Assembly: GCA_020849765.1 (NCBI GenBank)
Contig: JADLAY010000007.1
Location: forward strand, 62,001-126,000
Origin: Anaerolineae bacterium
Lineage (GTDB): Bacteria > Chloroflexota > Anaerolineae > Aggregatilineales > Phototrophicaceae
Direction of reading: 5' to 3'
Length of the DNA stretch: 64,000 bases
Shown in pieces: positions 1 to 64,000 of the stretch. The number at the start of each line of letters is the position of its first letter. Position 1 is the first letter of the stretch. The position numbers and the translations under genes are program-made. Below the pieces are notes generated by a model. It made no database searches, was not told where the DNA came from, and saw nothing but the letters and a program-made list of their open reading frames with translations.

Positions 1-2
1 CC

Positions 3-347
3 GCCTTCGACCCGGCAGGCTGCGTCAGCGACAACCCCGGCCCGAACGTGGTCGGTGTCAGCCCTGTGCTCGGTGGCGATGGCACCTGCTACCGCTTGCC
101 GATGGAGACCGAGGTTGCCGTATTGGCACCGGCGGATATGCCGTTCATGCCGGTGATGGTCGAGTTCTACTACCTGGGCGTTGGTCTGGAGCCGGACGTG
201 ATCGGCGTCGATCATGACGCGACGGATGGCATCGCCATCACATGGCGGACGCCACCCACGCCATTTCAGGGTCAGCTTTACGCCATCGTCTACAGTGACG
301 ACAAAGGCGAGACCAACGTCAATACGCTGGGCGTCTACGGCGAGTGA
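3..347 (+). CDS. C-terminal part of an unrecognised, probably secreted protein (5' truncated by window edge)
   Basis: The reading frame is open from the first bases of the window (codons AFDPAGC...) and ends at TGA 345-347, so the true start lies upstream. A GTG at 48 is in frame, but nothing supports it as the start. The visible ~114 residues are rich in beta-forming and acidic residues, with two cysteines (PAGC, GTC) and no membrane segment. They resemble the end of an exported beta-sandwich protein. No family is recognised. The GNAT gene starts 12 nt downstream, so the two may be co-transcribed. Confidence 0.6.
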   Translation, partial: AFDPAGCVSDNPGPNVVGVSPVLGGDGTCYRLPMETEVAVLAPADMPFMPVMVEFYYLGVGLEPDVIGVDHDATDGIAITWRTPPTPFQGQLYAIVYSDDKGETNVNTLGVYGE

Positions 348-359
348 AAGGGACTTCTT

Positions 360-908
360 ATGTTGGATATTCTTCCTGAACCGGCGACCCGCGTCTGGAC
401 GATCCGCGCGGCGGAGGTCGAGGACGCGCCGCGCCTGGTCGCCTATTACGAAGCGCTCGCCAACGAGCCGTTCAACAACACGAGCGTGCGCCAGGGCTAT
501 ACCTCACTTGAAGTGGCCGATACCCAGCGCATGATCGCCCATCACCGCGACGATCCGCAGTCGTGCATTCTGGTGGCCGAGGTCGACGAGGAGATCGTCG
601 GCTACGTCCGCTGCACGGGCGGCAGCAATCCGTTCAATCGCCACACGGCCGACCTGAGCATCAACGTGCGCGTCGATTTTCGCGGCATCGGCATTGGCAG
701 CGCCTTGATGAGCGCAGCGTTGGCCTGGGCGCGTGCGCACGAGACGATCAGCCGCGTGCAGCTCACCGTGCTGGCGCGCAACACGGGCGCGATCAAACTC
801 TACGAGCGCATGGGCTTCGAGATGGAGGGTCGCCTGCGCAATGCCTATCGCCTGCCTGACGAGGGCGACATCTTCGTCGACATGATGGCGATGGCGTATC
901 ACTGCTGA
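360..908 (+). CDS. GNAT family N-acetyltransferase (RimJ/RimL-like)
   Basis: A 182-residue protein with a complete GNAT fold signature. The acetyl-CoA pyrophosphate loop (motif A) is DFRGIGIGSALM near residues 105-116. Motif B follows as NTGAIKLYERMGFEMEGRLR, near residues 140-160, typical of acetyltransferases acting on small molecules or protein N-termini. The ATG at 360 follows GGGA with good spacing. It would move acetyl from acetyl-CoA to an amine; the substrate cannot be read from sequence. Family certain, substrate unknown. Confidence 0.9.
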   Translation: MLDILPEPATRVWTIRAAEVEDAPRLVAYYEALANEPFNNTSVRQGYTSLEVADTQRMIAHHRDDPQSCILVAEVDEEIVGYVRCTGGSNPFNRHTADLSINVRVDFRGIGIGSALMSAALAWARAHETISRVQLTVLARNTGAIKLYERMGFEMEGRLRNAYRLPDEGDIFVDMMAMAYHC

Positions 909-939
909 AAACAGGTGATGAGTGACGAGGGATGAGTGA

Positions 940-1443
940 TGAGTCTTAGGCTCATCACTCCGCAGATTATCTCACGAACGCACGCATCGACATCATTTTC
1001 GCGGGCCGTAGGGGCGCATCACGATGCGCCCATGAATTCCACGATTGCGCCCAAAGAGCATTGGATCATTTTCAATGGCCGTAGTACGGGCGGGATATAT
1101 CCCGCCCCTACGGGCACGCCGTTGGTTATCCCGCGAACGAACACATCTACATCATCTTTGCGGGCCGTAGGGGCGCATCACGATGCGCCCAAAAACGTCA
1201 TGAGTAGACTCCGCTGTACGGGCGGGATATATCCCGCCCCTACGGACACGCCGTTGGTTATCCCGCGAACGAACACTGCTGCATCATCTTCGCGGACTGT
1301 AGGGGCGCATCACGATGCGCCCAAAAACGTCATGAGTAGACTCCGCTGTACGGGCGGGATATATCCCGCCCCTACGGACACCTCGCATGAATTGCCGATT
1401 ACTCTCATGAACAGCAAAGCGCGGACGGGCATATCGTCCCCAT
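940..1443. repeat. Tandem ~131-bp repeat array built of two palindromes
   Basis: Non-coding. One palindromic core (GTAGGGGCGCATCACGATGC...) occurs at about 1003-1031, 1161-1190 and 1291-1322. A second perfect palindrome (GGGCGGGATATATCCCGCCC inside GTAC...CTAC) occurs at 1084-1111, 1216-1243 and 1348-1375. The spacing of 130-132 bp and the shared linker text (CCCGCGAACGAACAC, AAAACGTCATGAGTAGACTC) show that a composite unit was duplicated in tandem about two to three times, with decayed copies at the edges (1425-1443). The array may also act as a bidirectional terminator between the GNAT and MFS genes. Single relatives occur elsewhere in the window (15603, 36090, 37493, 4186). Confidence 0.85.
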
Positions 1444-1453
1444 CAGCGATGGG

Positions 1454-2701
1454 TCACGAGCTTTTGGCCGTCGCCGCGCGCAGATCCGGCAACGCGAACA
1501 GCACGCAAGTGCAGGCCACGATCAGGAAGATGACGCTGGCGGCGTAGGGCATCGTCGCGCCAAACTGGGCATAGGCGTAGCCACCGAGGGTCGGGCCGAT
1601 GACGCGCGCGAACGCCTGGACTGACTGGCTGCCGCCCTGAACGCGCCCCTGCTCGCGCGGGCCGACGGCCTGCGACGTCAGGCTGGCGATCGTCGGCGTG
1701 ATCAGCGCGTTGCCGACCGGGAAGATCAGCGTCGCCAGCAGCAGCGTGCCGTTGCTGCGCGTGGTCGGAACGAGCGCATAGAAGAAGAAACCGATCGCGA
1801 ACAGCACCATGCCGATCAGCGTCAGCCGCGACTCGCTGAAGATACGCAGCAGCGGGCGGATCAAGCCGCCCTGCACGATGACGATGATCAAGCCGATGAT
1901 GGCGAAGACGAGCGAGATATCCTGCTCGCGTGCGCCCAGCCAATCGCTGCCGAGCACGGCGAGATTCGATTGCATCATGGCGAACGGCGTCATCCACAGG
2001 AAGGTCGCCACCAGCAGCCAGCGCAGCTGCGGGATCTTGAACACGTCGCGCAGCTGCCAGAACGGATTGAGCTTGATCAGGCTGATCTTCTCCATGCGCT
2101 GTTCCGGGCGCAGGCTCTCCGGCATGGCGAAGTAGCCCCAGACCACGTTGATGAAGGTGACCAGCGCCGCGAAGAAGACGGGCGCAGCCGTGCCGCCGAC
2201 TCTGGCCAGAATTCCGCCGATGGCCGGGCCAGCGACGAAGCCGAGGCCGCCGACCGCGCCGATCAGGCCGTAATAGCGTGCCCGCTCTTTAGGCTCGGTC
2301 AGGTCGGCGACGTAGGCGTAGATGGTGCCGATGTTGCCCCCGGTGACGCCGTCGATGATGCGGCCCAGGAACAGCACCCACAGCGCGCCGCCAATACCGA
2401 AGATCAGGTAGCCGACCGCTGAGCCGAACAGCGACAGCAGCAGGATCAGGCGCCGTCCATAGCGGTCGCTGAGCGCGCCGAGCGTCGGCACGGCCAGGAA
2501 CTGGAAGAACGAATAGCTGGTGAAGAGCAGCCCGTTGGCGATGGCGATCTGCCCCGGATCGCTGACGTAGCGCTGCACCAGGAAGTTCGTCACCGGCGCC
2601 ACCAGCCCGATGCCCGCCAGATTGAGGAAGGCAGTGATCAGGATGAAGATCAGCGAGCGACGATCAATCGACGCGGATGTGTCTTTCGAGGCGGGAGCCA
2701 T
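1454..2701 (-). CDS. MFS transporter, DHA1/TetA-like drug exporter
   Basis: About 415 residues with ~12 hydrophobic segments. After TM2 comes the MFS motif-A loop LGALSDRYGRRLILL, and a second version of the loop is seen after TM8. This is the 12-TM proton-antiport exporter group (TetA/MdtG-like). The start is placed at ATG 2701 (MAPASKDTS), which has AGAAGG 5 nt upstream; in-frame extension to 2752 adds 17 residues without a better ribosome site. It probably exports a hydrophobic drug or metabolite across the inner membrane. Substrate unknown. Monocistronic. Confidence 0.88.
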   Translation of the reverse strand: MAPASKDTSASIDRRSLIFILITAFLNLAGIGLVAPVTNFLVQRYVSDPGQIAIANGLLFTSYSFFQFLAVPTLGALSDRYGRRLILLLSLFGSAVGYLIFGIGGALWVLFLGRIIDGVTGGNIGTIYAYVADLTEPKERARYYGLIGAVGGLGFVAGPAIGGILARVGGTAAPVFFAALVTFINVVWGYFAMPESLRPEQRMEKISLIKLNPFWQLRDVFKIPQLRWLLVATFLWMTPFAMMQSNLAVLGSDWLGAREQDISLVFAIIGLIIVIVQGGLIRPLLRIFSESRLTLIGMVLFAIGFFFYALVPTTRSNGTLLLATLIFPVGNALITPTIASLTSQAVGPREQGRVQGGSQSVQAFARVIGPTLGGYAYAQFGATMPYAASVIFLIVACTCVLFALPDLRAATAKSS

Positions 2702-2855
2702 GGCGACCTTCTCGCTAGCGTGCGAGCACGCGGGTTGGAATCGATTGGGCAAGAGCCAGACAATTCAACCACAAGAGCCGTATGTGAGCAAGCGGTGATG
2801 CGGTGGCGGGTGCATTTCAAAGTTTTGGAAAGGCAATTGATTCCCTGCCCGTTAA

Positions 2856-2939
2856 CCTCACCCTCCAGCCCCCTCTCCGCGCGCGGAGAGGGGGAGTCAC
2901 AGTTTGCGGTGTGCCAGGTCTGCGCGGGGGTGAGGTGAG
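2856..2939. repeat. Imperfect inverted-repeat spacer element (CCTCACC...GGTGAGG family)
   Basis: The outer arms CCTCACCCTCC and GGGGGTGAGG flank a perfect 22-bp palindrome CCCTCTCCGCG/CGCGGAGAGGG at 2871-2892. The same design recurs at 44125-44194, and looser versions occur at 46181-46275 and 52827-52911. It is non-coding and lies in the spacer between the divergent MFS and carbamoyltransferase genes. The rest of this ~460-bp spacer (2702-3159) shows no convincing gene. Confidence 0.75.
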
Positions 2940-3159
2940 AAGGCACTGAGTCGAATAAATGCCAAGAACTTGAAACGCACCCATCATCTTCAACCACGGC
3001 GGCACGGGCGTCGGCACGCCCGGCGCGAGGGTGACAATGCCAGCGCTGAGCATCTTGCGCTACAATCACGAACAAAGGCGGTGATGTCATCGTTCCATCC
3101 GCGCCGCGCCGCCCGGCGAGCACAGGATGACGACATCCTTTGAAGGAGCTTGCGAGATT

Positions 3160-4143
3160 ATGCAGACCGATTTGCGCGGGCGCGATTCTATCGCCCCGGA
3201 ACTGGAATGGACGCGCGATGAGATCGACACGCTGCTCGACGTGGCGTGGGATCTCAAGCGCAAGCGGGCGGTCGGTGAATCGCACGCCTACCTGCGCGAC
3301 AAAGTCCTGGGGCTGTTGTTCTTCTTCACCAGCACGCGGACGCGCGCCAGCTTCGAATCCGGCATGGCGCAGCTGGGCGGCCACGCGATGTTCATCGACA
3401 GCGAGACGACGCAGATCAGCCATGGTGACACGGCCAAAGAGATCGGCGAGATCATCGGGCGCTATACTGACGGCATCGCCATTCGCCAGTGCGATTGGAA
3501 GTTCGGCAACCAGTACATCCGCGAAGTGGCGGCGGCCAGCCGGGTGCCCGTGCTCAACATGCAGTGCGATGTTTACCATCCGTTCCAGATCCTGGCCGAC
3601 ATGATGACGATCCAGGAGAAGTTCGGGCGCGACCTGCGCGGCAAGACGATCAACGTTAGCTATGCCTACGCCAGCAGCTATCAGAAGCCGCTCAGCGTGC
3701 CGCAGAGCCTGATCCTGCTGATGACGCGCTACGGCATGAACGTGCGCCTGACGCATCCGCCGGAATTTGGGCTGATGCCGGAGATCGTCGAGCAGGCGCG
3801 CGAGAATGCCAAGCAGTCGCGCGGGTCGTTCGAGGTGCTGCACGACTTTGACGAGGGCTTCAAGGGCGCGGACATCGTCTATCCGAAGTCATGGGGCTGC
3901 TGGATGACGACCGAGGACAAACAAGAATCGGCCAAGATCGGCGGTCAGTACACCGATTGGATCACGGACAGCCGCCGCATGGCGCTGGCGCACGAGGACG
4001 CTATCTACATGCACTGCCTGCCCGCAGATCGCAACATCGAAGTCACCGACGAGGTGATCGACGGCCCACAGAGCGTCGTCTACGACGAGGCGGAGAATCG
4101 CCTGCATGTGCAGAAGGCCGCCATGGCGCTCACGATGCGGTAG
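3160..4143 (+). CDS. Knotted-type carbamoyltransferase (ornithine carbamoyltransferase-like; YgeW/AOTCase branch)
   Basis: About 327 residues of the aspartate/ornithine carbamoyltransferase superfamily. The carbamoyl-phosphate loop is STRTR (FTSTRTRASFE), the second phosphate site is HPFQ, and the C-terminal catalytic motif is MHCLPADR. The segments SYQKPLSVPQS, YPKSWG and DEAENRLHVQKA match the knotted branch (N-acetyl- or N-succinylornithine carbamoyltransferases and YgeW) better than classical ArgF, so the amino substrate may not be plain ornithine. ATG 3160 (MQTDLRGRD) has GGAG 11 nt upstream and fits the family N-terminus; the in-frame ATG at 3127 is the alternative. Carbamate kinase lies 12 kb away at 15825. 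No arginine-pathway genes are adjacent. Confidence 0.85.
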   Translation: MQTDLRGRDSIAPELEWTRDEIDTLLDVAWDLKRKRAVGESHAYLRDKVLGLLFFFTSTRTRASFESGMAQLGGHAMFIDSETTQISHGDTAKEIGEIIGRYTDGIAIRQCDWKFGNQYIREVAAASRVPVLNMQCDVYHPFQILADMMTIQEKFGRDLRGKTINVSYAYASSYQKPLSVPQSLILLMTRYGMNVRLTHPPEFGLMPEIVEQARENAKQSRGSFEVLHDFDEGFKGADIVYPKSWGCWMTTEDKQESAKIGGQYTDWITDSRRMALAHEDAIYMHCLPADRNIEVTDEVIDGPQSVVYDEAENRLHVQKAAMALTMR

Positions 4144-4211
4144 ATGGGCTGTTGGGTATTGGGTATTGGCGGTTGGGAATGAAGAGGGGCGCGGCACGAT
4201 GCTGCGCCCCT
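4144..4211. repeat. Low-complexity GGTATTGGG tract plus palindromic hairpin after the carbamoyltransferase gene
   Basis: A GTTGGGTATTGGGTATTGGCGG tract lies directly after the stop codon and is followed by the hairpin GGGGCGCGGCA-cga-TGCTGCGCCCC at 4186-4210. The hairpin belongs to the GGGGCGC...GCGCCCC palindrome family of the 1 kb array. Position and stem strength suggest it also ends transcription of the carbamoyltransferase gene. The G/T tract has relatives at 16774, 37404 and (reverse strand) 53648. Confidence 0.6.
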
Positions 4212-4241
4212 TAGTTATCTGCACGCAGGCCATCGAATCTG

Positions 4242-6056
4242 TCATGAATCCTGAGTATTACATGTCTCCAGAATTCTTTTGTGGCATATCTCAAGAATAT
4301 CACGATTGCGCGGCGACGATAGCATTGTCTCAATCTGCTTCATGAGAATCGGCTGATGCTTCTTCAATACCTCGTGGTTCTTAAGAAACCGTCGAATGTC
4401 GCTACCAATAGCTTCGTATACTTTTGAGTCACCGAAGTATCTTTCCAGGATGTCATCAGTAAGATACAGAAGTTTCTCGTTCAGCTCGCTGTCCGAAAAG
4501 ATCATTTCCCATATTTCCACGTGCATTCTTTCCGGAGAATTCTCTAGCGGATCTACAAGGATACTGTCAACGTCAACTCGCTTTATTAATTCCAGACAAA
4601 TCAGGAAATACGCGCTTACAAACATGAAGGCTGAATGTGCTCTCCAACCACCGTCCGCTCGTCGCCCGTAGCCATTTTGAGTTGTCCAGTTCTTGACCAG
4701 GGTTGGATAGAGGAATAACCGCGGTTCCGCAGGGAGCTCCTGATGGAATATTCTCTCATACCAGTCGCCGTCAGGCGCAAGTTCATATGGTACACCATAT
4801 GCAATTGCAGGTAATTGCTGAAAACCTGCTGTATATGCCTGCGCTGCCTCCATTGCAGAAATCACATTGTTGTATTTTGGGCCCACAAGATATTTGAAAT
4901 GAGATATGCCGGAGTACTTTGCTTTATCACTTGGCCTAAGCGATGCAAAGGAACCTCGCTGAATCTCGTAGAAATAGCCAAGGCGCTTGAACTCTTTTTG
5001 GAGCTTCTGGTGGAACTTCTCCAACGAGTAGAAGTCCTTACCTCGAACCGCATTTTGTGTGTTCGTATACTTTGTGATGTCTTCTCGTTCCTTCTCATCA
5101 GCCCCCTTCATAATACGTACTAATACATGCCCCTCAATAGCTTTTCTTTCATTCTCTGTTTTGCGGCTTAGCACCTCGTATATGGATTTAGCTGTTTGAC
5201 ATCCATTCACGATTTGGGGCGTTACAATACAAATTGCGCCATTATTCTCATAAAAGTCATCACAAACTATTGTGATGCCGTTGTTATACAACCAGAAGAG
5301 TTCTGGAGAGTTCTGAATAGTGTGTCGAATACCTGCGTTTACCTTGGTTCGTTGTAAGTACTGACGCACGTTCGACGCAAAGAGTTCATTGCCGCATTTC
5401 TTCGTAAATTCGTGGATCTCATTTAGGCTGACCGCAACAACAGCTGTTCTTGTTGCAAAGTTCAGCATATCTTTCGAGGCTAGCTTCAGCTCAAATTGCT
5501 GTCCTCTTATGGATTGTGGAATATCCTGATAACGACTTTCCATTTCTTTCGCAATTTCATCGAGATCATATATGTGAAACTCGCCTTGAAAACCACTTAA
5601 GCGTCCAATCTTCTCACGTTCAGACTTGCTAAATACCTCCGAAGTAAAGTAGTAGAATCTCACATCCCAGTCTTTATCGAGTGCCGTGTAGAGTACGGCA
5701 ATTATCTGTTGAGCGACCTTGTTTCCGCCAGCAAACCGATCCTTCCGTGTCTGAAGCTGCGACATGTCATAGTGAAATTTCGTAATTTCACTATATTTGT
5801 GCGATGCTCCGTACTTGGTTTGCACTACAAAGACTGTCTGTTTTGATTCGCGCAGCACAAATGCGTCAATGCCGTTGTCACCACTACCGGATATTTCCAT
5901 TGCATCAAGCGCCTCATCTTCAGAAAGGTTCAAGACATTCTGAAGACACCACTGGCAGAATGCTGCTCCAGTCTGTGTGGTGTTAGATGATGTTCCGAGT
6001 TGCAGCTTCATCCAATCATCTATGCGAGCGCGATAGTTTTCTAAGTCAGTTGTCAT
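4242..6056 (-). CDS. AIPR family abortive phage-infection protein with nuclease-like N-terminus
   Basis: A 604-residue protein. The N-terminal ~120 residues carry a restriction-nuclease-like core: D64 (GDNGIDAFV) and, 14 residues later, VVQTK (Q79-x-K81). The central part has AIPR-family signatures NNGITIVCDDF, PQIVNGCQTAKSIYEV and KYTNTQNAVRGKDF (roughly residues 255-335). AIPR proteins are known or suspected abortive-infection anti-phage factors, so a single-gene defence function is inferred. ATG 6056 follows TTGAGGC. The gene is visibly AT-rich compared with both neighbours, which suggests horizontal acquisition. No methylase or partner gene is adjacent. A K/V-rich or MTase companion would be expected if it were a restriction enzyme. 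Confidence 0.88.
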   Translation of the reverse strand: MTTDLENYRARIDDWMKLQLGTSSNTTQTGAAFCQWCLQNVLNLSEDEALDAMEISGSGDNGIDAFVLRESKQTVFVVQTKYGASHKYSEITKFHYDMSQLQTRKDRFAGGNKVAQQIIAVLYTALDKDWDVRFYYFTSEVFSKSEREKIGRLSGFQGEFHIYDLDEIAKEMESRYQDIPQSIRGQQFELKLASKDMLNFATRTAVVAVSLNEIHEFTKKCGNELFASNVRQYLQRTKVNAGIRHTIQNSPELFWLYNNGITIVCDDFYENNGAICIVTPQIVNGCQTAKSIYEVLSRKTENERKAIEGHVLVRIMKGADEKEREDITKYTNTQNAVRGKDFYSLEKFHQKLQKEFKRLGYFYEIQRGSFASLRPSDKAKYSGISHFKYLVGPKYNNVISAMEAAQAYTAGFQQLPAIAYGVPYELAPDGDWYERIFHQELPAEPRLFLYPTLVKNWTTQNGYGRRADGGWRAHSAFMFVSAYFLICLELIKRVDVDSILVDPLENSPERMHVEIWEMIFSDSELNEKLLYLTDDILERYFGDSKVYEAIGSDIRRFLKNHEVLKKHQPILMKQIETMLSSPRNRDILEICHKRILETCNTQDS

Positions 6057-6098
6057 GCCTCAAGCATCTCTCATGAATACACTGTTAATCTTATTGCG

Positions 6099-6107
6099 AG
6101 TATAGCA
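6099..6107 (-). promoter_or_regulatory. Candidate extended -10 promoter of the AIPR gene
   Basis: On the minus strand the bases read TGCTATACT, a near-consensus extended -10 element (TGn plus TATACT), about 43 bp upstream of the AIPR start. No good -35 is seen at 16-18 bp, as is usual for extended -10 promoters. Confidence 0.4.
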
Positions 6108-6242
6108 TTAAACAGTTAATACAAATGTTGACATTGATGAGCGGCCCCGGGAACGCTCAAAGAAGTTGAAGTGACGCATGCAATTCGCTAGGCAAAGATA
6201 AATACGGAATCCAAAGTTGAATGATGTACGCTATCCGTCCCC

Positions 6243-6773
6243 TCACGGCCCTTGCTCGGAGACGACGCGGCCCTCGCTGACGAACGACAGCCCCAGCGCG
6301 CCGGACGTGTTGATCATGATCGCCTCGATCACCGGCTCATAAACCGGCGATTCCGCGCCCCATTCGACCAGGAAGTTCGCGCCCCAACCGCCGACCGAGT
6401 CATCCGCAGAGACGACGAAGCCGGTCGTCGCCAGCGGATTCAAGCTCACCGGACTCTCGATAAACTCACGCACGAGCGCGCCGTCGGTGTCGTAATAGCG
6501 GGCAGAGCGGATGACGATCTCGTGGTCGGGGTCGGTGTTGTGGATGGCGAGCGTGGTCGTCAGGGCGATCGTGCGCGTGGAATCGTCGTAGAAGATCTCC
6601 GGGTAGGCCGGGACGAAGACCGTCTGCCCGCTCACGATCTGCAGGTCGGCGATGTCGACCGTCGACAGCGTCGGGGCCGCTTGCGGCGCATCGGTGGCGA
6701 TCGGCTGGCAGCCCGACGCGATCGCGAACAGGGCGGCGATCACACAACAGGGGATGAGACGACCGGCGTTCAT
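6243..6773 (-). CDS. DUF3124 domain lipoprotein
   Basis: About 176 residues. The start at 6773 (MNAGRLIPC) has GAGGAC upstream; an in-frame start at 6806 is less likely. A hydrophobic leader ends in a lipobox (AIASGC), so this is a predicted membrane-anchored lipoprotein. The remaining sequence matches DUF3124: GQTVFVPAYPEIFYDD, IHNTD, RYYDTDGALVREFIE and GANFLVEWG. The function of this family is unknown. It lies 36 bp downstream of the antiporter gene on the same strand and is probably co-transcribed with it, which hints at an envelope or ion-stress role. Confidence 0.85.
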   Translation of the reverse strand: MNAGRLIPCCVIAALFAIASGCQPIATDAPQAAPTLSTVDIADLQIVSGQTVFVPAYPEIFYDDSTRTIALTTTLAIHNTDPDHEIVIRSARYYDTDGALVREFIESPVSLNPLATTGFVVSADDSVGGWGANFLVEWGAESPVYEPVIEAIMINTSGALGLSFVSEGRVVSEQGP

Positions 6774-6809
6774 AAGCAATGTCCTCAGCCTGCGCGGTCC
6801 TAGCATACC

Positions 6810-8288
6810 TTAAACCGAGACGGCCTCGCCGCCCCCCTCCAGCGCCTGCCTGGCCGCCGGGCGCGCCTGATCGCTCGCCAGCAGCAGGATGCGGTCGGCG
6901 GGCTGGATCAGCGTGTCGCCGCGCGGGATGATCATATCGCCGCCGCGCCGGATCAGCACGATCAGCGCGTCCTTAGGCAGGTGCAGATCGAGGATCTGCT
7001 TGCCGACGGCATAGGCACCGGGCGCCACTTCCAGCTCGACCAGATCGTCCGCAATCTCGCCATCGTCGGTCACGAACGCCAGCGGCGATTTCGGCGGCTC
7101 GGCATCGGTGCTGTAAACGCCGAGCCACTTCGCCATCGGGATGATCAACGTGCCCTGCACCAGCACCGACGTCAGCACAATGAAGAAGACGAGGTGGAAG
7201 ATCGTATCCGCCTTGCCGACGCCTGCGATCAGCGGGAAGGTCGCCAGCACGATCGGCGCTGCCCCGCGCAGCCCGACCCAGGAGATGTAGACCTTTTCGC
7301 GCAGTTGGAAGCGGCTGAAGGCGAGCGCCGCGAACACGCTGACGGGCCGCGCGACGACGATCAGGAACAGCGCGACGAGCAACCCCATGCCGATGACCGA
7401 AGGCAGCCGCGACGGGAACACCTGCAAGCCGAGCGCCAGGAACATGACGATCTGCATCAGCCAGGCCAGCCCGTCGTGGAAGCGCGTCAGGCTGCGCTTG
7501 TGCAGCAGATCCCGCTGGCCCAGGATCAGACCGGCGATGTAGACGGCCAGAAAGCCGCTGCCGCCCAGGAGCGCCGTCGCGCCATACGTCAGCAAGACGA
7601 GCGCGATCATGAGGACGGGATACAACCCCTCGTATTCCAGTCGCAGCCGGTTGACGAGCGTCGCGCCTACCCGCCCAAACACGATGCCGAGCGCCAGGCC
7701 GATGCTCATTTGCAGAATGAAGAGCAGGATCAGGCTGGTGATCGGCTGCTCCGGGTTGACGACGAGCTGGGTCATGCCGATGGTCAGGAAGACGGCCATC
7801 GGGTCGTTGCTGCCGGATTCGAGTTCGAGCAGCGGCTTGAGCTGGCCTTTGAGGCGTACGGATTTCCCACGGAGGACGGAGAAGACGGCTGCGGCATCGG
7901 TCGAGGCGATGATCGCGCCGAGCAGGATGCCCTCCGTCCACGAGAAGCCGAGGACGATGGCGGCGAACGCGCCGACCGCCAGCGCCGTGATCGTCACGCC
8001 GATGGTCGAAAGCAGCAGCGCCGGCCGCAGCACAGGCCGCACGTCGCCCCAGGCCGTATCCAGGCCGCCGGAAAACAGGATGAACACAAGCGCGACGACG
8101 CCGATCGCCTGGGATAGAAGAGGATTGTCGAAATAGATACCGCCGATGCCATCGGAACCCGCCAGCATCCCCAGCAGCAAGAACAGGAGCAGCGCCGGGA
8201 CGCCAGATTTGACGGCGACCTTGCTGGCGACGATGCTCAAGAGGAGGAAGGCGGCGGCGGTAACGAAGATTTGCTCGATTGTGATCAT
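6810..8288 (-). CDS. nhaP2: K+(Na+)/H+ antiporter, CPA1 NhaP2/CvrA type
   Basis: A 492-residue inner-membrane protein with ~12-13 TM segments. The ion-site region includes GIVVLF-like FILFSGGLDT and IIASTDAAAVFSVLRG (residues ~70-140), where the Asp of the STDAA motif is the cation/proton carrier. The cytosolic C-terminus after residue ~400 is a TrkA-C-like regulatory domain (LEVAPGAYAVGKQILDLHLPKDALIVLIRRGG...GDTLIQPADRILLLA). NhaP2/CvrA proteins expel K+ in exchange for H+. Start ATG 8288. The DUF3124 lipoprotein follows. Confidence 0.9.
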   Translation of the reverse strand: MITIEQIFVTAAAFLLLSIVASKVAVKSGVPALLLFLLLGMLAGSDGIGGIYFDNPLLSQAIGVVALVFILFSGGLDTAWGDVRPVLRPALLLSTIGVTITALAVGAFAAIVLGFSWTEGILLGAIIASTDAAAVFSVLRGKSVRLKGQLKPLLELESGSNDPMAVFLTIGMTQLVVNPEQPITSLILLFILQMSIGLALGIVFGRVGATLVNRLRLEYEGLYPVLMIALVLLTYGATALLGGSGFLAVYIAGLILGQRDLLHKRSLTRFHDGLAWLMQIVMFLALGLQVFPSRLPSVIGMGLLVALFLIVVARPVSVFAALAFSRFQLREKVYISWVGLRGAAPIVLATFPLIAGVGKADTIFHLVFFIVLTSVLVQGTLIIPMAKWLGVYSTDAEPPKSPLAFVTDDGEIADDLVELEVAPGAYAVGKQILDLHLPKDALIVLIRRGGDMIIPRGDTLIQPADRILLLASDQARPAARQALEGGGEAVSV

Positions 8289-8546
8289 CAGCCCTGTTCA
8301 CGACTCTCTGTACAGAAGGCAGTGGGTCGCGCTTCGTCCCGTCTGTGCGCGCCATTTTAACATGGAGTTGCACATTGCATCATGAGCGCATGCATAGGAT
8401 GCGACGGAATGGGGGCGGCGTTTTGTGATAGACTTCGAATTGACAACTGGGGCAGGCTCAGCGATGGTCCGCAGTGCCTGGATCGTCCGTGTCGACGAGA
8501 CTTTTCCTCGTTTGACCAGTTGTTATGTGTTGCAGGGATAAGGTGT

Positions 8547-8762
8547 ATGAACCTGTACGATGTGGTCGCACTATTGGAAGATTTACCTGACACTAAGCTC
8601 AAACGTGGACAGGTCGGCACGATTGTCGAAGAGTGGCAGCCAGGCGTCTACGAAGTGGAGTTTGCCGATACGGATGGCGTCACTTATGCGACAGTGGCGC
8701 TGAAGACATCGCAATTGATGACTCTTTACTGGCATCCCGCATCCTCCAGACAGTCTGCTTGA
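8547..8762 (+). CDS. DUF4926 domain protein
   Basis: A 71-residue protein starting MNLYDVVALLEDLP, with the core RGQVGTIVEEW...YEVEFADTDG, which matches the small DUF4926 family. ATG 8547 has AAGG 5 nt upstream. DUF4926 proteins are thought to be immunity- or antitoxin-like partners of toxin domains, but the role is not established. Here the gene lies 14 nt upstream of an MNT/HEPN pair on the same strand, forming an apparent three-gene cassette. Confidence 0.85.
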   Translation: MNLYDVVALLEDLPDTKLKRGQVGTIVEEWQPGVYEVEFADTDGVTYATVALKTSQLMTLYWHPASSRQSA

Positions 8763-8776
8763 GTCGGAGGTCACGT

Positions 8777-9094
8777 GTGACAACATCTCCCACAACACCC
8801 GCCATCGATCTCCCGCTCGACTCCATCGCAACGTTCTGCGAGCGACATCACATCCGCAAAATGATGCTGTTCGGCAGCGTCCTGCGTGAGGATTTCCGCC
8901 CGGATAGCGACGTGGATGTGCTGGTGGAGTTCGAACCAGGAGCAGGCATCACCTATTTCGATCTGGTAGAGATGCAGCTTGAATTGCAGGACTTACTACA
9001 TCGCGATGTCGATCTTGGTACGGTCAACATGTTGAGTATCCATATTAAGGATCAAGTTCTGGCTTCAGCACAGGTTGTCTATGAACGCGGATGA
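8777..9094 (+). CDS. MNT-type nucleotidyltransferase antitoxin (MntA-like), module 1
   Basis: About 105 residues from GTG 8777, which has a strong GGAGG site 8 nt upstream. The polymerase-beta-type minimal nucleotidyltransferase motif is GSVLREDFRPDSDVDV (GSx10DxD), with a later DVDLG. In characterised MntA/HepT systems this protein AMPylates the HEPN toxin on its RX4HXY tyrosine and so silences it. The stop overlaps the start of the HEPN gene by 14 nt, the standard translationally coupled arrangement. Confidence 0.92.
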   Translation: MTTSPTTPAIDLPLDSIATFCERHHIRKMMLFGSVLREDFRPDSDVDVLVEFEPGAGITYFDLVEMQLELQDLLHRDVDLGTVNMLSIHIKDQVLASAQVVYERG

Positions 9095-9434
9095 CCGCCT
9101 ACGCCTGCAGCATATGTTGGAAGCGGCGCGTGAAGTTCAGACATTTACGCAAGGCCGTAAACGAGAGGATCTGGATACAAATAAACTCCTTGTACGAGGC
9201 TTGTCGATGTCCACCGGCATTATTGGCGAGGCAGCGTCTCATCGGGCACCAGAACGTCGTGATGCACATCCAGAGATCCCTTGGCGTCTGATCATCGGTA
9301 TGCGAAATGTTCTGATCCACGAGTATTTTCGGGTCGATCTTGATTTGCTTTGGGACACTTCGGTGAAGAGTATTCCGCCACTCGTGACACAACTTGAAGC
9401 AATCCTCGCTTCTATCCCGCCAGAGCCTAATTGA
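9081..9434 (+). CDS. HEPN-domain ribonuclease toxin (HepT-like), module 1
   Basis: A 117-residue all-helical protein starting at ATG 9081 inside the end of the MNT gene. It carries the HEPN catalytic motif RNVLIHEY (R-X4-H-X-Y) near residues 75-82; R and H form the RNase site and Y is the residue AMPylated by the partner. DUF86/HepT family. It probably cleaves RNA, so growth arrest is expected if free of the antitoxin. Closely similar to the module 3 toxin at 56899-57249. Confidence 0.9.
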   Translation: MNADDRLRLQHMLEAAREVQTFTQGRKREDLDTNKLLVRGLSMSTGIIGEAASHRAPERRDAHPEIPWRLIIGMRNVLIHEYFRVDLDLLWDTSVKSIPPLVTQLEAILASIPPEPN

Positions 9435-9468
9435 TCTCGTTGGGGTTCGTTTGCCACGCCGCAATCCG

Positions 9469-9975
9469 ATGATCCTCCCCGATCTGCTCGCGGCTGATCT
9501 GCACGTCGTCTTCTGCGGGACGGCGGCGAGCGACGTCTCCGCCCGCGCGGGCGCCTACTACGCCAACCCATCGAATCGCTTCTGGCCGACGCTGTATGCC
9601 ATCGGCCTGACGCCACGCTTGCTCGCGCCGGGTGAGTTTCGGACACTGCTCAACTATCGCATCGGGCTGACGGACGTTGCCAAACATGTGCATGGCGTCG
9701 ATCAACGCCTTCACCCCGGCGATTTCGATCCGATTGGATTGGAAGCCAAGATGCACGCGTTTCAGCCGGGCTTCATCGCCTTCACCAGCAAGAAGGCGGC
9801 CTCGGTCTATCTGCGGCGGGGGACAGCGCAGCTCGCTTATGGCTTGCAGGCGGATCGTATCGGGCGGACGCGGCTGTGGGTGCTGCCGTCGCCGAGCGGC
9901 GCGGCCCGCGGATCGTGGGACGTGCGTTGGTGGCACGCGCTGGCGGCAGCGTTGGAGGAGTCGTCAGGCCGGTAG
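9469..9975 (+). CDS. Mismatch-specific uracil/thymine-DNA glycosylase family (Mug-like)
   Basis: About 168 residues of the uracil-DNA glycosylase superfamily. The first motif is FCGTAASDVSA followed by GAYYANPSNRFWPTL, and the second motif is LPSPSGAARGSWD. Mug-type enzymes excise uracil or thymine from mismatches. The usual catalytic motif GINPG reads GTAAS here, so the canonical Asn is absent; this is typical of a subgroup whose activity may differ (e.g. deoxyinosine or very weak uracil excision). ATG 9469 gives the family-like N-terminus MILPDLLAADL. TTG 9451, with GGGG upstream, is a real alternative. Confidence 0.85.
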   Translation: MILPDLLAADLHVVFCGTAASDVSARAGAYYANPSNRFWPTLYAIGLTPRLLAPGEFRTLLNYRIGLTDVAKHVHGVDQRLHPGDFDPIGLEAKMHAFQPGFIAFTSKKAASVYLRRGTAQLAYGLQADRIGRTRLWVLPSPSGAARGSWDVRWWHALAAALEESSGR

Positions 9976-9985
9976 GCGGCTGTGC

Positions 9986-12900
9986 CTACGACGCTTTCGG
10001 GATGGTGATGGTGAAGGTCGTCCCAATGCCGAGTTCGCTCTCGCAGGTGACCGTGCCGCCGTGCGCCTCGATCGAGCGCTTGACGATCGCCAGCCCCAGC
10101 CCGGATCCCTCAATCGTGCCGACGTTGGCCGCGCGATGGAACGTCTCGAACAGATAGGGTTGATCTTCTTCCGGAATGCCGATCCCCTGGTCGCTGACCC
10201 GCAGGACGACCCGATCCGGTTCCGCCGTCAGTTGCAGGCGGATCGTTGAGTTTTCAGGCGAATACTTGATCGCGTTCGTGATCAGATTGGTGATGGCCTG
10301 GTAGAGCAGCTTCTCGTCGGCGATCATGATGACGGGTTCGCCAGGCGACTCGTAGAGCAGCGTGTGAGAGATATCCGGGTTGGACTGAAATTCCTCCATC
10401 AAGTCGCAGCAATAGCGATCCAGATCGAGCGGGGCGCGGTTGAGCGGGATCGCCCCGGCGTCGGCCCGGCTGATCGTCAGCACATCGTTGAGCAGATCGA
10501 CCATGCGCTCGACCTGCGAGCGGATCTTGATCAGGTGCCGTTCACGCTGGTCCGTATCCAGGCGCTCAGAATACTTCCGCAGGATGTCCGCGCTCGACCC
10601 GATGACCGAGAGCGGCGTGCGGATGTCGTGCGAAATCATCGAGACGAAGCGCGACTTGAGCGCGTTCAATTCGCGTTCCGCCTCCAGGGCTGCGCGCAGT
10701 TCACTTTCCATCCGTTTGCGGTCGCTGATGTCGCGGATGATGCAAACGACGCCGAGCAGACGCGCAATCTGGCTGACGACCGGCGACAGCGTCACGTCGG
10801 CGTCGAAAGCCACGCCGTCACGGCGCCGGACAGTGATTTCAAGCCGCTGTGACTCCAGCTTGTCCAGCACGGCCTTGAAGGCCTGCTCGATGACGGGGAC
10901 GTGCTCCTGGCTGACCAGCTTGGTCAGCGGCTGGAACAGGGCTTCTTCGCCTTCATAGCCGAAGACCTCAACAAACACGGGGTTGGCACGGTCGATGGTA
11001 CCGTTCGTTCGGCAGAAAATGATGACGTCGGTGCTGCTGTTGAGGATGGCTTCGACGCGCTCTTTCGTGCGGCTGAGTTGAGACGTGCGCTCGGCGACGC
11101 GGCGCTCCAGCTCTTCGTTGAGCGTGCGGATCGCTTCCTCGGATCGCTTGCGCTCGGTGATGTCGCGACCGATGCCGACCAACCCGATGACGGTGCCCCC
11201 CGCATCACGCAGCGGTACCTTGGTCGTCAGCATCCAGCGCGTGTTGCCATTCGGATCGACATTCGGCTCTTCCTTGTTGATCAACGGCTGGCCGGAATGA
11301 ATGATCTGCTCGTCGTCCGCGTGGAAGCGCTCGGCCAGTTCTTCCGGGTAGTAGTCGAAGTCGGTCTTGCCGACGACTTCGTCCAGCGAGTGTGCGCCCA
11401 TCACGTGGATATCCGCCTGATTCTTGACCAGGAAGCGGCCCTCGGTATCTTTGGCGTAGATAAAATCGGGCAGGATGTCGATCAGCGTGCGCAGCAGGTT
11501 GCGCTCCTGGGCCAACGCCTGCTGAGCATCTTTGTGTTGCTCACGCACGCGCAGCGCGGCGATGCCGTAAGCCAGATCGTTGGTCATCTCCTTCAGCAGG
11601 TCGACTTCCTGCTCGGCGAAGGCATCTGGCTCTGCCGCGTAGATATTCATCGCGCCGATGACCTGGCCGTCGATCAGCAGTGGCAGTGCAATGGCCGAAG
11701 CATAGCCGCGCTTGAGAGCATCCGCGCGCCAGGGCGCGAAGTCAGGATCGGTATGAATGTGGCGAACCGCCACCGGCTTACCCGAGCGAATGGCTCTGCC
11801 GGTGGGGCCACGCCCACGTTCGGCATCGGCCCACGTCACGCTAATGCTGTCGAGATACCCCTCTTCCAGCCCTGCATGCGCGATCGGTCGCACAGTCTTG
11901 GCCTCGTCATGTTCGACGTAACCGACCCAGACGAAGCGATATCCGCCCGCGCCGACGACCGCCTCGCACACTCGGCGCAGGAGATCCGTCTCAGTCTCAG
12001 CTCGTACCAGCGCCTGATTGCCATCGCTCAACGTCCTGAAGGCGCGGTTGGCGCGACGCAGTTCTTGCTCGGCTTTCCGGCGTTCGGTCACGTCGCGTCC
12101 GTACAGGTTGACATAGCCGTCATCCACGATCGGTGCCACCGTGAAGGCCCAGATATGGCCCGTTTGCCCTTCGAGATCGACTTCCTGACTTGAACCGGTG
12201 GAAAGTGCTTGTTTCACCAGGTCATGCAAGAAGGGCGGTACACTGGCGCCCACGTTTGCCTGCCACTCATCCAGGATAACCTGACTACCGGGATTGGCAT
12301 ACAGGATGACCCCATCCGCGCTCAGGCGCAGGACCGGGTTTGGATTCTGGGACGGGAATTTCGCCAGACTGTCGATTTCCGCCTCGCGCTGCTTGCGCTC
12401 GGTGATGTCGAGCGTGAGGACGAACAGACCTTCAGGCACCGGCTGAATCGAGAATTCGAACCACTTCCGCATGCCATCGGAATAGGTGAATTCCATATCC
12501 GTCTTTTCGGTCGTCCGGTCTTCCATGCAGCGATGGAGGACGTCGAACAACGACAAGGACTCCATGCCGGGATAGATCTCCATGAGCGACTTGCCGAGCA
12601 GAGCGCTCTTGGCTAGTCGGCTCTGTTCGATGGCGGCGGCATTGACGTAAATCAGGTGCCAGTCGAAGCCGACGATCTGGCAGCCTTCCAGCATGTTGTC
12701 GAACAGGAAGTGATAGCGCGCTTCGCTCTTGCGCAGGGCGTCTTCGGCGGCCCGCGCCTCGGTTTGATCGCGGAAATCGAGCACCACGCCGATGATGTCC
12801 CCGCTGCTATCGCGGATTGGCGCGCCGCTGTCCGCAATCGGGACTTCGTTGCCATCTCTGGCGATTAGCACCGTGTGATTGGCGAGACCGACGATCTGAC

Positions 12901-14170
12901 CCTCACGCATGACCTGGCGAACAGGGTTTTCGACGGTGCTGCGTGTCTCTTCGTTGACGATGTTGAAGATCTCTTCGAGCGGTTTTCCGCGCGCCTCACT
13001 CAGCGACCAACCGGTGAGCTCCTCCGCCACCGGGTTGAGCACCTCGACGCGGCCGTCCGCGTCGGTTGCGATAATGCCATCGCCGATGCTCATCAGCGTG
13101 ACCTGATGACGCAGTTCGGCTTCCTGGCGCGCCGTCTTGACCTGGAGCAGTCGCCGGAAGTAGCGCGTGCGCCTCCGCTGCCACAAGATCGTCGCGATGG
13201 CGCTCAGGCCCACCATCAAGCCCAGAACGAGCGCCCCAATCAGCGCGGCGCGTGTGCGCGAAGCGGCCAACACCTCCGCCGTATCGATCTTGGCGATCAA
13301 GAACCACGGGGTGTCCGGGATGGCTTGCAGCGCTGCAAGCACTTCGACACCGTCATAATCGGTGCCCATGACGACACCCTCCTGGCCCTCGATGGCCATG
13401 ACAGAGGGGACTTTGGTTTCGGTCAGTGGAATGTGCAGGCTGAACGCAGTGCCCGCTTGATGTCGCAAGTCATTCAGGTAGAGTGCGGTGTCTCCGTCAC
13501 GGCGAACGAGCACCGTCTCGGCACTGGATTCGAGCAGAGGCCACGACTGGATAAGCGGATAGAGATACTGTTCCGGGTCGACGCGCAGGACGATGACGCC
13601 GATAGGGGCGGCATCCGGCTCGGCACCGGCGAACAGCGGGGCGATCACGTCGAGTTGCACGGGCAATCTGGCGTCGCCCTGCTGCAAGTCGGTCATCGTC
13701 GGTTGGCCGTCGCTCAGGGCGGTGTGTATCGCCTGCAGGGTCGCTTCCGGCAGTGCGTTGACATCTTCGTTCAACTGCAACCGTATTCGGTCGTCAGCAT
13801 CGACGAGCAAGACGTCGGCGTACTGGTAGTGCTGCTGCAGCGACAGAAAGCGGACGAGCAGTCTTTCGGACAGCTCGTCCGACGGATCGTCGAGCCAATT
13901 GAGGACGTTTTCGGTAAAGAATGGGCTTTCGGTCAGGACGGCGGCATCGCCCAGGCGCTCGTTGCGCCAGGCGCTGATCTGCGCGACTTTGAGTTGGGCG
14001 ATGGCGCGGAGTTCGCCTTCGGCGTGCAGACGCAATTGCTGCTCCTGCGCGCTGAGGAACCAGTAGCCGCCGACGATCAGAATCAGCAGCGTGGAAGCGA
14101 AGGTCAAGATCAACCATCGTGGCGAAAGGCTTTCTCGCAACTGCTCGTCCGCCTTGGGGCGATCGCTCAT
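9986..14170 (-). CDS. Very large membrane sensor histidine kinase with five PAS domains and a GAF domain
   Basis: 1394 residues. Order: TM1 (~19-39), a ~270-residue extracytoplasmic Cache-like sensor, TM2 (~310-331), PAS1 (~355-470), PAS2 (~478-595), PAS3 (~600-700), GAF (~710-875), PAS4 (~885-1010), PAS5 (~1035-1150), HisKA with phospho-acceptor SHDIRTPLS (~1170) and HATPase with N-box NLITNAIKYS, G1 DQGIGIPE and G2 GSGLGLAI. No receiver domain is attached and no response regulator is adjacent, so it is an orphan kinase whose partner must lie elsewhere. It probably integrates an external ligand with redox or light/gas cues through its PAS domains, but no haem or flavin motif was identified. 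Start ATG 14170 has no strong ribosome site. Confidence 0.93.
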   Translation of the reverse strand: MSDRPKADEQLRESLSPRWLILTFASTLLILIVGGYWFLSAQEQQLRLHAEGELRAIAQLKVAQISAWRNERLGDAAVLTESPFFTENVLNWLDDPSDELSERLLVRFLSLQQHYQYADVLLVDADDRIRLQLNEDVNALPEATLQAIHTALSDGQPTMTDLQQGDARLPVQLDVIAPLFAGAEPDAAPIGVIVLRVDPEQYLYPLIQSWPLLESSAETVLVRRDGDTALYLNDLRHQAGTAFSLHIPLTETKVPSVMAIEGQEGVVMGTDYDGVEVLAALQAIPDTPWFLIAKIDTAEVLAASRTRAALIGALVLGLMVGLSAIATILWQRRRTRYFRRLLQVKTARQEAELRHQVTLMSIGDGIIATDADGRVEVLNPVAEELTGWSLSEARGKPLEEIFNIVNEETRSTVENPVRQVMREGQIVGLANHTVLIARDGNEVPIADSGAPIRDSSGDIIGVVLDFRDQTEARAAEDALRKSEARYHFLFDNMLEGCQIVGFDWHLIYVNAAAIEQSRLAKSALLGKSLMEIYPGMESLSLFDVLHRCMEDRTTEKTDMEFTYSDGMRKWFEFSIQPVPEGLFVLTLDITERKQREAEIDSLAKFPSQNPNPVLRLSADGVILYANPGSQVILDEWQANVGASVPPFLHDLVKQALSTGSSQEVDLEGQTGHIWAFTVAPIVDDGYVNLYGRDVTERRKAEQELRRANRAFRTLSDGNQALVRAETETDLLRRVCEAVVGAGGYRFVWVGYVEHDEAKTVRPIAHAGLEEGYLDSISVTWADAERGRGPTGRAIRSGKPVAVRHIHTDPDFAPWRADALKRGYASAIALPLLIDGQVIGAMNIYAAEPDAFAEQEVDLLKEMTNDLAYGIAALRVREQHKDAQQALAQERNLLRTLIDILPDFIYAKDTEGRFLVKNQADIHVMGAHSLDEVVGKTDFDYYPEELAERFHADDEQIIHSGQPLINKEEPNVDPNGNTRWMLTTKVPLRDAGGTVIGLVGIGRDITERKRSEEAIRTLNEELERRVAERTSQLSRTKERVEAILNSSTDVIIFCRTNGTIDRANPVFVEVFGYEGEEALFQPLTKLVSQEHVPVIEQAFKAVLDKLESQRLEITVRRRDGVAFDADVTLSPVVSQIARLLGVVCIIRDISDRKRMESELRAALEAERELNALKSRFVSMISHDIRTPLSVIGSSADILRKYSERLDTDQRERHLIKIRSQVERMVDLLNDVLTISRADAGAIPLNRAPLDLDRYCCDLMEEFQSNPDISHTLLYESPGEPVIMIADEKLLYQAITNLITNAIKYSPENSTIRLQLTAEPDRVVLRVSDQGIGIPEEDQPYLFETFHRAANVGTIEGSGLGLAIVKRSIEAHGGTVTCESELGIGTTFTITIPKAS

Positions 14171-14648
14171 GGCAGCCGCCGTTCATCTACTGAAGGTAGG
14201 CTGTCCCACACGTTCCTCTGCCGGTTGATCATGATGTCTGGTTGTTGATTTCCTGGGTGGCTCATCTCTATCCGATAAAAAGCAGACAACGTGCGTAAGG
14301 ATGTTCTAACTAATCTTGCCCTGTCACGGCCTAAGAAATGATATAGATAGCATTGATATTATTTTGTTTCATTTAATCTGCTGGCATAAAGACAGTCTGT
14401 CAGGTCACAAAGAGGATTTTCAAAGAAGACTTGTCTGCCACGCGTTATCGTCAGTTGGTGTAATCCTACACCGATTAAGCCCGAGTATAACAGGTGAGAT
14501 CCGCAATGATCCCGTCGACACAGGATCGAGCCGGACTATTCGATTCTTCCCCAGGAGTTCGCCAGCAATCTGACGCAAGATTGTGGTGAGCGTGGTATGC
14601 TCTGCCGCCTCGCATCAGCGAACGACTCAAATCTATGGAGGGGGAGAG
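14171..14648. other. Non-coding spacer, AT-rich, likely promoter region for the flanking divergent genes
   Basis: About 480 bp between the divergent histidine kinase and hydrolase genes. It is much more AT-rich than the coding DNA (14280-14400) and contains one short perfect inverted repeat, GGTGTA-atcc-TACACC at 14457-14472, which could be an operator. Reading frames here lack ribosome sites or family resemblance. No RNA gene is recognised. Confidence 0.5.
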
Positions 14649-15506
14649 ATGAACGCGGCAGCATCATATAAACGGTTGCTTCTGGTGGTGGCGTTGTGCG
14701 TCGCCATGCTGAGCCTGAGCGCAGGCGTATTCGCACAAGGAGATCCCGTCACATTAGGGCCGCTGCCCGAACCGAGCGAGAGCGGCATGGCACCGGTCAA
14801 CGACATCATGATGTACTACGCGATCTACGGCGAAGGCGAGCCGCTGATCCTGCTCCACGGTGGCCTGGGCAACGCCGATTACTTCGCCAACCAGATTCCG
14901 GCCTTCAGCGAGCAGTACAAAGTGATCGCGGTCGACAGCCGTGGGCACGGTCGCTCGACCGTCACCGATACGCCGATCGGCTACGCGCTAATGGCGTCCG
15001 ACGTGCTGGCGCTGATGGACTATCTCGAGATCGACTCGGCCTCCATCGTCGGCTGGAGCGACGGCGGCATCATCGGCCTCGACATCGCCATCAATCATCC
15101 GGAGCGGCTGCGCAAGCTGGTCGCCTACGGCGCCAACTATGTGCCGTCGGGCGTCAAGGCTGACGTTGGCGAGAATGCCACGTTCGGCGCCTATGTCGAG
15201 CGCGCGCTGGCCGATTACGCCGAACTTTCGCCCGCGCCGGAGAACGTGGATGCCTTCCTGGAGAACATCGGCAACATGTGGGCGACCGAGCCGAACTTCA
15301 CCAAGGAGCAGATGGAGGCCATCACGGTGCCGATCCTGTTCCTGGATGGCTGGGAAGAAGAGGCGATCTATCCCGCGCACGATTACGAGATGGCGGAGCT
15401 TGTCCCCGGCGCGGAACTGACGCTCATGCCAGACGTCGGCCACTTCGCCATGTTCCAGACGCCGGACATGTTCAACAGCATCGTGCTCGACTATCTGAGC
15501 CGCTAG
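14649..15506 (+). CDS. Exported alpha/beta-hydrolase
   Basis: 285 residues. ATG 14649 follows GGAGGGGGAGAG. A signal peptide (KRLLLVVALCVAMLSLSAGVFAQG) covers about residues 8-31. The oxyanion segment is LLHGG (LILLHGGLGNADYF), the nucleophile elbow is GWSDGG (Ser), the acid is probably the Asp in LFLDGW and the general base is the His in PDVGHFAMF. It is therefore a complete Ser-Asp-His hydrolase secreted across the membrane, similar to 3-oxoadipate-lactonase/haloperoxidase-like enzymes. Substrate unknown. Confidence 0.88.
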   Translation: MNAAASYKRLLLVVALCVAMLSLSAGVFAQGDPVTLGPLPEPSESGMAPVNDIMMYYAIYGEGEPLILLHGGLGNADYFANQIPAFSEQYKVIAVDSRGHGRSTVTDTPIGYALMASDVLALMDYLEIDSASIVGWSDGGIIGLDIAINHPERLRKLVAYGANYVPSGVKADVGENATFGAYVERALADYAELSPAPENVDAFLENIGNMWATEPNFTKEQMEAITVPILFLDGWEEEAIYPAHDYEMAELVPGAELTLMPDVGHFAMFQTPDMFNSIVLDYLSR

Positions 15507-15824
15507 CGGCTGGCGATTGGCTGTTAGCCGGATGGGAGAGGCTACCGACGGTTGACTTTCGGCTTTCAACTCCTAGAGTTGTCGCTATCCTCTTCCGGGC
15601 GGCTGTAGGGGCGCATCACGATGCGCTCGAATCATGATCTGCTTTGACCGTGATGGGGCGTGCCGCTGGGTGCGCCCTTTGTATGCGCGCCGCCGAGGAA
15701 AAAACCACTCGCTAAAGGCTGGCCCGATTTCGCGCTACACTATCTCAAAGCGTTTATTTTCAGGCGTCGGATTGGAGAGCCGCGCACTCGTGCAGCGACG
15801 ACGCCACCGGTTAGAGGTTTTATC
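15507..15824. repeat. Spacer with G/T-rich tract and one copy of the TAGGGGC palindrome
   Basis: The ~320-bp gap contains a GGCGATTGGCTGTTAGCCGG tract after the hydrolase stop, then CTGTAGGGGCGCATCACGATGCG at 15603-15628, which is almost identical to the palindrome units at 1003, 1161 and 1291. The remaining part up to the carbamate kinase start shows no gene. Confidence 0.7.
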
Positions 15825-16772
15825 ATGGTCGGAAATCTCGCCGTTATCGCCATTGGCGGTAACTCGCTCATCACAGATCCAAAGCGCCCGGAGATCGTCA
15901 ATCAGTGGGACGCGGTGCGCGCCACCTGCGAGCACGTCGCCCAACTGATCGCCGAGGGCTGGAGCGTCGTCCTGACGCATGGCAACGGCCCGCAGGTCGG
16001 CTACATCTTGCGCCGCACGGAGATCGCCGCCAAGGAGGGCATCCACAGTGTGCCGCTCGACCTGATCGTGGCGGATACGCAGGGCAGCATCGGCTACATG
16101 ATCCAGCAGGCGCTCGATAACGCGATCCGCTCACGTGGCATCAACCGCACGATCGTGACCGTCGTCACCCAGGTGCGCGTCGACGAGGATGACCCGGCCT
16201 TCCAGACGCCGACCAAGCCGATCGGTGGCTTCATGACCGAAGACGAGGCGCGCAGGTTCGAATCCCAGGGCTGGCAGGTGATGGAAGATGCCGGGCGCGG
16301 CTGGCGGCGCGTGGTCGCCTCGCCCAAACCGCAGGCGATCCAGGAGATCAACGCTATCCGTGCGCTGATTCTGGAGAACTACATCGTGATCACGGTCGGC
16401 GGCGGCGGCATCCCGGTCATCCGCAACGACGAGGGCGAGCTGCGCGGCATCTACGCCGTGATCGACAAGGATCGCGCCAGCAGCCTGCTCGCCCAGACCT
16501 TACGCGCGGATCTGTTCATCATCAGCACCGGCGTCGAGAAGGTCTATCTCAACTTCGGCAAGCCAGATCAACAGCCTGTCGATACGCTGACGCTGCGCCA
16601 GGCGCAGGCCTATATGCGCGATGGGCATTTCGGCGTCGGTAGTATGCTGCCCAAGGTCGAGGCGGCGGTCGAGTTCGTCAAGATGGGCGGCCCGCAGGCA
16701 CTGATCACTGACCCGGCCAATCTCGTGCGCGCGATCCGCGGCGAGACGGGCACGCGCATCGTGCCGGGATAG
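15825..16772 (+). CDS. arcC: Carbamate kinase
   Basis: 315 residues, usual length. Family motifs: NLAVIAIGGNSLI at the N-terminus, THGNGPQVG, GSIGYMIQQAL, GGGGIPVI and the nucleotide-site segment VIDKDRASSLLA. The enzyme interconverts ADP + carbamoyl phosphate and ATP + NH3 + CO2. ATG 15825 has AGAGG 8 nt upstream; upstream in-frame extension runs through spacer repeats and is rejected. It stands alone, but the only other carbamoyl-phosphate enzyme in the window is the knotted carbamoyltransferase at 3160-4143. Together they could form a substrate-level phosphorylation route. Confidence 0.93.
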   Translation: MVGNLAVIAIGGNSLITDPKRPEIVNQWDAVRATCEHVAQLIAEGWSVVLTHGNGPQVGYILRRTEIAAKEGIHSVPLDLIVADTQGSIGYMIQQALDNAIRSRGINRTIVTVVTQVRVDEDDPAFQTPTKPIGGFMTEDEARRFESQGWQVMEDAGRGWRRVVASPKPQAIQEINAIRALILENYIVITVGGGGIPVIRNDEGELRGIYAVIDKDRASSLLAQTLRADLFIISTGVEKVYLNFGKPDQQPVDTLTLRQAQAYMRDGHFGVGSMLPKVEAAVEFVKMGGPQALITDPANLVRAIRGETGTRIVPG

Positions 16773-16889
16773 AACGGCGGTTGGGTGTTGGCGGTTAGGC
16801 TTTTGGGGAGCGGCTATCGGCAGTCAGCTATCGGCTAATCTGCTAATCTGCTCATTCGCTCGCGGGCTATTGCCACGACATGCGTCACG

Positions 16890-17201
16890 TCACTCTTCAA
16901 CGTCGAGGATCTCGTAGTGCTCGACGCGCTCTTCGAGTTCGAGCAGGTAGCGTGCGTCTTCGGAATAGTAGCGCGCCTGGGTGTAGTCCTCACCGGCAAA
17001 GCGCTTGATAGCGTCGAGCGAGTCCCAGTGGGTGATGAGCAAGAAGTGCGCCTTGTCGCCCTCGATCCTGCGCAGCACCTGGACGCCCAGGTTGCCCTCG
17101 ACCGATCGGTAGTCGCTCAGCCCCGTGCGCTTGAGATAGTCGTAGTAGACGTCGGCATCTTCGGCTTTCGTCACGCCGTGCCACAGTCGAGCGATCATCA
17201 T
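16890..17201 (-). CDS. Antibiotic biosynthesis monooxygenase (ABM) fold protein
   Basis: A 103-residue protein matching the dimeric ferredoxin-like ABM fold: MIARLWHGVTKAEDADVYYDYL, followed by HFLLITHWDSLDAIKRFAGEDY and YYSEDARYLLELEERVEHYE. Such proteins include quinol monooxygenases, haem-degrading enzymes and many of unknown role. AAGGAG lies just upstream of two consecutive ATGs (17201 and 17198); the second has the better spacing. Function not assignable further. Spacing to the next gene upstream (XisI) is 43 bp on the same strand. Confidence 0.85.
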   Translation of the reverse strand: MMIARLWHGVTKAEDADVYYDYLKRTGLSDYRSVEGNLGVQVLRRIEGDKAHFLLITHWDSLDAIKRFAGEDYTQARYYSEDARYLLELEERVEHYEILDVEE

Positions 17202-17244
17202 AGACTCCTTGCGATGGCTTCACTTGACCGTGGAGATGTAAGGG

Positions 17245-17547
17245 TTACGCTGTCTCCGGGACGGATTCCCCTGCATACGCGAGGATGATCTGTTCTCGCG
17301 AGACGCCTGCCTGGATCAGCGCATCGACCAGCGGCTTGTCATTCTGATCGCGCTCAATCACGACCTTGTCGCCCACGATGCGCACGAAAAGGCTGATGTT
17401 CGCCACGTGCTTGCCCTGAACGCTGCCCACACCAGCGACGGTAAAGACGCTGCCGTCATCGCTTTGCGTCATGTAGGTGTAGCCATTTAGAGCTTCACCG
17501 GCGTATTCGGACGTGACCTGCTTCACGATGTCTTTCAAATTGACCAT
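17245..17547 (-). CDS. XisI family protein (fdxN element excision controlling factor type)
   Basis: A 100-residue protein matching the XisI family: IVKQVTSEYA...DDGSVFTVAGVG, HVANISLFVRIVGDKVVIERDQNDKPLVDALIQAGVSREQIILAYAGE. It overlaps the end of the XisH gene by 13 nt. In heterocystous cyanobacteria XisI acts with XisH and XisF in excision of the fdxN element, but most xisHI pairs in other bacteria have no linked recombinase, and this one does not either. Real function here unknown. Confidence 0.9.
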   Translation of the reverse strand: MVNLKDIVKQVTSEYAGEALNGYTYMTQSDDGSVFTVAGVGSVQGKHVANISLFVRIVGDKVVIERDQNDKPLVDALIQAGVSREQIILAYAGESVPETA

Positions 17548-17942
17548 AAGACGATCTCCTCCGTCTCCGGGTCGAATACCAGCAATCGCACGCGATATTC
17601 CTGTACGATAGCCAGACCGACATCTTCACTAAAGATACCCTGAAAAGCACTGGCTGGCACAGCCAGAAACAGGGGGATCTCGATATCTGCATTCCGCAAT
17701 GCCACGCGATACATCAGATACTTGCCGATAGCGTTCGCAAACGCCTCCGGCGGTGAAACGTTTTCGTTGAAACTCTTGATCTCGACCAGGATCACCCGCG
17801 CGTGGTCGTCTTTTTCGGCGCGAAGGTCGATCCACAGAAAGCGCTCGTTTGCGATGACGCGAACCTGCTCGGCTGTGATCTGCCAGCCATCTTTGACGAG
17901 CGCACGTTTGACACTGTCGTGTGCTTTATCTTTGGCTGGCAT
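17535..17942 (-). CDS. XisH family protein, PD-(D/E)XK nuclease-like
   Basis: 135 residues: MPAKDKAHDSVKRALVKDGW at the start, then FLWIDLRAE...ARVILVEIKSFNE. The D...EIK pattern is the PD-(D/E)XK nuclease core proposed for XisH. It is paired with, and overlaps, XisI downstream. It lies 8 bp after the rodA stop on the opposite side of a tight same-strand arrangement (rodA is downstream at 17950 read from 19065). A toxin/antitoxin-like or DNA-processing pair is an inference only. Confidence 0.9.
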   Translation of the reverse strand: MPAKDKAHDSVKRALVKDGWQITAEQVRVIANERFLWIDLRAEKDDHARVILVEIKSFNENVSPPEAFANAIGKYLMYRVALRNADIEIPLFLAVPASAFQGIFSEDVGLAIVQEYRVRLLVFDPETEEIVLWSI

Positions 17943-17949
17943 AACACAC

Positions 17950-19065
17950 CTAAACGCGCGCGCGTCGCATGATGACGCTCTGCGCGAGGCCGACGCCCGC
18001 CAGCGTCGAGAGCAGCGACGTGCCGCCCGAACTGATGAACGGCAGCGTCAGGCCGGTGACTGGCATCAGCCCTAAGTTCATGCCGATCGAGACGAACGTC
18101 TGGAAGAAGATGAAGGCCGCCACGCCATAACAGATCAGGCTGCCGAGCGGATCGACCGCCAGCCGTGCGCCGCGCAAGATGCGCAGGATGACGACGCCAA
18201 GCAGGATCATGACGACGACACAGCCGGCGAAACCGAACTCCTCGGCGATCACGGCGAAGATGAAGTCGGTGTGGCGCACGCGCAGGAAGCGCCCGGTGTT
18301 CTGCGATCCCTGACCGTAACCCTCGCCGAGCAGCCCGCCGGAGCCGATGCTGATGCGCGCCTGGCGGATGTTGTAGGCGGCGTCCGGGTCGCTGTCTTCG
18401 AACACGAACGAGAGCACGCGGTCGCGCTGGTACTGCTCCATCTGCGACCAGACGACCGGCGCGGCCAGCGGCAGCACGATCAGGACGACCGCGACCGCCT
18501 GGGCCATGCGCTTGAGCGGCAGCCCGGCGCCCCAGACCATCACGAACCACATGACGCCGAAGACGATCGTCATCCCCAGGTCAGGCTGCGCGACGATCAA
18601 CGCCGCCGGGACGCCAATGTGGATCAGCGAGCGAAAGATCGTGCCCCAACTGTCGATGCGCTCGAAGTTATCCGCCAGGAAGCGCCCCAGTGTGACGATG
18701 ATCAAAACCTTGGCGATCTCGGCAGGCTGAATCGGGATGCCGAGGTTGAGCCAGCCCTGGGTGATGCCGCCGTCACCGGTCGTGCCGAAGGCCAGCACCG
18801 CGATCAGCAGGCCGACCATGATCACATAGAGCCACTGGTAGATGCCGCCGAGCAGCCGGTAATCGAGCGCCGCCAACGCGAACATGACCACCAGGCTGAT
18901 CAAGCCATAGCGGATCTGGTTGGGGACGCGGGCGATCAGGTCGGGGTCGATGGCGTCGAGCGTGGCGCTGCGGATCATGAGCACGCCGAAGATGGAGAGG
19001 ACAATGGTGGTGGCGAAGAGGACGAAATCGAATTGGCGCCAGATACTGGTGGGGTTACTACGCAT
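17950..19065 (-). CDS. rodA: RodA/FtsW/SpoVE peptidoglycan glycosyltransferase (SEDS), RodA type
   Basis: About 371 residues with ~10 TM segments. SEDS landmarks: QPDLGMTIVFGVMWFVMV, the loop with GEGYGQGSQNTGRFLRVRHTDF (contact with PBP2, preceding AEEFGF) and the C-terminal GMNLGLMPVTGLTLPFISSGGTS. It polymerises lipid II glycan strands during cell elongation together with PBP2 (encoded at 30092-32386). ATG 19065 or GTG/ATG 19080 are possible starts. Its own TATAAT box lies ~35 bp upstream. xisH-xisI follow only 7 bp downstream and may be read from the same promoter. Confidence 0.93.
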   Translation of the reverse strand: MRSNPTSIWRQFDFVLFATTIVLSIFGVLMIRSATLDAIDPDLIARVPNQIRYGLISLVVMFALAALDYRLLGGIYQWLYVIMVGLLIAVLAFGTTGDGGITQGWLNLGIPIQPAEIAKVLIIVTLGRFLADNFERIDSWGTIFRSLIHIGVPAALIVAQPDLGMTIVFGVMWFVMVWGAGLPLKRMAQAVAVVLIVLPLAAPVVWSQMEQYQRDRVLSFVFEDSDPDAAYNIRQARISIGSGGLLGEGYGQGSQNTGRFLRVRHTDFIFAVIAEEFGFAGCVVVMILLGVVILRILRGARLAVDPLGSLICYGVAAFIFFQTFVSIGMNLGLMPVTGLTLPFISSGGTSLLSTLAGVGLAQSVIMRRARV

Positions 19066-19100
19066 GCATGCCTGAACCACTATTCCAACATCACACTCGG

Positions 19101-19106
19101 ATTATA
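19101..19106 (-). promoter_or_regulatory. Candidate -10 box of rodA
   Basis: The minus strand reads TATAAT here, with a weak -35 (TTCTAC) 17 bp upstream at 19124-19129. It is placed about 36 bp before the rodA ATG. Confidence 0.4.
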
Positions 19107-19152
19107 GCGCCGGACGCGCCGGGGTAGAAGGCTGTGTCCTGGATGCAGTATT

Positions 19153-19182
19153 TTGGCACTGAACGCCGTCTATTCTTATAGA
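19153..19182 (+). promoter_or_regulatory. Candidate promoter of the sigma/anti-sigma operon
   Basis: TTGGCA at 19153-19158 and TATAGA at 19177-19182 with an 18-bp spacer, 23 bp before the GTG start of the sigma gene. A GAAC...CGTCTA pair lies between them and could be an ECF-type site, but the spacing is not canonical. Confidence 0.4.
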
Positions 19183-19204
19183 TGGCGCAGCAGAATGGAG
19201 AACC

Positions 19205-19774
19205 GTGACACGCAATCGACCGCGCCAGGACGCGAACGACGACGCCTGGCCGCGCTTTCAGCCCATCTACGATGCATTCCTGCCGCGCATCTACGGCTAC
19301 GTCGCCGCGCGCATTGACGACAAGGGCGATGTCGAGGATGTCGTGTCCGAGGTCTTTGTGAAGGCGCTCACGCACTTTGAAGGACTGCGCAGCCAGCAGG
19401 ATGACGTCGTGGCCGCCTGGATCTTCAAAATCGCGCGCAACGCCGTCCACGATCATTACCGGCGGCGGCGCATGACTCCGGTGGACATTGATGTACTGGA
19501 CGAACAGCCCAGCGATGCCTACTCGCCCGACGGCCTGATCAACCAGCGAGATGAAGCGGCGGTCCTCCGCCGGATGGTGCGTGAACTGCCGCCGCGACGA
19601 CGCGAGGTCATCCTGCTCAAATTCTTCGGCGAGCTGCGCAATCGAGAGATCGCCAGGGTGCTGGGGCTGGATGAGCGCACGGTCGCCGCGCATCTCAGCC
19701 GCGCTCTGAAGGATCTGGCTGCTCGCTTTCGGTCGTTGAATACCCCAGTCGAGGCAAGACACGATGACGAATGA
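19205..19774 (+). CDS. ECF-type RNA polymerase sigma-70 factor
   Basis: 189 residues, GTG start at 19205 after GGAG. Sigma region 2 spans about residues 18-85 (FLPRIYGYVAARI...DVEDVVSEVFVKAL...AAWIFKIARNAVHDHYRRRR). Region 4 spans ~120-175 (LPPRRREVILLKFFGELRNREIARVLGLDERTVAAHLSRAL). No regions 1 or 3. It overlaps the next gene by 11 nt, which encodes a membrane anti-sigma-like protein, so an envelope-signal-responsive switch is inferred. Confidence 0.92.
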   Translation: MTRNRPRQDANDDAWPRFQPIYDAFLPRIYGYVAARIDDKGDVEDVVSEVFVKALTHFEGLRSQQDDVVAAWIFKIARNAVHDHYRRRRMTPVDIDVLDEQPSDAYSPDGLINQRDEAAVLRRMVRELPPRRREVILLKFFGELRNREIARVLGLDERTVAAHLSRALKDLAARFRSLNTPVEARHDDE

Positions 19775-20951
19775 TCACGAGCAGGAGTTCGCTGCCCAGG
19801 TGGATGCCTGGCTCGACGGGCAGCCGGAGCATGGCCTGCCGCCGGAGGACGTCGCGCTCTACACACAACTGCGCCAGGCGCGCCCCGTCGCTGACGAGAC
19901 CTTCGCTACATCATTGCGCGCCCGCCTTGCCGGGCAAAGTCAGGAGCAAATCACGATGAAACGGCCAACACTGCGCTTTTCCACCCGCATCATCCTGATC
20001 GCGGCGGCGATCCTCGTGATCGCGGTCGTCGCCTATGCGGTCGATTTCGCTCTGAAGCAAGTGATCGACATGGATGCCGGGCTGAGCTTCATTGACGATG
20101 CCGAGCTGGGGACGGAACTCAACCTGTCGCAGACGCGCGACAACCTGACCGTGACCGTGCAGTGGGCCTACGCCGACGACAGCCGCATCAGCATCGGCTA
20201 CGTCATGAGCGGCGACGGCCCGCTCGACAGCCCGGCGTCGGATTACTATCCGCTCAACTACACCCTGCGCGATGATGCCGGGCACGTCTTCGAGTCCGCC
20301 GGTGGCATGGGCTATACCGGCGAAGGTGGGGAGAGCGTCTCCGTCTCGTCGTTCGATACGGCGGCGTTGGGCGACCTGCCGCCTGAATTGACGCTGCACT
20401 TCGAGGTCGAAGTCGAGATCATCACCGAGCGGTCACGGGCAACCCTGGATGCGCGCCCGACTCCCGCGCCGGGTGATCCACCGGTCACTTACAGCGAGGA
20501 AGAGGGCAACAGCCCCTTCTCCGAGCCTTACGGGCCGTTTGCGTTCGATTTCACCGTCCCTACACGGGCCGGTCGTGTGGTCAATATCGATCAGGCCGTG
20601 GAAGATCAGGGCATTGCCATCACGCTCAAACGCGCGCTCATTAGCCCATCACGCACACAGTTGGAGGTCTGCTTCACGCCGCCGCAGTTGACGCTGGATC
20701 GCTGGGGCATCGCCGCGAACCTGTACATCAACGGCTCAAACGTGTTCGACGAGCAGATCACGGCGGGCGATGATTACATCGAGGGCACCGACTGCCGCCG
20801 TTTGATCTACAACGCGGCCTTCGGCGAACGCCTGGGCGAGTGGCGCCTGGAGATCTTCGAGCTGATCGGGTTCACGGGCGAGACCGGCGCCGATCAGACG
20901 CGGATCGCCGGGACGTGGGATTTCTCGTTCGACCTGATGGCGGAGCAGTGA
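19764..20951 (+). CDS. Membrane anti-sigma-like protein (DUF4179-like)
   Basis: 395 residues. The short cytosolic N-terminus (~70 residues, QEFAAQVDAWLDGQ...) is acidic and helical like anti-sigma domains, but no zinc motif (HX3CX2C) is present. One TM lies at ~74-95 (IILIAAAILVIAVVAYAV). The extracytoplasmic ~300 residues contain a repeat-like pattern (NLTVTVQWAYADDSRISIGYVM; later QGIAITLKRALISPSRTQLEVCFT) typical of DUF4179-type proteins. ATG 19764 overlaps the sigma stop, so translation is probably coupled. Partner assignment by context; domain family moderately sure. Confidence 0.8.
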   Translation: MTNDHEQEFAAQVDAWLDGQPEHGLPPEDVALYTQLRQARPVADETFATSLRARLAGQSQEQITMKRPTLRFSTRIILIAAAILVIAVVAYAVDFALKQVIDMDAGLSFIDDAELGTELNLSQTRDNLTVTVQWAYADDSRISIGYVMSGDGPLDSPASDYYPLNYTLRDDAGHVFESAGGMGYTGEGGESVSVSSFDTAALGDLPPELTLHFEVEVEIITERSRATLDARPTPAPGDPPVTYSEEEGNSPFSEPYGPFAFDFTVPTRAGRVVNIDQAVEDQGIAITLKRALISPSRTQLEVCFTPPQLTLDRWGIAANLYINGSNVFDEQITAGDDYIEGTDCRRLIYNAAFGERLGEWRLEIFELIGFTGETGADQTRIAGTWDFSFDLMAEQ

Positions 20952-20967
20952 CGCGAGCAATCGTCAC

Positions 20968-21348
20968 CTACGCGTCGTCTTGATCGGGTTTCTCTTCGGC
21001 GGTCGGTGTCGTCTTTTTGCGACGTGGCTTACGGGTGGAAGCCGGGGGCGGCGACACGGGCAGGGGTGTTTCGTCCGGGTCGATGCCCTCGATCGTGTTG
21101 ATGAACGGCACTTCGGCAATGAGCAGGCTGGCGCTTTCGCGGCGTTGGAGCGCGATATCGACGTTTTCGCTGTCGATGGAGACGTACTTGGAGATGACAC
21201 CGAGGATCTCGCGCTTCATCGCCTCCATGCGCTCCGGCGACATGTTGAGCCGGTCGTGCAGCAGCACAAACTGCAGGCGGTCTTTGGCCTGCTGACCCGA
21301 ACCCCGCATGTTGCCACGCCCCAGAAGGCGCTCCCAGAAACTGCTCAT
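20968..21348 (-). CDS. minE: Cell division topological specificity factor MinE
   Basis: 126 residues. The anti-MinCD helix segment DRLQFVLLHDRLNMSPERMEAMKREILGVISKYV covers residues ~23-57, followed by the beta dimer core VDIALQRR...LLIAEVPF. It stimulates MinD ATPase and drives Min redistribution. It is longer than usual MinE (about 88 residues): the last ~35 residues form a Pro/Lys/Glu-rich tail (RKPRRKKTTPTAEEKPDQDDA). It lies 9 bp after minD. Confidence 0.92.
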   Translation of the reverse strand: MSSFWERLLGRGNMRGSGQQAKDRLQFVLLHDRLNMSPERMEAMKREILGVISKYVSIDSENVDIALQRRESASLLIAEVPFINTIEGIDPDETPLPVSPPPASTRKPRRKKTTPTAEEKPDQDDA

Positions 21349-21357
21349 TGTCCGCCC

Positions 21358-22161
21358 CTAACCCCCGCCGCCGGAAAACATTCGACTCAGGCGCTTGAAA
21401 AAGCTCCCACTATCTTCGAGCGACATGAACGGCACGCGCTCACCCATCAGGCGGCGCGCGATGTTATGAAACGCCTTACCGGCGCGCGAACTATTGTTGA
21501 GTGTGATCGGGATACCACTATTGGACGATGGGACAACGTTCTCATCCTCAGGCACGATGCCCACGATCTTGATGCCGAGGATGTCGGTCACGTCGTCCGG
21601 CGACAGCATTTCACCTTTGCGGATCATGTCCCCTTTCACGCGATTGAGGATCAGCCTACCGGGCCCTTTATGCTCCGCTTCGAGCAGGCCGATGATGCGG
21701 TCGGCATCGCGGACGGCGGAGACTTCCGGGTTGGTGATGATCAGGACTTCGTCGGCGGGGGCGACGGCATTGCGGAAGCCGCGCTCGATGCCTGCCGGGC
21801 AGTCGATCAGGATGAAGTCGAATTCCGGGCGCAGCTGGTTGCACAGCTGGATCATATCCTGCGGGCTGACGGCGGTCTTGTCACGCGTTTGCGCGGCGGG
21901 CAGCAGATACAGTTCGGGGAAGCTCTTGTGCTTGATCAAGGCGGCGCGCAGCTTGGCGCGACCTTCGACCACGTCGACCAGGTCGTAGACGATTCGATTC
22001 TCCAGGCCGAGCACGATATCCAGGTTGCGCAGACCGATGTCCGCGTCAATCAAAGCGACTTTTTGTCCCAATCGTGCCAGCGCTACGCCCAGATTGGCGG
22101 TCGTGGTCGTTTTGCCCACGCCTCCTTTTCCCGACGTAATCGTCACCACTTTCCCCGTCAT
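21358..22161 (-). CDS. minD: Septum site-determining ATPase MinD
   Basis: 267 residues. Deviant Walker A SGKGGVGKTTTTANL (~10-24), switch I DADIGLRNLDIVLG, switch II FDFILIDCPAGIERG, and a C-terminal amphipathic membrane helix FFKRLSRMF. MinD binds membranes as an ATP dimer and recruits MinC to block FtsZ. It lies between minC (107 bp upstream) and minE (9 bp downstream). Confidence 0.96.
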   Translation of the reverse strand: MTGKVVTITSGKGGVGKTTTTANLGVALARLGQKVALIDADIGLRNLDIVLGLENRIVYDLVDVVEGRAKLRAALIKHKSFPELYLLPAAQTRDKTAVSPQDMIQLCNQLRPEFDFILIDCPAGIERGFRNAVAPADEVLIITNPEVSAVRDADRIIGLLEAEHKGPGRLILNRVKGDMIRKGEMLSPDDVTDILGIKIVGIVPEDENVVPSSNSGIPITLNNSSRAGKAFHNIARRLMGERVPFMSLEDSGSFFKRLSRMFSGGGG

Positions 22162-22268
22162 GGTTTCCCCTTTAGCGAAAGAGCTTCTTAGCCGCCCGGC
22201 AAGACGGCGTCTCCGCCTCCTCGCCCATGATGCGGCGATCTGAAGTCAGCGAAACGGCTAGAAGCTCA

Positions 22269-22952
22269 TCATTCCCATACTTCTACCACAATCTGCCCAT
22301 CGCGGATGAGCGCGACCTCCGGCTTGGGGCGCTGGCGCTTATCCTGCGGCGAGGTCGTCAAATACCCGGCGATGCGCAGCTGCGTCGGCGTCATATCCAA
22401 CGCACAGACGACGGCGCTCGTATCGCCATCCGCCCCGGCGTGCACGACACCGCGCAGCCGTCCCCAAACGATCACGTCGCCCGCGGCCTGAATTTCCGCG
22501 CCGGGGTTGACGTCGCCGAAGATGACCACGTGCCCGGCGCTGCGCACGGTACGCCCGGAGCGCAGGGTGCGCCGGATCATGACGCCGGACGTGCCTTCTT
22601 CCTCCGGGTTGAACGGCGCCAGGCCATCCACGAGATCCGGTGTCTGCACGGCGCTGACGTTGGCGCGCAAATCGAGCGCGTCCGCCGAATCGAGCGTCGT
22701 CTGGCTATCGCTGAGGACGACGGTGAGCACCAGCCCACGCCGGTCGAGCAGCGCCTTGACGGACATCATTTCGTCTTTGCGTACCGGACGTGCGCCCACA
22801 TCCAACGTGACGCGCGCGCCGTTGAAGAATGCACTCTGCTGGTCAATGCGCGTCGCCAGTAGCGCCGTGATCGAGTTCCATTCTTCCGCTTCGTCGAGTG
22901 TGATTCGTAGTCCGTCGCCGACACCTTTGATGTTAATCAACTGGTCACGCAT
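22269..22952 (-). CDS. minC: Septum site-determining protein MinC
   Basis: About 227 residues from ATG 22952 (MRDQLINIKGVGDGLRI). The N-terminal FtsZ-antagonist domain is followed by the C-terminal right-handed beta-helix that binds MinD: RRTLRSGRTVRSAGHVVIFGDVNPGAEI...GDVIVWGRLRGVVHAGADGD, near residues 125-190. First gene of the min operon. An upstream in-frame extension to 23066 passes through AT-rich spacer and terminator and is rejected. Confidence 0.92.
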   Translation of the reverse strand: MRDQLINIKGVGDGLRITLDEAEEWNSITALLATRIDQQSAFFNGARVTLDVGARPVRKDEMMSVKALLDRRGLVLTVVLSDSQTTLDSADALDLRANVSAVQTPDLVDGLAPFNPEEEGTSGVMIRRTLRSGRTVRSAGHVVIFGDVNPGAEIQAAGDVIVWGRLRGVVHAGADGDTSAVVCALDMTPTQLRIAGYLTTSPQDKRQRPKPEVALIRDGQIVVEVWE

Positions 22953-23039
22953 GAAGCAGCCTGATCCGCGACATCTTATACTGTTAAATAGTATCACAAT
23001 GCTGAAACAATGACAGCAGATGCATCTCAATAGTCGCTG

Positions 23040-23071
23040 TAACAAAAGGGCATGGACGAACGCCATGCCCC
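23040..23071 (-). terminator. Rho-independent terminator of the sugar ABC operon
   Basis: On the minus strand GGGCATGG-cgttcgt-CCATGCCC (8-bp stem plus G) is followed by TTTTGTTA. It lies about 40 bp downstream of the last permease gene. Confidence 0.8.
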
Positions 23072-23111
23072 TTGTGAGCAGCGCTGAATGCGCCAGCCCG
23101 CCGGCGAACGA

Positions 23112-24005
23112 TCAGCCTTTGACCGCGCCCATCGTCAGGCCGCGCACGATGTAACGCTGCACAAACAGCGACAGCACGACCGGCAGTGTGATGGCGATCA
23201 ACATGCGCGTCGCCAGGTAGCCGAAGTGAACGCCGCGCACGGTGCTCGTGCTGGCGACCAGGAAGGTGTACGGCTTGGCCTTGTTCGGGGCCATGACGCT
23301 GGCGAACAGGTATTCATTCCAGGCGAAGGCGAAGCAGATGATGGCCGCCGCCGTGATGGCCGGGCCTGCCAGCGGCAGCGCCACGCGCAGCAGGATCTGC
23401 AATGGGCTGGCGCCGTCGACCAGCGCCGCTTCTTCGATCTCCTCCGGGAAGTCCGCGAAGTAGTCACGCATGATCAGGATGGCGAAGGGCAGCACGAAGG
23501 TCGTATTGACCAGGATCATGCCCTGTACAGTGTCAATCACGCCCAGCCGTTGGATGAGCAGGAAGAACGGGATCATCGTTGCGACCGGCGGCAGGAAGCG
23601 CTGCGACAGCACCCACGACACGACGTTGCGGTTGCCGATGCCGTAGCGGAAGCGCGCCAGTGCGTAGCCCGTCAGCGTGCCGAGGAAGGTCGCCAGCAGC
23701 GTCGAACCGACGGCGATGGCAATGCTGTTGCCAATGGCGAGCGCGGTTTCGCGGCCACCCAGCCCCAGTTCAGCCGACCAGTTTTCAATGCTGGGGTCGA
23801 ACTGCAGGAAGGGGATAACGGAGGGTTCGAGTGCCTCGCGCTGCGTCTTGAACGACGTGATGACTGCCCAGACGAACGGATAGAGAATCCAGAAGGTGAT
23901 CAGAATGATCGCGAACCAGATGAGCGCGCGCGCCCAACGAGGTGTCACCCCCCGGTTGTTGCTGCGCGATTCGCGTGGTGGTAACGCGGTTTGTGCTGTT
24001 GCCAT
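23112..24005 (-). CDS. Sugar ABC transporter permease, MalG-type (CUT1)
   Basis: 297 residues, six TM segments. The cytosolic EAA loop reads EEAALVDGASPLQILLRVALPLAGPA (~residues 175-200), which docks on the ATPase. CUT1 family inner-membrane permease. It follows the MalF-type gene by 15 bp. No ATP-binding protein gene is in the operon, so a shared MsmX/MalK-type ATPase elsewhere is expected. Confidence 0.93.
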   Translation of the reverse strand: MATAQTALPPRESRSNNRGVTPRWARALIWFAIILITFWILYPFVWAVITSFKTQREALEPSVIPFLQFDPSIENWSAELGLGGRETALAIGNSIAIAVGSTLLATFLGTLTGYALARFRYGIGNRNVVSWVLSQRFLPPVATMIPFFLLIQRLGVIDTVQGMILVNTTFVLPFAILIMRDYFADFPEEIEEAALVDGASPLQILLRVALPLAGPAITAAAIICFAFAWNEYLFASVMAPNKAKPYTFLVASTSTVRGVHFGYLATRMLIAITLPVVLSLFVQRYIVRGLTMGAVKG

Positions 24006-24020
24006 GATGTTTCTCCCGCC

Positions 24021-25118
24021 TTACTCGAAACGCGCACGCATGCGCTGGAAATAGACCGACGTGATGACGATGGCGATGATCACCAGGATGTACGCCAGCG
24101 CCGAGCCATAGCCCATATCGAAATTGCGCAGGCCTGTCTGGTAGATGTAGTACGAGTAGGTCTGTGTCGCAGACCCAGGACCACCACCCAGCATCGACAG
24201 CGGAATATCGAGGATTTTGAACGTTTCGACCAGCCGGAGCAGCGCGACCGTGCCCAGCGCCGGGGCGATGAGCGGGAAGGTGATGCTGCGGAAGAGCAAC
24301 CAGCCGGAGTTGGTATCGAGACGCGCCGCTTCGTAGAGTTCATCCGGGATCGATTGCATCGCCGCCAGGATGATGATGAAGACGAACGGCGTCCACTGCC
24401 ACGAATCGATCAGGAGCACGGCGGTTCGCGCTGACCATGGGTCGGTAAACCAGCTCACCCCCTGTCCACCCAGGCCGCGGATCATGTAGTTGATCGAGCC
24501 GCTGTTCTCGTTGAACAGGATCAAGCCCATGAAGCCAAGCGCAATCGGCGCCGCGAACAGCGGCATCGTCAGGATCGAGCGGAAGATGCGCAAGCCGGGA
24601 ATGTCGTGGTTGAAGATCCAGGCGATGAAGGTGCCCAGAATGAGCGTCAACAGCAGGCTGCCGACCGAAAGGTAGACCGAGGTGATGATCGTTTCGGAGA
24701 CGCGCAGGTCATTTGGAATGGCAGCGTAGTTGTCCAGGCCGATCAGACTAAAGCCGCGCGCGAAATTCTGCATCCGTGCGTTCGTGAAGCTCAGGTAAAG
24801 CGAGTAGATGAGCGGGAACAAGGTGAAGGTGAGGATCCAGAACACACCTGGCAGCAAGAAATAGAAACGTGCGTTGCTATGTTTGTAGACTGCCGACGTT
24901 TCTTGCTTGCCGCGCCGCCCGCGCAGCACCAGCGCTGTGACCAGGAAATTGATCGCCATGGGCAGGCTGAAAATGTACTCACCCGCCAGCCCGGCGAGCA
25001 CGCAGACGACGAGCGCTGCGATCGCCAGAATGTAGCGTCCGCGAAAGGTCGCCACGGCTGCGGGTACCAACCCAGGGATTAATCCGGCCAGTAGTTTTCC
25101 GGTTTCAATATCAGGCAT
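24021..25118 (-). CDS. Sugar ABC transporter permease, MalF-type (CUT1)
   Basis: 365 residues. The C-terminal ~290 residues form the usual permease (FYFLLPGVFWILTFTLFPLIYSLYLSF..., EAA loop DELYEAARLDTNSGWLLFRSITFPLIAPAL). The N-terminal ~75 residues add two hydrophobic segments (GLIPGLVPAAVATF, YILAIAALVVCVLAGLAGEYIFSLPMAINFLVTAL) and are unusual for small CUT1 permeases, more like MalF's extra helices. It pairs with the MalG-type protein. Confidence 0.92.
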   Translation of the reverse strand: MPDIETGKLLAGLIPGLVPAAVATFRGRYILAIAALVVCVLAGLAGEYIFSLPMAINFLVTALVLRGRRGKQETSAVYKHSNARFYFLLPGVFWILTFTLFPLIYSLYLSFTNARMQNFARGFSLIGLDNYAAIPNDLRVSETIITSVYLSVGSLLLTLILGTFIAWIFNHDIPGLRIFRSILTMPLFAAPIALGFMGLILFNENSGSINYMIRGLGGQGVSWFTDPWSARTAVLLIDSWQWTPFVFIIILAAMQSIPDELYEAARLDTNSGWLLFRSITFPLIAPALGTVALLRLVETFKILDIPLSMLGGGPGSATQTYSYYIYQTGLRNFDMGYGSALAYILVIIAIVITSVYFQRMRARFE

Positions 25119-25214
25119 AATCCATATCCCTAATGAAGCTGGGGCGACTCTGTGAATGCCTCAACCTGTAATTATGCAAACGATAATTTAGGCCACTGCT
25201 TTAAATGATTTCGA

Positions 25215-25243
25215 TAAAGGGAGAGGCACAAGTCCTCTCCCTT
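25215..25243 (-). terminator. Perfect hairpin between binding-protein and permease genes (attenuator-like terminator)
   Basis: AAAGGGAGAGG and CCTCTCCCTTT (11-bp perfect stem) around a 7-nt loop, 36 bp after the binding-protein stop. Partial termination here would make much more binding protein than permease, as known in other sugar ABC operons. Inference. Confidence 0.7.
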
Positions 25244-25279
25244 TGTGTCACATTCGAACGCGATTAAGCTGCGTCCAGA

Positions 25280-26950
25280 TCACCCGCCGGGCGTGTAGCC
25301 GAGCGATACCTGATAGATCGCAATCTGCGAATCGCGGCCGAGGTCGTTGGTGACGGCATCCCATTCCTGAGCCACGAGATCGAGCGCTTCCTGCGGGGTG
25401 CGCTGGTCGGTCATCGCCTCAGCGAGACGAACGTCCAGGATATCCCAGTACTGAACGGTGCCGGGGATACGGAGGTACGTCTCGTAAATCGGATGGCTGA
25501 AGAAGTTCTCACCGTAGCCGGTGATGTATTCTTCGGCGTCACTGGCGTTGTAGCCGGCAGCCACGTATTGGTCGACAGTGGCCGTGCCGATGGGCGGGAA
25601 CATGTCATAGGTCGCGCCCGGATCGACGCCCGTCCAGCCGTAAACCACGTTGAAGAAGTTGATCGGCTTGTTGGCCTGCATCGCCATCAGGTAGTAGGCC
25701 AGTTCCGGAACGTCGGTGAAGGATGACATCACGGGGAACCAGGAACCACCGGTCGTGTTACCGACGCAGTTCGGGTTCGCTTCGTCGTCGACGAAGGCGC
25801 CCTGCTCACGATCGTACCAGTGCGTGGAGCACGGGATGCGCGAGCCGCCGAGCAGACCGGTGATGGTCGAGCGGGTCGGGTCCTGGGCCAGCGAACCGAC
25901 GTCGCCCCAGGAGAAAGTCGCGACCGCGTTGCCGTTCAGGAAGTTGTCCCAGGCTTCGGCCAGTTCCCAACCGAGCTGCGCGTCAGAGCCGGTTGCCGCC
26001 AGTTCCTTGAGGTATTCAAGGGCTGCGACGTGACCGGGCTGGTTGATCAGGGGGGTCATGTCATCAGGATCGAACCAGTACACGTTGTCGTACTTGGTGA
26101 CTTTTCTGACGTCGTCGCCTTCTGCCGGGGTGATGGAGAAGGGTGCCGACAGCGACATGAAGTGGAAGAAGCCCTGACCACCGCTGCGGAGATGCAGGCT
26201 GATGCCGTCATCCGGGTCGCCATCGCCGTTCCAGTCCTTGCCATTGAAGAACTTGGTGATCGCCAGCAGATCCTGCCAGGTCACAATCGGGTAGGGCATC
26301 GGGGAGCCGACTTCAGCTTCATAGGCCGCCTGCCATTCCGGATCTTCCAGAATGTCCTTGCGGAAGTAAAGCATCTGGGCGTCGCCGTCGTTCAGCGCAC
26401 CGTACCACTCACCCTGCCACTGCATCAAAGCAGCCAGCGACGGGAACACGTCTTCCGTATTCCATGTCGGGTAGCCGTCCTGACCCAGGTAGCTGGTGAT
26501 CGGCTGAATCCAGCCGTTCGAGACGTAATCGGCCAGGAACCACGCACCAATGTTCATGATGTCGTAGCTGTTCTGACCGGTCAGGAAGTCGGTGGACGTG
26601 GTGGTGAAATACTGCGCCTGCGGGATTTCGACGATTTCAAGCGTCGCGCCGGTTGCAGCTTCGAACGCATCGCGCCAGAAATAATAAGGGCCGGAGATAC
26701 CGCCGCGAGCACCGGCCTGCTGAACCGAGACCGTCAGGGTCTGGCCCGCAAAGCGACCGGTCGCATCCGGCAGATTCGCCTCGAGCAGCGCCGCCATGGC
26801 GGCTGCGCGCTCTTGATCATTTGCCGCGCCGGGGAAGAGTTCTTCGGCTGTCTTGCCCATGAAAGTGTCCTGGGCGGAGACTTGGGCCACACCCAGGGCG
26901 AGCACGATGCTCAGGACAAGGAGAACGAGGAATAGAGGTCGTGTACGCAT
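25280..26950 (-). CDS. Extracellular sugar-binding protein of a CUT1 ABC transporter
   Basis: About 556 residues from ATG 26950 (AGGAG upstream). The signal peptide RPLFLVLLVLSIVLALGVAQVSA is followed by mature protein of the family 1 solute-binding type (LTVSVQQAGARGG...FWRDAFEAATGATLEIVEIPQAQYF...DIMNIGAWFLADYVSNGWIQPI). It is longer than maltose-type proteins (~420). Two Cys (SRIPCSTHW, NPNCVGN) could form a disulfide. It delivers an unidentified carbohydrate to the two permeases downstream. Last residues SLGYTPGG. Confidence 0.92.
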   Translation of the reverse strand: MRTRPLFLVLLVLSIVLALGVAQVSAQDTFMGKTAEELFPGAANDQERAAAMAALLEANLPDATGRFAGQTLTVSVQQAGARGGISGPYYFWRDAFEAATGATLEIVEIPQAQYFTTTSTDFLTGQNSYDIMNIGAWFLADYVSNGWIQPITSYLGQDGYPTWNTEDVFPSLAALMQWQGEWYGALNDGDAQMLYFRKDILEDPEWQAAYEAEVGSPMPYPIVTWQDLLAITKFFNGKDWNGDGDPDDGISLHLRSGGQGFFHFMSLSAPFSITPAEGDDVRKVTKYDNVYWFDPDDMTPLINQPGHVAALEYLKELAATGSDAQLGWELAEAWDNFLNGNAVATFSWGDVGSLAQDPTRSTITGLLGGSRIPCSTHWYDREQGAFVDDEANPNCVGNTTGGSWFPVMSSFTDVPELAYYLMAMQANKPINFFNVVYGWTGVDPGATYDMFPPIGTATVDQYVAAGYNASDAEEYITGYGENFFSHPIYETYLRIPGTVQYWDILDVRLAEAMTDQRTPQEALDLVAQEWDAVTNDLGRDSQIAIYQVSLGYTPGG

Positions 26951-27042
26951 AAGCAATCCTACTCCTTAATATCATGCCGTAAGTCACTACATTCGAACTA
27001 GCCGGCTTTCTTTTCTTCTATGTCACCTCCTGAAGCCTGGAA

Positions 27043-27067
27043 CGTCAAACTGTGGTGCCGCACCACA
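27043..27067 (-). promoter_or_regulatory. Candidate operator and -35 of the sugar ABC operon
   Basis: A near-perfect palindrome TGTGGTGC-c-GCACCACA at 27051-27067 lies immediately upstream (minus strand) of TTGACG at 27043-27048, about 95 bp before the binding-protein start. The -10 at 17 bp (TGACAT) is poor, which fits an activated or regulated promoter. A LacI-type or ROK regulator could bind here; no regulator gene is adjacent. Confidence 0.4.
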
Positions 27068-27543
27068 ATGGGATACAGCGTGAGGATAATGTGACTCATA
27101 ATCTCTATTTGTGCAAGTGATGGAAATATGTGCAGACTGCACGGATTGACAGGCGAAATGCCCGCGTGGAGCGTTCACATTCGACGCTCAGGTGGGCATT
27201 TCTGACAGGTTGCAGCCCGCACGGAGAGTTTGCGCGCCACCCGATGCGAGCGCTGTGTTGGCCTGACTTGCTGTGGTGGTAAGTTCATGGCGACCCCGGC
27301 GGCGGGCAGCCCATGTCGCACACTCTTGAGGCGAAAATAAGCTTCCGGTGTTGTTATGATCATCGGTGCGCAATCGAAGGGGCCGGTCGAGCAAGGCACG
27401 ACGACATCTCATCCGCCGCAGCGCGAACACGACGTGATTTGAGTCCGCTAGCTGCATCAGCGATGAGACGGAGTGATGCGGGGCAACTCTGCATTTGAAT
27501 GGCCTACAATAGATCCTGAAGTGGCCCAAGAGGATGCATTCCC
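27068..27543. other. Non-coding spacer between divergent ABC operon and two-component operon
   Basis: About 475 bp with no reading frame carrying a ribosome site or family resemblance. No strong hairpin or tRNA-like sequence was seen. It probably holds the leaders of both operons. Confidence 0.45.
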
Positions 27544-28233
27544 ATGGCGACGATTCTAGTCATTGATGACGAACCCCCAATTCTCAATCTGGTGGAGGCT
27601 TATCTGGCGGCGGATGGCAGCACGGTTCATCTCGCCAAAGATGGCCTGGAGGGGCTGGCGGCGTTTCGGCGCTACCGGCCCGATCTGGTGATTCTGGACA
27701 TCATGCTGCCGGGTATGGATGGGTTGGAAGTCTTGCAGCAAATCCGGCGTGAGTCGGATGTGTACGTCATGCTGCTCACCTCGAAATCGGACGAGATGGA
27801 TCGGGTCATTGGCCTGACGGTCGGTGCGGACGATTACCTGACCAAGCCGTTCAGCCCGCGCGAACTGACGGCGCGCGTCAAAGCCATTCTGCGCCGTGGA
27901 CGCAATCAGGCGAGCGATCAATCACAGATCCTGACCTTCAAGCGCCTTCAGATCGACGGCGAACGGCATGAGGTGTGGCGTGACGGCGAGCTGATAGAGC
28001 TTACCGCGCTCGAATTCAAGCTGCTCAAGACCCTGGCGACCTACGCGGGTATGGTCATGAGTCGCGAGCAGTTGTTGGAGCGGGTCTGGGGCTACGAATA
28101 CTACGGCGAGGATCGCGTGGTCGATGTGCACATCGGCCACATTCGCCAGAAGCTCGAATATGACATTTCTGATCCCCAATTCATTCAGACCGTGCGCGGC
28201 GTCGGTTACAAACTTGCGGATCCTTCAACATGA
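27544..28233 (+). CDS. OmpR/PhoB-type response regulator
   Basis: 229 residues. Receiver domain ~1-115: acidic pocket DDE (VIDDEPP), phospho-acceptor Asp in LVILDIMLPGMDG, TSK switch and conserved Lys in LTKPFSPRE. Winged-helix DNA-binding domain ~135-228: ELTALEFKLLKTLATYAGMVMSREQLLERVWGYEYYGEDRVVDVHIGHIRQKL. ATG 27544. It overlaps the kinase gene by 4 nt (ATGA), so it is a standard RR-HK pair. Confidence 0.95.
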   Translation: MATILVIDDEPPILNLVEAYLAADGSTVHLAKDGLEGLAAFRRYRPDLVILDIMLPGMDGLEVLQQIRRESDVYVMLLTSKSDEMDRVIGLTVGADDYLTKPFSPRELTARVKAILRRGRNQASDQSQILTFKRLQIDGERHEVWRDGELIELTALEFKLLKTLATYAGMVMSREQLLERVWGYEYYGEDRVVDVHIGHIRQKLEYDISDPQFIQTVRGVGYKLADPST

Positions 28234-29378
28234 AACTGGCACAAAGGCTGTTTATCTCCTATTTGCTCATCATCGGCGTGGGGCTGGCGGCACTTGCGGT
28301 GACGACATCTCTGCTGGCGCCGGTGAACTTTAGCGACCAGATCATGCACATGGGCCAGAGCGGGCGCGGCATGTCCGGTATGCAACAGGGCGGCATGTCG
28401 CAGCAAATGGAATCGCTCGACGACGAGATCGAGCGCAGCTTCCGCTCGGCGGTCAATCAGGCGCTGCTGGTCGCGGGGATTGCCGTCACCGCGGCGGCGG
28501 TGATCGTGAGCTGGCTGGTCAGCCAGCGGATTGTCCGGCCAGTGCGCGCATTGGCCGTGGCTAGCCGAGAGATTGCCGACGGCAAATACGATCGGCGAAT
28601 CGACGTGCAGGGTGACGACGAGCTGGGTGAACTGACGCAGAGCTTCAATCGTATGGCTCAGACGCTGGCACAAACAGAAACGATGCGCCGTGAATTGCTG
28701 GCTGACGTGGCGCATGAGCTCAAGACACCGCTCGCCACCATCACCGGCTATATGGAGGGCCTGCAAGACAACATCGTCGCCCCGACGGCGGAAACCTTTC
28801 AGTTGATTCACCGCGAGGCGTCGCGCTTGCAGCGTCTGGTGGAGGATCTTCAGGAGTTGTCGCGCGCTGAAGCGGGACAGGTGTCCATCCATGCCGAAAC
28901 GCTCGATCTGGCAGCGCTGGTAGGTGGGGTATCCGAGCGGCTGCGCCCGCAGTTCACCGAAAAGGAACTCGAGCTTACGCTGGTAAGCATCGACGATGTG
29001 GTCATGGCCGTGGTCGATCGAGACCGAACGGAGCAGGTGCTGGTGAATCTGCTCGGCAATGCCCTGCAATACACCCCATCCGGCGGGCAGATCACAGTCC
29101 GCCTGACGCACGATCTGCAGTCGGCGCGCATCGCCATTCAGGACAACGGCATCGGCCTGAGCCAGGAGGACACCCGGCACATTTTCCAGCGCTTTTATCG
29201 AGTCGAGAAATCGCGGTCGCGCAGCGGCGGTGGGAGTGGCATCGGGCTGACGATTGCGCGCTACTTCGTCGAAGCTCAGCACGGGCGGATCTGGGCGGAG
29301 AGCCAGGGGCCGGGCCAGGGCAGTACGTTCTATGTCACGCTGCCCATCGCGCCGAACTTTACCAAAACTTCACACTAG
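28230..29378 (+). CDS. Sensor histidine kinase with Met-rich extracytoplasmic loop
   Basis: 382 residues. TM1 ~8-33, a short periplasmic loop of ~45 residues, TM2 ~75-95, HAMP, HisKA (ELLADVAHELKTPLATITGYMEG, phospho-His ~165), HATPase (NLLGNALQYTPSG, DNGIGLSQEDTRHIFQRFYR, GSGIGLTIARYFV). The loop contains six Met in 24 residues (IMHMGQSGRGMSGMQQGGM...), a pattern seen in Cu(I)/Ag(I)-binding proteins, so a copper sensor is proposed. It is translationally coupled to the upstream response regulator, and the next gene encodes a Met-rich exported protein. Confidence 0.92.
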   Translation: MKLAQRLFISYLLIIGVGLAALAVTTSLLAPVNFSDQIMHMGQSGRGMSGMQQGGMSQQMESLDDEIERSFRSAVNQALLVAGIAVTAAAVIVSWLVSQRIVRPVRALAVASREIADGKYDRRIDVQGDDELGELTQSFNRMAQTLAQTETMRRELLADVAHELKTPLATITGYMEGLQDNIVAPTAETFQLIHREASRLQRLVEDLQELSRAEAGQVSIHAETLDLAALVGGVSERLRPQFTEKELELTLVSIDDVVMAVVDRDRTEQVLVNLLGNALQYTPSGGQITVRLTHDLQSARIAIQDNGIGLSQEDTRHIFQRFYRVEKSRSRSGGGSGIGLTIARYFVEAQHGRIWAESQGPGQGSTFYVTLPIAPNFTKTSH

Positions 29379-29449
29379 CAACATCCGCATGACATGCAAA
29401 TGCGGCATCCTGTAGACAAACGGAAGTTTCATCTACGGGAGAAATTGAC

Positions 29450-30013
29450 ATGAGACCCTGGACGAAGGTTGCACTGGTGGCTCTGATCGTGGCCGTGGCA
29501 TTGGTCGCGGCGGGGGCTTTCAGCGCTTTTGCGCAGGATGATGACACGACGCCGGGCTTTCCCTTCGGCATGATGGGTCGCGGTTTCGGCCACGGCATGA
29601 TGTCCGGCGCCTGGGATGGCGACACGATGTGGACGGACGTCGCCGAAGCTCTTGGCCTGGATGTGGAGACGTTGAGCGCCGAGCTTCAGGCCGGCAAGAC
29701 GCTGGCTGAAATCGCCGAGGCACAGGGCGTCGACCTGCAGACGGTTTACGACAGCGCGTTGGCCACGGCGACCGCGCACATGGAGGCGATGGTCACTGCG
29801 GGCGTCATCACGCAGGAGGAGGCGGATGAACACCTGTCCTGGATGAGTGAGAACATCGACCAGATGCCGATGTTTAGCGGCGCGGGCGCCGGCAACTGCC
29901 CGATGGGCGGCGGCTTCGGGATGATGGGCGGCCCAGGCAACGGCATGATGGGCCGTGGGATGCACGGCGGCGCAGGCTGGGGCCCGCGCGGCGGTGGGCC
30001 GCGGTCGGGCTAG
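29450..30013 (+). CDS. Secreted Met/Gly-rich protein with DUF2680-like helical core
   Basis: 187 residues. ATG 29450 with GGGAG upstream. Signal peptide (KVALVALIVAVALVAAGAFSAFAQ). The core LGLDVETLSAELQAGKTLAEIAEAQGVD resembles DUF2680/YckD-type small secreted proteins. Both ends are rich in MM/GM pairs (FGMMGRGFGHGMM near the mature N-terminus; MGGGFGMMGG...GNGMMGRGMHGG at the C-terminus) and contain one Cys. Such Met-rich tails can bind Cu(I). It lies 71 bp after the kinase gene and is probably a target of that system. Confidence 0.8.
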   Translation: MRPWTKVALVALIVAVALVAAGAFSAFAQDDDTTPGFPFGMMGRGFGHGMMSGAWDGDTMWTDVAEALGLDVETLSAELQAGKTLAEIAEAQGVDLQTVYDSALATATAHMEAMVTAGVITQEEADEHLSWMSENIDQMPMFSGAGAGNCPMGGGFGMMGGPGNGMMGRGMHGGAGWGPRGGGPRSG

Positions 30014-30044
30014 GCATTCATCTGACATCGCAAGATAGCTATTC

Positions 30045-30073
30045 GGGGAGATCGGCAGTGCGCCGGTCTCCCC
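30045..30073 (+). terminator. Rho-independent terminator after the Met-rich protein gene
   Basis: GGGGAGATCGGC-agtgc-GCCGGTCTCCCC, 12-bp stem with one T/G wobble, followed by TATTTGTGT. It separates the convergent plus-strand operon from the PBP2 gene. Confidence 0.8.
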
Positions 30074-30091
30074 TATTTGTGTGTCGGCGAC

Positions 30092-32386
30092 TTAGCCCGT
30101 GCCGGGCACATCCATAGCGAGGGCGGCCACCGGCAGATTCTGGCGCGCATTCTTGAGGCGGAAGTAGGCTTCCATCACCTCCATCACCATCGGCAGGGCG
30201 ACGGACGAGCCTTCGTCACCGTTGTAGACGAAGCCGACGATCAGCACTTCGGGGTTTTCGTAGGGTGCGTAGCCATCGAACCACGCGTGTGACGGCCAGT
30301 TACCGACTTCACAGAGGCCGAGCGCATTGGCGACGTTATCGCAATACTCAGCCGTCCCCGTCTTGCCCGCCACGTCGACGTACGACAGGTTGGCGTTTTC
30401 CGCCGTGCCGACGGTGACCGCCTGCCGCATCCCCTGCTGAATCAGCGAGATATTGGCACTGCTGCTGAACGGCGGACGATAGCGCGGGTTGAAGCGCAAA
30501 TCGGTGCACAGATTGTCCTGGAAAGTGTAGTTATCCGGCACGGAGACGCGGTACTCGCGCATGACGTTGATGTCCGGGTCGGGGTTGACGTCGACCTCGC
30601 CGCGATAGGTGGCCGGATTGCAGCGCACCGGATTGTAGTAATCGCTGTTGCGTTCGCAGGCGCAGACGAGGCTGGTCGAGCCTCGCATGATCATATCTTC
30701 GACCGGCAGCAGCGTGACGATCTCGTCGTCGGCCAGGTTGTCAATCGAGACGTTGCGCATCACGCGCGGCTGGAACGGACGGACGACGTTGCCGTTCGAG
30801 TCGAAGATCTCGCGCACGATCGTCGGCTCGTAGAGCGTGCCGCCGTTGACGATGCTGGCGACGGCAGCCGCCATGTGCAGCGGCGTCGTCAGGATGTAGC
30901 CCTGGCCGACGGCTGCGTTGTAGGTGTCGCCGGTCGACCAGTTCTCGCCAATGTTACGGCGCTTCCAGTCCTGGTCGTAGATCTGCCCGCGCGACGGGAA
31001 GGGCAGCTCGATGCCGGGATTCGAGGCGATGCCAACCGACAGCGCATAGCGCCACAGATCGGTCGGGCCGAGGCCGCCGGTGCGCAAAACCTGCGGTGAC
31101 CAGGCATCGTTGCCGCCGCCGACCTGATAAAAGTAGACGTTGCAGCTCTGGGCGATGCCGCGCAGCAGATCGACCTGGCCGTGGCCGGAACGCAGCCAAC
31201 AGACGAAGCGCTGGTCGCGCGCGCGGTCGTTCGGCGCGTAACGATTTTCCAGCAGCAGTTCGCCCGGATCGTTGAGGAAGGTGTTCGGGCTGATGACGTT
31301 TTCGCCGAGCACGCCGAGCGACGTGATCAGCTTCCAGGTCGAGCCGGGCGGGTAGAGCGCCTGCGTCGCTTGATTGATCAGCGGCAGCAGCGGATCTTCT
31401 TCGAGCTCCTGGTAATAATCAACGTCGATCGAGCGCGCGAAGCGCGTGTTGTCGTAGGTTGGGTAGCTGACCATCGCCAGGATTTCGCCCGTTTGCGGGT
31501 TGATGGCGACGATCACGCCGCGCTCGCTGACGATCTGCCCGGCGTTGGCGTTCAGGATCGACAGGCGGTTGCGCACGGCATCTTCGGCAGCGCGCTGCAG
31601 ATCCGTATCCAGCGTCAGGCGCAGGCTGTAACCGGCGACGGGTTCCTCGCGGACGACCGTATCCAGCGGCAGACCGGCGACGTCGACTTCGCGCACGATG
31701 CGTCCACGTTCCCCAGCCAGCACATCTTCCATCGACGCTTCCAGACCGGCATAGCCGATGCGATCGTAGGCCGGGTCGTAGCCCTGCTCGATCAGTTCGA
31801 GTTCCTGTTCCGCCGGGATGCGCCCCATGTAGCCGATGATGTGGGCCGTCAACGAGCCGGTCGGGTATTCGCGCACTGAGGCGACGTCGACGTCGACGCC
31901 GGGCAGGTTGATGCGATCCTCCAGCAGCTGCAAGGCGGCCTGCTGGCCGATGTCGCGCGCGACCGTGACCGGGCGATAGGGCGCAATACCTTCGCCGATC
32001 TCGACCTGGCGCTCGATGCTGGTCTCCGGGTCCTGCCCGGATGCGTTGGCGATGGCAATCGTCGGCGGCACGTTGGTCAGCGCAGAAAGCTGGTTGAAGA
32101 TGCGCAGGACTTCCGTTTCGTCCGATGGCAAACTCGCGGGTGTGATGAGCACGTTGTAGGCGGGCACGTTGATCGCCAGCGGCTGATCGTTGCGGTCGAC
32201 GATGATGCCGCGCGGTGCCGCCAACGGTAACTCGTTGAGCCGGTTATCTTCGGCGGCGATGGTGAATTGATCGGATTGCAGGAACTGCCACTGCGCCAGC
32301 CGCAGCGAAAAGACCACGAACACGGCGATGATGACCGCCGTGAAGACTGTCAACCGCCAACCCTGAAACGGATCGAGACGACGCAT
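30092..32386 (-). CDS. mrdA: Penicillin-binding protein 2, elongation transpeptidase
   Basis: 764 residues, single TM at ~12-32, then a pedestal domain and the class B transpeptidase domain. Catalytic SxxK is STWKL (PPGSTWKLITS), the second motif is SCN (AQSCNVYFYQ) and the third is KTGTAE. It cross-links peptidoglycan in the elongasome with RodA. ATG 32386 with GGAGGG 7 nt upstream. It follows mreC-mreD. The transpeptidase is longer than E. coli PBP2 (633), with an insert near residues 555-640 containing four Cys (LVCACERN...RCNPATYR...LCTDLR). Confidence 0.94.
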   Translation of the reverse strand: MRRLDPFQGWRLTVFTAVIIAVFVVFSLRLAQWQFLQSDQFTIAAEDNRLNELPLAAPRGIIVDRNDQPLAINVPAYNVLITPASLPSDETEVLRIFNQLSALTNVPPTIAIANASGQDPETSIERQVEIGEGIAPYRPVTVARDIGQQAALQLLEDRINLPGVDVDVASVREYPTGSLTAHIIGYMGRIPAEQELELIEQGYDPAYDRIGYAGLEASMEDVLAGERGRIVREVDVAGLPLDTVVREEPVAGYSLRLTLDTDLQRAAEDAVRNRLSILNANAGQIVSERGVIVAINPQTGEILAMVSYPTYDNTRFARSIDVDYYQELEEDPLLPLINQATQALYPPGSTWKLITSLGVLGENVISPNTFLNDPGELLLENRYAPNDRARDQRFVCWLRSGHGQVDLLRGIAQSCNVYFYQVGGGNDAWSPQVLRTGGLGPTDLWRYALSVGIASNPGIELPFPSRGQIYDQDWKRRNIGENWSTGDTYNAAVGQGYILTTPLHMAAAVASIVNGGTLYEPTIVREIFDSNGNVVRPFQPRVMRNVSIDNLADDEIVTLLPVEDMIMRGSTSLVCACERNSDYYNPVRCNPATYRGEVDVNPDPDINVMREYRVSVPDNYTFQDNLCTDLRFNPRYRPPFSSSANISLIQQGMRQAVTVGTAENANLSYVDVAGKTGTAEYCDNVANALGLCEVGNWPSHAWFDGYAPYENPEVLIVGFVYNGDEGSSVALPMVMEVMEAYFRLKNARQNLPVAALAMDVPGTG

Positions 32387-32490
32387 GTCCGTCCCTCCGG
32401 AAACTGCTAACCTTCAGATGCGAGGCGTTAGCCGCACTGCGCGCGCAAGCGCCCACAGCGATCATATACACGGCCCACGCCCGGCAATCC

Positions 32491-32976
32491 TCACTCGGCG
32501 AAGCGGCGTGCCAGACGGCGCACGACGATGTACGTCGGGAGGATGCCGACGAAATTGTATACCATGGTGGGGAGGATCGTATAGGCAAAAGCCGCGACCG
32601 GCGGCAGCGAGAAGCCCGCGATCGACGCGCCCACGAACAGGATCGCATTGACGACGATCGTGCCGAGCGCGGTGAACAGCAGCACCAACGGGAAGCCGAA
32701 ACCGAACAACTGCTCGCGGACGGTATCGACCGCGTAGATGACCGGCAGCAGGGCCAGCGTCGTCAGGCCGAGCGGCCCGGCGGACAGCAGATCTATGCAG
32801 ATGCCGCCGATGAAGGCCAGCAGTACGGCCTCCTGAAAGGTGCCGCGCGCTGCCCAGGCCAGCACGAGCAGGAAGACCAGATTCGGCTCGCCGCCGAGCA
32901 CGCGGATTTGCGGGTTGAACGTCGCCTGCAAGAGCGCAGCCAGGACGACGAGCACGAAGGCGAGCAGTGTGCGCAT
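32491..32976 (-). CDS. mreD: Rod shape-determining protein MreD
   Basis: 161 residues, about five TM segments (LLAFVLVVLAALLQATF, LVFLLVLAWAARG, AVLLAFIGGICIDLLSAGPLGLTTLALLPVIYAVDTV...). It matches the MreD family by position, size and the segment GGICIDLLSAGPLGL. It is the membrane linker of the elongasome between MreC and PBP2/RodA. It starts 7 bp after the mreC stop. Confidence 0.9.
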   Translation of the reverse strand: MRTLLAFVLVVLAALLQATFNPQIRVLGGEPNLVFLLVLAWAARGTFQEAVLLAFIGGICIDLLSAGPLGLTTLALLPVIYAVDTVREQLFGFGFPLVLLFTALGTIVVNAILFVGASIAGFSLPPVAAFAYTILPTMVYNFVGILPTYIVVRRLARRFAE

Positions 32977-32983
32977 GGATGAG

Positions 32984-33871
32984 CTAGCTGCCGGGCGCTG
33001 CGGGGAGATCCGCGTCGCTCTCGAAGACCGAGAGATCGACCGGCTGGAAGTTGGTCATGACGAGCACCAGTTCCAGGATGTCGAAGTTGATCAGGCTGCG
33101 CAACTGCGCTTCCTGGTAGAGCTCCGTCTGGCGCACGCTGGAGACCTGGCCGACGACGATATCCGGCGGGAAGTTGCCGCCCAGGCCGGATGTGATGACG
33201 ATGTCGCCGACCTGCACGTCGGCTTCGAGCGGGATGAAGCGCATCGTCAGCACGCCGTTGACCTCGCCGATGACGCTGCCCTCCGCCCGTGACGATTGGA
33301 CGCGGGCGCTGACCGCGCTCGACGGCGACGTGATCAGCAGCACCTGGGCGGCGTCGGCGCTGACGCGGATGACGCGCCCGACCAGGCCCTGGCCGGTGAC
33401 GATCGGCATGCCCTCGGCCACGCCATCACGCGCGCCCTTGTTGATGATGATCGTGCTCGACCGCAGCAGGTTGTTCGGATCGCCGCCGATGACATCCGCC
33501 GCCAGGAAGGCTTGATCGGTGCGACGGCTGGTGTAGTTGAAGAGATCGGCCAGGCGCTGGTAGTCGCTCTGGATTTCGAGCGCTTCGACCAACTGCGGCT
33601 GCAAGCGGGCGAGCGCTTCTTCAAGATCGGCATTGCGCTGGCGCAGCGTCTGCAGTTCGGCGAAATCGCTGACGCCGCCGGTGATGCCGAGCGCCACGCG
33701 GTTGAGCAGGCCGCTGATGGCATTGAGGGGCGTGGCGGCCAGACCTTCGACCGGCGCCAGCAGGCCGATGGCGCTGGCGGCGAACAGGCCGATGCAAATG
33801 AAGAAGCTGAAGAACAGCAGCGCACCCCGGCTGAAGCGTCCATTGCGCCGGGTGCCAGAGACTTGACTCAT
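32984..33871 (-). CDS. mreC: Rod shape-determining protein MreC
   Basis: About 295 residues from ATG 33871 (GGAGG 10 nt upstream; the ATG at 33880 is too close to that site). TM ~15-40, coiled coil ~70-110 (LQTLRQRNADLEEALARLQPQL), then the MreC beta-barrels with AEGMPIVTGQGLVGRVIRVSADAAQVLLITSPSSAVSARV. It scaffolds the elongasome outside the membrane. mreB is not in this window, so the operon is split in this organism. Confidence 0.93.
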   Translation of the reverse strand: MSQVSGTRRNGRFSRGALLFFSFFICIGLFAASAIGLLAPVEGLAATPLNAISGLLNRVALGITGGVSDFAELQTLRQRNADLEEALARLQPQLVEALEIQSDYQRLADLFNYTSRRTDQAFLAADVIGGDPNNLLRSSTIIINKGARDGVAEGMPIVTGQGLVGRVIRVSADAAQVLLITSPSSAVSARVQSSRAEGSVIGEVNGVLTMRFIPLEADVQVGDIVITSGLGGNFPPDIVVGQVSSVRQTELYQEAQLRSLINFDILELVLVMTNFQPVDLSVFESDADLPAAPGS

Positions 33872-33894
33872 GATCGACATTCCTCCAGCGCGGC

Positions 33895-33903
33895 ATTATA
33901 GCA
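33895..33903 (-). promoter_or_regulatory. Extended -10 promoter of mreC-mreD-mrdA
   Basis: The minus strand reads TGCTATAAT, a perfect extended -10, 24 bp upstream of the mreC start. No clear -35. Confidence 0.5.
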
Positions 33904-33934
33904 GAAGTAGGCTGCGCCGGACGGGGGGATGCTG

Positions 33935-34681
33935 TCATTTCAGATAGTAAGCGGCATACGTCCCCACTTTGCGATAGCCGAGTTTGGCGGCCAGCCCGCA
34001 CGATTCGTCGTTGGCCGCGTCCCAATGCGGTGCGATCTGATGCTCAAGGCACCAGAGCAGCAGTTGGCTCGCCAGCGCGGTCGCGACGCCCTGGCGCCGG
34101 TGCACCGTATGGACGACGATGCTGACCTCAATCGCATCGCTGCAGACGAGCGACGAATACGCCCCGCCGACGATCGTGCCCTCGTGCAGCAGGCAGAAGC
34201 CGATGCCGCGTTCGACGAAATCCTCCGCCGACTCGAAGGCGTCCAGGCTGAGATAGGGCGTCTCGGTGCGGGCGAGCTGCGCATCGACGCGGCGGACGGC
34301 GGCCGTGTGCGGGTTGCTCGCCGCCAGGCTGCGCAGATGATCGACCGAGAGCGCCTCTGACGCGAAGGTGTGGCGCTCGATGGGCACCAGCGCATCGCCA
34401 AACGCATTCTCGACCGCCGCCTGCCAGCCGGGCGCACCGGCCATCAGCAGCCGTCCGCGCGGGGTCGCGCTGACGAAATCGCGAGAGATGTCGCCCGCGT
34501 AGTAGCAGAAGAAGCCATCCTGCTCGATCATGAACGCCCGCGGCTGATCGAGCGAGTCGACGTACGCCGCTCCCATCTGGTCTTCCAGGGCGCATTCAAT
34601 CGAGATGTCGACGCGGGGCAAGGACGCGAAAGCCCGCGCCAGGCGCATACGATTTGCGCGCGTGAGTGGATAGGGCAGCAT
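33935..34681 (-). CDS. GNAT acetyltransferase (PF12746-like)
   Basis: 248 residues. Motif A is VVHTVHRRQGVATALASQLL (~205-225), followed by WDAANDESCGLAAKLGYRKVGTY at the C-terminus. The N-terminal ~130 residues (PRAFMIEQDGFFCYYAGDI) match the GNAT_acetyltransf/zwittermicin-resistance-like family. Acceptor unknown. ATG 34681. A 27-bp gap lies between its stop and the mreC promoter box. Confidence 0.85.
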   Translation of the reverse strand: MLPYPLTRANRMRLARAFASLPRVDISIECALEDQMGAAYVDSLDQPRAFMIEQDGFFCYYAGDISRDFVSATPRGRLLMAGAPGWQAAVENAFGDALVPIERHTFASEALSVDHLRSLAASNPHTAAVRRVDAQLARTETPYLSLDAFESAEDFVERGIGFCLLHEGTIVGGAYSSLVCSDAIEVSIVVHTVHRRQGVATALASQLLLWCLEHQIAPHWDAANDESCGLAAKLGYRKVGTYAAYYLK

Positions 34682-34792
34682 ATTTCCCCCAGATGGTCAA
34701 CATGACAGGCTGGTTCACCCTTTATTATACGCTGTGAACTCTTGTGAACCAAATCGGGGATTGTGATGCAGACCTTGTTGCCTGATTATGGC

Positions 34793-35362
34793 CTACAGAT
34801 CGCCGAAGCTCTCCTCAAGCAAGCGCTCAAGCGCCCACTGCATCGTCTCCAGGCGCTGCACGGCGATCTGTTGGGCAACCGGCAGCGTGAAGCGCGCCCG
34901 AACGGCGTTGCGCCGCGCCAGGATGCGTTCGTAGCAGGTTTGCAGGTTGTTTGGGCCCCAGGCGAACTCGCGCGCCATGCCGATCACGCCGAGGAAGTCG
35001 AGGAAATCTGCCTCGCGCAGCACGAGCGCTTCCGCCGTCTCGACCGGGCGCTCGTCGCGATAGTCATGCTTTTCGATGGCGTCGAGGATGAGGGCTGCTT
35101 GGCGCGCGCTCAGGGCTGTCTGTGGCAGGATGTCACACTCGGCAATCTGGCGCGAGCGCAGGGCATGATCGACGCCGGGTTGGCGATAGCGTGGAAAGGC
35201 GCCCCAGTCGTGCAGGTGGACAGCCCAGTCGAACGCCTCGTGGTCGTAGTCGAGATCGGCGCCGATGGCCGCGGCCAGCTTGAGCACACGACGGACGTGC
35301 GCATAACCCCAACCCTCGCCGTCTTCGCGCGTCATGCGCTCGATATCGGCCAACGTTAGCAT
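34793..35362 (-). CDS. HD-domain metal-dependent phosphohydrolase
   Basis: 189 residues. HD motif residues: His in WGYAHVRRV (~21), the HD pair in HLHDWGAF (~50), a later His in EKHDYRD and Asp in READFLDFLG. The fold is used by nucleotide/phosphate-ester hydrolases. ATG 35362. Substrate unknown. Confidence 0.85.
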   Translation of the reverse strand: MLTLADIERMTREDGEGWGYAHVRRVLKLAAAIGADLDYDHEAFDWAVHLHDWGAFPRYRQPGVDHALRSRQIAECDILPQTALSARQAALILDAIEKHDYRDERPVETAEALVLREADFLDFLGVIGMAREFAWGPNNLQTCYERILARRNAVRARFTLPVAQQIAVQRLETMQWALERLLEESFGDL

Positions 35363-35420
35363 GAGATCGTCCTTTGCGGCGGACAGCGATCACACATGCG
35401 CCGCTGCCCGGTGTCGTCGC

Positions 35421-35477
35421 TCAGTGAGTCGAATATAGCGCGAGCGTATTGCCTTCGCTATCGCGGAAGGTAGGCTT
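35421..35477 (-). pseudogene. C-terminal remnant of a VOC/glyoxalase-family gene
   Basis: In one minus-strand frame 18 codons read KPTFRDSEGNTLALYSTH followed by TGA. FRDSEGNTLALYS is the typical C-terminal strand of glyoxalase/bleomycin-resistance proteins. The same frame is stopped by TGA immediately upstream, and there is no room for the rest of the gene. So this is a scar of a deleted gene. Confidence 0.6.
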
Positions 35478-35499
35478 CAATTGAGCATGAAAATCGACT

Positions 35500-36006
35500 C
35501 TAGTTCTCATCGGCCACGCGGATGGCGACCTCGGTCTCCCATTTGGCCATATCCGGCTCGTCGTCCGGGTTGGTCAGGAAGAATTCGACGCGCGACCCGA
35601 AGGCATCGCCGCCTGGCGCTTCCCAGTGATCCCATTCGAGACCCTTCTCCCTGGCCCAATCGATCAGCGCTTTGTTGCCCTCGATGCCCTTGCGCACGTC
35701 GGTGTAGACGAGCGAGGCGTAACGCCCTGCCGGGAGCGAGTCCGCCAGCACGCGCCCGTCGCCGCTCATGGCGCTGGCGACCGGCCAGCCCAACTCGATG
35801 TCGAGCTTGTTCATCATGTCGATCACGCGGTAGCGAATCAGCGGTGGGCCGGACGGCGCGGCATCGTGCTGCAGCAGCCAGGCCACGACTTCGCCGTGTA
35901 ACTGCGGGATGATGCCCGATCCCATTTCCCCCATCGTGACCTGTGTGCGAATGGCGACGTAAGGCTGCGCCTCGCGCTGCTCAAGCTTTGGCCCGTCGAC
36001 GATCAT
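35500..36006 (-). CDS. GyrI-like small-molecule-binding domain protein
   Basis: 168 residues with the AraC effector-binding/GyrI-like fold: YVAIRTQVTMGEMGSGIIPQLHGEVVAWL, then FDIELGWPVA-like KLDIELGWPVASAM, LPAGRYASLVYTDV and FLTNPDDEPDMAKWETEVAIRV. No DNA-binding domain is attached, so it is a stand-alone binding protein or a hydrolase of the GyrI-like group. ATG 36006. Confidence 0.85.
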   Translation of the reverse strand: MIVDGPKLEQREAQPYVAIRTQVTMGEMGSGIIPQLHGEVVAWLLQHDAAPSGPPLIRYRVIDMMNKLDIELGWPVASAMSGDGRVLADSLPAGRYASLVYTDVRKGIEGNKALIDWAREKGLEWDHWEAPGGDAFGSRVEFFLTNPDDEPDMAKWETEVAIRVADEN

Positions 36007-36089
36007 GTCCGCTCCTCCTCGTGGGTCGCAAAAATGTTCTAGTGCCGTGATTTATTATGCACGATCAGTGGGCGCGTGTGATGATTCAA

Positions 36090-36116
36090 GGGCTTGGCGT
36101 CGCCAAGCCCCTACAG
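36090..36116. repeat. Isolated palindrome of the TAGGGGC family
   Basis: GGGCTTGGCG-t-CGCCAAGCCC followed by CCTACAG; read on the minus strand it begins CTGTAGGGGC like the 1 kb and 15.6 kb elements, with a different palindrome core. It lies between the GyrI-like and methyltransferase genes. Confidence 0.7.
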
Positions 36117-36147
36117 TTACGACCAGAATATGTGCCTATGGATGGCG

Positions 36148-36849
36148 TCAATCGCGCTTGCGATACCAGATGCCGGTGCATTCGGGCACGACCGGCGAGC
36201 CGCCGTCGATGACGAGCTGGCGCATGGCATCGCCGAAGAAAAAGCCGAACAGCTCCGCGCCTTCCGCGACCGACTCGAACTGGTAGTCGGTGCGTATCCA
36301 GGTCGAGCTGAAGCCGCGCTCGTTTTCGAGCCAGTCGTAATAGGCGCCGAGCACCTCGCTTGGGGGGGCGGGCTGGCGCGATCCGCTGCCGAGCGTCTCC
36401 AGGATGATGGCCGAGCCGCCGGGGCGGATCACACGCAGCATCTCGTCGACACCCGCGCCGATCTCTTGCTGCCAGCGATCCGGCGTCCACTCGGTCTTGT
36501 GCCCGAACGACCAGCCAGCGATCGAGATGTCGGCGCTGGCATCCGGCACGGGCAGCGCTGCGTTGTCCGCGACTTCGAGCGACCAGTTGGTGAAGCCGGT
36601 CTCTTCCAGCCGCGCGCGGGCGATGCTGAGCATGTGCGCCGAAGCATCGAACGCGCGGATGTGCTTGATCAGCGGCAGCAGTTGGCGGGTGATGCGCCCG
36701 GTGCCCGCGCCGAACTCGATCACCTGCGCGCCGTCGAGCGGGTGGATCTCCCGGATGGCTTCGATCATGTTGCCGCGATGATCTTCACGCTCGACCAGCC
36801 GGTCGTAATCCGCCGCATGCTTGGCGTAGATTTGTTCAAAGGTAGGCAT
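36148..36849 (-). CDS. SAM-dependent class I methyltransferase
   Basis: About 233 residues from ATG 36849 (GAAGGAAAG upstream). SAM-binding motif I is VIEFGAGTGRITRQL (~44-58), motif II acid in RAFDASAHML, post-motif ALPVPDASADISIAGW, and GAGVDEMLRVIRPGGSAII as the motif III strand. The substrate is not evident. The extra upstream in-frame ATGs at 36882 and 36999 read into DUF1801 control DNA and are less likely. Confidence 0.88.
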   Translation of the reverse strand: MPTFEQIYAKHAADYDRLVEREDHRGNMIEAIREIHPLDGAQVIEFGAGTGRITRQLLPLIKHIRAFDASAHMLSIARARLEETGFTNWSLEVADNAALPVPDASADISIAGWSFGHKTEWTPDRWQQEIGAGVDEMLRVIRPGGSAIILETLGSGSRQPAPPSEVLGAYYDWLENERGFSSTWIRTDYQFESVAEGAELFGFFFGDAMRQLVIDGGSPVVPECTGIWYRKRD

Positions 36850-36985
36850 GAACTTTCCTTCTCGCTGAAAAGCATCTTCCATCCTGGATTCTAAGGCGAA
36901 ACGGCGAATTGTCGACGTTTGGTTGACCGTATGGAACATCTGTGCGATACTGGGCGCATCGTCATGCAGCGTGAGGCACATCCCC

Positions 36986-37402
36986 ATGGCTGAGAACAAA
37001 ACGAAAGAGACCGACGCAAGTGTGCAGGCCTTCTTGGAAGCGGTTGACGACGAAAAGAAGCGCGAAGATGCCTATGCCGTGCTCGCCCTGATGCGTGAGG
37101 CGACCGGACTTGAACCGAAGATGTGGGGCCCCAGCATCGTCGGCTTCGGCAGTTATCATTACAAGTACGACAGCGGGCGCGAGGGCGATTCGCCGCTGAC
37201 CGGGTTTTCCCCACGCAAGGCCGCGCTGACGCTCTACATCATGGGCGGCTTTGACACCTACGACGATCTGATGCGCAAGCTCGGCAAATACAAGACCGGC
37301 AAGGGCTGTCTTTACCTCAAGCGGCTGAGCGATGTCGACGAAAAGACCTTGAAAGAACTGGTGACGCGCTCCGCCGATCACATGGCGAAAACGCATGCGT
37401 GA
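36986..37402 (+). CDS. DUF1801 domain protein
   Basis: 138 residues, MAENKTKETDASVQAFLEAV. Matches DUF1801 (YdhG-like fold): ALMREATGLEPKMWGPSIVGFGSYHYKYDSGREG, FSPRKAALTLYIMGGF, KTGKGCLYLKRLSDVD. ATG 36986 with GAGG 9 nt upstream. It is divergent from the methyltransferase. Biochemical role unknown. Confidence 0.88.
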   Translation: MAENKTKETDASVQAFLEAVDDEKKREDAYAVLALMREATGLEPKMWGPSIVGFGSYHYKYDSGREGDSPLTGFSPRKAALTLYIMGGFDTYDDLMRKLGKYKTGKGCLYLKRLSDVDEKTLKELVTRSADHMAKTHA

Positions 37403-37594
37403 AATGGCGGTTGGGTATTGGCGGTTCGCTGTTGGCCTTTGGCTGTTAGCCGGATGGGGCGCGGCTTCCGGCGCTCATTCAGGGACAATATCGGGGCGCA
37501 TCGCCATGCGCCCCCGTTTCGGTCAGTTTCGTGATTCGTCCACGCTTTGCAGACGTGCTAATTCGCTAATCCGCTAAGCTCCTAATTTGCTTCC
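37403..37594. repeat. Spacer with GGTTGGGTATTGG tract and GGGGCGCAT palindrome
   Basis: A GCGGTTGGGTATTGGCGG tract follows the stop codon. GGGGCGCAT-cgcc-ATGCGCCCC (9-bp arms) lies at 37493-37514, and a GCTAATTCGCTAATCCGCTAAG tract follows near 37556. The whole convergent spacer is repeat-derived. Confidence 0.7.
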
Positions 37595-39019
37595 CTACGC
37601 TTTCGCGCGGAAGCGTTCCATGACCTCGTTGAACTTGCTCATGTCGATCTCCGGGTGCTTGTCCATCAGCGCCTTGAAGATCCCCATGTATTCGACCAGA
37701 TCGGCGGCGGTGTAGGCTTCGAAGCGGAGCGTGACCGCGGGCTGCGTGTTGCTGGCGCGGATCAGGCCCCAGCCGTTTTTGAAAGTGACGCGCGCGCCGT
37801 CGAGGGCGAAGACCTCGTACTCTTTTTCGAAGATGTCGCGCATCTCGTCGATGATGGCGAACTTGATGTTGTCCGGCGTCGAGAGGACGATCTCCGGCGT
37901 CGCGATGAGATTCGGGATCTCGGCGAAGATCTCGGCGACCTTCTTATCCGAGTGCGAGAAGATCTCCAGCGCGCGCAGCACGATCAGCGGTGCATCGTCG
38001 AAGCCATAATAATTCTCGCCCGTGAACAGGTGGCCGCTGACCTCGCCGCCGAGCGGTGAGCCGATCTCGTGCATCTTGAGCTTCATCAGGCTGTGGCCGG
38101 TCTTCCACATGACGGGCACACCGCCGTGCTTCTTGATGAAGTCCGGCAGCGCCTGCGACACCTTGACGTCGAACACGATCGGCGACCCCGGCAGACGCGA
38201 GAGCAGATCCTGCGCCAGCACGGCCAGCAGCCGGTCGGCGGTGATGTGATGGCCGTGGTTGTCGATGAAGCCGCAGCGGTCGCTGTCGCCGTCGAAGGCC
38301 AGGCCGATATCGGCGCCGCTGGCGACGACCAGCTTCTCCAGCTCGACGGTCATCTCCGGGTCTTCCGGGTTGGGCAGGTGATTGGGGTAGGTGCCGTCGC
38401 TCTCGCAGTAGAGGCACTCGACTTCCATCCCCAGTTCGCGCAGCAGCGGCGGGATGTAGGTACCGGACAGACCGTTGCCGGCGTCCATCGCAATCTTCAT
38501 CGGGCGGCCCATCTTGACCAGACTCTTGATCTTCGCCAGGTGCTTGTGGATCATGTCGTAATCGGTCACGATCTCGCCGTCACCTGTGGTGAAGCCGTCC
38601 GCCTGGATGATCTTGAGCAGATCCTGAATCTGCTGGTCGGCCAGCGCCAGCGGCCCGTAGGCCATCTTGATGCCGTTGTAGCGCGTGTCCAGGTGGCTGC
38701 CGGTGATCATGACGCCCGCGCCGACGCCCTCATAGCTGGCCGAGGCGAAATAGGTGGTCGGCGTCAGCACTTCGCCGATGTCGGTCACGTCGAGGCCGGT
38801 CGAGGCGACGCCTTCCATCAGCGCGCGCTGCAGGCCAACCGACGACGGGCGGTTATCGCGACCGACGAACATGCGCTCGGTCTTGAAATTCTTCGGGAGA
38901 TAGGTGCCGAGCGCCTTGCCGACCAGCCGTGCCAGTTCGGTGGTCAACTGCGGGCTGTCGCCGCTGACGGTGCCGCGAATGTCATATTTGCGAAAAATCG
39001 AGGTAATCACTTCGGTCAT
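37595..39019 (-). CDS. Phosphomannomutase/phosphoglucomutase family (alpha-D-phosphohexomutase)
   Basis: 474 residues, four-domain phosphohexomutase. Domain 1 active-site loop MITGSHLDTRYNGIKM (Ser108), metal loop DGDSDRCGF (~246), sugar-specificity loop GGEVSGHLFTGENYYG, and C-terminal phosphate loop NGWGLIRASNTQPAVTLRFEA. It interconverts hexose-1- and -6-phosphates for nucleotide-sugar synthesis. Catalytic Ser, His and metal Asps are kept, but the usual SHNP after the serine is SHLD. ATG 39019. Confidence 0.9.
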   Translation of the reverse strand: MTEVITSIFRKYDIRGTVSGDSPQLTTELARLVGKALGTYLPKNFKTERMFVGRDNRPSSVGLQRALMEGVASTGLDVTDIGEVLTPTTYFASASYEGVGAGVMITGSHLDTRYNGIKMAYGPLALADQQIQDLLKIIQADGFTTGDGEIVTDYDMIHKHLAKIKSLVKMGRPMKIAMDAGNGLSGTYIPPLLRELGMEVECLYCESDGTYPNHLPNPEDPEMTVELEKLVVASGADIGLAFDGDSDRCGFIDNHGHHITADRLLAVLAQDLLSRLPGSPIVFDVKVSQALPDFIKKHGGVPVMWKTGHSLMKLKMHEIGSPLGGEVSGHLFTGENYYGFDDAPLIVLRALEIFSHSDKKVAEIFAEIPNLIATPEIVLSTPDNIKFAIIDEMRDIFEKEYEVFALDGARVTFKNGWGLIRASNTQPAVTLRFEAYTAADLVEYMGIFKALMDKHPEIDMSKFNEVMERFRAKA

Positions 39020-39196
39020 TGTGAGGCTTGCTCCATACGCTGAGGCGATTTCTTATTGCCCACTATTGAAGCGCAAAGATACCACGAATTCAAATTCATC
39101 CCCAGATGCGGGCTCCGCAATATGCCATGGGTGATTTGGCATGGAGTGCGGCCCGGTTGTCGCATACAGTCATCAAGAGCTAGGTGAGGAGTGATC

Positions 39197-39628
39197 ATGG
39201 AGACGATGAGCAAAGCGGAATATCTGGCCTTTTTGAGCGCGCCCGCACGCTGCGGTAAGCTGGCGACGGTTCGCCCGGATGGCCGCCCGCACGTGGTGCC
39301 GATCTGGTTCATCGTGGACGGCGAAGACCTGATTTTCACGTCGGGGCCAGCCTCGGTCAAGGTCAGGAACATCGAGCACAACCCCCACGTCGCCATCTGC
39401 GTCGACGACGATGCCGTGCCCTATCACTATGTCTCGTTGGAAGGTCAGGTCAGCCTGGTGTCCTCCGATGTCGAGGACTGCCGCCGCTGGGCCACGCGGA
39501 TCGGCGGGCGTTACATGGGCGCGGATCGGGCGGCGGAGTTCGGCGACAAATTCGCCGAGGCGGGCGAATGGGTCTACCGGCTCGTCTTCGACAAGGTGAT
39601 CGCCTACAAGGACGTGGTCGCCGATTGA
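39197..39628 (+). CDS. PPOX-class flavin/F420-dependent oxidoreductase
   Basis: 143 residues with the pyridoxamine-phosphate-oxidase split barrel: RCGKLATVRPDGRPHVVPIWFIVDGEDLIFTSG, KVRNIEHNPHVAICVDDD, YVSLEGQVSLV. The family includes F420-dependent biliverdin/quinone reductases; cofactor not decidable. ATG 39197 after GAGGAG spacing 6. The next gene (39642) converges. Confidence 0.87.
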   Translation: METMSKAEYLAFLSAPARCGKLATVRPDGRPHVVPIWFIVDGEDLIFTSGPASVKVRNIEHNPHVAICVDDDAVPYHYVSLEGQVSLVSSDVEDCRRWATRIGGRYMGADRAAEFGDKFAEAGEWVYRLVFDKVIAYKDVVAD

Positions 39629-39641
39629 ACGGCGGCCAGCG

Positions 39642-40475
39642 CTACAGAGCCGCCTCCTCGATCTCGGCGATGCGCAGGGTGTGGCGCGCCGCCTCATGCT
39701 GCCCGCCCTCGAGCGACCAGCACGCGCTCAGGCAGGTATAGAAGAAGGCGAAGGCGAATACGCGCGGCAGGTCGATATTCAGCTTATCCGCCAGGAGACC
39801 GGCGGTCGCCCGGAAACGCGCCTCGTTCTCGACCAGATCGGGCATGCCGAGCGGGTTGCACAGCGTGTTGGCCGTGTCATACGTCCGCTCGCCGTACAGG
39901 CCTTTCGGATCGATGGCGAGCCAGCCGCGCGGGCTGTGGCGGACGTTCTCGTGGTGGATGTCGCCGTGCAGGGCGCAGACGTCACGCGGATTTGCGAGCA
40001 GCGCATCGGCCAGCGGCGCGGCACGGACGAAGATTGAGTCCTCGCCCAGATGCGCCTCTTGCTCAGCTTTGGCGAACAGCGCGCGCGACCATGTCCGCAG
40101 CGGCACCAGGCCATCGGGCGGCGCATCCTTCCCGGCGCTGTGCAGCCGGTTGAGCACGTCGGCAATGATGGCCGCCGCCTGCCCGTCGTCCCCGCGCCTG
40201 ACCAGCGGCACCAGATCGTCGCCCGCGGCGTATTCGAGCAGGTGGGCGCCGTCGTCGTGGCGCAAGAGTCGCACCGCACCGTGCCCATCGTAGCAGCGCA
40301 GGGCGACCGCGCCGCTCGCCTCGTCCTCCGCGCCGAGCGACGTCAGCAGCTTGAGCACGACCGTCTCTCCGTCCCGCGCGGCGGTGTAGACGTGGCTCGT
40401 CGGCGTCTCGGCGAGGAGATGCGGGTCGGTCAGCGCCCAGGTGTCGAGATAGTGCTGGAGGATGGTGGATGTCAT
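39642..40475 (-). CDS. Aminoglycoside/hydroxyurea phosphotransferase family (APH(6)-like) kinase
   Basis: 277 residues. APH(6)-type signature: EYAAGDDLVPLV, the Brenner motif CALHGDIHHENVRHSPRGWLAIDPKGLYGE (catalytic Asp, metal Asp). It would phosphorylate a hydroxyl on streptomycin-like or other small molecules. Chosen start ATG 40475 (MTSTILQHYLD); a longer start at 40493 exists. No ribosome site is clear. Chromosomal relatives are often of unknown substrate, so resistance is not implied. Confidence 0.85.
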   Translation of the reverse strand: MTSTILQHYLDTWALTDPHLLAETPTSHVYTAARDGETVVLKLLTSLGAEDEASGAVALRCYDGHGAVRLLRHDDGAHLLEYAAGDDLVPLVRRGDDGQAAAIIADVLNRLHSAGKDAPPDGLVPLRTWSRALFAKAEQEAHLGEDSIFVRAAPLADALLANPRDVCALHGDIHHENVRHSPRGWLAIDPKGLYGERTYDTANTLCNPLGMPDLVENEARFRATAGLLADKLNIDLPRVFAFAFFYTCLSACWSLEGGQHEAARHTLRIAEIEEAAL

Positions 40476-40654
40476 TTGTTGGACACTAAACACCTAGATA
40501 TGTGAATAACCTTCAAATCCCACACGCGATAATGCAGAATCTGTGACAAACTAATAGAATAGCAGACATCAAAATGTAGTTATAAAAGTACAATGTAATT
40601 ATGACATACTAAGTTGGAAACTGTAGAGCTTGAATAGTCTAGGCAGGTGACGTA

Positions 40655-41758
40655 ATGAGCGAACATCCGGGAACACCAGATGCCCTAAAAAACGCGCTCC
40701 TTAATAAGTGGCCCTGGCTTCGATCTCCTTGGACTTGGATGGTTGCTATCTTGGGCGCATTGGCGCTGTTATTTGGATTATTTTCTGACACCAGCTTCTT
40801 GTGCGAATGGCTTCGAAGCCAGCAAACTCCTGATATTGAAATTCGTTACTTCCAGGAAAACAACGGTGATCGACAACTGATGCAGTCAGGAGACACCATT
40901 GAAATAGATCAGACACAAATTCTAGGAAGCGTGAGTCTAGATGATCTTCAAGCCATGCGAAGCGAGTCGAGTGCCGCGACTACCATGGTGGAATTGCCAA
41001 TTCCGGTGAACCTTTCACTACGCAACAACGAAGGAGACGCATTGGAATTAGTGCGAGTTGTCTTCAGTTATGCTGGCGGTCTTAGGGTTGAGTCAACAGC
41101 GCGTTCTCGTCTTAATCCGTCGGCTTCTGAATATGAGAACGAAGTTGTTTATGAGCACGATCTTGGCACACTGGAAGGCGATGAGTATTACACGCCGCTT
41201 CCACAGAGTGATGTCCTTTTTGTGCCATACGCATTTATGCTAATGGATACGATAGTACGTTCCAGTGAAGGTGTACCAGACAATGTGACCGCTTTGGTAG
41301 GAATGGGTAATCCGTTTTTTGGTGATACCAACATTGTCTTAGGTGTACGTGTTTATGCTCTTGGGCGACCTCCTGTCGAAACTACTTTTACATTCACAGT
41401 ACCATCTCTATTTGAACCTCAGAATTGGAGTGATGCCTCACAATTTCGAGACGCTGATGGCGCGGATCGGATTCTCTATGATGAATTACCTACAGCAGGA
41501 GTGGGGGTCCTAGATCAGTGGCGTGCAGTTAATGCAGATGGCGCGCAGTTTGCCTATACCAAACTGAGTTATGAAGGTGACATCTATCAGATTGTCGAGG
41601 TAGATGGTGTACGGCGCAAGGTAGTTGTCGATCAGAATGGAAATGGTTTGGTGAACTATGAAATGATCGACCTTGATGCTGATGGTGTCCCCGACACGGT
41701 TTTGCTTGTGTGGGACCAGGAATTGATGTTTGACTGGAAGACGGATGCTCTTCCATAA
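40655..41758 (+). CDS. Membrane-anchored protein of unknown function, AT-rich
   Basis: 367 residues. A short N-terminal cytosolic stretch, one TM (~27-47: WTWMVAILGALALLFGLFS), then a ~320-residue outside domain with no recognised family. The C-terminus has a calcium-loop-like DQNGNGLVNYEMIDLDADGVPD, which resembles dockerin/EF-hand or thrombospondin-type repeats. ATG 40655 lies after GGCAGGTGACGTA. Visibly AT-rich relative to surroundings and preceded by a 160-bp AT-rich spacer, suggesting acquisition. Confidence 0.7.
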   Translation: MSEHPGTPDALKNALLNKWPWLRSPWTWMVAILGALALLFGLFSDTSFLCEWLRSQQTPDIEIRYFQENNGDRQLMQSGDTIEIDQTQILGSVSLDDLQAMRSESSAATTMVELPIPVNLSLRNNEGDALELVRVVFSYAGGLRVESTARSRLNPSASEYENEVVYEHDLGTLEGDEYYTPLPQSDVLFVPYAFMLMDTIVRSSEGVPDNVTALVGMGNPFFGDTNIVLGVRVYALGRPPVETTFTFTVPSLFEPQNWSDASQFRDADGADRILYDELPTAGVGVLDQWRAVNADGAQFAYTKLSYEGDIYQIVEVDGVRRKVVVDQNGNGLVNYEMIDLDADGVPDTVLLVWDQELMFDWKTDALP

Positions 41759-41822
41759 CCGTGACTGAGCTTGCATCGAACACAAGCAGACTCTTAAATT
41801 GATAATCTGGTGCCAAGTGTTA

Positions 41823-41850
41823 CCCGCCCGTCTCGAATGAGATGGGCGGG
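41823..41850. terminator. Hairpin terminator between convergent genes
   Basis: CCCGCCCGTCTC-gaat-GAGATGGGCGGG, 12-bp stem with one mismatch, lying between the convergent genes ending at 41758 and 41868. It probably works for both strands. Confidence 0.7.
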
Positions 41851-41867
41851 CTATCATCATGCACTCC

Positions 41868-43952
41868 TCACCCCAGCGCGGCGCCGCGGTAAGCGCGGTT
41901 GAGCGTGTCCAGGCGGACGGGGATCATGCCGCTGGCGTACTTGCTGCGGTGCTCCTCTTCCAGCCAGAGCGGATCGTTGATGAAGAACGTGTCGCCGTCG
42001 TAACCGCGCGCGACCAACCAGTGCAGACCCGGATCGGCGCGCGGCGGGTTCGCGATCGTGTTCGGCAGCTGCAGATCGCGGTAGTAGACGAGCAGGATCG
42101 CCGGTTTGCCCGCGTCGATCAGCTTGGGCAGCTTGCTCCGCAGCGACGTGATGTTCTGCTTGACGTCTTGCAGCGCCAGCGGCAGATCGAACAGACCCGC
42201 AAGTTCGATCAGGTCGTTCCAGGTCGTGCGCCCGTCCTTGAGCCGCGTCAGGTCGATGACGTGCTTGTCCGGGCCGACCTTGCTGTAATAGCGCAGCAGC
42301 ATGAGGACGCACGTTTGGCCGCAGTCGAAGGCGCCGGTCGCGGTCGCGCTCACCTGCGAGATCCACGGCACTTCGAGGATGTTGACCTTGCGGTCGCCCG
42401 TGTCAGCCTCGACCGTCTCCATGAAGACCTGGTTGCTATCGACCGAGCGGGAGGCCGACCAGCCGCGGCTGTGATGCCACCAGATGAAACCGTTGGCCGT
42501 CGTCTGCGAATCACCTTCGACCTCGACGATTTCGCCGATGGTCAGGCGCTTGTTGGTCAGCGTATCATCGCCGGTGCGCGGCTCACTGCGCACGCGCAGC
42601 CCGTCGATCAGCACGCGGAACTGGATCTTGGCGGGCGTCGGCGTGACCGGTGTCACGATTGGCGCGACCAGATCCGGCTCCTCCACCGGCGCGACGCCAC
42701 GGCCTTCAGGCGCGGGTTCCGGCTCCGGTGCGGGCGGCGCAGGCGGCGCGACGATGACCTCGTCGGTCGGCTCGATCACGTTGCCGTTGGCGTCGAGCGG
42801 CAGCATCAGATATTCGGTGCCATCGACGCGCGCTGCTGCCGACCAGCCCTCTTCGTGCTCCCACCAGATGAAATCACCGCTGGCCGTCTTTGAATTCGGA
42901 TCGGCGTAGATGACCTCGCCGAACGTGAGGAAGCGATCTTTGATCAGCGTGGCGGTTTCGACGCGTGGCGCTGTGCGCACGCGCAGACTTTTGCGGTAGA
43001 CGACCTTGAACGGCTTGTTGAAGCGCGGATCGCGCGTCGGCGGCACCTCGGTATTGGCCGCTTGAACGACCTTGAGGAAAGCCGCGAAGATCTGTGACTT
43101 GGGCTGGTTGTTGAGATCGACAATGCCCGCGTTGCGCATGCCATCCGACCAGGCGAACCAGATCACGTTGGGGATATTCTTGCGGTAGCGCTTGGCGACC
43201 AGATCCTGGATGCCGTTCATGTACTGGATCACCATCGGGAACTGCTCCGGCGGGTACGGGATGTGCTCGGAGATGCCGATCTCGGTGATCCAGAACTCGA
43301 CGCCGGGGAAAGCGTTGATCATGTTCTGCAAGCCGGGGCTGAGCAGGCCGAACCAGCCGCCCCAGGCCGGTTTGCCGCTGAAGTTCGGCGGCCACTGGCC
43401 ATAGGGATGGATGCCGACCGCATCGACCGGCAGTTTGTTGCCCAGCTCTTTACGCACGGTCTTGAGATAGTTGATTGGGTCGTTACCGGCCAGCCCGCCG
43501 AAGATGACCGGCGCTTTCGAGTCGGCGTCCTTGATCGCCTTGGCGACCGCCTTAAGCACCTTGGCGAACTCCTTCGCATCGACGAAGACCGATGCGCCGC
43601 CAACCAGGTCGCCCTCGTTCCAGATCTCATAAGCCACGCCGCGGCCCTTGTAATGGGCGGCGATTTGCCCGCAACGCTCGGCGAATTCGCGCGCGTAGCG
43701 GTCGTAATCGCCGTTATCCCACGGCCCATGGCCCCAAAACGTCTCTTGATTCAGCACAAACAAAACTTTCGCACCAATGTTGTTGTAGCGGGTGACCACA
43801 TCGTCGTAGGTCTGGAAGGCGCTCTCAAGTGAGACCTGCGCCGCGTCGACGATGAAGACCACACGCACCCACTTGACCCCGGCCAGGGCGGTCGCCTCGC
43901 TCGGCTGCCCAACCGGATGACGGGGGTTGATGTTGATACCCCACTGCACCAT
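41868..43952 (-). CDS. Glycosidase-like TIM barrel fused to two SH3-type domains and a C39-like peptidase domain
   Basis: 694 residues. Residues ~1-300: (beta/alpha)8 barrel of the GH39/GH5 clan with acid/base E113 (YEIWNEGD) and candidate nucleophile E224 (WITEIGIS). Two bacterial SH3-like domains follow (~310-395 RKSLRVRTAPRVE and ~455-530 DGLRVRSEPRTGDD), joined by a Pro-rich linker (~405-440). Residues ~535-694 form a C39-like papain-fold domain: catalytic Cys in FDCGQTCVLMLLRYY, His in GLHWLVARGYDGDTFFINDP. No signal peptide is seen. It may act on cell-wall glycan/peptide or on a secreted partner. Domain calls by motif; activity not proven. Confidence 0.72.
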   Translation of the reverse strand: MVQWGININPRHPVGQPSEATALAGVKWVRVVFIVDAAQVSLESAFQTYDDVVTRYNNIGAKVLFVLNQETFWGHGPWDNGDYDRYAREFAERCGQIAAHYKGRGVAYEIWNEGDLVGGASVFVDAKEFAKVLKAVAKAIKDADSKAPVIFGGLAGNDPINYLKTVRKELGNKLPVDAVGIHPYGQWPPNFSGKPAWGGWFGLLSPGLQNMINAFPGVEFWITEIGISEHIPYPPEQFPMVIQYMNGIQDLVAKRYRKNIPNVIWFAWSDGMRNAGIVDLNNQPKSQIFAAFLKVVQAANTEVPPTRDPRFNKPFKVVYRKSLRVRTAPRVETATLIKDRFLTFGEVIYADPNSKTASGDFIWWEHEEGWSAAARVDGTEYLMLPLDANGNVIEPTDEVIVAPPAPPAPEPEPAPEGRGVAPVEEPDLVAPIVTPVTPTPAKIQFRVLIDGLRVRSEPRTGDDTLTNKRLTIGEIVEVEGDSQTTANGFIWWHHSRGWSASRSVDSNQVFMETVEADTGDRKVNILEVPWISQVSATATGAFDCGQTCVLMLLRYYSKVGPDKHVIDLTRLKDGRTTWNDLIELAGLFDLPLALQDVKQNITSLRSKLPKLIDAGKPAILLVYYRDLQLPNTIANPPRADPGLHWLVARGYDGDTFFINDPLWLEEEHRSKYASGMIPVRLDTLNRAYRGAALG

Positions 43953-44124
43953 GAGCTTCCCTCCTCGGCAAAGAAAAAGACAATGACCCGTTCGATCAGG
44001 TCACTTGATTGTAATGTTAATTAGGCCCGGTTGTTTTGCCAATTGAGTCGAAAATGGGTCTATCAGGCTGAGTTTGGTGGGCGAGTCTGTGCGGTAAAGC
44101 CTGCTTTGGTGATCTTTTCGCGAA

Positions 44125-44194
44125 CCTCACCCCCTCACCCCCTCTCCGCGCGCGGAGAGGGGAGTCGAAGTGTAGCGAGGCGGGGGTGAGGTGA
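44125..44194. repeat. Imperfect inverted-repeat spacer element (CCTCACC...GGTGAGG family)
   Basis: Outer arms CCTCACCCCCTC/GGGGGTGAGGTGA and a perfect 24-bp inner palindrome (CCCCTCTCCGCG/CGCGGAGAGGGG) at 44139-44162. Same family as 2856-2939. Confidence 0.8.
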
Positions 44195-44221
44195 ACGTGA
44201 GTCGCGTTTATTGATATGTGC

Positions 44222-44809
44222 TCATTCCAGCGCGTCGTCGACCATGCCCCCGGCGCTGAGGAAGTACTGCGGCGCGGCGTTGCGGTAGAGGTTGCGGCAG
44301 GCCTCGCGCAGGGAGGGTCCCTGGCCGCCGATGGCGACGGCGTTGTTGTGCGCGAACAGCCGCATCTTAACGCGCTGGCTCGGCGTATCGACCGCCTGAT
44401 AGACGATCATCATGCGCCAGTCCTGTGCGAAGACGGTCTGCGTCAGGTCGATCAGCGCGTCGAGCGTGCGCGCCGTGTCGGCATCGAGCCACTTGTCGTC
44501 GGCGAAGTTGGCCGGTCGGCGCACCGCATCCGCGGGGTTGGGGAAGACGGTGAAGTTCGCCTCCAGTTGCAGCCACAGATCGCGCAGGGCTTCGGCCAGG
44601 CTGGCGCGAGCGAGCACCTGCTCCTGGCGCCCGCCGAACTCAATCGACGCCTGCCAGACGCGCTTGTCGCCCTCAGGCTGCACTTTCACGGTCAGCGTCG
44701 CATCGGGGCTGTAGATCATGCTGATGAAGCCGACCGTCGCCTGCCAGGCCAGCAGGCCGTTTTCAGGGCGTTTGGGCAGGCGGGGCAGGCGTCGAGTTTT
44801 GCTATCCAT
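44222..44809 (-). CDS. Conserved hypothetical protein, unknown function
   Basis: 195 residues, MDSKTRRLPRLPKRPENGLLAWQATVGF. It overlaps the end of the upstream esterase gene by 8 nt, so they form an operon. The fold looks mixed alpha/beta, with WQASIEFGGRQEQVLARASLAEALRDLWLQLEANF and CRNLYRNAAPQYFL. No signal peptide or membrane segment, no recognised family or catalytic motif. Confidence 0.75.
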   Translation of the reverse strand: MDSKTRRLPRLPKRPENGLLAWQATVGFISMIYSPDATLTVKVQPEGDKRVWQASIEFGGRQEQVLARASLAEALRDLWLQLEANFTVFPNPADAVRRPANFADDKWLDADTARTLDALIDLTQTVFAQDWRMMIVYQAVDTPSQRVKMRLFAHNNAVAIGGQGPSLREACRNLYRNAAPQYFLSAGGMVDDALE

Positions 44810-46070
44810 CGTGTGGGTGGCCTTTACGTTGGTCGGATGTGTCCGGTGTTGATTCCGCGCCGACGTGTCCGTTGCTGCGCGCGGGATGATTGACGTTGTA
44901 GAGTCTCCATGCCAGGAAGCGGTCGATGTCGTACTGGACGATCTGGCTGCCCAGGCCCGAGAGAAAGGCGTCGAAGCCATGGCGCGCCCACGGGACGCGC
45001 AGCGTGACGACCGGCGTCGTGGTCGAGGCGAGCTTGTTCGCCAGCAGTTCGACGTGCGCGGGCGCGACCAGATCGTCACGGTAGCCGGCGATCAGCATCG
45101 TCGGCGGCAGGCCGTCGCGCACGTGCTCGGTCGGGCTGGCGGCGTTGTAATCGACCGGCAGGTCCGCCGTGGTGCCGCCGACGAAATCCGTGACCTCGGT
45201 GTGCGGCATCGAAATCCACAGGCGTAGGTCGGTCGGCGGGTAGATGGCGACGACTGCGGCGACTTCGCCGGGCGCCAGCGCAGAATAGGCCGCCAGCAGC
45301 GCCAGGTGTCCGCCGGAGGAACGCCCCAACAGGGCGACGCGCGCCGGGTCGACGCGGTAGGCAGCGGCGTAGCGTCGCACCCAGGCGACCGCAGCACACA
45401 CATCTTCCAGCGATTCTTTCCAGCGCGTCTCGGTCGAGAAGCGGTACTGAATGTCGAAGACGGTGTAGCCCAGCCCGGCCAGGTAGCGGTGGTGCGTGGT
45501 GAAGACCTCGCCCTTGTTGCCGGTCTTCCAGGCGCCCCCATGCACGGACACGATCGCTGGGTAGAGATCGCCCTGCGGTGGCGGCGCGGTCGGGCGGTAG
45601 ACGTCGAGCATCAGCGTGCGCTGCGGCGTGCTCAGGTAGACGACGTCGCGGTCGACCTCGCAAACGTGATTGCTGCCGAAGCGCCGTTCGCCCAGGCTTG
45701 TCTCCAGCGACCAGCGCCTCTGCGCGATGCGCACCTTCATATCCGGCGCGATCTCCTGGTCGTATTGGCTGCCGAGCGTGTCGCGCATGGACGCCTCGTT
45801 CATGCGGACGGCGCGGCGCACCTGGATGAACGGCACCATCGACATCGTGGCGCCGAAGGCACCGAGCGTGATGCCGAGCGGCGACTTGCGCCTGGGCAGC
45901 GCACCCAGGCCGAACGCGCCGACGCCGAACAGGGTGGCGATCCAGGAGAATTCGCCCAGGAGCATCTGAATCACCCAGGTGATATTTTGATAGCTGATGG
46001 TCGGCAGCGCGATCAGCAGTGCCATCGTCGCCGAAAGCGCGCCGAGTATTGCGGAGATGGTTCGACGCAT
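44802..46070 (-). CDS. Membrane-anchored alpha/beta-hydrolase (BD-FAE/HSL-type esterase)
   Basis: 422 residues. The N-terminal ~75 residues carry two to three hydrophobic segments (AILGALSATMALLIALPTI, WIATLFGVGAFGLGAL, LGITLGAFGATMSMVPF), anchoring the enzyme. The esterase part has oxyanion HGGAW (~176), nucleophile GRSSGG (~250), Asp in AGYRDDLV and His in WARHGFD. It probably hydrolyses an ester; substrate unknown. The gene overlaps the next gene (44222-44809). Confidence 0.85.
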   Translation of the reverse strand: MRRTISAILGALSATMALLIALPTISYQNITWVIQMLLGEFSWIATLFGVGAFGLGALPRRKSPLGITLGAFGATMSMVPFIQVRRAVRMNEASMRDTLGSQYDQEIAPDMKVRIAQRRWSLETSLGERRFGSNHVCEVDRDVVYLSTPQRTLMLDVYRPTAPPPQGDLYPAIVSVHGGAWKTGNKGEVFTTHHRYLAGLGYTVFDIQYRFSTETRWKESLEDVCAAVAWVRRYAAAYRVDPARVALLGRSSGGHLALLAAYSALAPGEVAAVVAIYPPTDLRLWISMPHTEVTDFVGGTTADLPVDYNAASPTEHVRDGLPPTMLIAGYRDDLVAPAHVELLANKLASTTTPVVTLRVPWARHGFDAFLSGLGSQIVQYDIDRFLAWRLYNVNHPARSNGHVGAESTPDTSDQRKGHPHDG

Positions 46071-46180
46071 AATCTTGAAGAAACTAACGGTTGACTCCCA
46101 ACTTTCATTTTAGTCGCATTTTGCGGAGTATGCGACCGTATTTCAGGGGGCTTCTGCGCAGGCGGAAATGCGCCGGAGTG

Positions 46181-46275
46181 CCCTCACCCTAAATCCCTCT
46201 CCCTAATGGCGAGGGACTTCCAGAAGTCCTTTCGTTTGCCTTCTCCCACGTGGAGAAGGAGTTGGGGGATGAGGG
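46181..46275. repeat. Imperfect inverted-repeat spacer element (CCCTCACCC...GATGAGGG)
   Basis: CCCTCACCCTAAATCCCTCTCCC at the left matches GGAGAAGGAGTTGGGGGATGAGGG at the right in inverted sense, with weaker match inside. It occurs in the spacer between the esterase and the secreted protein. Loosely related to 52827-52911. Confidence 0.7.
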
Positions 46276-46322
46276 AGAAAGAAATTATGCTTCTGCAACA
46301 AGGCCACCGATTTTAAACGCAA

Positions 46323-46349
46323 AGACGGGCGCTTTGTGGGCGCCCGTCT
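46323..46349 (-). terminator. Rho-independent terminator of the secreted-protein gene
   Basis: AGACGGGCGC and GCGCCCGTCT, perfect 10-bp stem with a 7-nt loop, 26 bp after the stop, with a short T-rich tail (TTTGCGTTT) on the minus strand. Confidence 0.75.
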
Positions 46350-46374
46350 GTGGATCACGTAGGCTCGCTAGGCG

Positions 46375-47214
46375 CTAGGCCAGCGGAAGACCGTTGAACG
46401 GGCCTTCGATGCGCGGGCCAGCGCCCATTTGCGTGCAGTCGGTGAAGCGGTAGACGTAGGCGTTGTCGAGCCCGCCCATCGGCGCGTTCAACTGCAGCTC
46501 GCCGGAGGTCAGCTTGTACAGGCTGATCGTGCCGTCCGGTGACGAGGCGATCAGCATGTTCTCTTCGACGTCGCCCAGGGCATGGATGTCATCCCACAGT
46601 TCGTGGATGATGTGCTGGCCCTGGCCGTCGACCAGGTGATAGACGTCGACGTAGCCGTTGGCGCAGTAAGCGAAGGCCGTCGCCCACGGTTCGGTGTTCA
46701 AACGGCCATCCGCCGCCAGCGGATTGCTCGTGTTGACGCCGCGCACGGTGCTGCCGCTGATAGTCAGGATGCCGCTGCCGCCGTTCGCCGGTTGCAGCAA
46801 CGGGGCCGAGAAATCGCTTGCGTGGAAGCTGGTGCAGCAGGCGCTGATGTCGTAGGCGCTGATGCGGTAGATGCCGGACGACAGTGCCGTGAAGCTGGCG
46901 ACCGCATCGTGCGAACCGGCGCAGTTGAGGACGCCGCTGTCGTTATCCGACGCGACGTAACCGCCATCGGGGCCGTAGACGATGAACATGGGGTCGATGC
47001 TGCCGGTCACGTCGGTTTCCGACTGCATGGCGCAGGCGAAGCGCACGCTGACGTTATCCCCGGCCTCGATCTGGACGAAGACGTCGAAATAAGTTCCCTC
47101 GGCCGCGCCAGAAGGATAGTTGAGATTCACAGAAACGTCGGCCGCCTGGGCAACCGCAGCAAACAAAAGGCTGCTCAGCGCGAAAATGGCGAGCACGATC
47201 AGATTCTTGCGCAT
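46375..47214 (-). CDS. Secreted protein of unknown function
   Basis: 279 residues, clear signal peptide (MRKNLIVLAIFALSSLLFAAVAQA). Two parts: an N-terminal ~130-residue beta domain resembling pre-peptidase-C (PPC)-type domains (FVQIEAGDNVSVRFACAMQSETD, FIVYGPDGGYVASDND, CAGSHDAVASFTALSSGIYRISAYD) and a C-terminal part of short strand repeats (YVDVYHLVDGQGQHI...NMLIASSPDGTISLYKLTSGELQL). Seven Cys suggest disulfides. No catalytic motif seen. Confidence 0.75.
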   Translation of the reverse strand: MRKNLIVLAIFALSSLLFAAVAQAADVSVNLNYPSGAAEGTYFDVFVQIEAGDNVSVRFACAMQSETDVTGSIDPMFIVYGPDGGYVASDNDSGVLNCAGSHDAVASFTALSSGIYRISAYDISACCTSFHASDFSAPLLQPANGGSGILTISGSTVRGVNTSNPLAADGRLNTEPWATAFAYCANGYVDVYHLVDGQGQHIIHELWDDIHALGDVEENMLIASSPDGTISLYKLTSGELQLNAPMGGLDNAYVYRFTDCTQMGAGPRIEGPFNGLPLA

Positions 47215-47447
47215 GATGGTGATACTCCTTGCGTTAAAGTGCCGCTTCTACAGCGCCAGATCAGCATAAGCGAGCACCGCTCCCGTTTCGTCATGACGAG
47301 TCGTGAATAATTCATAAAGAATTGTTAAGGATGAATCATGACAAGCCTTTGTCAAACATTCAGTGGCGTAACACAGCATACCGTCCACGGCGTCAGGCGA
47401 GACGCTAGAATCAAGCGGATATCCATAGCTGGAAACGCGCTGCCACG

Positions 47448-48119
47448 TTGAACACATCACCCCTCAGCACCGCACAGATCATTTTGATCGCTGCGCCGCT
47501 CGTCCTATTCGCCTCGACCTACGCCGCATTCAGGAGCGCGAAACGGTGGTTTTCGCCGCAGCGTGCCTATCTGCTCGGCTTCGTCTTCTACTGGGTGATC
47601 TGGTGCATTCTGCTTCCCTACTTGCTGATCGGCACAGACGGCTTGCGCCAGATGTTTACCCCTGCCGATCAGCCGCTGGGCGCTCCAGCGATTATCGGGT
47701 TGGTAGCGCTCGTGCTGCCTGCCGTCGGCGCGCCTTTCTTCACCGGGACGCTGGGGCGCCTGAAGGCGGTCACGCCCGCGATCCTTGTCGTCTCAATCTT
47801 GTTCGCCCTGGTGAATGGAACGGCGGAAGAAATCCTGTGGCGTGGGACCTACGTGAGCGTGTTTCCGGGCAACTGGATCTGGGGCTGGTTGTACCCGGCG
47901 CTTGGGTTCGGGCTGTGGCATCTGTCGCCGCAGGTGGTTTTCCCTGCCAGGAGCGGCGCATGGAAATTTGCCGTGTCGGCCATCTTCCTCGGCCTCGCCT
48001 TTGGCTGGGTCGCCTACAGCACCGGCTCGATCGTCTGGACGACCGTCTCCCACATCCTTCTCTATTGCGCGGGCCTCTCCGGCTTCTCGCTGCTCGCCAC
48101 GGCGGATAGTTCGAAGTAG
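47448..48119 (+). CDS. CPBP family intramembrane metalloprotease
   Basis: 223 residues with about seven TM segments. CPBP (Abi/CAAX-protease) motifs: EEILWRGTYV (motif 1, EExxxR), FGLWHLSP (motif 2, FxxxH) and a later VSHILLY (motif 3, H). The family does intramembrane glutamate-dependent proteolysis; substrate unknown. Start is TTG 47448 or nearby; no strong ribosome site. Stop TAG at 48117-48119; the same frame then continues into a remnant of another gene. Confidence 0.85.
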   Translation: MNTSPLSTAQIILIAAPLVLFASTYAAFRSAKRWFSPQRAYLLGFVFYWVIWCILLPYLLIGTDGLRQMFTPADQPLGAPAIIGLVALVLPAVGAPFFTGTLGRLKAVTPAILVVSILFALVNGTAEEILWRGTYVSVFPGNWIWGWLYPALGFGLWHLSPQVVFPARSGAWKFAVSAIFLGLAFGWVAYSTGSIVWTTVSHILLYCAGLSGFSLLATADSSK

Positions 48120-48332
48120 TCATCGCCGAAACGCGAAAAAACGAGCCAGTGGCAGCCAGGGCGCTTCTACATCGAGGAGCGCGACCTCACGCTGCCGTTC
48201 CCGCTCAGCGACGGCGAGTACGACCTCCAGTTGATCGTCTACCAGTGGTGGGATGGAGTGCGCCTGCACGCCCCGACCGCCGACGAGCACGACGTGCTCA
48301 CCGTGGGGCGGTATCTCGTGCACTCATGGTGA
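48120..48332 (+). pseudogene. C-terminal remnant of a GT39/ArnT-like membrane-protein gene
   Basis: The frame in line with the CPBP gene, beyond its TAG, reads WQPGRFYIEERDLTLPFPLSDG, then EYDLQLIVYQWWDGVRLHAP and VGRYLVHSW before TGA 48330-48332. This resembles the C-terminal module of the GT39 protein in this window (LPDDLAAGRYQVRLGVYHWATG...). No start codon or RBS precedes it. Only the last ~60 codons remain. Confidence 0.65.
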
Positions 48333-48419
48333 GGGTAGGTGAGGCGATCACGTTGCCGAAAGCGGTGGGCAAGCATACCTGTCTCCTCTACACGCTCGAA
48401 TGTATGCTTCAATCCCCGC

Positions 48420-49772
48420 CTAGGGCTTTGTCCATTTGTCGACCAACGTTTTGAGGGAGGTTGGTACACTCTCAGGTTTTATCATGCGAACTATCTGAGC
48501 ATACTTGTTTTTGCACCGGGAGCTAGATGCTATTCTTTCGGCGACAACCGTCTTGCGTCTTGGAAGCTCTAGCATTATCTGGAGTTCGCGCGGTGAAAAT
48601 CCCTCTATCATCTGCACATAGTAGACATCGGCAGCGTTTGATGTTCCGTATCGATTTCCGACTGAGCAAGTTATTACAGTTTCAACAAATTCTGTTTGCG
48701 TCGTAATTGGTACTGCAAGACTGGCTGTAAGGTTCAACAGCCTTTCTGCAAAAGGCGGCTCATTGTAGAAGTTGTCAAACGCATTATGAACCGAAAGTAG
48801 GGTCTTGCAGGCGCTAGAAATCATTGAGTGTCTCTCTGACTCTGAAAGCAATGTCAAGAGACTTAGATTCTCAAAAAATAGCAGTGATGCTTTGTGACGC
48901 TCTGTTTCGCCTTTTGCTTGGTATTCCTGATGGCGATTTATCAGGAGCGACCTTACACCGGGCGTGAACTTCGCGACGAAATTTCGACACACAGAAATTG
49001 AGTTTGTTCTTACATGTTCGCCTTGGTTTGGATCACAATAGATTCCATACAACATACCAAATATGATTTCTCGTTGAGCATCATAGGTGTTTTCAATCCG
49101 TTCACACCAGACTCGAAGCTGGTCAGTAGAAAAACCACTTTCTTTGACGGCTGCAATTAGGTCCTGAATGTTAACAGCTCGAGGATTCTGTAGATCGTTG
49201 AGGGCGAATCGACTGACTCGACTGAGGAAAGTCAACACCTCATCTTCATCCAGTTGACCGATAGTCGGATGGGCTGAAGAGAAGTTGTTCCGTATGTCTC
49301 TGCACTGATCGAGCATGAAGAATCCGTCCACAGAAATTAGATTTAACTTCAGGCAAAGACTCAAAAGCTCGCTGTCCTTCAGGTCGAGCAATTTGCTTTC
49401 GTCGAATTCATGCCCAGTGATCTGCGGAATTATGTTGATTCCAAAGCGTCGAACCTTCTCTCGGAGCTCTATGATGGCAGCATTCCAAGCGTAATTGATT
49501 GCGCTGTCAAATAGACCTGCCGCAACAGATACGCACAATCTAACAAGTCCTTCGTCTCGCAATTCTGACGGGATGCGAGAAAGCAATCGAGGAAGGTTAT
49601 TCCAGACATGTTCTATTTGATCATCCGTCGCCAGTACATCCCTAGGCGCTCCAAGTGCCGTTGTTAAGGCATCCAACATGGGAGATGTCAAGGCACTGAC
49701 CTGTGGAAGGGATACATCTCGTTTCTTGACTAATCCAGGGTTTACGATGCTAAGGTCGTCTTGTTCCGTCAT
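48420..49772 (-). CDS. AT-rich protein of unknown function with HEPN-like motif
   Basis: 450 residues, mostly helical, no TM or signal peptide. At residues 158-170 the sequence DIRNNFSSAHPT carries R-X6-H (R161...H168) preceded by helix, which resembles the HEPN RNase motif. The C-terminus LSPRELQIMLELPRRKTVVAERIASSSRCK could bind nucleic acid. The gene is AT-rich compared with its neighbours, and an integrase remnant lies 36 bp upstream of its start. A host-defence role is possible but is inference only. Confidence 0.65.
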   Translation of the reverse strand: MTEQDDLSIVNPGLVKKRDVSLPQVSALTSPMLDALTTALGAPRDVLATDDQIEHVWNNLPRLLSRIPSELRDEGLVRLCVSVAAGLFDSAINYAWNAAIIELREKVRRFGINIIPQITGHEFDESKLLDLKDSELLSLCLKLNLISVDGFFMLDQCRDIRNNFSSAHPTIGQLDEDEVLTFLSRVSRFALNDLQNPRAVNIQDLIAAVKESGFSTDQLRVWCERIENTYDAQREIIFGMLYGIYCDPNQGEHVRTNSISVCRNFVAKFTPGVRSLLINRHQEYQAKGETERHKASLLFFENLSLLTLLSESERHSMISSACKTLLSVHNAFDNFYNEPPFAERLLNLTASLAVPITTQTEFVETVITCSVGNRYGTSNAADVYYVQMIEGFSPRELQIMLELPRRKTVVAERIASSSRCKNKYAQIVRMIKPESVPTSLKTLVDKWTKP

Positions 49773-49808
49773 TCTAGTCTCATCACTCTAGAGCTATTGT
49801 CATCCACA

Positions 49809-49919
49809 TTAACGCAGCAAGAATTCATTCTTCGTCGTCAAGTCGTTGGTGTAAATGGCACTCGTGGTCACGGGAACATGACCAAGCAACTCTTGTGTCA
49901 TGTTGAGAGGAACCTCGTC
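49809..49919 (-). pseudogene. C-terminal remnant of a tyrosine recombinase/integrase gene
   Basis: A minus-strand frame reads DEVPLNMTQELLGHVPVTTS AIYTND..FLLR then TAA. The pattern QELLGHxxVxTTxxYT is the last helix pair of XerC/D-type recombinases, with His and the nucleophile Tyr (IYT) present. Upstream in this frame the sequence loses similarity and meets TAA after ~20 codons, so only the catalytic tail is left. Confidence 0.7.
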
Positions 49920-50131
49920 TGTAACTTGCGTAGCGTCTATCACTAGAATATTCTCAATAGGATTACTCTTCTGATTTGATTATACACTAGCTGGCGATGC
50001 GATTGAACCCCTGTTTAGACTGATTAGTTTTACCCTGACGATGTCGTCCATGGATTCCATGCACAAGATCAGGATGCTCAATCGCATGTGGTGACAGGGT
50101 ACAGAATTTGGCAAAACCAACCCGGCCCCCC

Positions 50132-52714
50132 TCACCGCACAACCACCGTCCCCGCCGCGTACGCATCGCCATCGCCGACCGGCAGCCGCGCGCCCGTCGC
50201 CCAGTGGTAGACGCCGAGCCGCACCTGATAGCGCCCGGCAGCTAGATCGTCGGGCAGCGTGAGCGTCACCTGCTGCGCGATGCGATCCCCGGCACGCCAG
50301 GCGCCGGTCGGGTAGTCGCCGCCGATGACCGCGTCGAGCTGTGCTTGCGGCGGCGCATCCGCGGCGGGCGTGACGTGGACGAACAGCGAGTAATCCGCGT
50401 CCGGCGTCGCCTCCGCCTCCCAGACGAGATCGAACGTCAGCGTCGATCCCGGCGCGACCGTCCAGTCGTCGTCGAGCGCCAGCGCCTGACCGTCCGCCGT
50501 CACCGTCAGCGCGCGGATGGCGAGCAGATCGCCGAAGCTGATCGGCTCGGCCAGCGCGTCGTCGCCGAGTTCGGCGTCGGGCGGTTTGTGGCGCAGCGTC
50601 GCCGCGCGCGCAATCGTTGGATCGGCATCGGTCGGGTCGGCGGTGACGGGCAGCCGCTCCTCGCCGAGCAAATGCTCCAGCGCCGCGATCAGCGAATAGC
50701 GCCGGAATGGTAGATCCTGCGGGATGTCCAGCCAGTGATGCGTCGGCACGGTCTCGTCCATGCGCCAGATGCGCGCCCGGTACATGCCACCATAGGGGAA
50801 GTCGTGCGCGCCCGCCAGCGAGACGCCCTCGTCGTTCCAGATCTGGGCGATGATCTCATCGTCGTCGCTGATCGGCGCGACCGGCGTCCAGTAGAGCGTG
50901 ACGTAGAAGCCCTGGCCCGGCGTCAGATCCGGCGACGGCAGGCTGTAGCCGCGCAGGCGCACCTCGCCGCCAAAGGTCGTCCCTAAGGGCGCATCGACCA
51001 CCATGCGCGGCGCGAACAGATCGGCGGCATCCTCCATTGGGTACAGCCGTGCGATCAGCGTGTCGCTGCGGTCGATCAGCGACTCGTAGTCGTCGCCGTC
51101 ACGCAGCGCCGTCACTTGCGCCGTTTGATCCTCGGTTAGCGGCGGCAGCAGCCAGACGGTGTTGTCATAGAGCAGCACCCACAGCCGCGGATCGAAGTGT
51201 GCCGGGTGACCGTCGTGGCGCAGGCGTTCGGGCGCTTCGGTGTAGACGACCGTCAGCGCGTCCGGTGGATCGGGCAGCCGCAGCCAGCCGTCGGCGTCGA
51301 TGGCGCTGCGCCGCTCGCGAAAGCCACCGGCGATGATCCAGGCGAGCGCCGAGCGCGTGTACTCCGAGTAGGGCAGCAGATAGGCCGTCTCCGGCTGGGC
51401 AATCAGGCGCTGGCCGAGATCGACGTCGGTTTGCGCGCGACTCCAGCTCGAATTCGGGTCGCGCAGCTCGTTCGGGACGACGACGGTCAGGTAGTGATTC
51501 ATGCCGACGATGGCGGGCACGATCGCGAGCGCGGCGACGACGGCGGCCAGGCCGGTGCTCAGGGCCGGTTGGTCATGCAGCGTGCGCCAATCCCAGACGT
51601 GCGCCAGCCCGACCCCCGCCAGGATGATCACGAACGGCACGATGCCCATCTGGTGCAGCGCGTGGATGCCGGGCACGCCGCCGCTGATCAGATCCGGCAG
51701 CAGCAGGATCGGGATGGCGAGCAGCGGCCACGCGTAAGCGATCCAGCGGAAGCGGCGCACGAACATGACGACGGCGATCAGCAGGCCGACGACGAACACT
51801 GGGCCGAGCAGCGGTGCGTTCATGAAGGCGTATTCGCCGTCGAAGCTGAGCCCGATGCCGCCCAGCGTCTGGCCGAGCTTTTGCGCCATCAGCCCGACGA
51901 TACCGCCGTAGGCCGACGTGTCGTAGTTCCAGATCCAGCCGCCGGTGACCGCCGTGCCCAGGTCGGCGCGGGCGCTGAAGGCATCCGGCGAGCGCAGGAA
52001 GAGCAGGATGGCGGGGAGAGTCAGCACGAGCGAGACGACGCCCATCACCAGCCAGCCGCGCCAGTGCATGACGAAGCGCCGCCGCTGCCAGATGATCCCG
52101 TGGGCGATCCAGAGCGCCAGCACGAACGGCAGGAAGCGCGCGGGCAGGTAGACGTACTGCGCCAGCGCCAGCGCGACCCCGGCCAGCACCCAGCGCCAGG
52201 CCGAGAAGCGTTCGCTCCACCAGGCGCGGGCGGTCAACCCCGTCAGCAGGACGACGACCGTTATGAACGGCGGCGACTCCATGCCGAGCCGCTGCATGCC
52301 GATCACGTGCAGGCTGACGGCGCCCGCCAGCGCCGCCAGCAGCCCGGCGCGCCGCTTGAACGCCGCCGGTCGATCTTCACCGAGCAGCCACCCCGTCGCC
52401 GGGTAGAGCAGCGCGACGAACAGGACGCCCATCGTCGCCGTGATGATGCGCAGCGGCAGATACGAGACGCCAGTCAGCGGCAGCAGCAGTCCGGTCAGGT
52501 AGACGGGGAAGAACTCCGGCGCGTACATCTCGCGCACGTAGAAGGGGACGATGCCCCGATCGACCCAATCGAGCGCGTTGATGCCGAGCCAGGCGACGTC
52601 CCCGTGGCCGCCCGTCGGCGCGCGGTCGAGCGCGACGAAACGCAGGACGGCAGCGATCACCAGGATCAGCAGCAGGGGGAGCAGGGCGGGATAGCGTTGT
52701 CGTAGTTGGGTCAT
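50132..52714 (-). CDS. Large membrane glycosyltransferase-like protein, GT39/ArnT-PMT type
   Basis: 860 residues. N-terminal ~430 residues: about ten TM segments (LPLLLILVIAAVLRFVALDRAP, VLLTGLTARAWW, LAGVALALAQYVYLPARF...) with the DE-type catalytic loop RAPTGGHGDVAWLGINALDW near residue 32-50 (the usual DE is GD here). Residues ~440-860: soluble outside domain with beta-sandwich modules (VDAPLGTTFGGEVRLRGYSLP, PGSTLTFDLVWEAEATPDADYSLFVHVTP). It probably moves a lipid-linked sugar onto a protein or lipid outside the cell. ATG 52714 without a strong RBS. Confidence 0.8.
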   Translation of the reverse strand: MTQLRQRYPALLPLLLILVIAAVLRFVALDRAPTGGHGDVAWLGINALDWVDRGIVPFYVREMYAPEFFPVYLTGLLLPLTGVSYLPLRIITATMGVLFVALLYPATGWLLGEDRPAAFKRRAGLLAALAGAVSLHVIGMQRLGMESPPFITVVVLLTGLTARAWWSERFSAWRWVLAGVALALAQYVYLPARFLPFVLALWIAHGIIWQRRRFVMHWRGWLVMGVVSLVLTLPAILLFLRSPDAFSARADLGTAVTGGWIWNYDTSAYGGIVGLMAQKLGQTLGGIGLSFDGEYAFMNAPLLGPVFVVGLLIAVVMFVRRFRWIAYAWPLLAIPILLLPDLISGGVPGIHALHQMGIVPFVIILAGVGLAHVWDWRTLHDQPALSTGLAAVVAALAIVPAIVGMNHYLTVVVPNELRDPNSSWSRAQTDVDLGQRLIAQPETAYLLPYSEYTRSALAWIIAGGFRERRSAIDADGWLRLPDPPDALTVVYTEAPERLRHDGHPAHFDPRLWVLLYDNTVWLLPPLTEDQTAQVTALRDGDDYESLIDRSDTLIARLYPMEDAADLFAPRMVVDAPLGTTFGGEVRLRGYSLPSPDLTPGQGFYVTLYWTPVAPISDDDEIIAQIWNDEGVSLAGAHDFPYGGMYRARIWRMDETVPTHHWLDIPQDLPFRRYSLIAALEHLLGEERLPVTADPTDADPTIARAATLRHKPPDAELGDDALAEPISFGDLLAIRALTVTADGQALALDDDWTVAPGSTLTFDLVWEAEATPDADYSLFVHVTPAADAPPQAQLDAVIGGDYPTGAWRAGDRIAQQVTLTLPDDLAAGRYQVRLGVYHWATGARLPVGDGDAYAAGTVVVR

Positions 52715-52746
52715 GGGATCGTTCGCATGCGTGGGCGACGGCGCGA

Positions 52747-52752
52747 ATTATA
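52747..52752 (-). promoter_or_regulatory. Candidate -10 box of the GT39-type gene
   Basis: The minus strand reads TATAAT, 33 bp upstream of the GT39 start. No good -35 seen. Confidence 0.35.
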
Positions 52753-52826
52753 CCGCATGGCGCCGGGCATGGCCGTCGTGCGCTGGTCGCACGGGACTGT
52801 TGCAGAGTGAGGATTGGCAGGGAAAC

Positions 52827-52911
52827 CCTCATCCTAAATCCTTCTCCCTCATGGAGAAGAACTTTCAAGAACCATTCCCGCACCCCTTCGAAGGGGTTGG
52901 GGGATGAGGGC
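52827..52911. repeat. Imperfect inverted-repeat spacer element (CCCTCATCC...GGATGAGGG)
   Basis: CCCTCATCCTAAATCCTTCTCCC at the left and AAGGGGTTGGGGGATGAGGG at the right form the arms, with inner CTCCCTCATGGAG and CCCCTTCGAAGGGG palindromes. Similar to 46181-46275. Confidence 0.75.
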
Positions 52912-52946
52912 ACAAGAGTACATGGACTTTGCATCAGTCCTGTAGC

Positions 52947-53564
52947 TCAAGTCGACTCACTCGGCGCGGGGGATGGTGGGCGCGTCTCCTCCGCGCGCTG
53001 GATGCGCTGGCCGAGCCAGTAGAAGCGCACGACCTCGATCAGGCAGCCGAGCGCGCCGCCCAGAAAGAAGATGCTCGAGTTTGCCAGCGCGAAAATCAAC
53101 CAGAGGACGCCGTAGAAGACGAAATCGAGCGCGAGCAGCTTGTACGAGAGGACGCGCTTGTAGGCGATGTGCCCCTGCGCCAGCGTCGGATCGCTCCGCA
53201 GCATGAGCGAGAGGCGGATGTTCTGGAAGTGGCGGAAGTGCACCGGGACTTCGATCAGGTAGAGCATGCCGATCACGAGCACGAAGAACTGCACGTCTTT
53301 GAAGAAATCGGCGACGAACAGCAGGTAGAGCACGGTCAGGATCAGCAAGATCAGGAAGCGCGGGCTCATCAGGCGCTGGCGGTCGACGTCGCGCCGCAGG
53401 ATCGGGTTCAGCTCGTAGCTGCCGCCGGTATCGACGTGCTCGCTGACGTAGCGTCTGTACAGGTGTGCCCCGATCATCGTCAGCGCGAAATCCGACGTGT
53501 AGATCACGGCCCAGAGGACGATGCAGATCGCGACGTTCGCGCTGATCGTATTGTCGATGCTCAT
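52947..53564 (-). CDS. Integral membrane protein of unknown function
   Basis: 205 residues with about five TM segments (ICIVLWAVIYTSDFALTMIGAHLY, FLILLILTVLYLLFVADFF, VQFFVLVIGMLYLIEVPVHF, LLALDFVFYGVLWLIFALANS, IFFLGGALGCLIEVVRFYWLG). Conserved-looking polar residues in TM1 (S, D) and GGSYELNPILRRD on the first loop. It looks like the DUF5658/small YoaI-type families but no assignment is safe. Single gene. Confidence 0.75.
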   Translation of the reverse strand: MSIDNTISANVAICIVLWAVIYTSDFALTMIGAHLYRRYVSEHVDTGGSYELNPILRRDVDRQRLMSPRFLILLILTVLYLLFVADFFKDVQFFVLVIGMLYLIEVPVHFRHFQNIRLSLMLRSDPTLAQGHIAYKRVLSYKLLALDFVFYGVLWLIFALANSSIFFLGGALGCLIEVVRFYWLGQRIQRAEETRPPSPAPSEST

Positions 53565-53672
53565 GGGGAGACCTTCGCCGCTGCCGGTGCACCGGCAGCC
53601 AATGAGCGAATTAGCACACTAGCTCACGCGCCACGCATCCCAAAAGCTAACCGCCAACACCCAACCGCCCAC

Positions 53673-55955
<2,283 letters not shown>

Positions 55956-56167
55956 GTGCAAGGGTAGCGGAAAACAGGGGCGGCGGCAAGCGTCGAGGCT
56001 GGCTCTTAACGTTTCACACCGCGCGCAAACGCGTCCTATTTTGCATCCAAACGAACGATCTTGCCGCGTTGGATGATCGTTTTGTGCCGCAGTGCGCTAA
56101 ACTTGACCTTATGAAGCGCAAGAGAGGCGCAATCGACCTCTCCTGCGCCGATCGATGTGAGGATGAG

Positions 56168-56476
56168 ATGGACAAGAACCGACAACTCACACTGGAAGAT
56201 CTGCGGTCACGCCGTGACGAGATCCTGGCGCTGGCGGCACGCCATGGCGCATACAACGTGCGCGTCTTTGGCAGCATAGCGCGCGGCGACTCTACGTCGG
56301 ACAGCGATGTCGACATCCTGGTCGACTTTGTCGATGGCGCCAGCCTCTATGATCTCTCCGGGCTGTGGCAGGACTTGCAGGATCTTCTTGGTCAGCCGGT
56401 CGATGTCGTTGAAGATCACCCCGGCCTGCGCGAGCGCTTTCGCCAACGCATTGTGAAAGACGCGGTGCCACTGTGA
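56168..56476 (+). CDS. MNT-type nucleotidyltransferase antitoxin, module 2
   Basis: 102 residues, MDKNRQLTLEDLRSRRDEILALAARHG, with GSIARGDSTSDSDVDILVDF as the GSx10DxD motif. ATG 56168 with GAGG 6 nt upstream. It overlaps the HEPN gene by 4 nt (GTGA). It would AMPylate the toxin. Divergent in sequence from module 1 and 3. Confidence 0.92.
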   Translation: MDKNRQLTLEDLRSRRDEILALAARHGAYNVRVFGSIARGDSTSDSDVDILVDFVDGASLYDLSGLWQDLQDLLGQPVDVVEDHPGLRERFRQRIVKDAVPL

Positions 56477-56829
56477 GAGACGTTCGCGCTCATCTCCAGG
56501 ATCTGATGACCGAGTTCGCGGCGGTCGAGCGGTTCACAGCGAATGGTAAGGCTGCCTTTCTGGCCGACGATCGCGATCAATATGCCGTGATGCTTGCCTA
56601 CGCACGCATTGGCGAAATCGTCAAACGCATCCCCAACGAGATGTTGGCTACCCAACCGCAGATTGAATGGAACAATATCAAAGGGTTCCGCGACGTTTTG
56701 CTGCACCGTTACTTCGATGTGTCGATGGAGCGCGTGTGGGAAGCCGTGGAGAAGCTACCTGATCTGCGTGCCGCAGTAGAGACACTGCTCGCAAGCCTCC
56801 CGCCTGAGACTCCTCAAGTCGAAACATGA
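56473..56829 (+). CDS. HEPN-domain ribonuclease toxin, module 2
   Basis: 118 residues, GTG start 56473 in the GTGA overlap. DUF86-type HEPN motif RDVLLHRY (RX4HXY). The pair forms the classical MNT-HEPN toxin-antitoxin operon. Its 3' end lies 69 bp from the 3' end of the module 3 toxin on the other strand. Confidence 0.9.
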   Translation: MRDVRAHLQDLMTEFAAVERFTANGKAAFLADDRDQYAVMLAYARIGEIVKRIPNEMLATQPQIEWNNIKGFRDVLLHRYFDVSMERVWEAVEKLPDLRAAVETLLASLPPETPQVET

Positions 56830-56898
56830 TTGCTCAATAGCACCACGCCCGAAAGTTCCATGCACATCATCTGTTATTAGGGTCGGAACGTCTCGATC

Positions 56899-57249
56899 TC
56901 AGCCTTCGGAATCTTGATCTAAAGGAATGAGGGGCGCAATTTGCTCGATCAATGTGGGGATGTCTTCCTGAACAATATTCCAGATGATGTCCAGGTCGAT
57001 ACGAAAATACTCGTGAACAAGGCGATTGCGCAATCCTGCAATCTTGGTCCAGGCGATTTGTGGCGTTGTTCCTTTGGTCTCGTCTGAAACGACGCGGCTC
57101 GCTTCGCCGATGATCCGCAGCTCGTTGATAATGGCACTCTGGTGTAGTTCGCTCGCGACGAACTGCTCTTGCGACAATCCAAGCACGAAGCGCTGGATTT
57201 TGCGCGCGGCATTGAGGATGTCGAGCAGCCGCGTCGCGTCATCGCTCAT
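56899..57249 (-). CDS. HEPN-domain ribonuclease toxin, module 3
   Basis: 116 residues. HEPN motif RNRLVHEY (RX4HXY) in AGLRNRLVHEYFRIDLDIIWN. ATG 57249 lies inside the 3' end of the antitoxin gene (11-nt overlap). Very similar in its C-terminal part to the module 1 toxin (MRNVLIHEYFRVDLDLLWD). Confidence 0.9.
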   Translation of the reverse strand: MSDDATRLLDILNAARKIQRFVLGLSQEQFVASELHQSAIINELRIIGEASRVVSDETKGTTPQIAWTKIAGLRNRLVHEYFRIDLDIIWNIVQEDIPTLIEQIAPLIPLDQDSEG

Positions 57250-57565
57250 AGATCACCAGTGTCGAGTCGAGGATAGCACGCCGCCTCAGATAGTTGGCAT
57301 CCTGGATGACGGACTTTCGCGTGCCGAGGTCGACATCGCGGCCCAATAGCGCTCGCAACTCATCTTCCATTTGCAGCAAATCTTCAAGACGCGGCTTGAA
57401 TTGCTCGTCAAATGTCACCAGCACGTCGACATCGCTATCGGGGCGGAAGTCGTCGCGCAGTACTGAGCCGAACAACTCCAGGCGCACGATCTGCCACCGA
57501 TGGCAGAATGCCTCGATCTCGGCCTGTGGGATCTCGATCTGGAGATTGTCGGGGATGCGGAACAT
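57239..57565 (-). CDS. MNT-type nucleotidyltransferase antitoxin, module 3
   Basis: About 108 residues from ATG 57565 (MFRIPDNLQIEI; GAGG upstream). Motif GSVLRDDFRPDSDVDV, nearly identical to module 1 over 16 residues, and later LGRDVDLGT. It starts the minus-strand operon and ends overlapping its HEPN partner. Upstream in-frame extension to 57625 has no RBS. Confidence 0.92.
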   Translation of the reverse strand: MFRIPDNLQIEIPQAEIEAFCHRWQIVRLELFGSVLRDDFRPDSDVDVLVTFDEQFKPRLEDLLQMEDELRALLGRDVDLGTRKSVIQDANYLRRRAILDSTLVIYER

Positions 57566-57687
57566 GGTCGCCTCAGTCTCACTGCTCACAGCGTAGCTGA
57601 AAACGACACGTGGGGCAAGCATCACTGAACCCGCTTATCCCTTGTACACGGCGACCATCCTCAACGTTAAGCTCGGAAATATTCCGT

Positions 57688-57693
57688 TATAAT
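57688..57693 (+). promoter_or_regulatory. Candidate -10 box for the 57747 gene
   Basis: Perfect TATAAT at 57688-57693, about 53 bp before the start, within two small overlapping palindromes (GGAATATTCC-like and CCGTTATAATTCCGG). -35 not clear. Confidence 0.4.
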
Positions 57694-57746
57694 TCCGGGA
57701 GGCACGAGGGCTAAATTGATTACACTGACGACCACACTGGAACGCA

Positions 57747-58157
57747 ATGATGCCGCTGACCGTCACCTGGGATGATCCCGAACACACCATCGTTCGCGTC
57801 TGGGGCCACGACGCCTGGACGTGGGAGGATTGGCACCGCGCGCTGGACGAGATGATCTCGATGGTGCGCTCGACTGCGCGCCGCGTCGACTTCATCTATG
57901 GCAGTGCGCCGGGGACGCGTGTGCCCAGGGTGCAGTCGATGGAACACTACCAGCGCGCGCTGCGCCAACTGCCGGATAACGCCGGTATCCACATGATCGT
58001 CAGCGACAAGGCGTTCGCGCGCACGATCATGGCGATCTTCTTCCGGACGCAGGGCGAGACGCTGCGCAGCCAGTTCCAACTGGCGCCGACGCTCGACGCC
58101 GCCCGCGCGCGCATCCACCAGCAGCGCCTGGAAACGCACACGGCTTTCGTCCAGTAA
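57747..58157 (+). CDS. Small protein of unknown function, paralogue of 60812-61303
   Basis: 136 residues (or 135 from the second ATG). A WDDPEHTIVRVWG start, then WTWEDWHRALDEM, RVDFIYGS, HYQRALRQLPDNAGIHMIV and IFFRTQGE, all matched at equivalent positions in the protein at 60812. The pattern of two strands, helix (WTWEDW), strand and helix suggests a compact alpha/beta fold like STAS/SpoIIAA domains; no family could be named with certainty. A permease gene lies 95 bp downstream on the same strand. Confidence 0.75.
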   Translation: MMPLTVTWDDPEHTIVRVWGHDAWTWEDWHRALDEMISMVRSTARRVDFIYGSAPGTRVPRVQSMEHYQRALRQLPDNAGIHMIVSDKAFARTIMAIFFRTQGETLRSQFQLAPTLDAARARIHQQRLETHTAFVQ

Positions 58158-58252
58158 GCTCGCAGCGGTCACGACGAGATTAATCTGGTAAATCTTACAT
58201 TGGTCACATAAAATGTCGGGCGCAATTTCCACCCCAGTGATGAGGTGCGCCG

Positions 58253-60739
58253 ATGTTCAGGAATTACATCGCCCGCGACGAGCGACGTGAGGCCGATAAA
58301 CAGCTTCCCCGATTGTTGCTCGAAGGGCTGCTCCTGGGCGGTTCCGGGCTCGGCGTACTGGCGCTGATCTTCGAGATCGCCGCGGACGCCTTCAGCGTCG
58401 CAGCTTACCAGACACTGCTCGCCATTCACGGCGCCAGCGGCTACCACGAGATCGCGATCCTCGCCTTCATCGTGCTCTCGATCCTGCTCTTCTTCGGCAT
58501 CGTCCCGGCTTACAAGGCGGGCGCCTACCTGCGTCCGAACGCCGGAGGCAGCGGCCCGCTGGTCGAAGCGATCGGCCCGCCACGCATGCGCTGGCTGTCG
58601 TGGGTGGGCAGCAGCCTGTTCTTCATCGACGCCATCCTGACGATCATCATCAGCTCGATCTCCGCATCCGACGTGACGATGCTGCTCTTCCCTGAGCTGG
58701 CGCAATATCGCATCGTGCTGGCAGAGACGTACGCGTTCTTCATCATGGTGGTGCTGGTGGCGCTCGGCCCCAAGCGCGCTGTGCCGCTGTTCCTGATCGG
58801 CGGCGGCTTGTTCACCATCTTCACCATTTTCGCGCTGGGCGCGGTCGGCGCGGCGGCGGCGGGCAGCCCGCAGTGGGGCTTTCTGACCGAGGGCATCGTG
58901 CGCCGCCTGGAAGCGACCGGCGTGGTCGAGCATGTCATCCGCGTGCAGCAGGACTTGCAGTCGCTCGGCCCGGTCGTCTTCTTCCAGCTCTTTTTCCGCT
59001 CGATGTCGTCGGCCATGCTCGGCTTCAGCGGCTACGAAGTGATCCCGGCCAGCGGCAAGCACGCGGCGCGCCCAAAATGGAAGGTGATCAACACCGCGCT
59101 GACGCTGGCGGCGGTCTTCCTGATCGGCACGGGCGTCGTCCAGTTGTATGCGGCGCAGCAGTGGAACATCCCCTCGACCGAGGGCTACAGCACGCTGCTG
59201 ATCGAGTACGAGATCATCGCCTCGGAGATGCTGGGCCGCGGCATTCAGGAGCAGGACATCGTCGTCACCGAAAACGACCTGACCGCGGCGCGCGATCTTT
59301 ACCAGACGCGGCTGGCGGCGCAGGCCACCGGAGAGTTACGCGGAGAGGAGGAGGTCGAGCCCGTGGATCTGCAAGGGTTGACGCCGGAGGAGTACGTCAA
59401 CACGCTCGCCTACGAGCTGGCCTTCTCGCGGGCGGTCAGCAGCGCGATCGACGGTACGACGGGCGAATCGTTCCTGTTCGTGGCGGGCGTCCTGCTCGCG
59501 ATCATCCTGTTGCTGGCGCAGGGCGGCGGCTACGTCGGCGGGGCGGCGGTCGCGGCCAACGCGGCCCGCCTTGGACGGCTGCCCGGCTATTTCAGCGACG
59601 ACCGCATGGGCATCGCCGTCATCTGGGGCATCGCCGCCGTGCTGATCCCGATCATCCGCGAGGTCGTGGTCGTCGAGTCGTACTATGCGTTCGGTTTTGT
59701 CAGCGCCTTCGTCATCACCAGCACGACGGTCTTTTTCGTGCGCAAAGATGCGCTGCGCGAACGCGAGATCGAGCCGGGATCGCCGGAGGCGCGCTCGCTG
59801 CGCTTCGCCGGGCTGCGCGGCATGATCGCCAGTTACTTCATGCTGGTCGTGCTGGTGACGCAGAAGACCGAAGCGCTGATGGCGATTATCTTCTTCGGCG
59901 CGCTGATCACGCTCTACCAGTTCTACATCGCCAACGGCGGTCTGCGGCAGCTCCCGGAGACGCTGCGCAAGATCCGGCGCGAGGCCGGGGCGCGGCGCAT
60001 CGATTACGAGGCAGGCGTCCAACGCGCGCACGACGAGGCGCGCCAGCGCGGCATCGCCGACGCCGTCAGCGAGTTGATTGCGCAGGGATCGACCAACAAG
60101 TTCAACACCGACCCGGAACGGATCGTGCGCCTGGTCAGCTATCTGCACAATGTCGACAGCGCGCTGTTCCGCCTCAACGGCGACTTCCAGGATCACGATC
60201 ACATCGAAGAGCCGAGCGAGATCCTGCAGAAGACCTACCAGGATGCAGTCGACTCCGCGCCGGATCTGCTGCGCGAGATCGAGTACTACTCGCACTTCGG
60301 CATCTTCACCTTCATCCACAACTACTATCTCAACTGGGTGGCGCCGGAGCATGGCCGTGACAAAGATGACGTGCTGCAAGCGATGCTCCACATCTTGTTC
60401 CCGCTGACACCGCACGAGCAGATGTGGGAGGAATACAGCGCCTTCCAGCCGCGCATGCTGCCGGAAGCGATCTGGCAGTTCAGCCGCGAGCGCTACCGCT
60501 GGGCCAAGGATCAATGGCCGAACTTGAGCGACCGCATCACCACGATCTGGACGCTGCAAGACTTCGGGCTGATCCCGGCTGAGGTCGACGTCAAGATGGT
60601 GATCGCCGTGGCCGCCGGGCGGCAGTTCAAGCTGGTCAAAATCCACACGCACGGGCCGGAGGATGGCGAAGAGTCCCCCGCGGCGGAAGCCTCCGCCGAG
60701 ACGCCACCCGCCGTCGACGACGACACGATGGATAAGTAA
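58253..60739 (+). CDS. APC-like amino acid permease with long external loop and large cytosolic C-terminal domain
   Basis: 828 residues. Residues ~20-560 hold about 11-12 TM segments resembling the APC superfamily (GGSGLGVLALIFEI in TM1, GGSGPLVEAIG, SSAMLGFSGYEVIP in the later helix). A long hydrophilic loop of ~100 residues (EGYSTLLIEYEIIASEM...ELRGEEEVEPVDLQ) splits TM7 and TM8. After ~560 a ~260-residue cytosolic domain follows (FDTDPERIVRLVSYLHNVD, EILQKTYQDAVDSAPDLLREIEYYSHFGIF), unknown family. ATG 58253 with GAGG. It could transport an amino acid or act as a transport-like sensor; the flanking paralogues are probable partners. Confidence 0.75.
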   Translation: MFRNYIARDERREADKQLPRLLLEGLLLGGSGLGVLALIFEIAADAFSVAAYQTLLAIHGASGYHEIAILAFIVLSILLFFGIVPAYKAGAYLRPNAGGSGPLVEAIGPPRMRWLSWVGSSLFFIDAILTIIISSISASDVTMLLFPELAQYRIVLAETYAFFIMVVLVALGPKRAVPLFLIGGGLFTIFTIFALGAVGAAAAGSPQWGFLTEGIVRRLEATGVVEHVIRVQQDLQSLGPVVFFQLFFRSMSSAMLGFSGYEVIPASGKHAARPKWKVINTALTLAAVFLIGTGVVQLYAAQQWNIPSTEGYSTLLIEYEIIASEMLGRGIQEQDIVVTENDLTAARDLYQTRLAAQATGELRGEEEVEPVDLQGLTPEEYVNTLAYELAFSRAVSSAIDGTTGESFLFVAGVLLAIILLLAQGGGYVGGAAVAANAARLGRLPGYFSDDRMGIAVIWGIAAVLIPIIREVVVVESYYAFGFVSAFVITSTTVFFVRKDALREREIEPGSPEARSLRFAGLRGMIASYFMLVVLVTQKTEALMAIIFFGALITLYQFYIANGGLRQLPETLRKIRREAGARRIDYEAGVQRAHDEARQRGIADAVSELIAQGSTNKFNTDPERIVRLVSYLHNVDSALFRLNGDFQDHDHIEEPSEILQKTYQDAVDSAPDLLREIEYYSHFGIFTFIHNYYLNWVAPEHGRDKDDVLQAMLHILFPLTPHEQMWEEYSAFQPRMLPEAIWQFSRERYRWAKDQWPNLSDRITTIWTLQDFGLIPAEVDVKMVIAVAAGRQFKLVKIHTHGPEDGEESPAAEASAETPPAVDDDTMDK

Positions 60740-60761
60740 ATACGCACGGCGCGTCTTGAAG

Positions 60762-60791
60762 ACGGGCATACGGACGTGTGCCCGTTCTTTC
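60762..60791 (+). terminator. Rho-independent terminator after the permease gene
   Basis: ACGGGCATAC-ggac-GTGTGCCCGT (10-bp stem with one G/T wobble) followed by TCTTTC, 22 bp downstream of the permease stop. It suggests that the second paralogue has its own promoter or read-through only. Confidence 0.7.
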
Positions 60792-60811
60792 ATATCGAGC
60801 CGATTCCCTCA

Positions 60812-61303
60812 ATGCAGCTTGAACGCGAAATCATCAATAATATAGAAACACATTACGAGAGTTTTCCGGGATTGATGGCCATGCCCATGCACATTTCCTG
60901 GCTTGACGACGAACACACGATCATCCTTTGCTCAGGCGAAGGCCACTGGACGTGGGAGGACTTTGCCGAGGGCGTTCAACGTGCGGTCGCGCTGATGAAT
61001 ACCGTCAGCCATCGCGTCGATCTCATTTACGATCGCAAGCTCGGGAGCTATCCGCCGCGCGGGAGTGGGCTGCCTCACTACAAAGATGCGCTGCAGCGGA
61101 TGCCGGAAAACGCAGGCATGCACGTCTTTGTGGGTGCGATGCACACGGTCATTCAGGTGACCATGCGCCTGTTCTTTCGGCTGTACGGCCGCTTCATCGA
61201 TGATGAGATGGCCGGGCGCTTTGTCGTTGCCGACTCCGTAGAGAGCGCCAAAGCGCTGATCGACAAGGATCGGGCAGGCTCCCGAGCGTCCGTGGTGAGC
61301 TAG
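60812..61303 (+). CDS. Small protein of unknown function, paralogue of 57747-58157
   Basis: About 163 residues from ATG 60812, or ~140 from ATG 60881, which aligns with the paralogue start. Shared residues include WxDDEHTI, GHWTWEDF, RVDLIYDR, HYKDALQRMPENAGMHVFV and MRLFFRLYGR, then ADSVESAKALIDKDR against APTLDAARARI in the other protein. It has no TM segment. The extra N-terminal ~23 residues are unmatched. It is separated from the permease by a terminator hairpin. Confidence 0.72.
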   Translation: MQLEREIINNIETHYESFPGLMAMPMHISWLDDEHTIILCSGEGHWTWEDFAEGVQRAVALMNTVSHRVDLIYDRKLGSYPPRGSGLPHYKDALQRMPENAGMHVFVGAMHTVIQVTMRLFFRLYGRFIDDEMAGRFVVADSVESAKALIDKDRAGSRASVVS

Positions 61304-61414
61304 CGCTCGCGCCAAAGCAAACCGAATCAAAAACAGTGTCTCCTTCATTCCCGGTCGTCGCGGCGCGTGCTATCATCGTGCGTCTACACTGCAATTATCG
61401 CAAGAAGGATGATC

Positions 61415-62179
61415 ATGCCCGCTCCGATTGCCGTTCAGCTTTATTCGCTTCGTGAAGCCTTGCAGGCAGACCCCGAACCGGTGTTCCGTCGCCTGGCAAA
61501 GACCGGCTTTGTCGGCGTCGAAACCTATCGCGGCCTCGATGCCTCGATGACCGTGCGCATGTGCCGTGAGTACGGCCTGGAGATCTGCGGGGCACATCTG
61601 CCGCCGCCGGTCGGGGATTCGCGCCAGGAGATCATCGACCTGGTGGTGCAGCTCGGCATCAAGAAGCTGATTGTGCCCTACATGGCGCCGGAGAATTTCT
61701 CCAGCATCAGCAGCATCCGGCGCATGTGCGAAACGATCAACGAAGGTGCGCGCTTGATGCTGCAGCACGGCTTCGAGTTCGGCTATCACAATCACTGGTT
61801 TGAACCGGCGTTGATCCAGGGCGAGGGGCGCACCGGCCTCGACATCATGCGCGAAAATCTCGATCCGGCAATCTTCTTCGAGGTCGATACCTACTGGGTG
61901 CAGGTTGCCGGGCAGGACCCTGCCGCGCTCGTACGCGACCTGGGCCCGCGCGCGCCGATGCTGCACATCAAGGACGGCCCGGCGTCGTCGGTTGAGGCGT
62001 CGATGGTCGCGGCCGGGCAGGGCGCCGTCAATATCCCGGCCATCATCGAGGCCGCGCCGAACGCTGAATGGGTCATCGTCGAGCTGGATCGCTGCGCCAC
62101 GGACATGATGACCGCCGTCGTCGAAAGCTACCGCTATCTGGTCGCCAGCGGATTGGCGACGGGCCGCGTCACGGCCTAG
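61415..62179 (+). CDS. Sugar phosphate isomerase/epimerase (xylose isomerase-like TIM barrel)
   Basis: 254 residues. ATG 61415 (MPAPIAVQLYSLREAL) has GAAGG at correct distance. The TIM-barrel family signature: VQLYSLRE at strand 1, GVETYRGLDA, GAHLPPPVGD, EFGYHNHWFEP (metal His), FFEVDTYWVQVAG, MLHIKDGP and WVIVELDR, with the metal-binding Glu/Asp/His set. It resembles myo-inosose-2-dehydratase/IolE-type and D-tagatose epimerase proteins. Exact sugar unknown. Confidence 0.88.
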   Translation: MPAPIAVQLYSLREALQADPEPVFRRLAKTGFVGVETYRGLDASMTVRMCREYGLEICGAHLPPPVGDSRQEIIDLVVQLGIKKLIVPYMAPENFSSISSIRRMCETINEGARLMLQHGFEFGYHNHWFEPALIQGEGRTGLDIMRENLDPAIFFEVDTYWVQVAGQDPAALVRDLGPRAPMLHIKDGPASSVEASMVAAGQGAVNIPAIIEAAPNAEWVIVELDRCATDMMTAVVESYRYLVASGLATGRVTA

Positions 62180-62204
62180 AGGCTGACATTTTGCATCAAT
62201 AGAT

Positions 62205-62505
62205 CAAGGCTCAAGTATCGAACGATTGATCGCTAACGGGCGGCAAACCGCCTCACGTTGCCGAGGGGCTTACGCTCTTTAAGAAAAATAATCGGATACC
62301 GATCGTAGGGTTTGCCATCAGTAAACCCAATTAAGGTATGCCGTTTAATTACTTAATCTGCATAAGCCCTCGGCTAAAGGTTCGGGCGGGAGGCCCCAAT
62401 TCAATTCATTCAAAGGGGCTTGCCCGCCCGCTAGACGCCGCCTGAGCACCCATCGGTAAGGTGGACAGTCTCATTTAGATCCACCCGTTCTGAGCTTGAG
62501 CCTTG
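62205..62505. ncRNA. ~300-nt structured non-coding element, probable RNA of unknown class
   Basis: Non-coding in all frames. Outer arms CAAGGCTCAAG (62205-62215) and CTTGAGCCTTG (62495-62505) are perfect inverses; GAACG (62220-62224) pairs with CGTTC (62486-62490). Inside are nested helices: AACGGGCGG-caaa-CCGCC..CGTT (62235-62259), GCCGAGGGGCTTA (62260-62272) with TAAGCCCTCGGC (62363-62374), ATCGG-ata-CCGAT, GGGTTT/AAACCC (62308-62328), ATTAAG/CTTAAT (62330-62357), CGGGCGGG (62383) with CCCGCCCG (62430) extended by GGCCCC/GGGGC, and GTGGA/TCCAC (62461-62484). This is a multi-branched RNA-like plan. No RT, IscB, TnpB or self-evident family is adjacent. Strand unknown; it precedes the HEAT gene on the plus strand. 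Confidence 0.6.
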
Positions 62506-62566
62506 TTATGTATTGCGGCAGGCACTTTGCGATACTAGCATCAGATCACTTTGGGAAGGGTTGAAA

Positions 62567-63973
62567 ATGAAGCTCTTTTCTAGACTGCCTAACGTTCAGA
62601 AGCTCAAATCCAAAGGTGATGTTCCTGGACTCATTGATGCACTAGACTATCGAGAGAATGAGTCGATTCGTATCATGGCTGCACAAGCTTTAGGCGAATT
62701 TATGTCTTCTGATACAACAGTGCCGTTGCTGACAGCGATGGCGACTGATAACCCCGCTGTACGCGAGGCTTGTATAAGCGCGTTGGTTAGAACACACACC
62801 CGTAAAGCAAACGCACTAACCGAACGGCTTAATGATCCCACGCTGGGGGAACCGGCTGAAGAAATATTGGTCCTCCTTGAGAACTGGGCTATCCCAGACC
62901 TGCTTGATGCCCTATTCGACTCCAATAGACGTCAGGCAGCACAAAGAATACTGACCTCGCTAGGTGAGCGAATTGTTGAACCATCGCTAGATTCGACATC
63001 AGCGGAGTACTGGTACTACATCCGTAACCAAACGCTGAGCTCGCCGGGTAAGCGAATTAGTGAACTCGCTGTCAAGACGTTGAAGTCAACCAAGCCATCG
63101 AACAATGCGACGGATGAAGGAAGGCTGATCATCGCCCACATGGTGCTTAAGTTTAGCGATTTATCAGCCGCCTCGATGTTGCAGGAGTTAAAGCACGAAG
63201 ACTTCCGGTCAGCAATCGTGGAGGCAATCCACGTCTACCAATGGAAACCATCGAATGAAGCCGAACGACTGTTCCGTGCTTGCGCCCTTTTGGACTGGAA
63301 CGAGCTGCGCCAATTTGGGGAAGCTGGGTTTTCGGCATTGATGATAATGAGAGAGACAGAAGACGATATAACGAAATCTTCCATTGACGAGGCGCTTACC
63401 GCCATCGGACAGACTTATGATCAGGAGTTCATCCGGCTGTGGCTTACCCGATTCTCGAGCGGACCCTCTCCTGTATCGAAGGATGCAGAGATGATGTTAA
63501 AACGGATTGATCCGGAATGGCCTATGAACTTACAGATCGTAAAGGACCACCTTCCGTTAATCCATCAATGGCTGTTCGAGCCTGCATGGTGGTCAACCTA
63601 TGCTTTTCAAATTATTGGAAATGCCGTAGATATTACCGCTATCAAGCCGATATTTGAGTTGTTAACAACCAATCAGGCGAACCATAAGAAGCAGTGCGCA
63701 AGCAAGCTGCAGAAGTCTGACTTGCCCAACTGTGACAAAGAACTACTCGAAAAGGTTCTTGAGACTTTGATGCAGTTATTAACGAAGGGCGCATCAAGTA
63801 TTCCCGATGATGATCTCCAGATTCTCTCTAACCTGGATGACCTGGGTTATATCTATCCGGATGTGGATTATTACCATGACTTCCATGGATGGAAGATAGG
63901 AAGCCTTAGCTCCTCATCGGTGCGTAGGCTTGCACAAGCGGAACTGGAATTGCGTTCTTCTACACTGGGATAG
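62567..63973 (+). CDS. HEAT-repeat protein of unknown partner
   Basis: 468 residues from ATG 62567 (AAGGG upstream), MKLFSRLPNVQKLKSKGDVPGLIDAL. The N-terminal ~150 residues show HEAT/PBS-lyase-like repeats (IRIMAAQALGEFMSSDTTVPLLTAMATDNPAVREACISAL). The rest is helical with weaker repeats. No TM, signal or catalytic motif. Such proteins bind other proteins. AT-rich against the backbone. The 5' flank is the structured element ending at 62505. Confidence 0.75.
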   Translation: MKLFSRLPNVQKLKSKGDVPGLIDALDYRENESIRIMAAQALGEFMSSDTTVPLLTAMATDNPAVREACISALVRTHTRKANALTERLNDPTLGEPAEEILVLLENWAIPDLLDALFDSNRRQAAQRILTSLGERIVEPSLDSTSAEYWYYIRNQTLSSPGKRISELAVKTLKSTKPSNNATDEGRLIIAHMVLKFSDLSAASMLQELKHEDFRSAIVEAIHVYQWKPSNEAERLFRACALLDWNELRQFGEAGFSALMIMRETEDDITKSSIDEALTAIGQTYDQEFIRLWLTRFSSGPSPVSKDAEMMLKRIDPEWPMNLQIVKDHLPLIHQWLFEPAWWSTYAFQIIGNAVDITAIKPIFELLTTNQANHKKQCASKLQKSDLPNCDKELLEKVLETLMQLLTKGASSIPDDDLQILSNLDDLGYIYPDVDYYHDFHGWKIGSLSSSSVRRLAQAELELRSSTLG

Positions 63974-64000
63974 CCCGATGTGCGTAGCATTTGCAGACGA

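Follow-up and report, generated by a model that had tools for sequence, protein, structure and literature searches.

A stretch of about 300 nt with unusually extensive predicted pairing, located between two protein-coding genes of this Anaerolineae genome, raises the question of whether it specifies a structured RNA or represents a different kind of element. Within the window (the whole 64-kb stretch of DNA that was analysed), it starts 25 nt past an isomerase stop codon (62177-62179). Profile searches identified the neighbours as an AP_endonuc_2 (xylose-isomerase-like) gene and a HEAT-repeat gene, in agreement with the preliminary description, which placed the stretch between a sugar isomerase and a HEAT protein. 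A third neighbouring gene is methyltransferase-like, matching TIGR00027 with 45 bits, under the cut-off of 93.55 for that profile. Neither a reverse transcriptase nor TnpB/IscB was detected among these three profiled neighbours.

The terminal arms, 62205-62215 (CAAGGCTCAAG) and 62495-62505 (CTTGAGCCTTG), are exact 11-bp inverses with 279 nt between them, as had been described (about 280 nt). However, there are many other 11-bp inverted pairs no more than 400 bp apart in the 64-kb window, so that the arms alone are no evidence, and we rejected them as an argument for a special element. The predicted RNA fold of 62205-62505 reaches -135.2 kcal/mol, compared to -89.5 +/- 5.1 for 100 dinucleotide shuffles (z = -8.98; 0/100 as good), so the claim that the folding exceeds that of random DNA holds, and stacked helices and side hairpins appear in the places where a multi-helix layout had been reported. 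The longer segment 62180-62566 also folds well as RNA (z = -6.24 on the plus strand and -5.20 on the minus strand), as does 62190-62520 when folded as single-stranded DNA (z = -7.22). Good folding of either strand is what palindromic DNA should show, so the strong fold does not point to RNA. Searching the window against Rfam 15 yielded no match above the gathering score, consistent with the earlier remark that tmRNA, RNase P and SRP signatures are not matched; three matches from a permissive search over 551 bases (E = 1.2 to 9.3) were dismissed as chance level. BLAST searches for full-length homologues in the source genome, 61 genomes and 400 genomes of the phylum recovered the window only.

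The stretch can be resolved into three nested layers, with the following features (a strand is given where one applies):

62205..62215: layer 0, left arm of a 22-bp palindrome without mismatches, CAAGGCTCAAG (from inverted-pair comparison)
62216..62494: layer 1, structured stretch interrupting the layer 0 palindrome at its centre, with its own side hairpins and with layer 2 inside it (from folds made both with layer 2 and without it)
62260..62271: left arm of the palindrome that layer 2 interrupts, GCCGAGGGGCTT
62272..62363, minus strand (family orientation): layer 2, 92-bp member of a phylum-level repeat family (model match 62267-62368)
62272..62283, minus strand: layer 2 end, CTTAA-AGA-GCGT in the minus-strand reading
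62305..62328, plus strand: GTAG-tagged palindrome within layer 2, GTAGGGTTTGCCATCAGTAAACCC
62352..62363, minus strand: other end of layer 2, ATGC-AGA-TTAAG in the minus-strand reading
62364..62374: right arm of the palindrome that layer 2 interrupts, AAGCCCTCGGC (11 pairs, one bulged G)
62383..62430: side hairpin of layer 1, CGGGCGGGAGGCCCC...GGGGCTTGCCCGCCCG (RNA and DNA folds)
62460..62485: side hairpin of layer 1, GGTGGA...TCCACC (sequence and RNA fold)
62495..62505: layer 0, right half of the palindrome, CTTGAGCCTTG (from inverted-pair comparison)

The core, layer 2, occupies the exact midpoint of one palindrome; the larger layer that encloses it is in turn centred in the 22-bp palindrome. 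When layer 2 is deleted in silico, its neighbours read GCCGAGGGGCTT^AAGCCCTCGGC, with 11 pairs and one bulge, and the remainder folds as before; the joined sequence lacking exactly layer 2 is GCCGAGGGGCTTAAGCCCTCGGC. Deletion of layer 1 together with layer 2 leaves neighbours that read CAAGGCTCAAGCTTGAGCCTTG. On the minus strand, the layer 2 ends read ATGC-AGA-TTAAG ... CTTAA-AGA-GCGT, and both helices are fully paired. For layer 1, no relatives were found in the source genome, the 61 genomes or the 400 genomes of the phylum; a 19-base match in one of the 61 genomes (G016, E = 0.03) was taken as chance. From its architecture, layer 1 would be an older mobile element of another family. In one genome (G013), the isomerase gene is joined directly to the next conserved gene, and about 2.9 kb comprising the element and the HEAT and methyltransferase-like genes are absent; as genes are missing there too, this genome provides no base-precise empty site for the window. 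Separately, this segment of about 2.9 kb (window 62180-64000 plus L054 185-3088), which includes the AT-richer HEAT gene and is absent at the same place in G013, has the appearance of a strain-variable island.

Layer 2 could be assigned to a repeat family through its ends. BLAST against the 61 genomes (source genome included) gave several short matches at query positions of about 145-175, in the AT-rich TTTAATTACTTAATCTGCAT; the majority of the remaining ones at E <= 1 look accidental. In relatives, TTTAATTACTTAATCTGCAT terminates small intergenic elements with GTAGGGG-type hairpins, and in the window core, sequence of this type is present at both ends, inverted. Searched as a pattern, TTTAATTACTTAATCTGCAT matched 20 times in 13 of the 61 genomes, compared to a single match for the reversed control, although 7 of the 20 look coding or unclear. 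Across the phylum, 30 of 400 genomes (again including the source genome) matched at E <= 0.05, some at the same query positions and extending into the flanking GAGGGCTTATG.

A looser end pattern was run on 16 genomes. It returned 33, 28, 8, 15, 6 and 4 matches in G226, G382, G400, G057, G258 and G024, respectively, with none for the control in each case, and 3 matches in the source genome (control 0), none of which is the window locus. In nine further genomes, the pattern was unspecific (matches/control: G326 9/1, G019 7/2, G035 12/8, G029 4/4, G003 4/1, G013 2/1, G012 1/2 and G146 1/1; no matches in G047). The family is multi-copy by end pattern in G226, G382, G400 and G057 and has two copies in G041, whereas in the source genome only the window copy was found. 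A gapped pattern run over named genomes detected 17 stretches, 11 of these in one Roseiflexus record set, 4 in one 'Chloroflexi bacterium' and 1 each in a Lachnospiraceae and a Crenarchaeota record (L212, L213), the last two possibly by chance or through transfer.

The anatomy of the family is clearest in G226, a single contig from the same phylum and probably a Roseiflexus, where the elements are nested in one another. One end type recurs every ~68 bp on one side of these nests and the other type, inverted, every ~48 bp on the opposite side, around a central hairpin such as GCCGAGGGCTTCAGCCCCACGGC. A unit for alignment was obtained from 17 of the 21 G226 loci, and these 17 innermost units show a mean column identity of 85%. 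Each unit folds into a helix ATGG/CCAT, an internal loop that is mostly AGA/AGA, a helix TTGAG/CTCAA and an inner helix around ATCCG, followed by two hairpins, and the tip of the first hairpin is the site of nesting. Within G226, none of the base pairs is altered in both partners, which leaves other genomes as the source of any covariation. For 36 distinct end pairs, drawn from 46 hand-picked matches with the best strand taken for each and poorly aligned ones included, the partners were shuffled, a test that does not correct for the relatedness of the copies. Helix cells are paired in 84% of cases compared to 72% after shuffling (maximum 78%; 0/5000 shuffles), and the four variable pairs in 75% compared to 53% (0/5000 shuffles), whereas loop positions are no different from shuffles (507/5000). 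The compensatory changes in the end helices include G-C to C-G and to A-T. Covarying end helices fit a hairpin in single-stranded DNA as well as one in RNA. The search for homologues with covariation that the preliminary description suggested finds relatives with covarying end helices for the core; for the full 300-nt unit, no homologue was detected in the genomes searched.

A covariance model (R1; E-values are rough) built from the 17 units of G226 matched the 64-kb window at 62267-62368 on the minus strand (35.5 bits, E = 6.6e-6); its sole other match in the window was to the opposite (plus) strand at these positions (E = 0.27). This test is not fully independent because G226 was reached through similarity to the window; however, the original match between the two spanned one end only, whereas the model matches both ends. 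In the phylum, with up to 8 candidates scored per genome, the model detected at least 25 of 400 genomes at E <= 0.001, 19 of the 25 belonging to two families (f32, f68); 19 genomes have at least one full-length match and 6 have matches to inner hairpins only. Among 39 genomes (the source genome and 38 relatives), at least 2 were matched at E <= 0.05. In these scans, the source genome had no match, the window locus included, among the best 8 and then the best 90 of more than 3500 candidates; we read this miss as an effect of candidate preselection, yet it is a weakness. In the source genome, layer 2 is present as one diverged copy.

Several comparisons bear on the mobility of the family and on its targets. 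The two copies in G041, a member of the window's order, are identical at 167 of 172 positions inside (97%), whereas their 65-base flanks align at 34 of 65 only, and they are centred in different palindromes, GGCTT^TAGCC and GACTT^TAGTC, each with a 9-bp stem. One intergenic site can be compared between orthologues across the genus of G226: G382 carries an empty, terminator-like hairpin, CTCCCGCAGATTTGAAATCTGCGGGAG, and the G459 counterpart of this hairpin has elements in its tip, followed by a T run; at the same site, G226 has ~800 bp of repeats, G394 has repeats too, and G460 has a different short hairpin. Within G226, the palindrome GACCGAAATTCATTTCGGTC is empty at L132 and filled at its centre at L142, with no duplicated base. 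At L153, the tip of a REP-like hairpin houses a copy beside a Y1 gene; the same hairpin is found nearby in an empty state, and here too no bases are duplicated. Thus, target site duplication is absent at these two G226 sites, and the empty and filled states differ by the element alone.

Placement in palindromes was also assessed for 17 outermost boundaries, which were placed manually in 14 of the 21 G226 loci (L130-L149, L153); the 7 loci without settable outermost ends were left out. The flanks pair with their own partner with a mean score of 6.4, compared to 4.4 with other partners (8/20000 permutations) and 3.4 at random positions, although 3 of the 17 have a stem score of only 3. At least three of four flanking bases are complementary in 37 of 46 matches, a figure that comes without a control. 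In these sequence comparisons, the copies lie at palindrome centres, and they are likely mobile. The nested repeats of L132 (~240-840) also contain a second, ordinary-looking MITE with the ends AGCAGTTCTCA / TGAGAACTGCT. The two clusters at L132, ~3 kb apart, were considered as a possible autonomous copy and rejected, the longest frame between them not being transposase-like; we take it to be a Clp-type chaperone ATPase.

The GTAG-tagged palindrome inside layer 2 is a common feature of the family. The 20 pattern matches were split by eye into 13 intergenic members of the window's order (window included) and 7 others, judged coding or unclear. Within 140 bp of this right end, such a palindrome is enclosed by 12 of the 13, two of them weak (L033, L036), compared to 35 of 600 control segments, and by none of the 7. 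A GTAG-tagged palindrome is the hallmark of REPs, and GTAG repeats have already been reported from Chloroflexi, among others (PMC3733652). TnpA-REP of E. coli depends on both the GTAG tag and a bulge in the stem, with cleavage of single strands at CT, whereas other groups use perfect palindromes (PMC8266576). The parallel with the E. coli enzyme is loose, given that the mismatched loop lies in the outer ends here and not in the GTAG palindrome. Elsewhere in the window, at 1006-1375, GTAG-tagged palindromes (GTAGGGGCGCATCACGATGCGCCC, GTAGGGGCGGGATATATCCCGCCC) recur every ~132 bp in a REP-like array.

The source genome encodes three short Y1 genes (L050, L051 and L052) and has a fourth, weak match inside a frame of 1182 residues. 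Each of the three genes is flanked on both sides by direct multi-hairpin repeats of 126-163 bp that are 85-88% identical; the repeats of the three loci are three different sequences. Such direct repeats flank 5 of the 8 Y1 loci tested, out of 14 Y1 loci. The repeats that surround Y1 genes showed no sequence kinship with the window element (best E = 0.23). The three Y1 fragments of the source genome score 93.7-101.8 bits with the IS200 profile (cut-off 55) and 28.5-29.8 bits with the REP-transposase profile, below its cut-off of 80; together with one from G226, the four fragments, of 114-115 residues, are above the cut-off for IS200/IS605 and below that for REP transposase. A second Y1 gene of G226 (L155) lies within long arrays of another palindromic repeat.

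We consider it probable that the locus is a nested stack of small palindromic, non-autonomous mobile repeats of the REP type. Y1 (HUH) transposases acting in trans are the likely means of movement, although the enzyme is the part that we infer. Direct support exists for the family, its multi-copy status in other genomes, its covarying ends, the enclosed GTAG palindromes and the placement at palindrome centres. Y1 enzymes are proposed because of the GTAG palindromes and the Y1 genes with flanking repeats in the source genome. Under this scheme, the element would be non-autonomous and would depend on Y1 transposases of the IS200/TnpA-REP superfamily whose genes lie elsewhere in the genome. Recognition by these enzymes would rest on the folded ends and the GTAG palindrome; the element would be cut and joined as a folded single strand, with exposed hairpin loops serving as insertion targets. 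Stacks would grow from inside, since every copy arrives with a hairpin whose tip would be open to the next one. One tip insertion (layer 2), and probably two, would then have produced the 300-nt 'multi-helix RNA'. The preliminary description had raised a new ncRNA, a non-autonomous mobile element and a retron- or omega-like RNA; of these, the mobile element is favoured by the multi-copy relatives of the core, which lie at different sites and have palindrome halves as flanks.

Other explanations account for part of these observations. A functional structured ncRNA of ~300 nt, transcribed between the isomerase and HEAT genes, would explain the fold (z = -8.98) and the covarying helices among the relatives of the core, but we regard it as improbable: Rfam has no match, relatives exist for the 92-bp core only, with the 300-nt unit found nowhere else in the source genome, the 61 or the 400 genomes, and these relatives are numerous within a genome, lying at various sites and one inside another; moreover, both strands fold, and a crude test detected no sigma-70-like promoter in 61300-62800. 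The beginning of the stretch 25 nt past the stop codon, together with the G459 relative in a hairpin followed by a T run, would suit a terminator or mRNA-stabilising hairpin of the isomerase gene that is large only through accumulated repeats. This is compatible with the mobile-repeat reading but, on its own, rather unlikely, given that the outer palindrome is followed by TTATGTATT, with no T run, and that a terminator scan of 61300-62800 gave 2 sites, both on the minus strand, compared to 1.4 expected. A chance palindrome-rich stretch, which the commonness of 11-bp inverted pairs in the window might suggest, is scarcely credible in view of the shuffling result (z = -8.98, 0/100 as good) and the model match (E = 6.6e-6).

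There is somewhat more room, albeit still limited, for the possibility that the same nested mobile repeat is moved by an IS110-type recombinase or a DDE transposase, as inverted ends are usual for DDE elements. Furthermore, ISs of the IS110 and IS4 families insert into REPs, ISRm22 doing so at the palindrome axis (PMC1525189). However, ISRm22 gives 6-bp direct repeats (same source), and there are none at L132/L142 or L153; the enclosed GTAG palindromes point to Y1 (PMC8266576), with the qualification that the transposase search covered Y1 only.

Among known systems, REPs/BIMEs/REPINs, linked to RAYT (TnpA-REP), are closest in substance to the nested repeats, being intergenic, multi-copy, non-coding GTAG-tagged palindromes; here, however, the GTAG palindrome lies inside longer covarying ends with a mismatched loop of the AGA/AGA type, and the units sit in each other's tips. 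REPINs are REP doublets that form a hairpin, and the word 'nested' is absent from the REPIN paper (PMC3116915) and from the REP catalogues PMC3733652 and PMC12306157. REP-targeting ISs (ISRm22, IS621, ISPpu9) are closest in target, with insertion at the palindrome axis for ISRm22, but they are coding, and ISRm22 has 6-bp direct repeats (PMC1525189), whereas members of the family described here are short and do not code for protein. Mitochondrial double-hairpin or repetitive hairpin-forming elements are likewise small hairpin repeats thought to be mobile; unlike the present family, they are organellar, and the accessible part of PMC2800124 does not describe tip nesting. MITEs share the short, non-coding format and inverted ends, but target duplication is absent at the two G226 sites examined. 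IS200/IS605 elements and their non-autonomous derivatives resemble the family in the Y1 proteins of the source genome, which are above the IS200 cut-off, in folded ends and in the lack of target duplication at the sites examined. In contrast to IS200/IS605, whose ends are separate subterminal hairpins, the present element has no transposase gene, and its ends form one long hairpin. No description of non-coding units with covarying ends nested in hairpin tips emerged from the literature searched, which covered few subscription papers and included the accessible parts of PMC3733652, PMC1525189, PMC2800124, PMC8266576, PMC3116915, PMC6006769 and PMC12306157.

The chances are about even, in our judgement, that these repeats constitute a distinct class of bacterial mobile DNA, in which the target is a hairpin tip and the product is a new tip, giving rise to Russian-doll stacks in REPs, in terminator hairpins and in the elements themselves across one phylum, with the window as a case of several layers. 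REPs are abundant in many bacterial genomes, and their spread is poorly understood (PMC8266576); a family with filled and empty hairpin-tip sites offers a defined substrate, a defined target and a testable reaction. The locus also calls for caution in folding-based ncRNA discovery, as an elaborate RNA-like fold with covariation can arise in intergenic DNA without selection on RNA. Insertion into the tip of a terminator hairpin would leave the stem intact, which may provide these elements with a plausible low-harm mode of spread.
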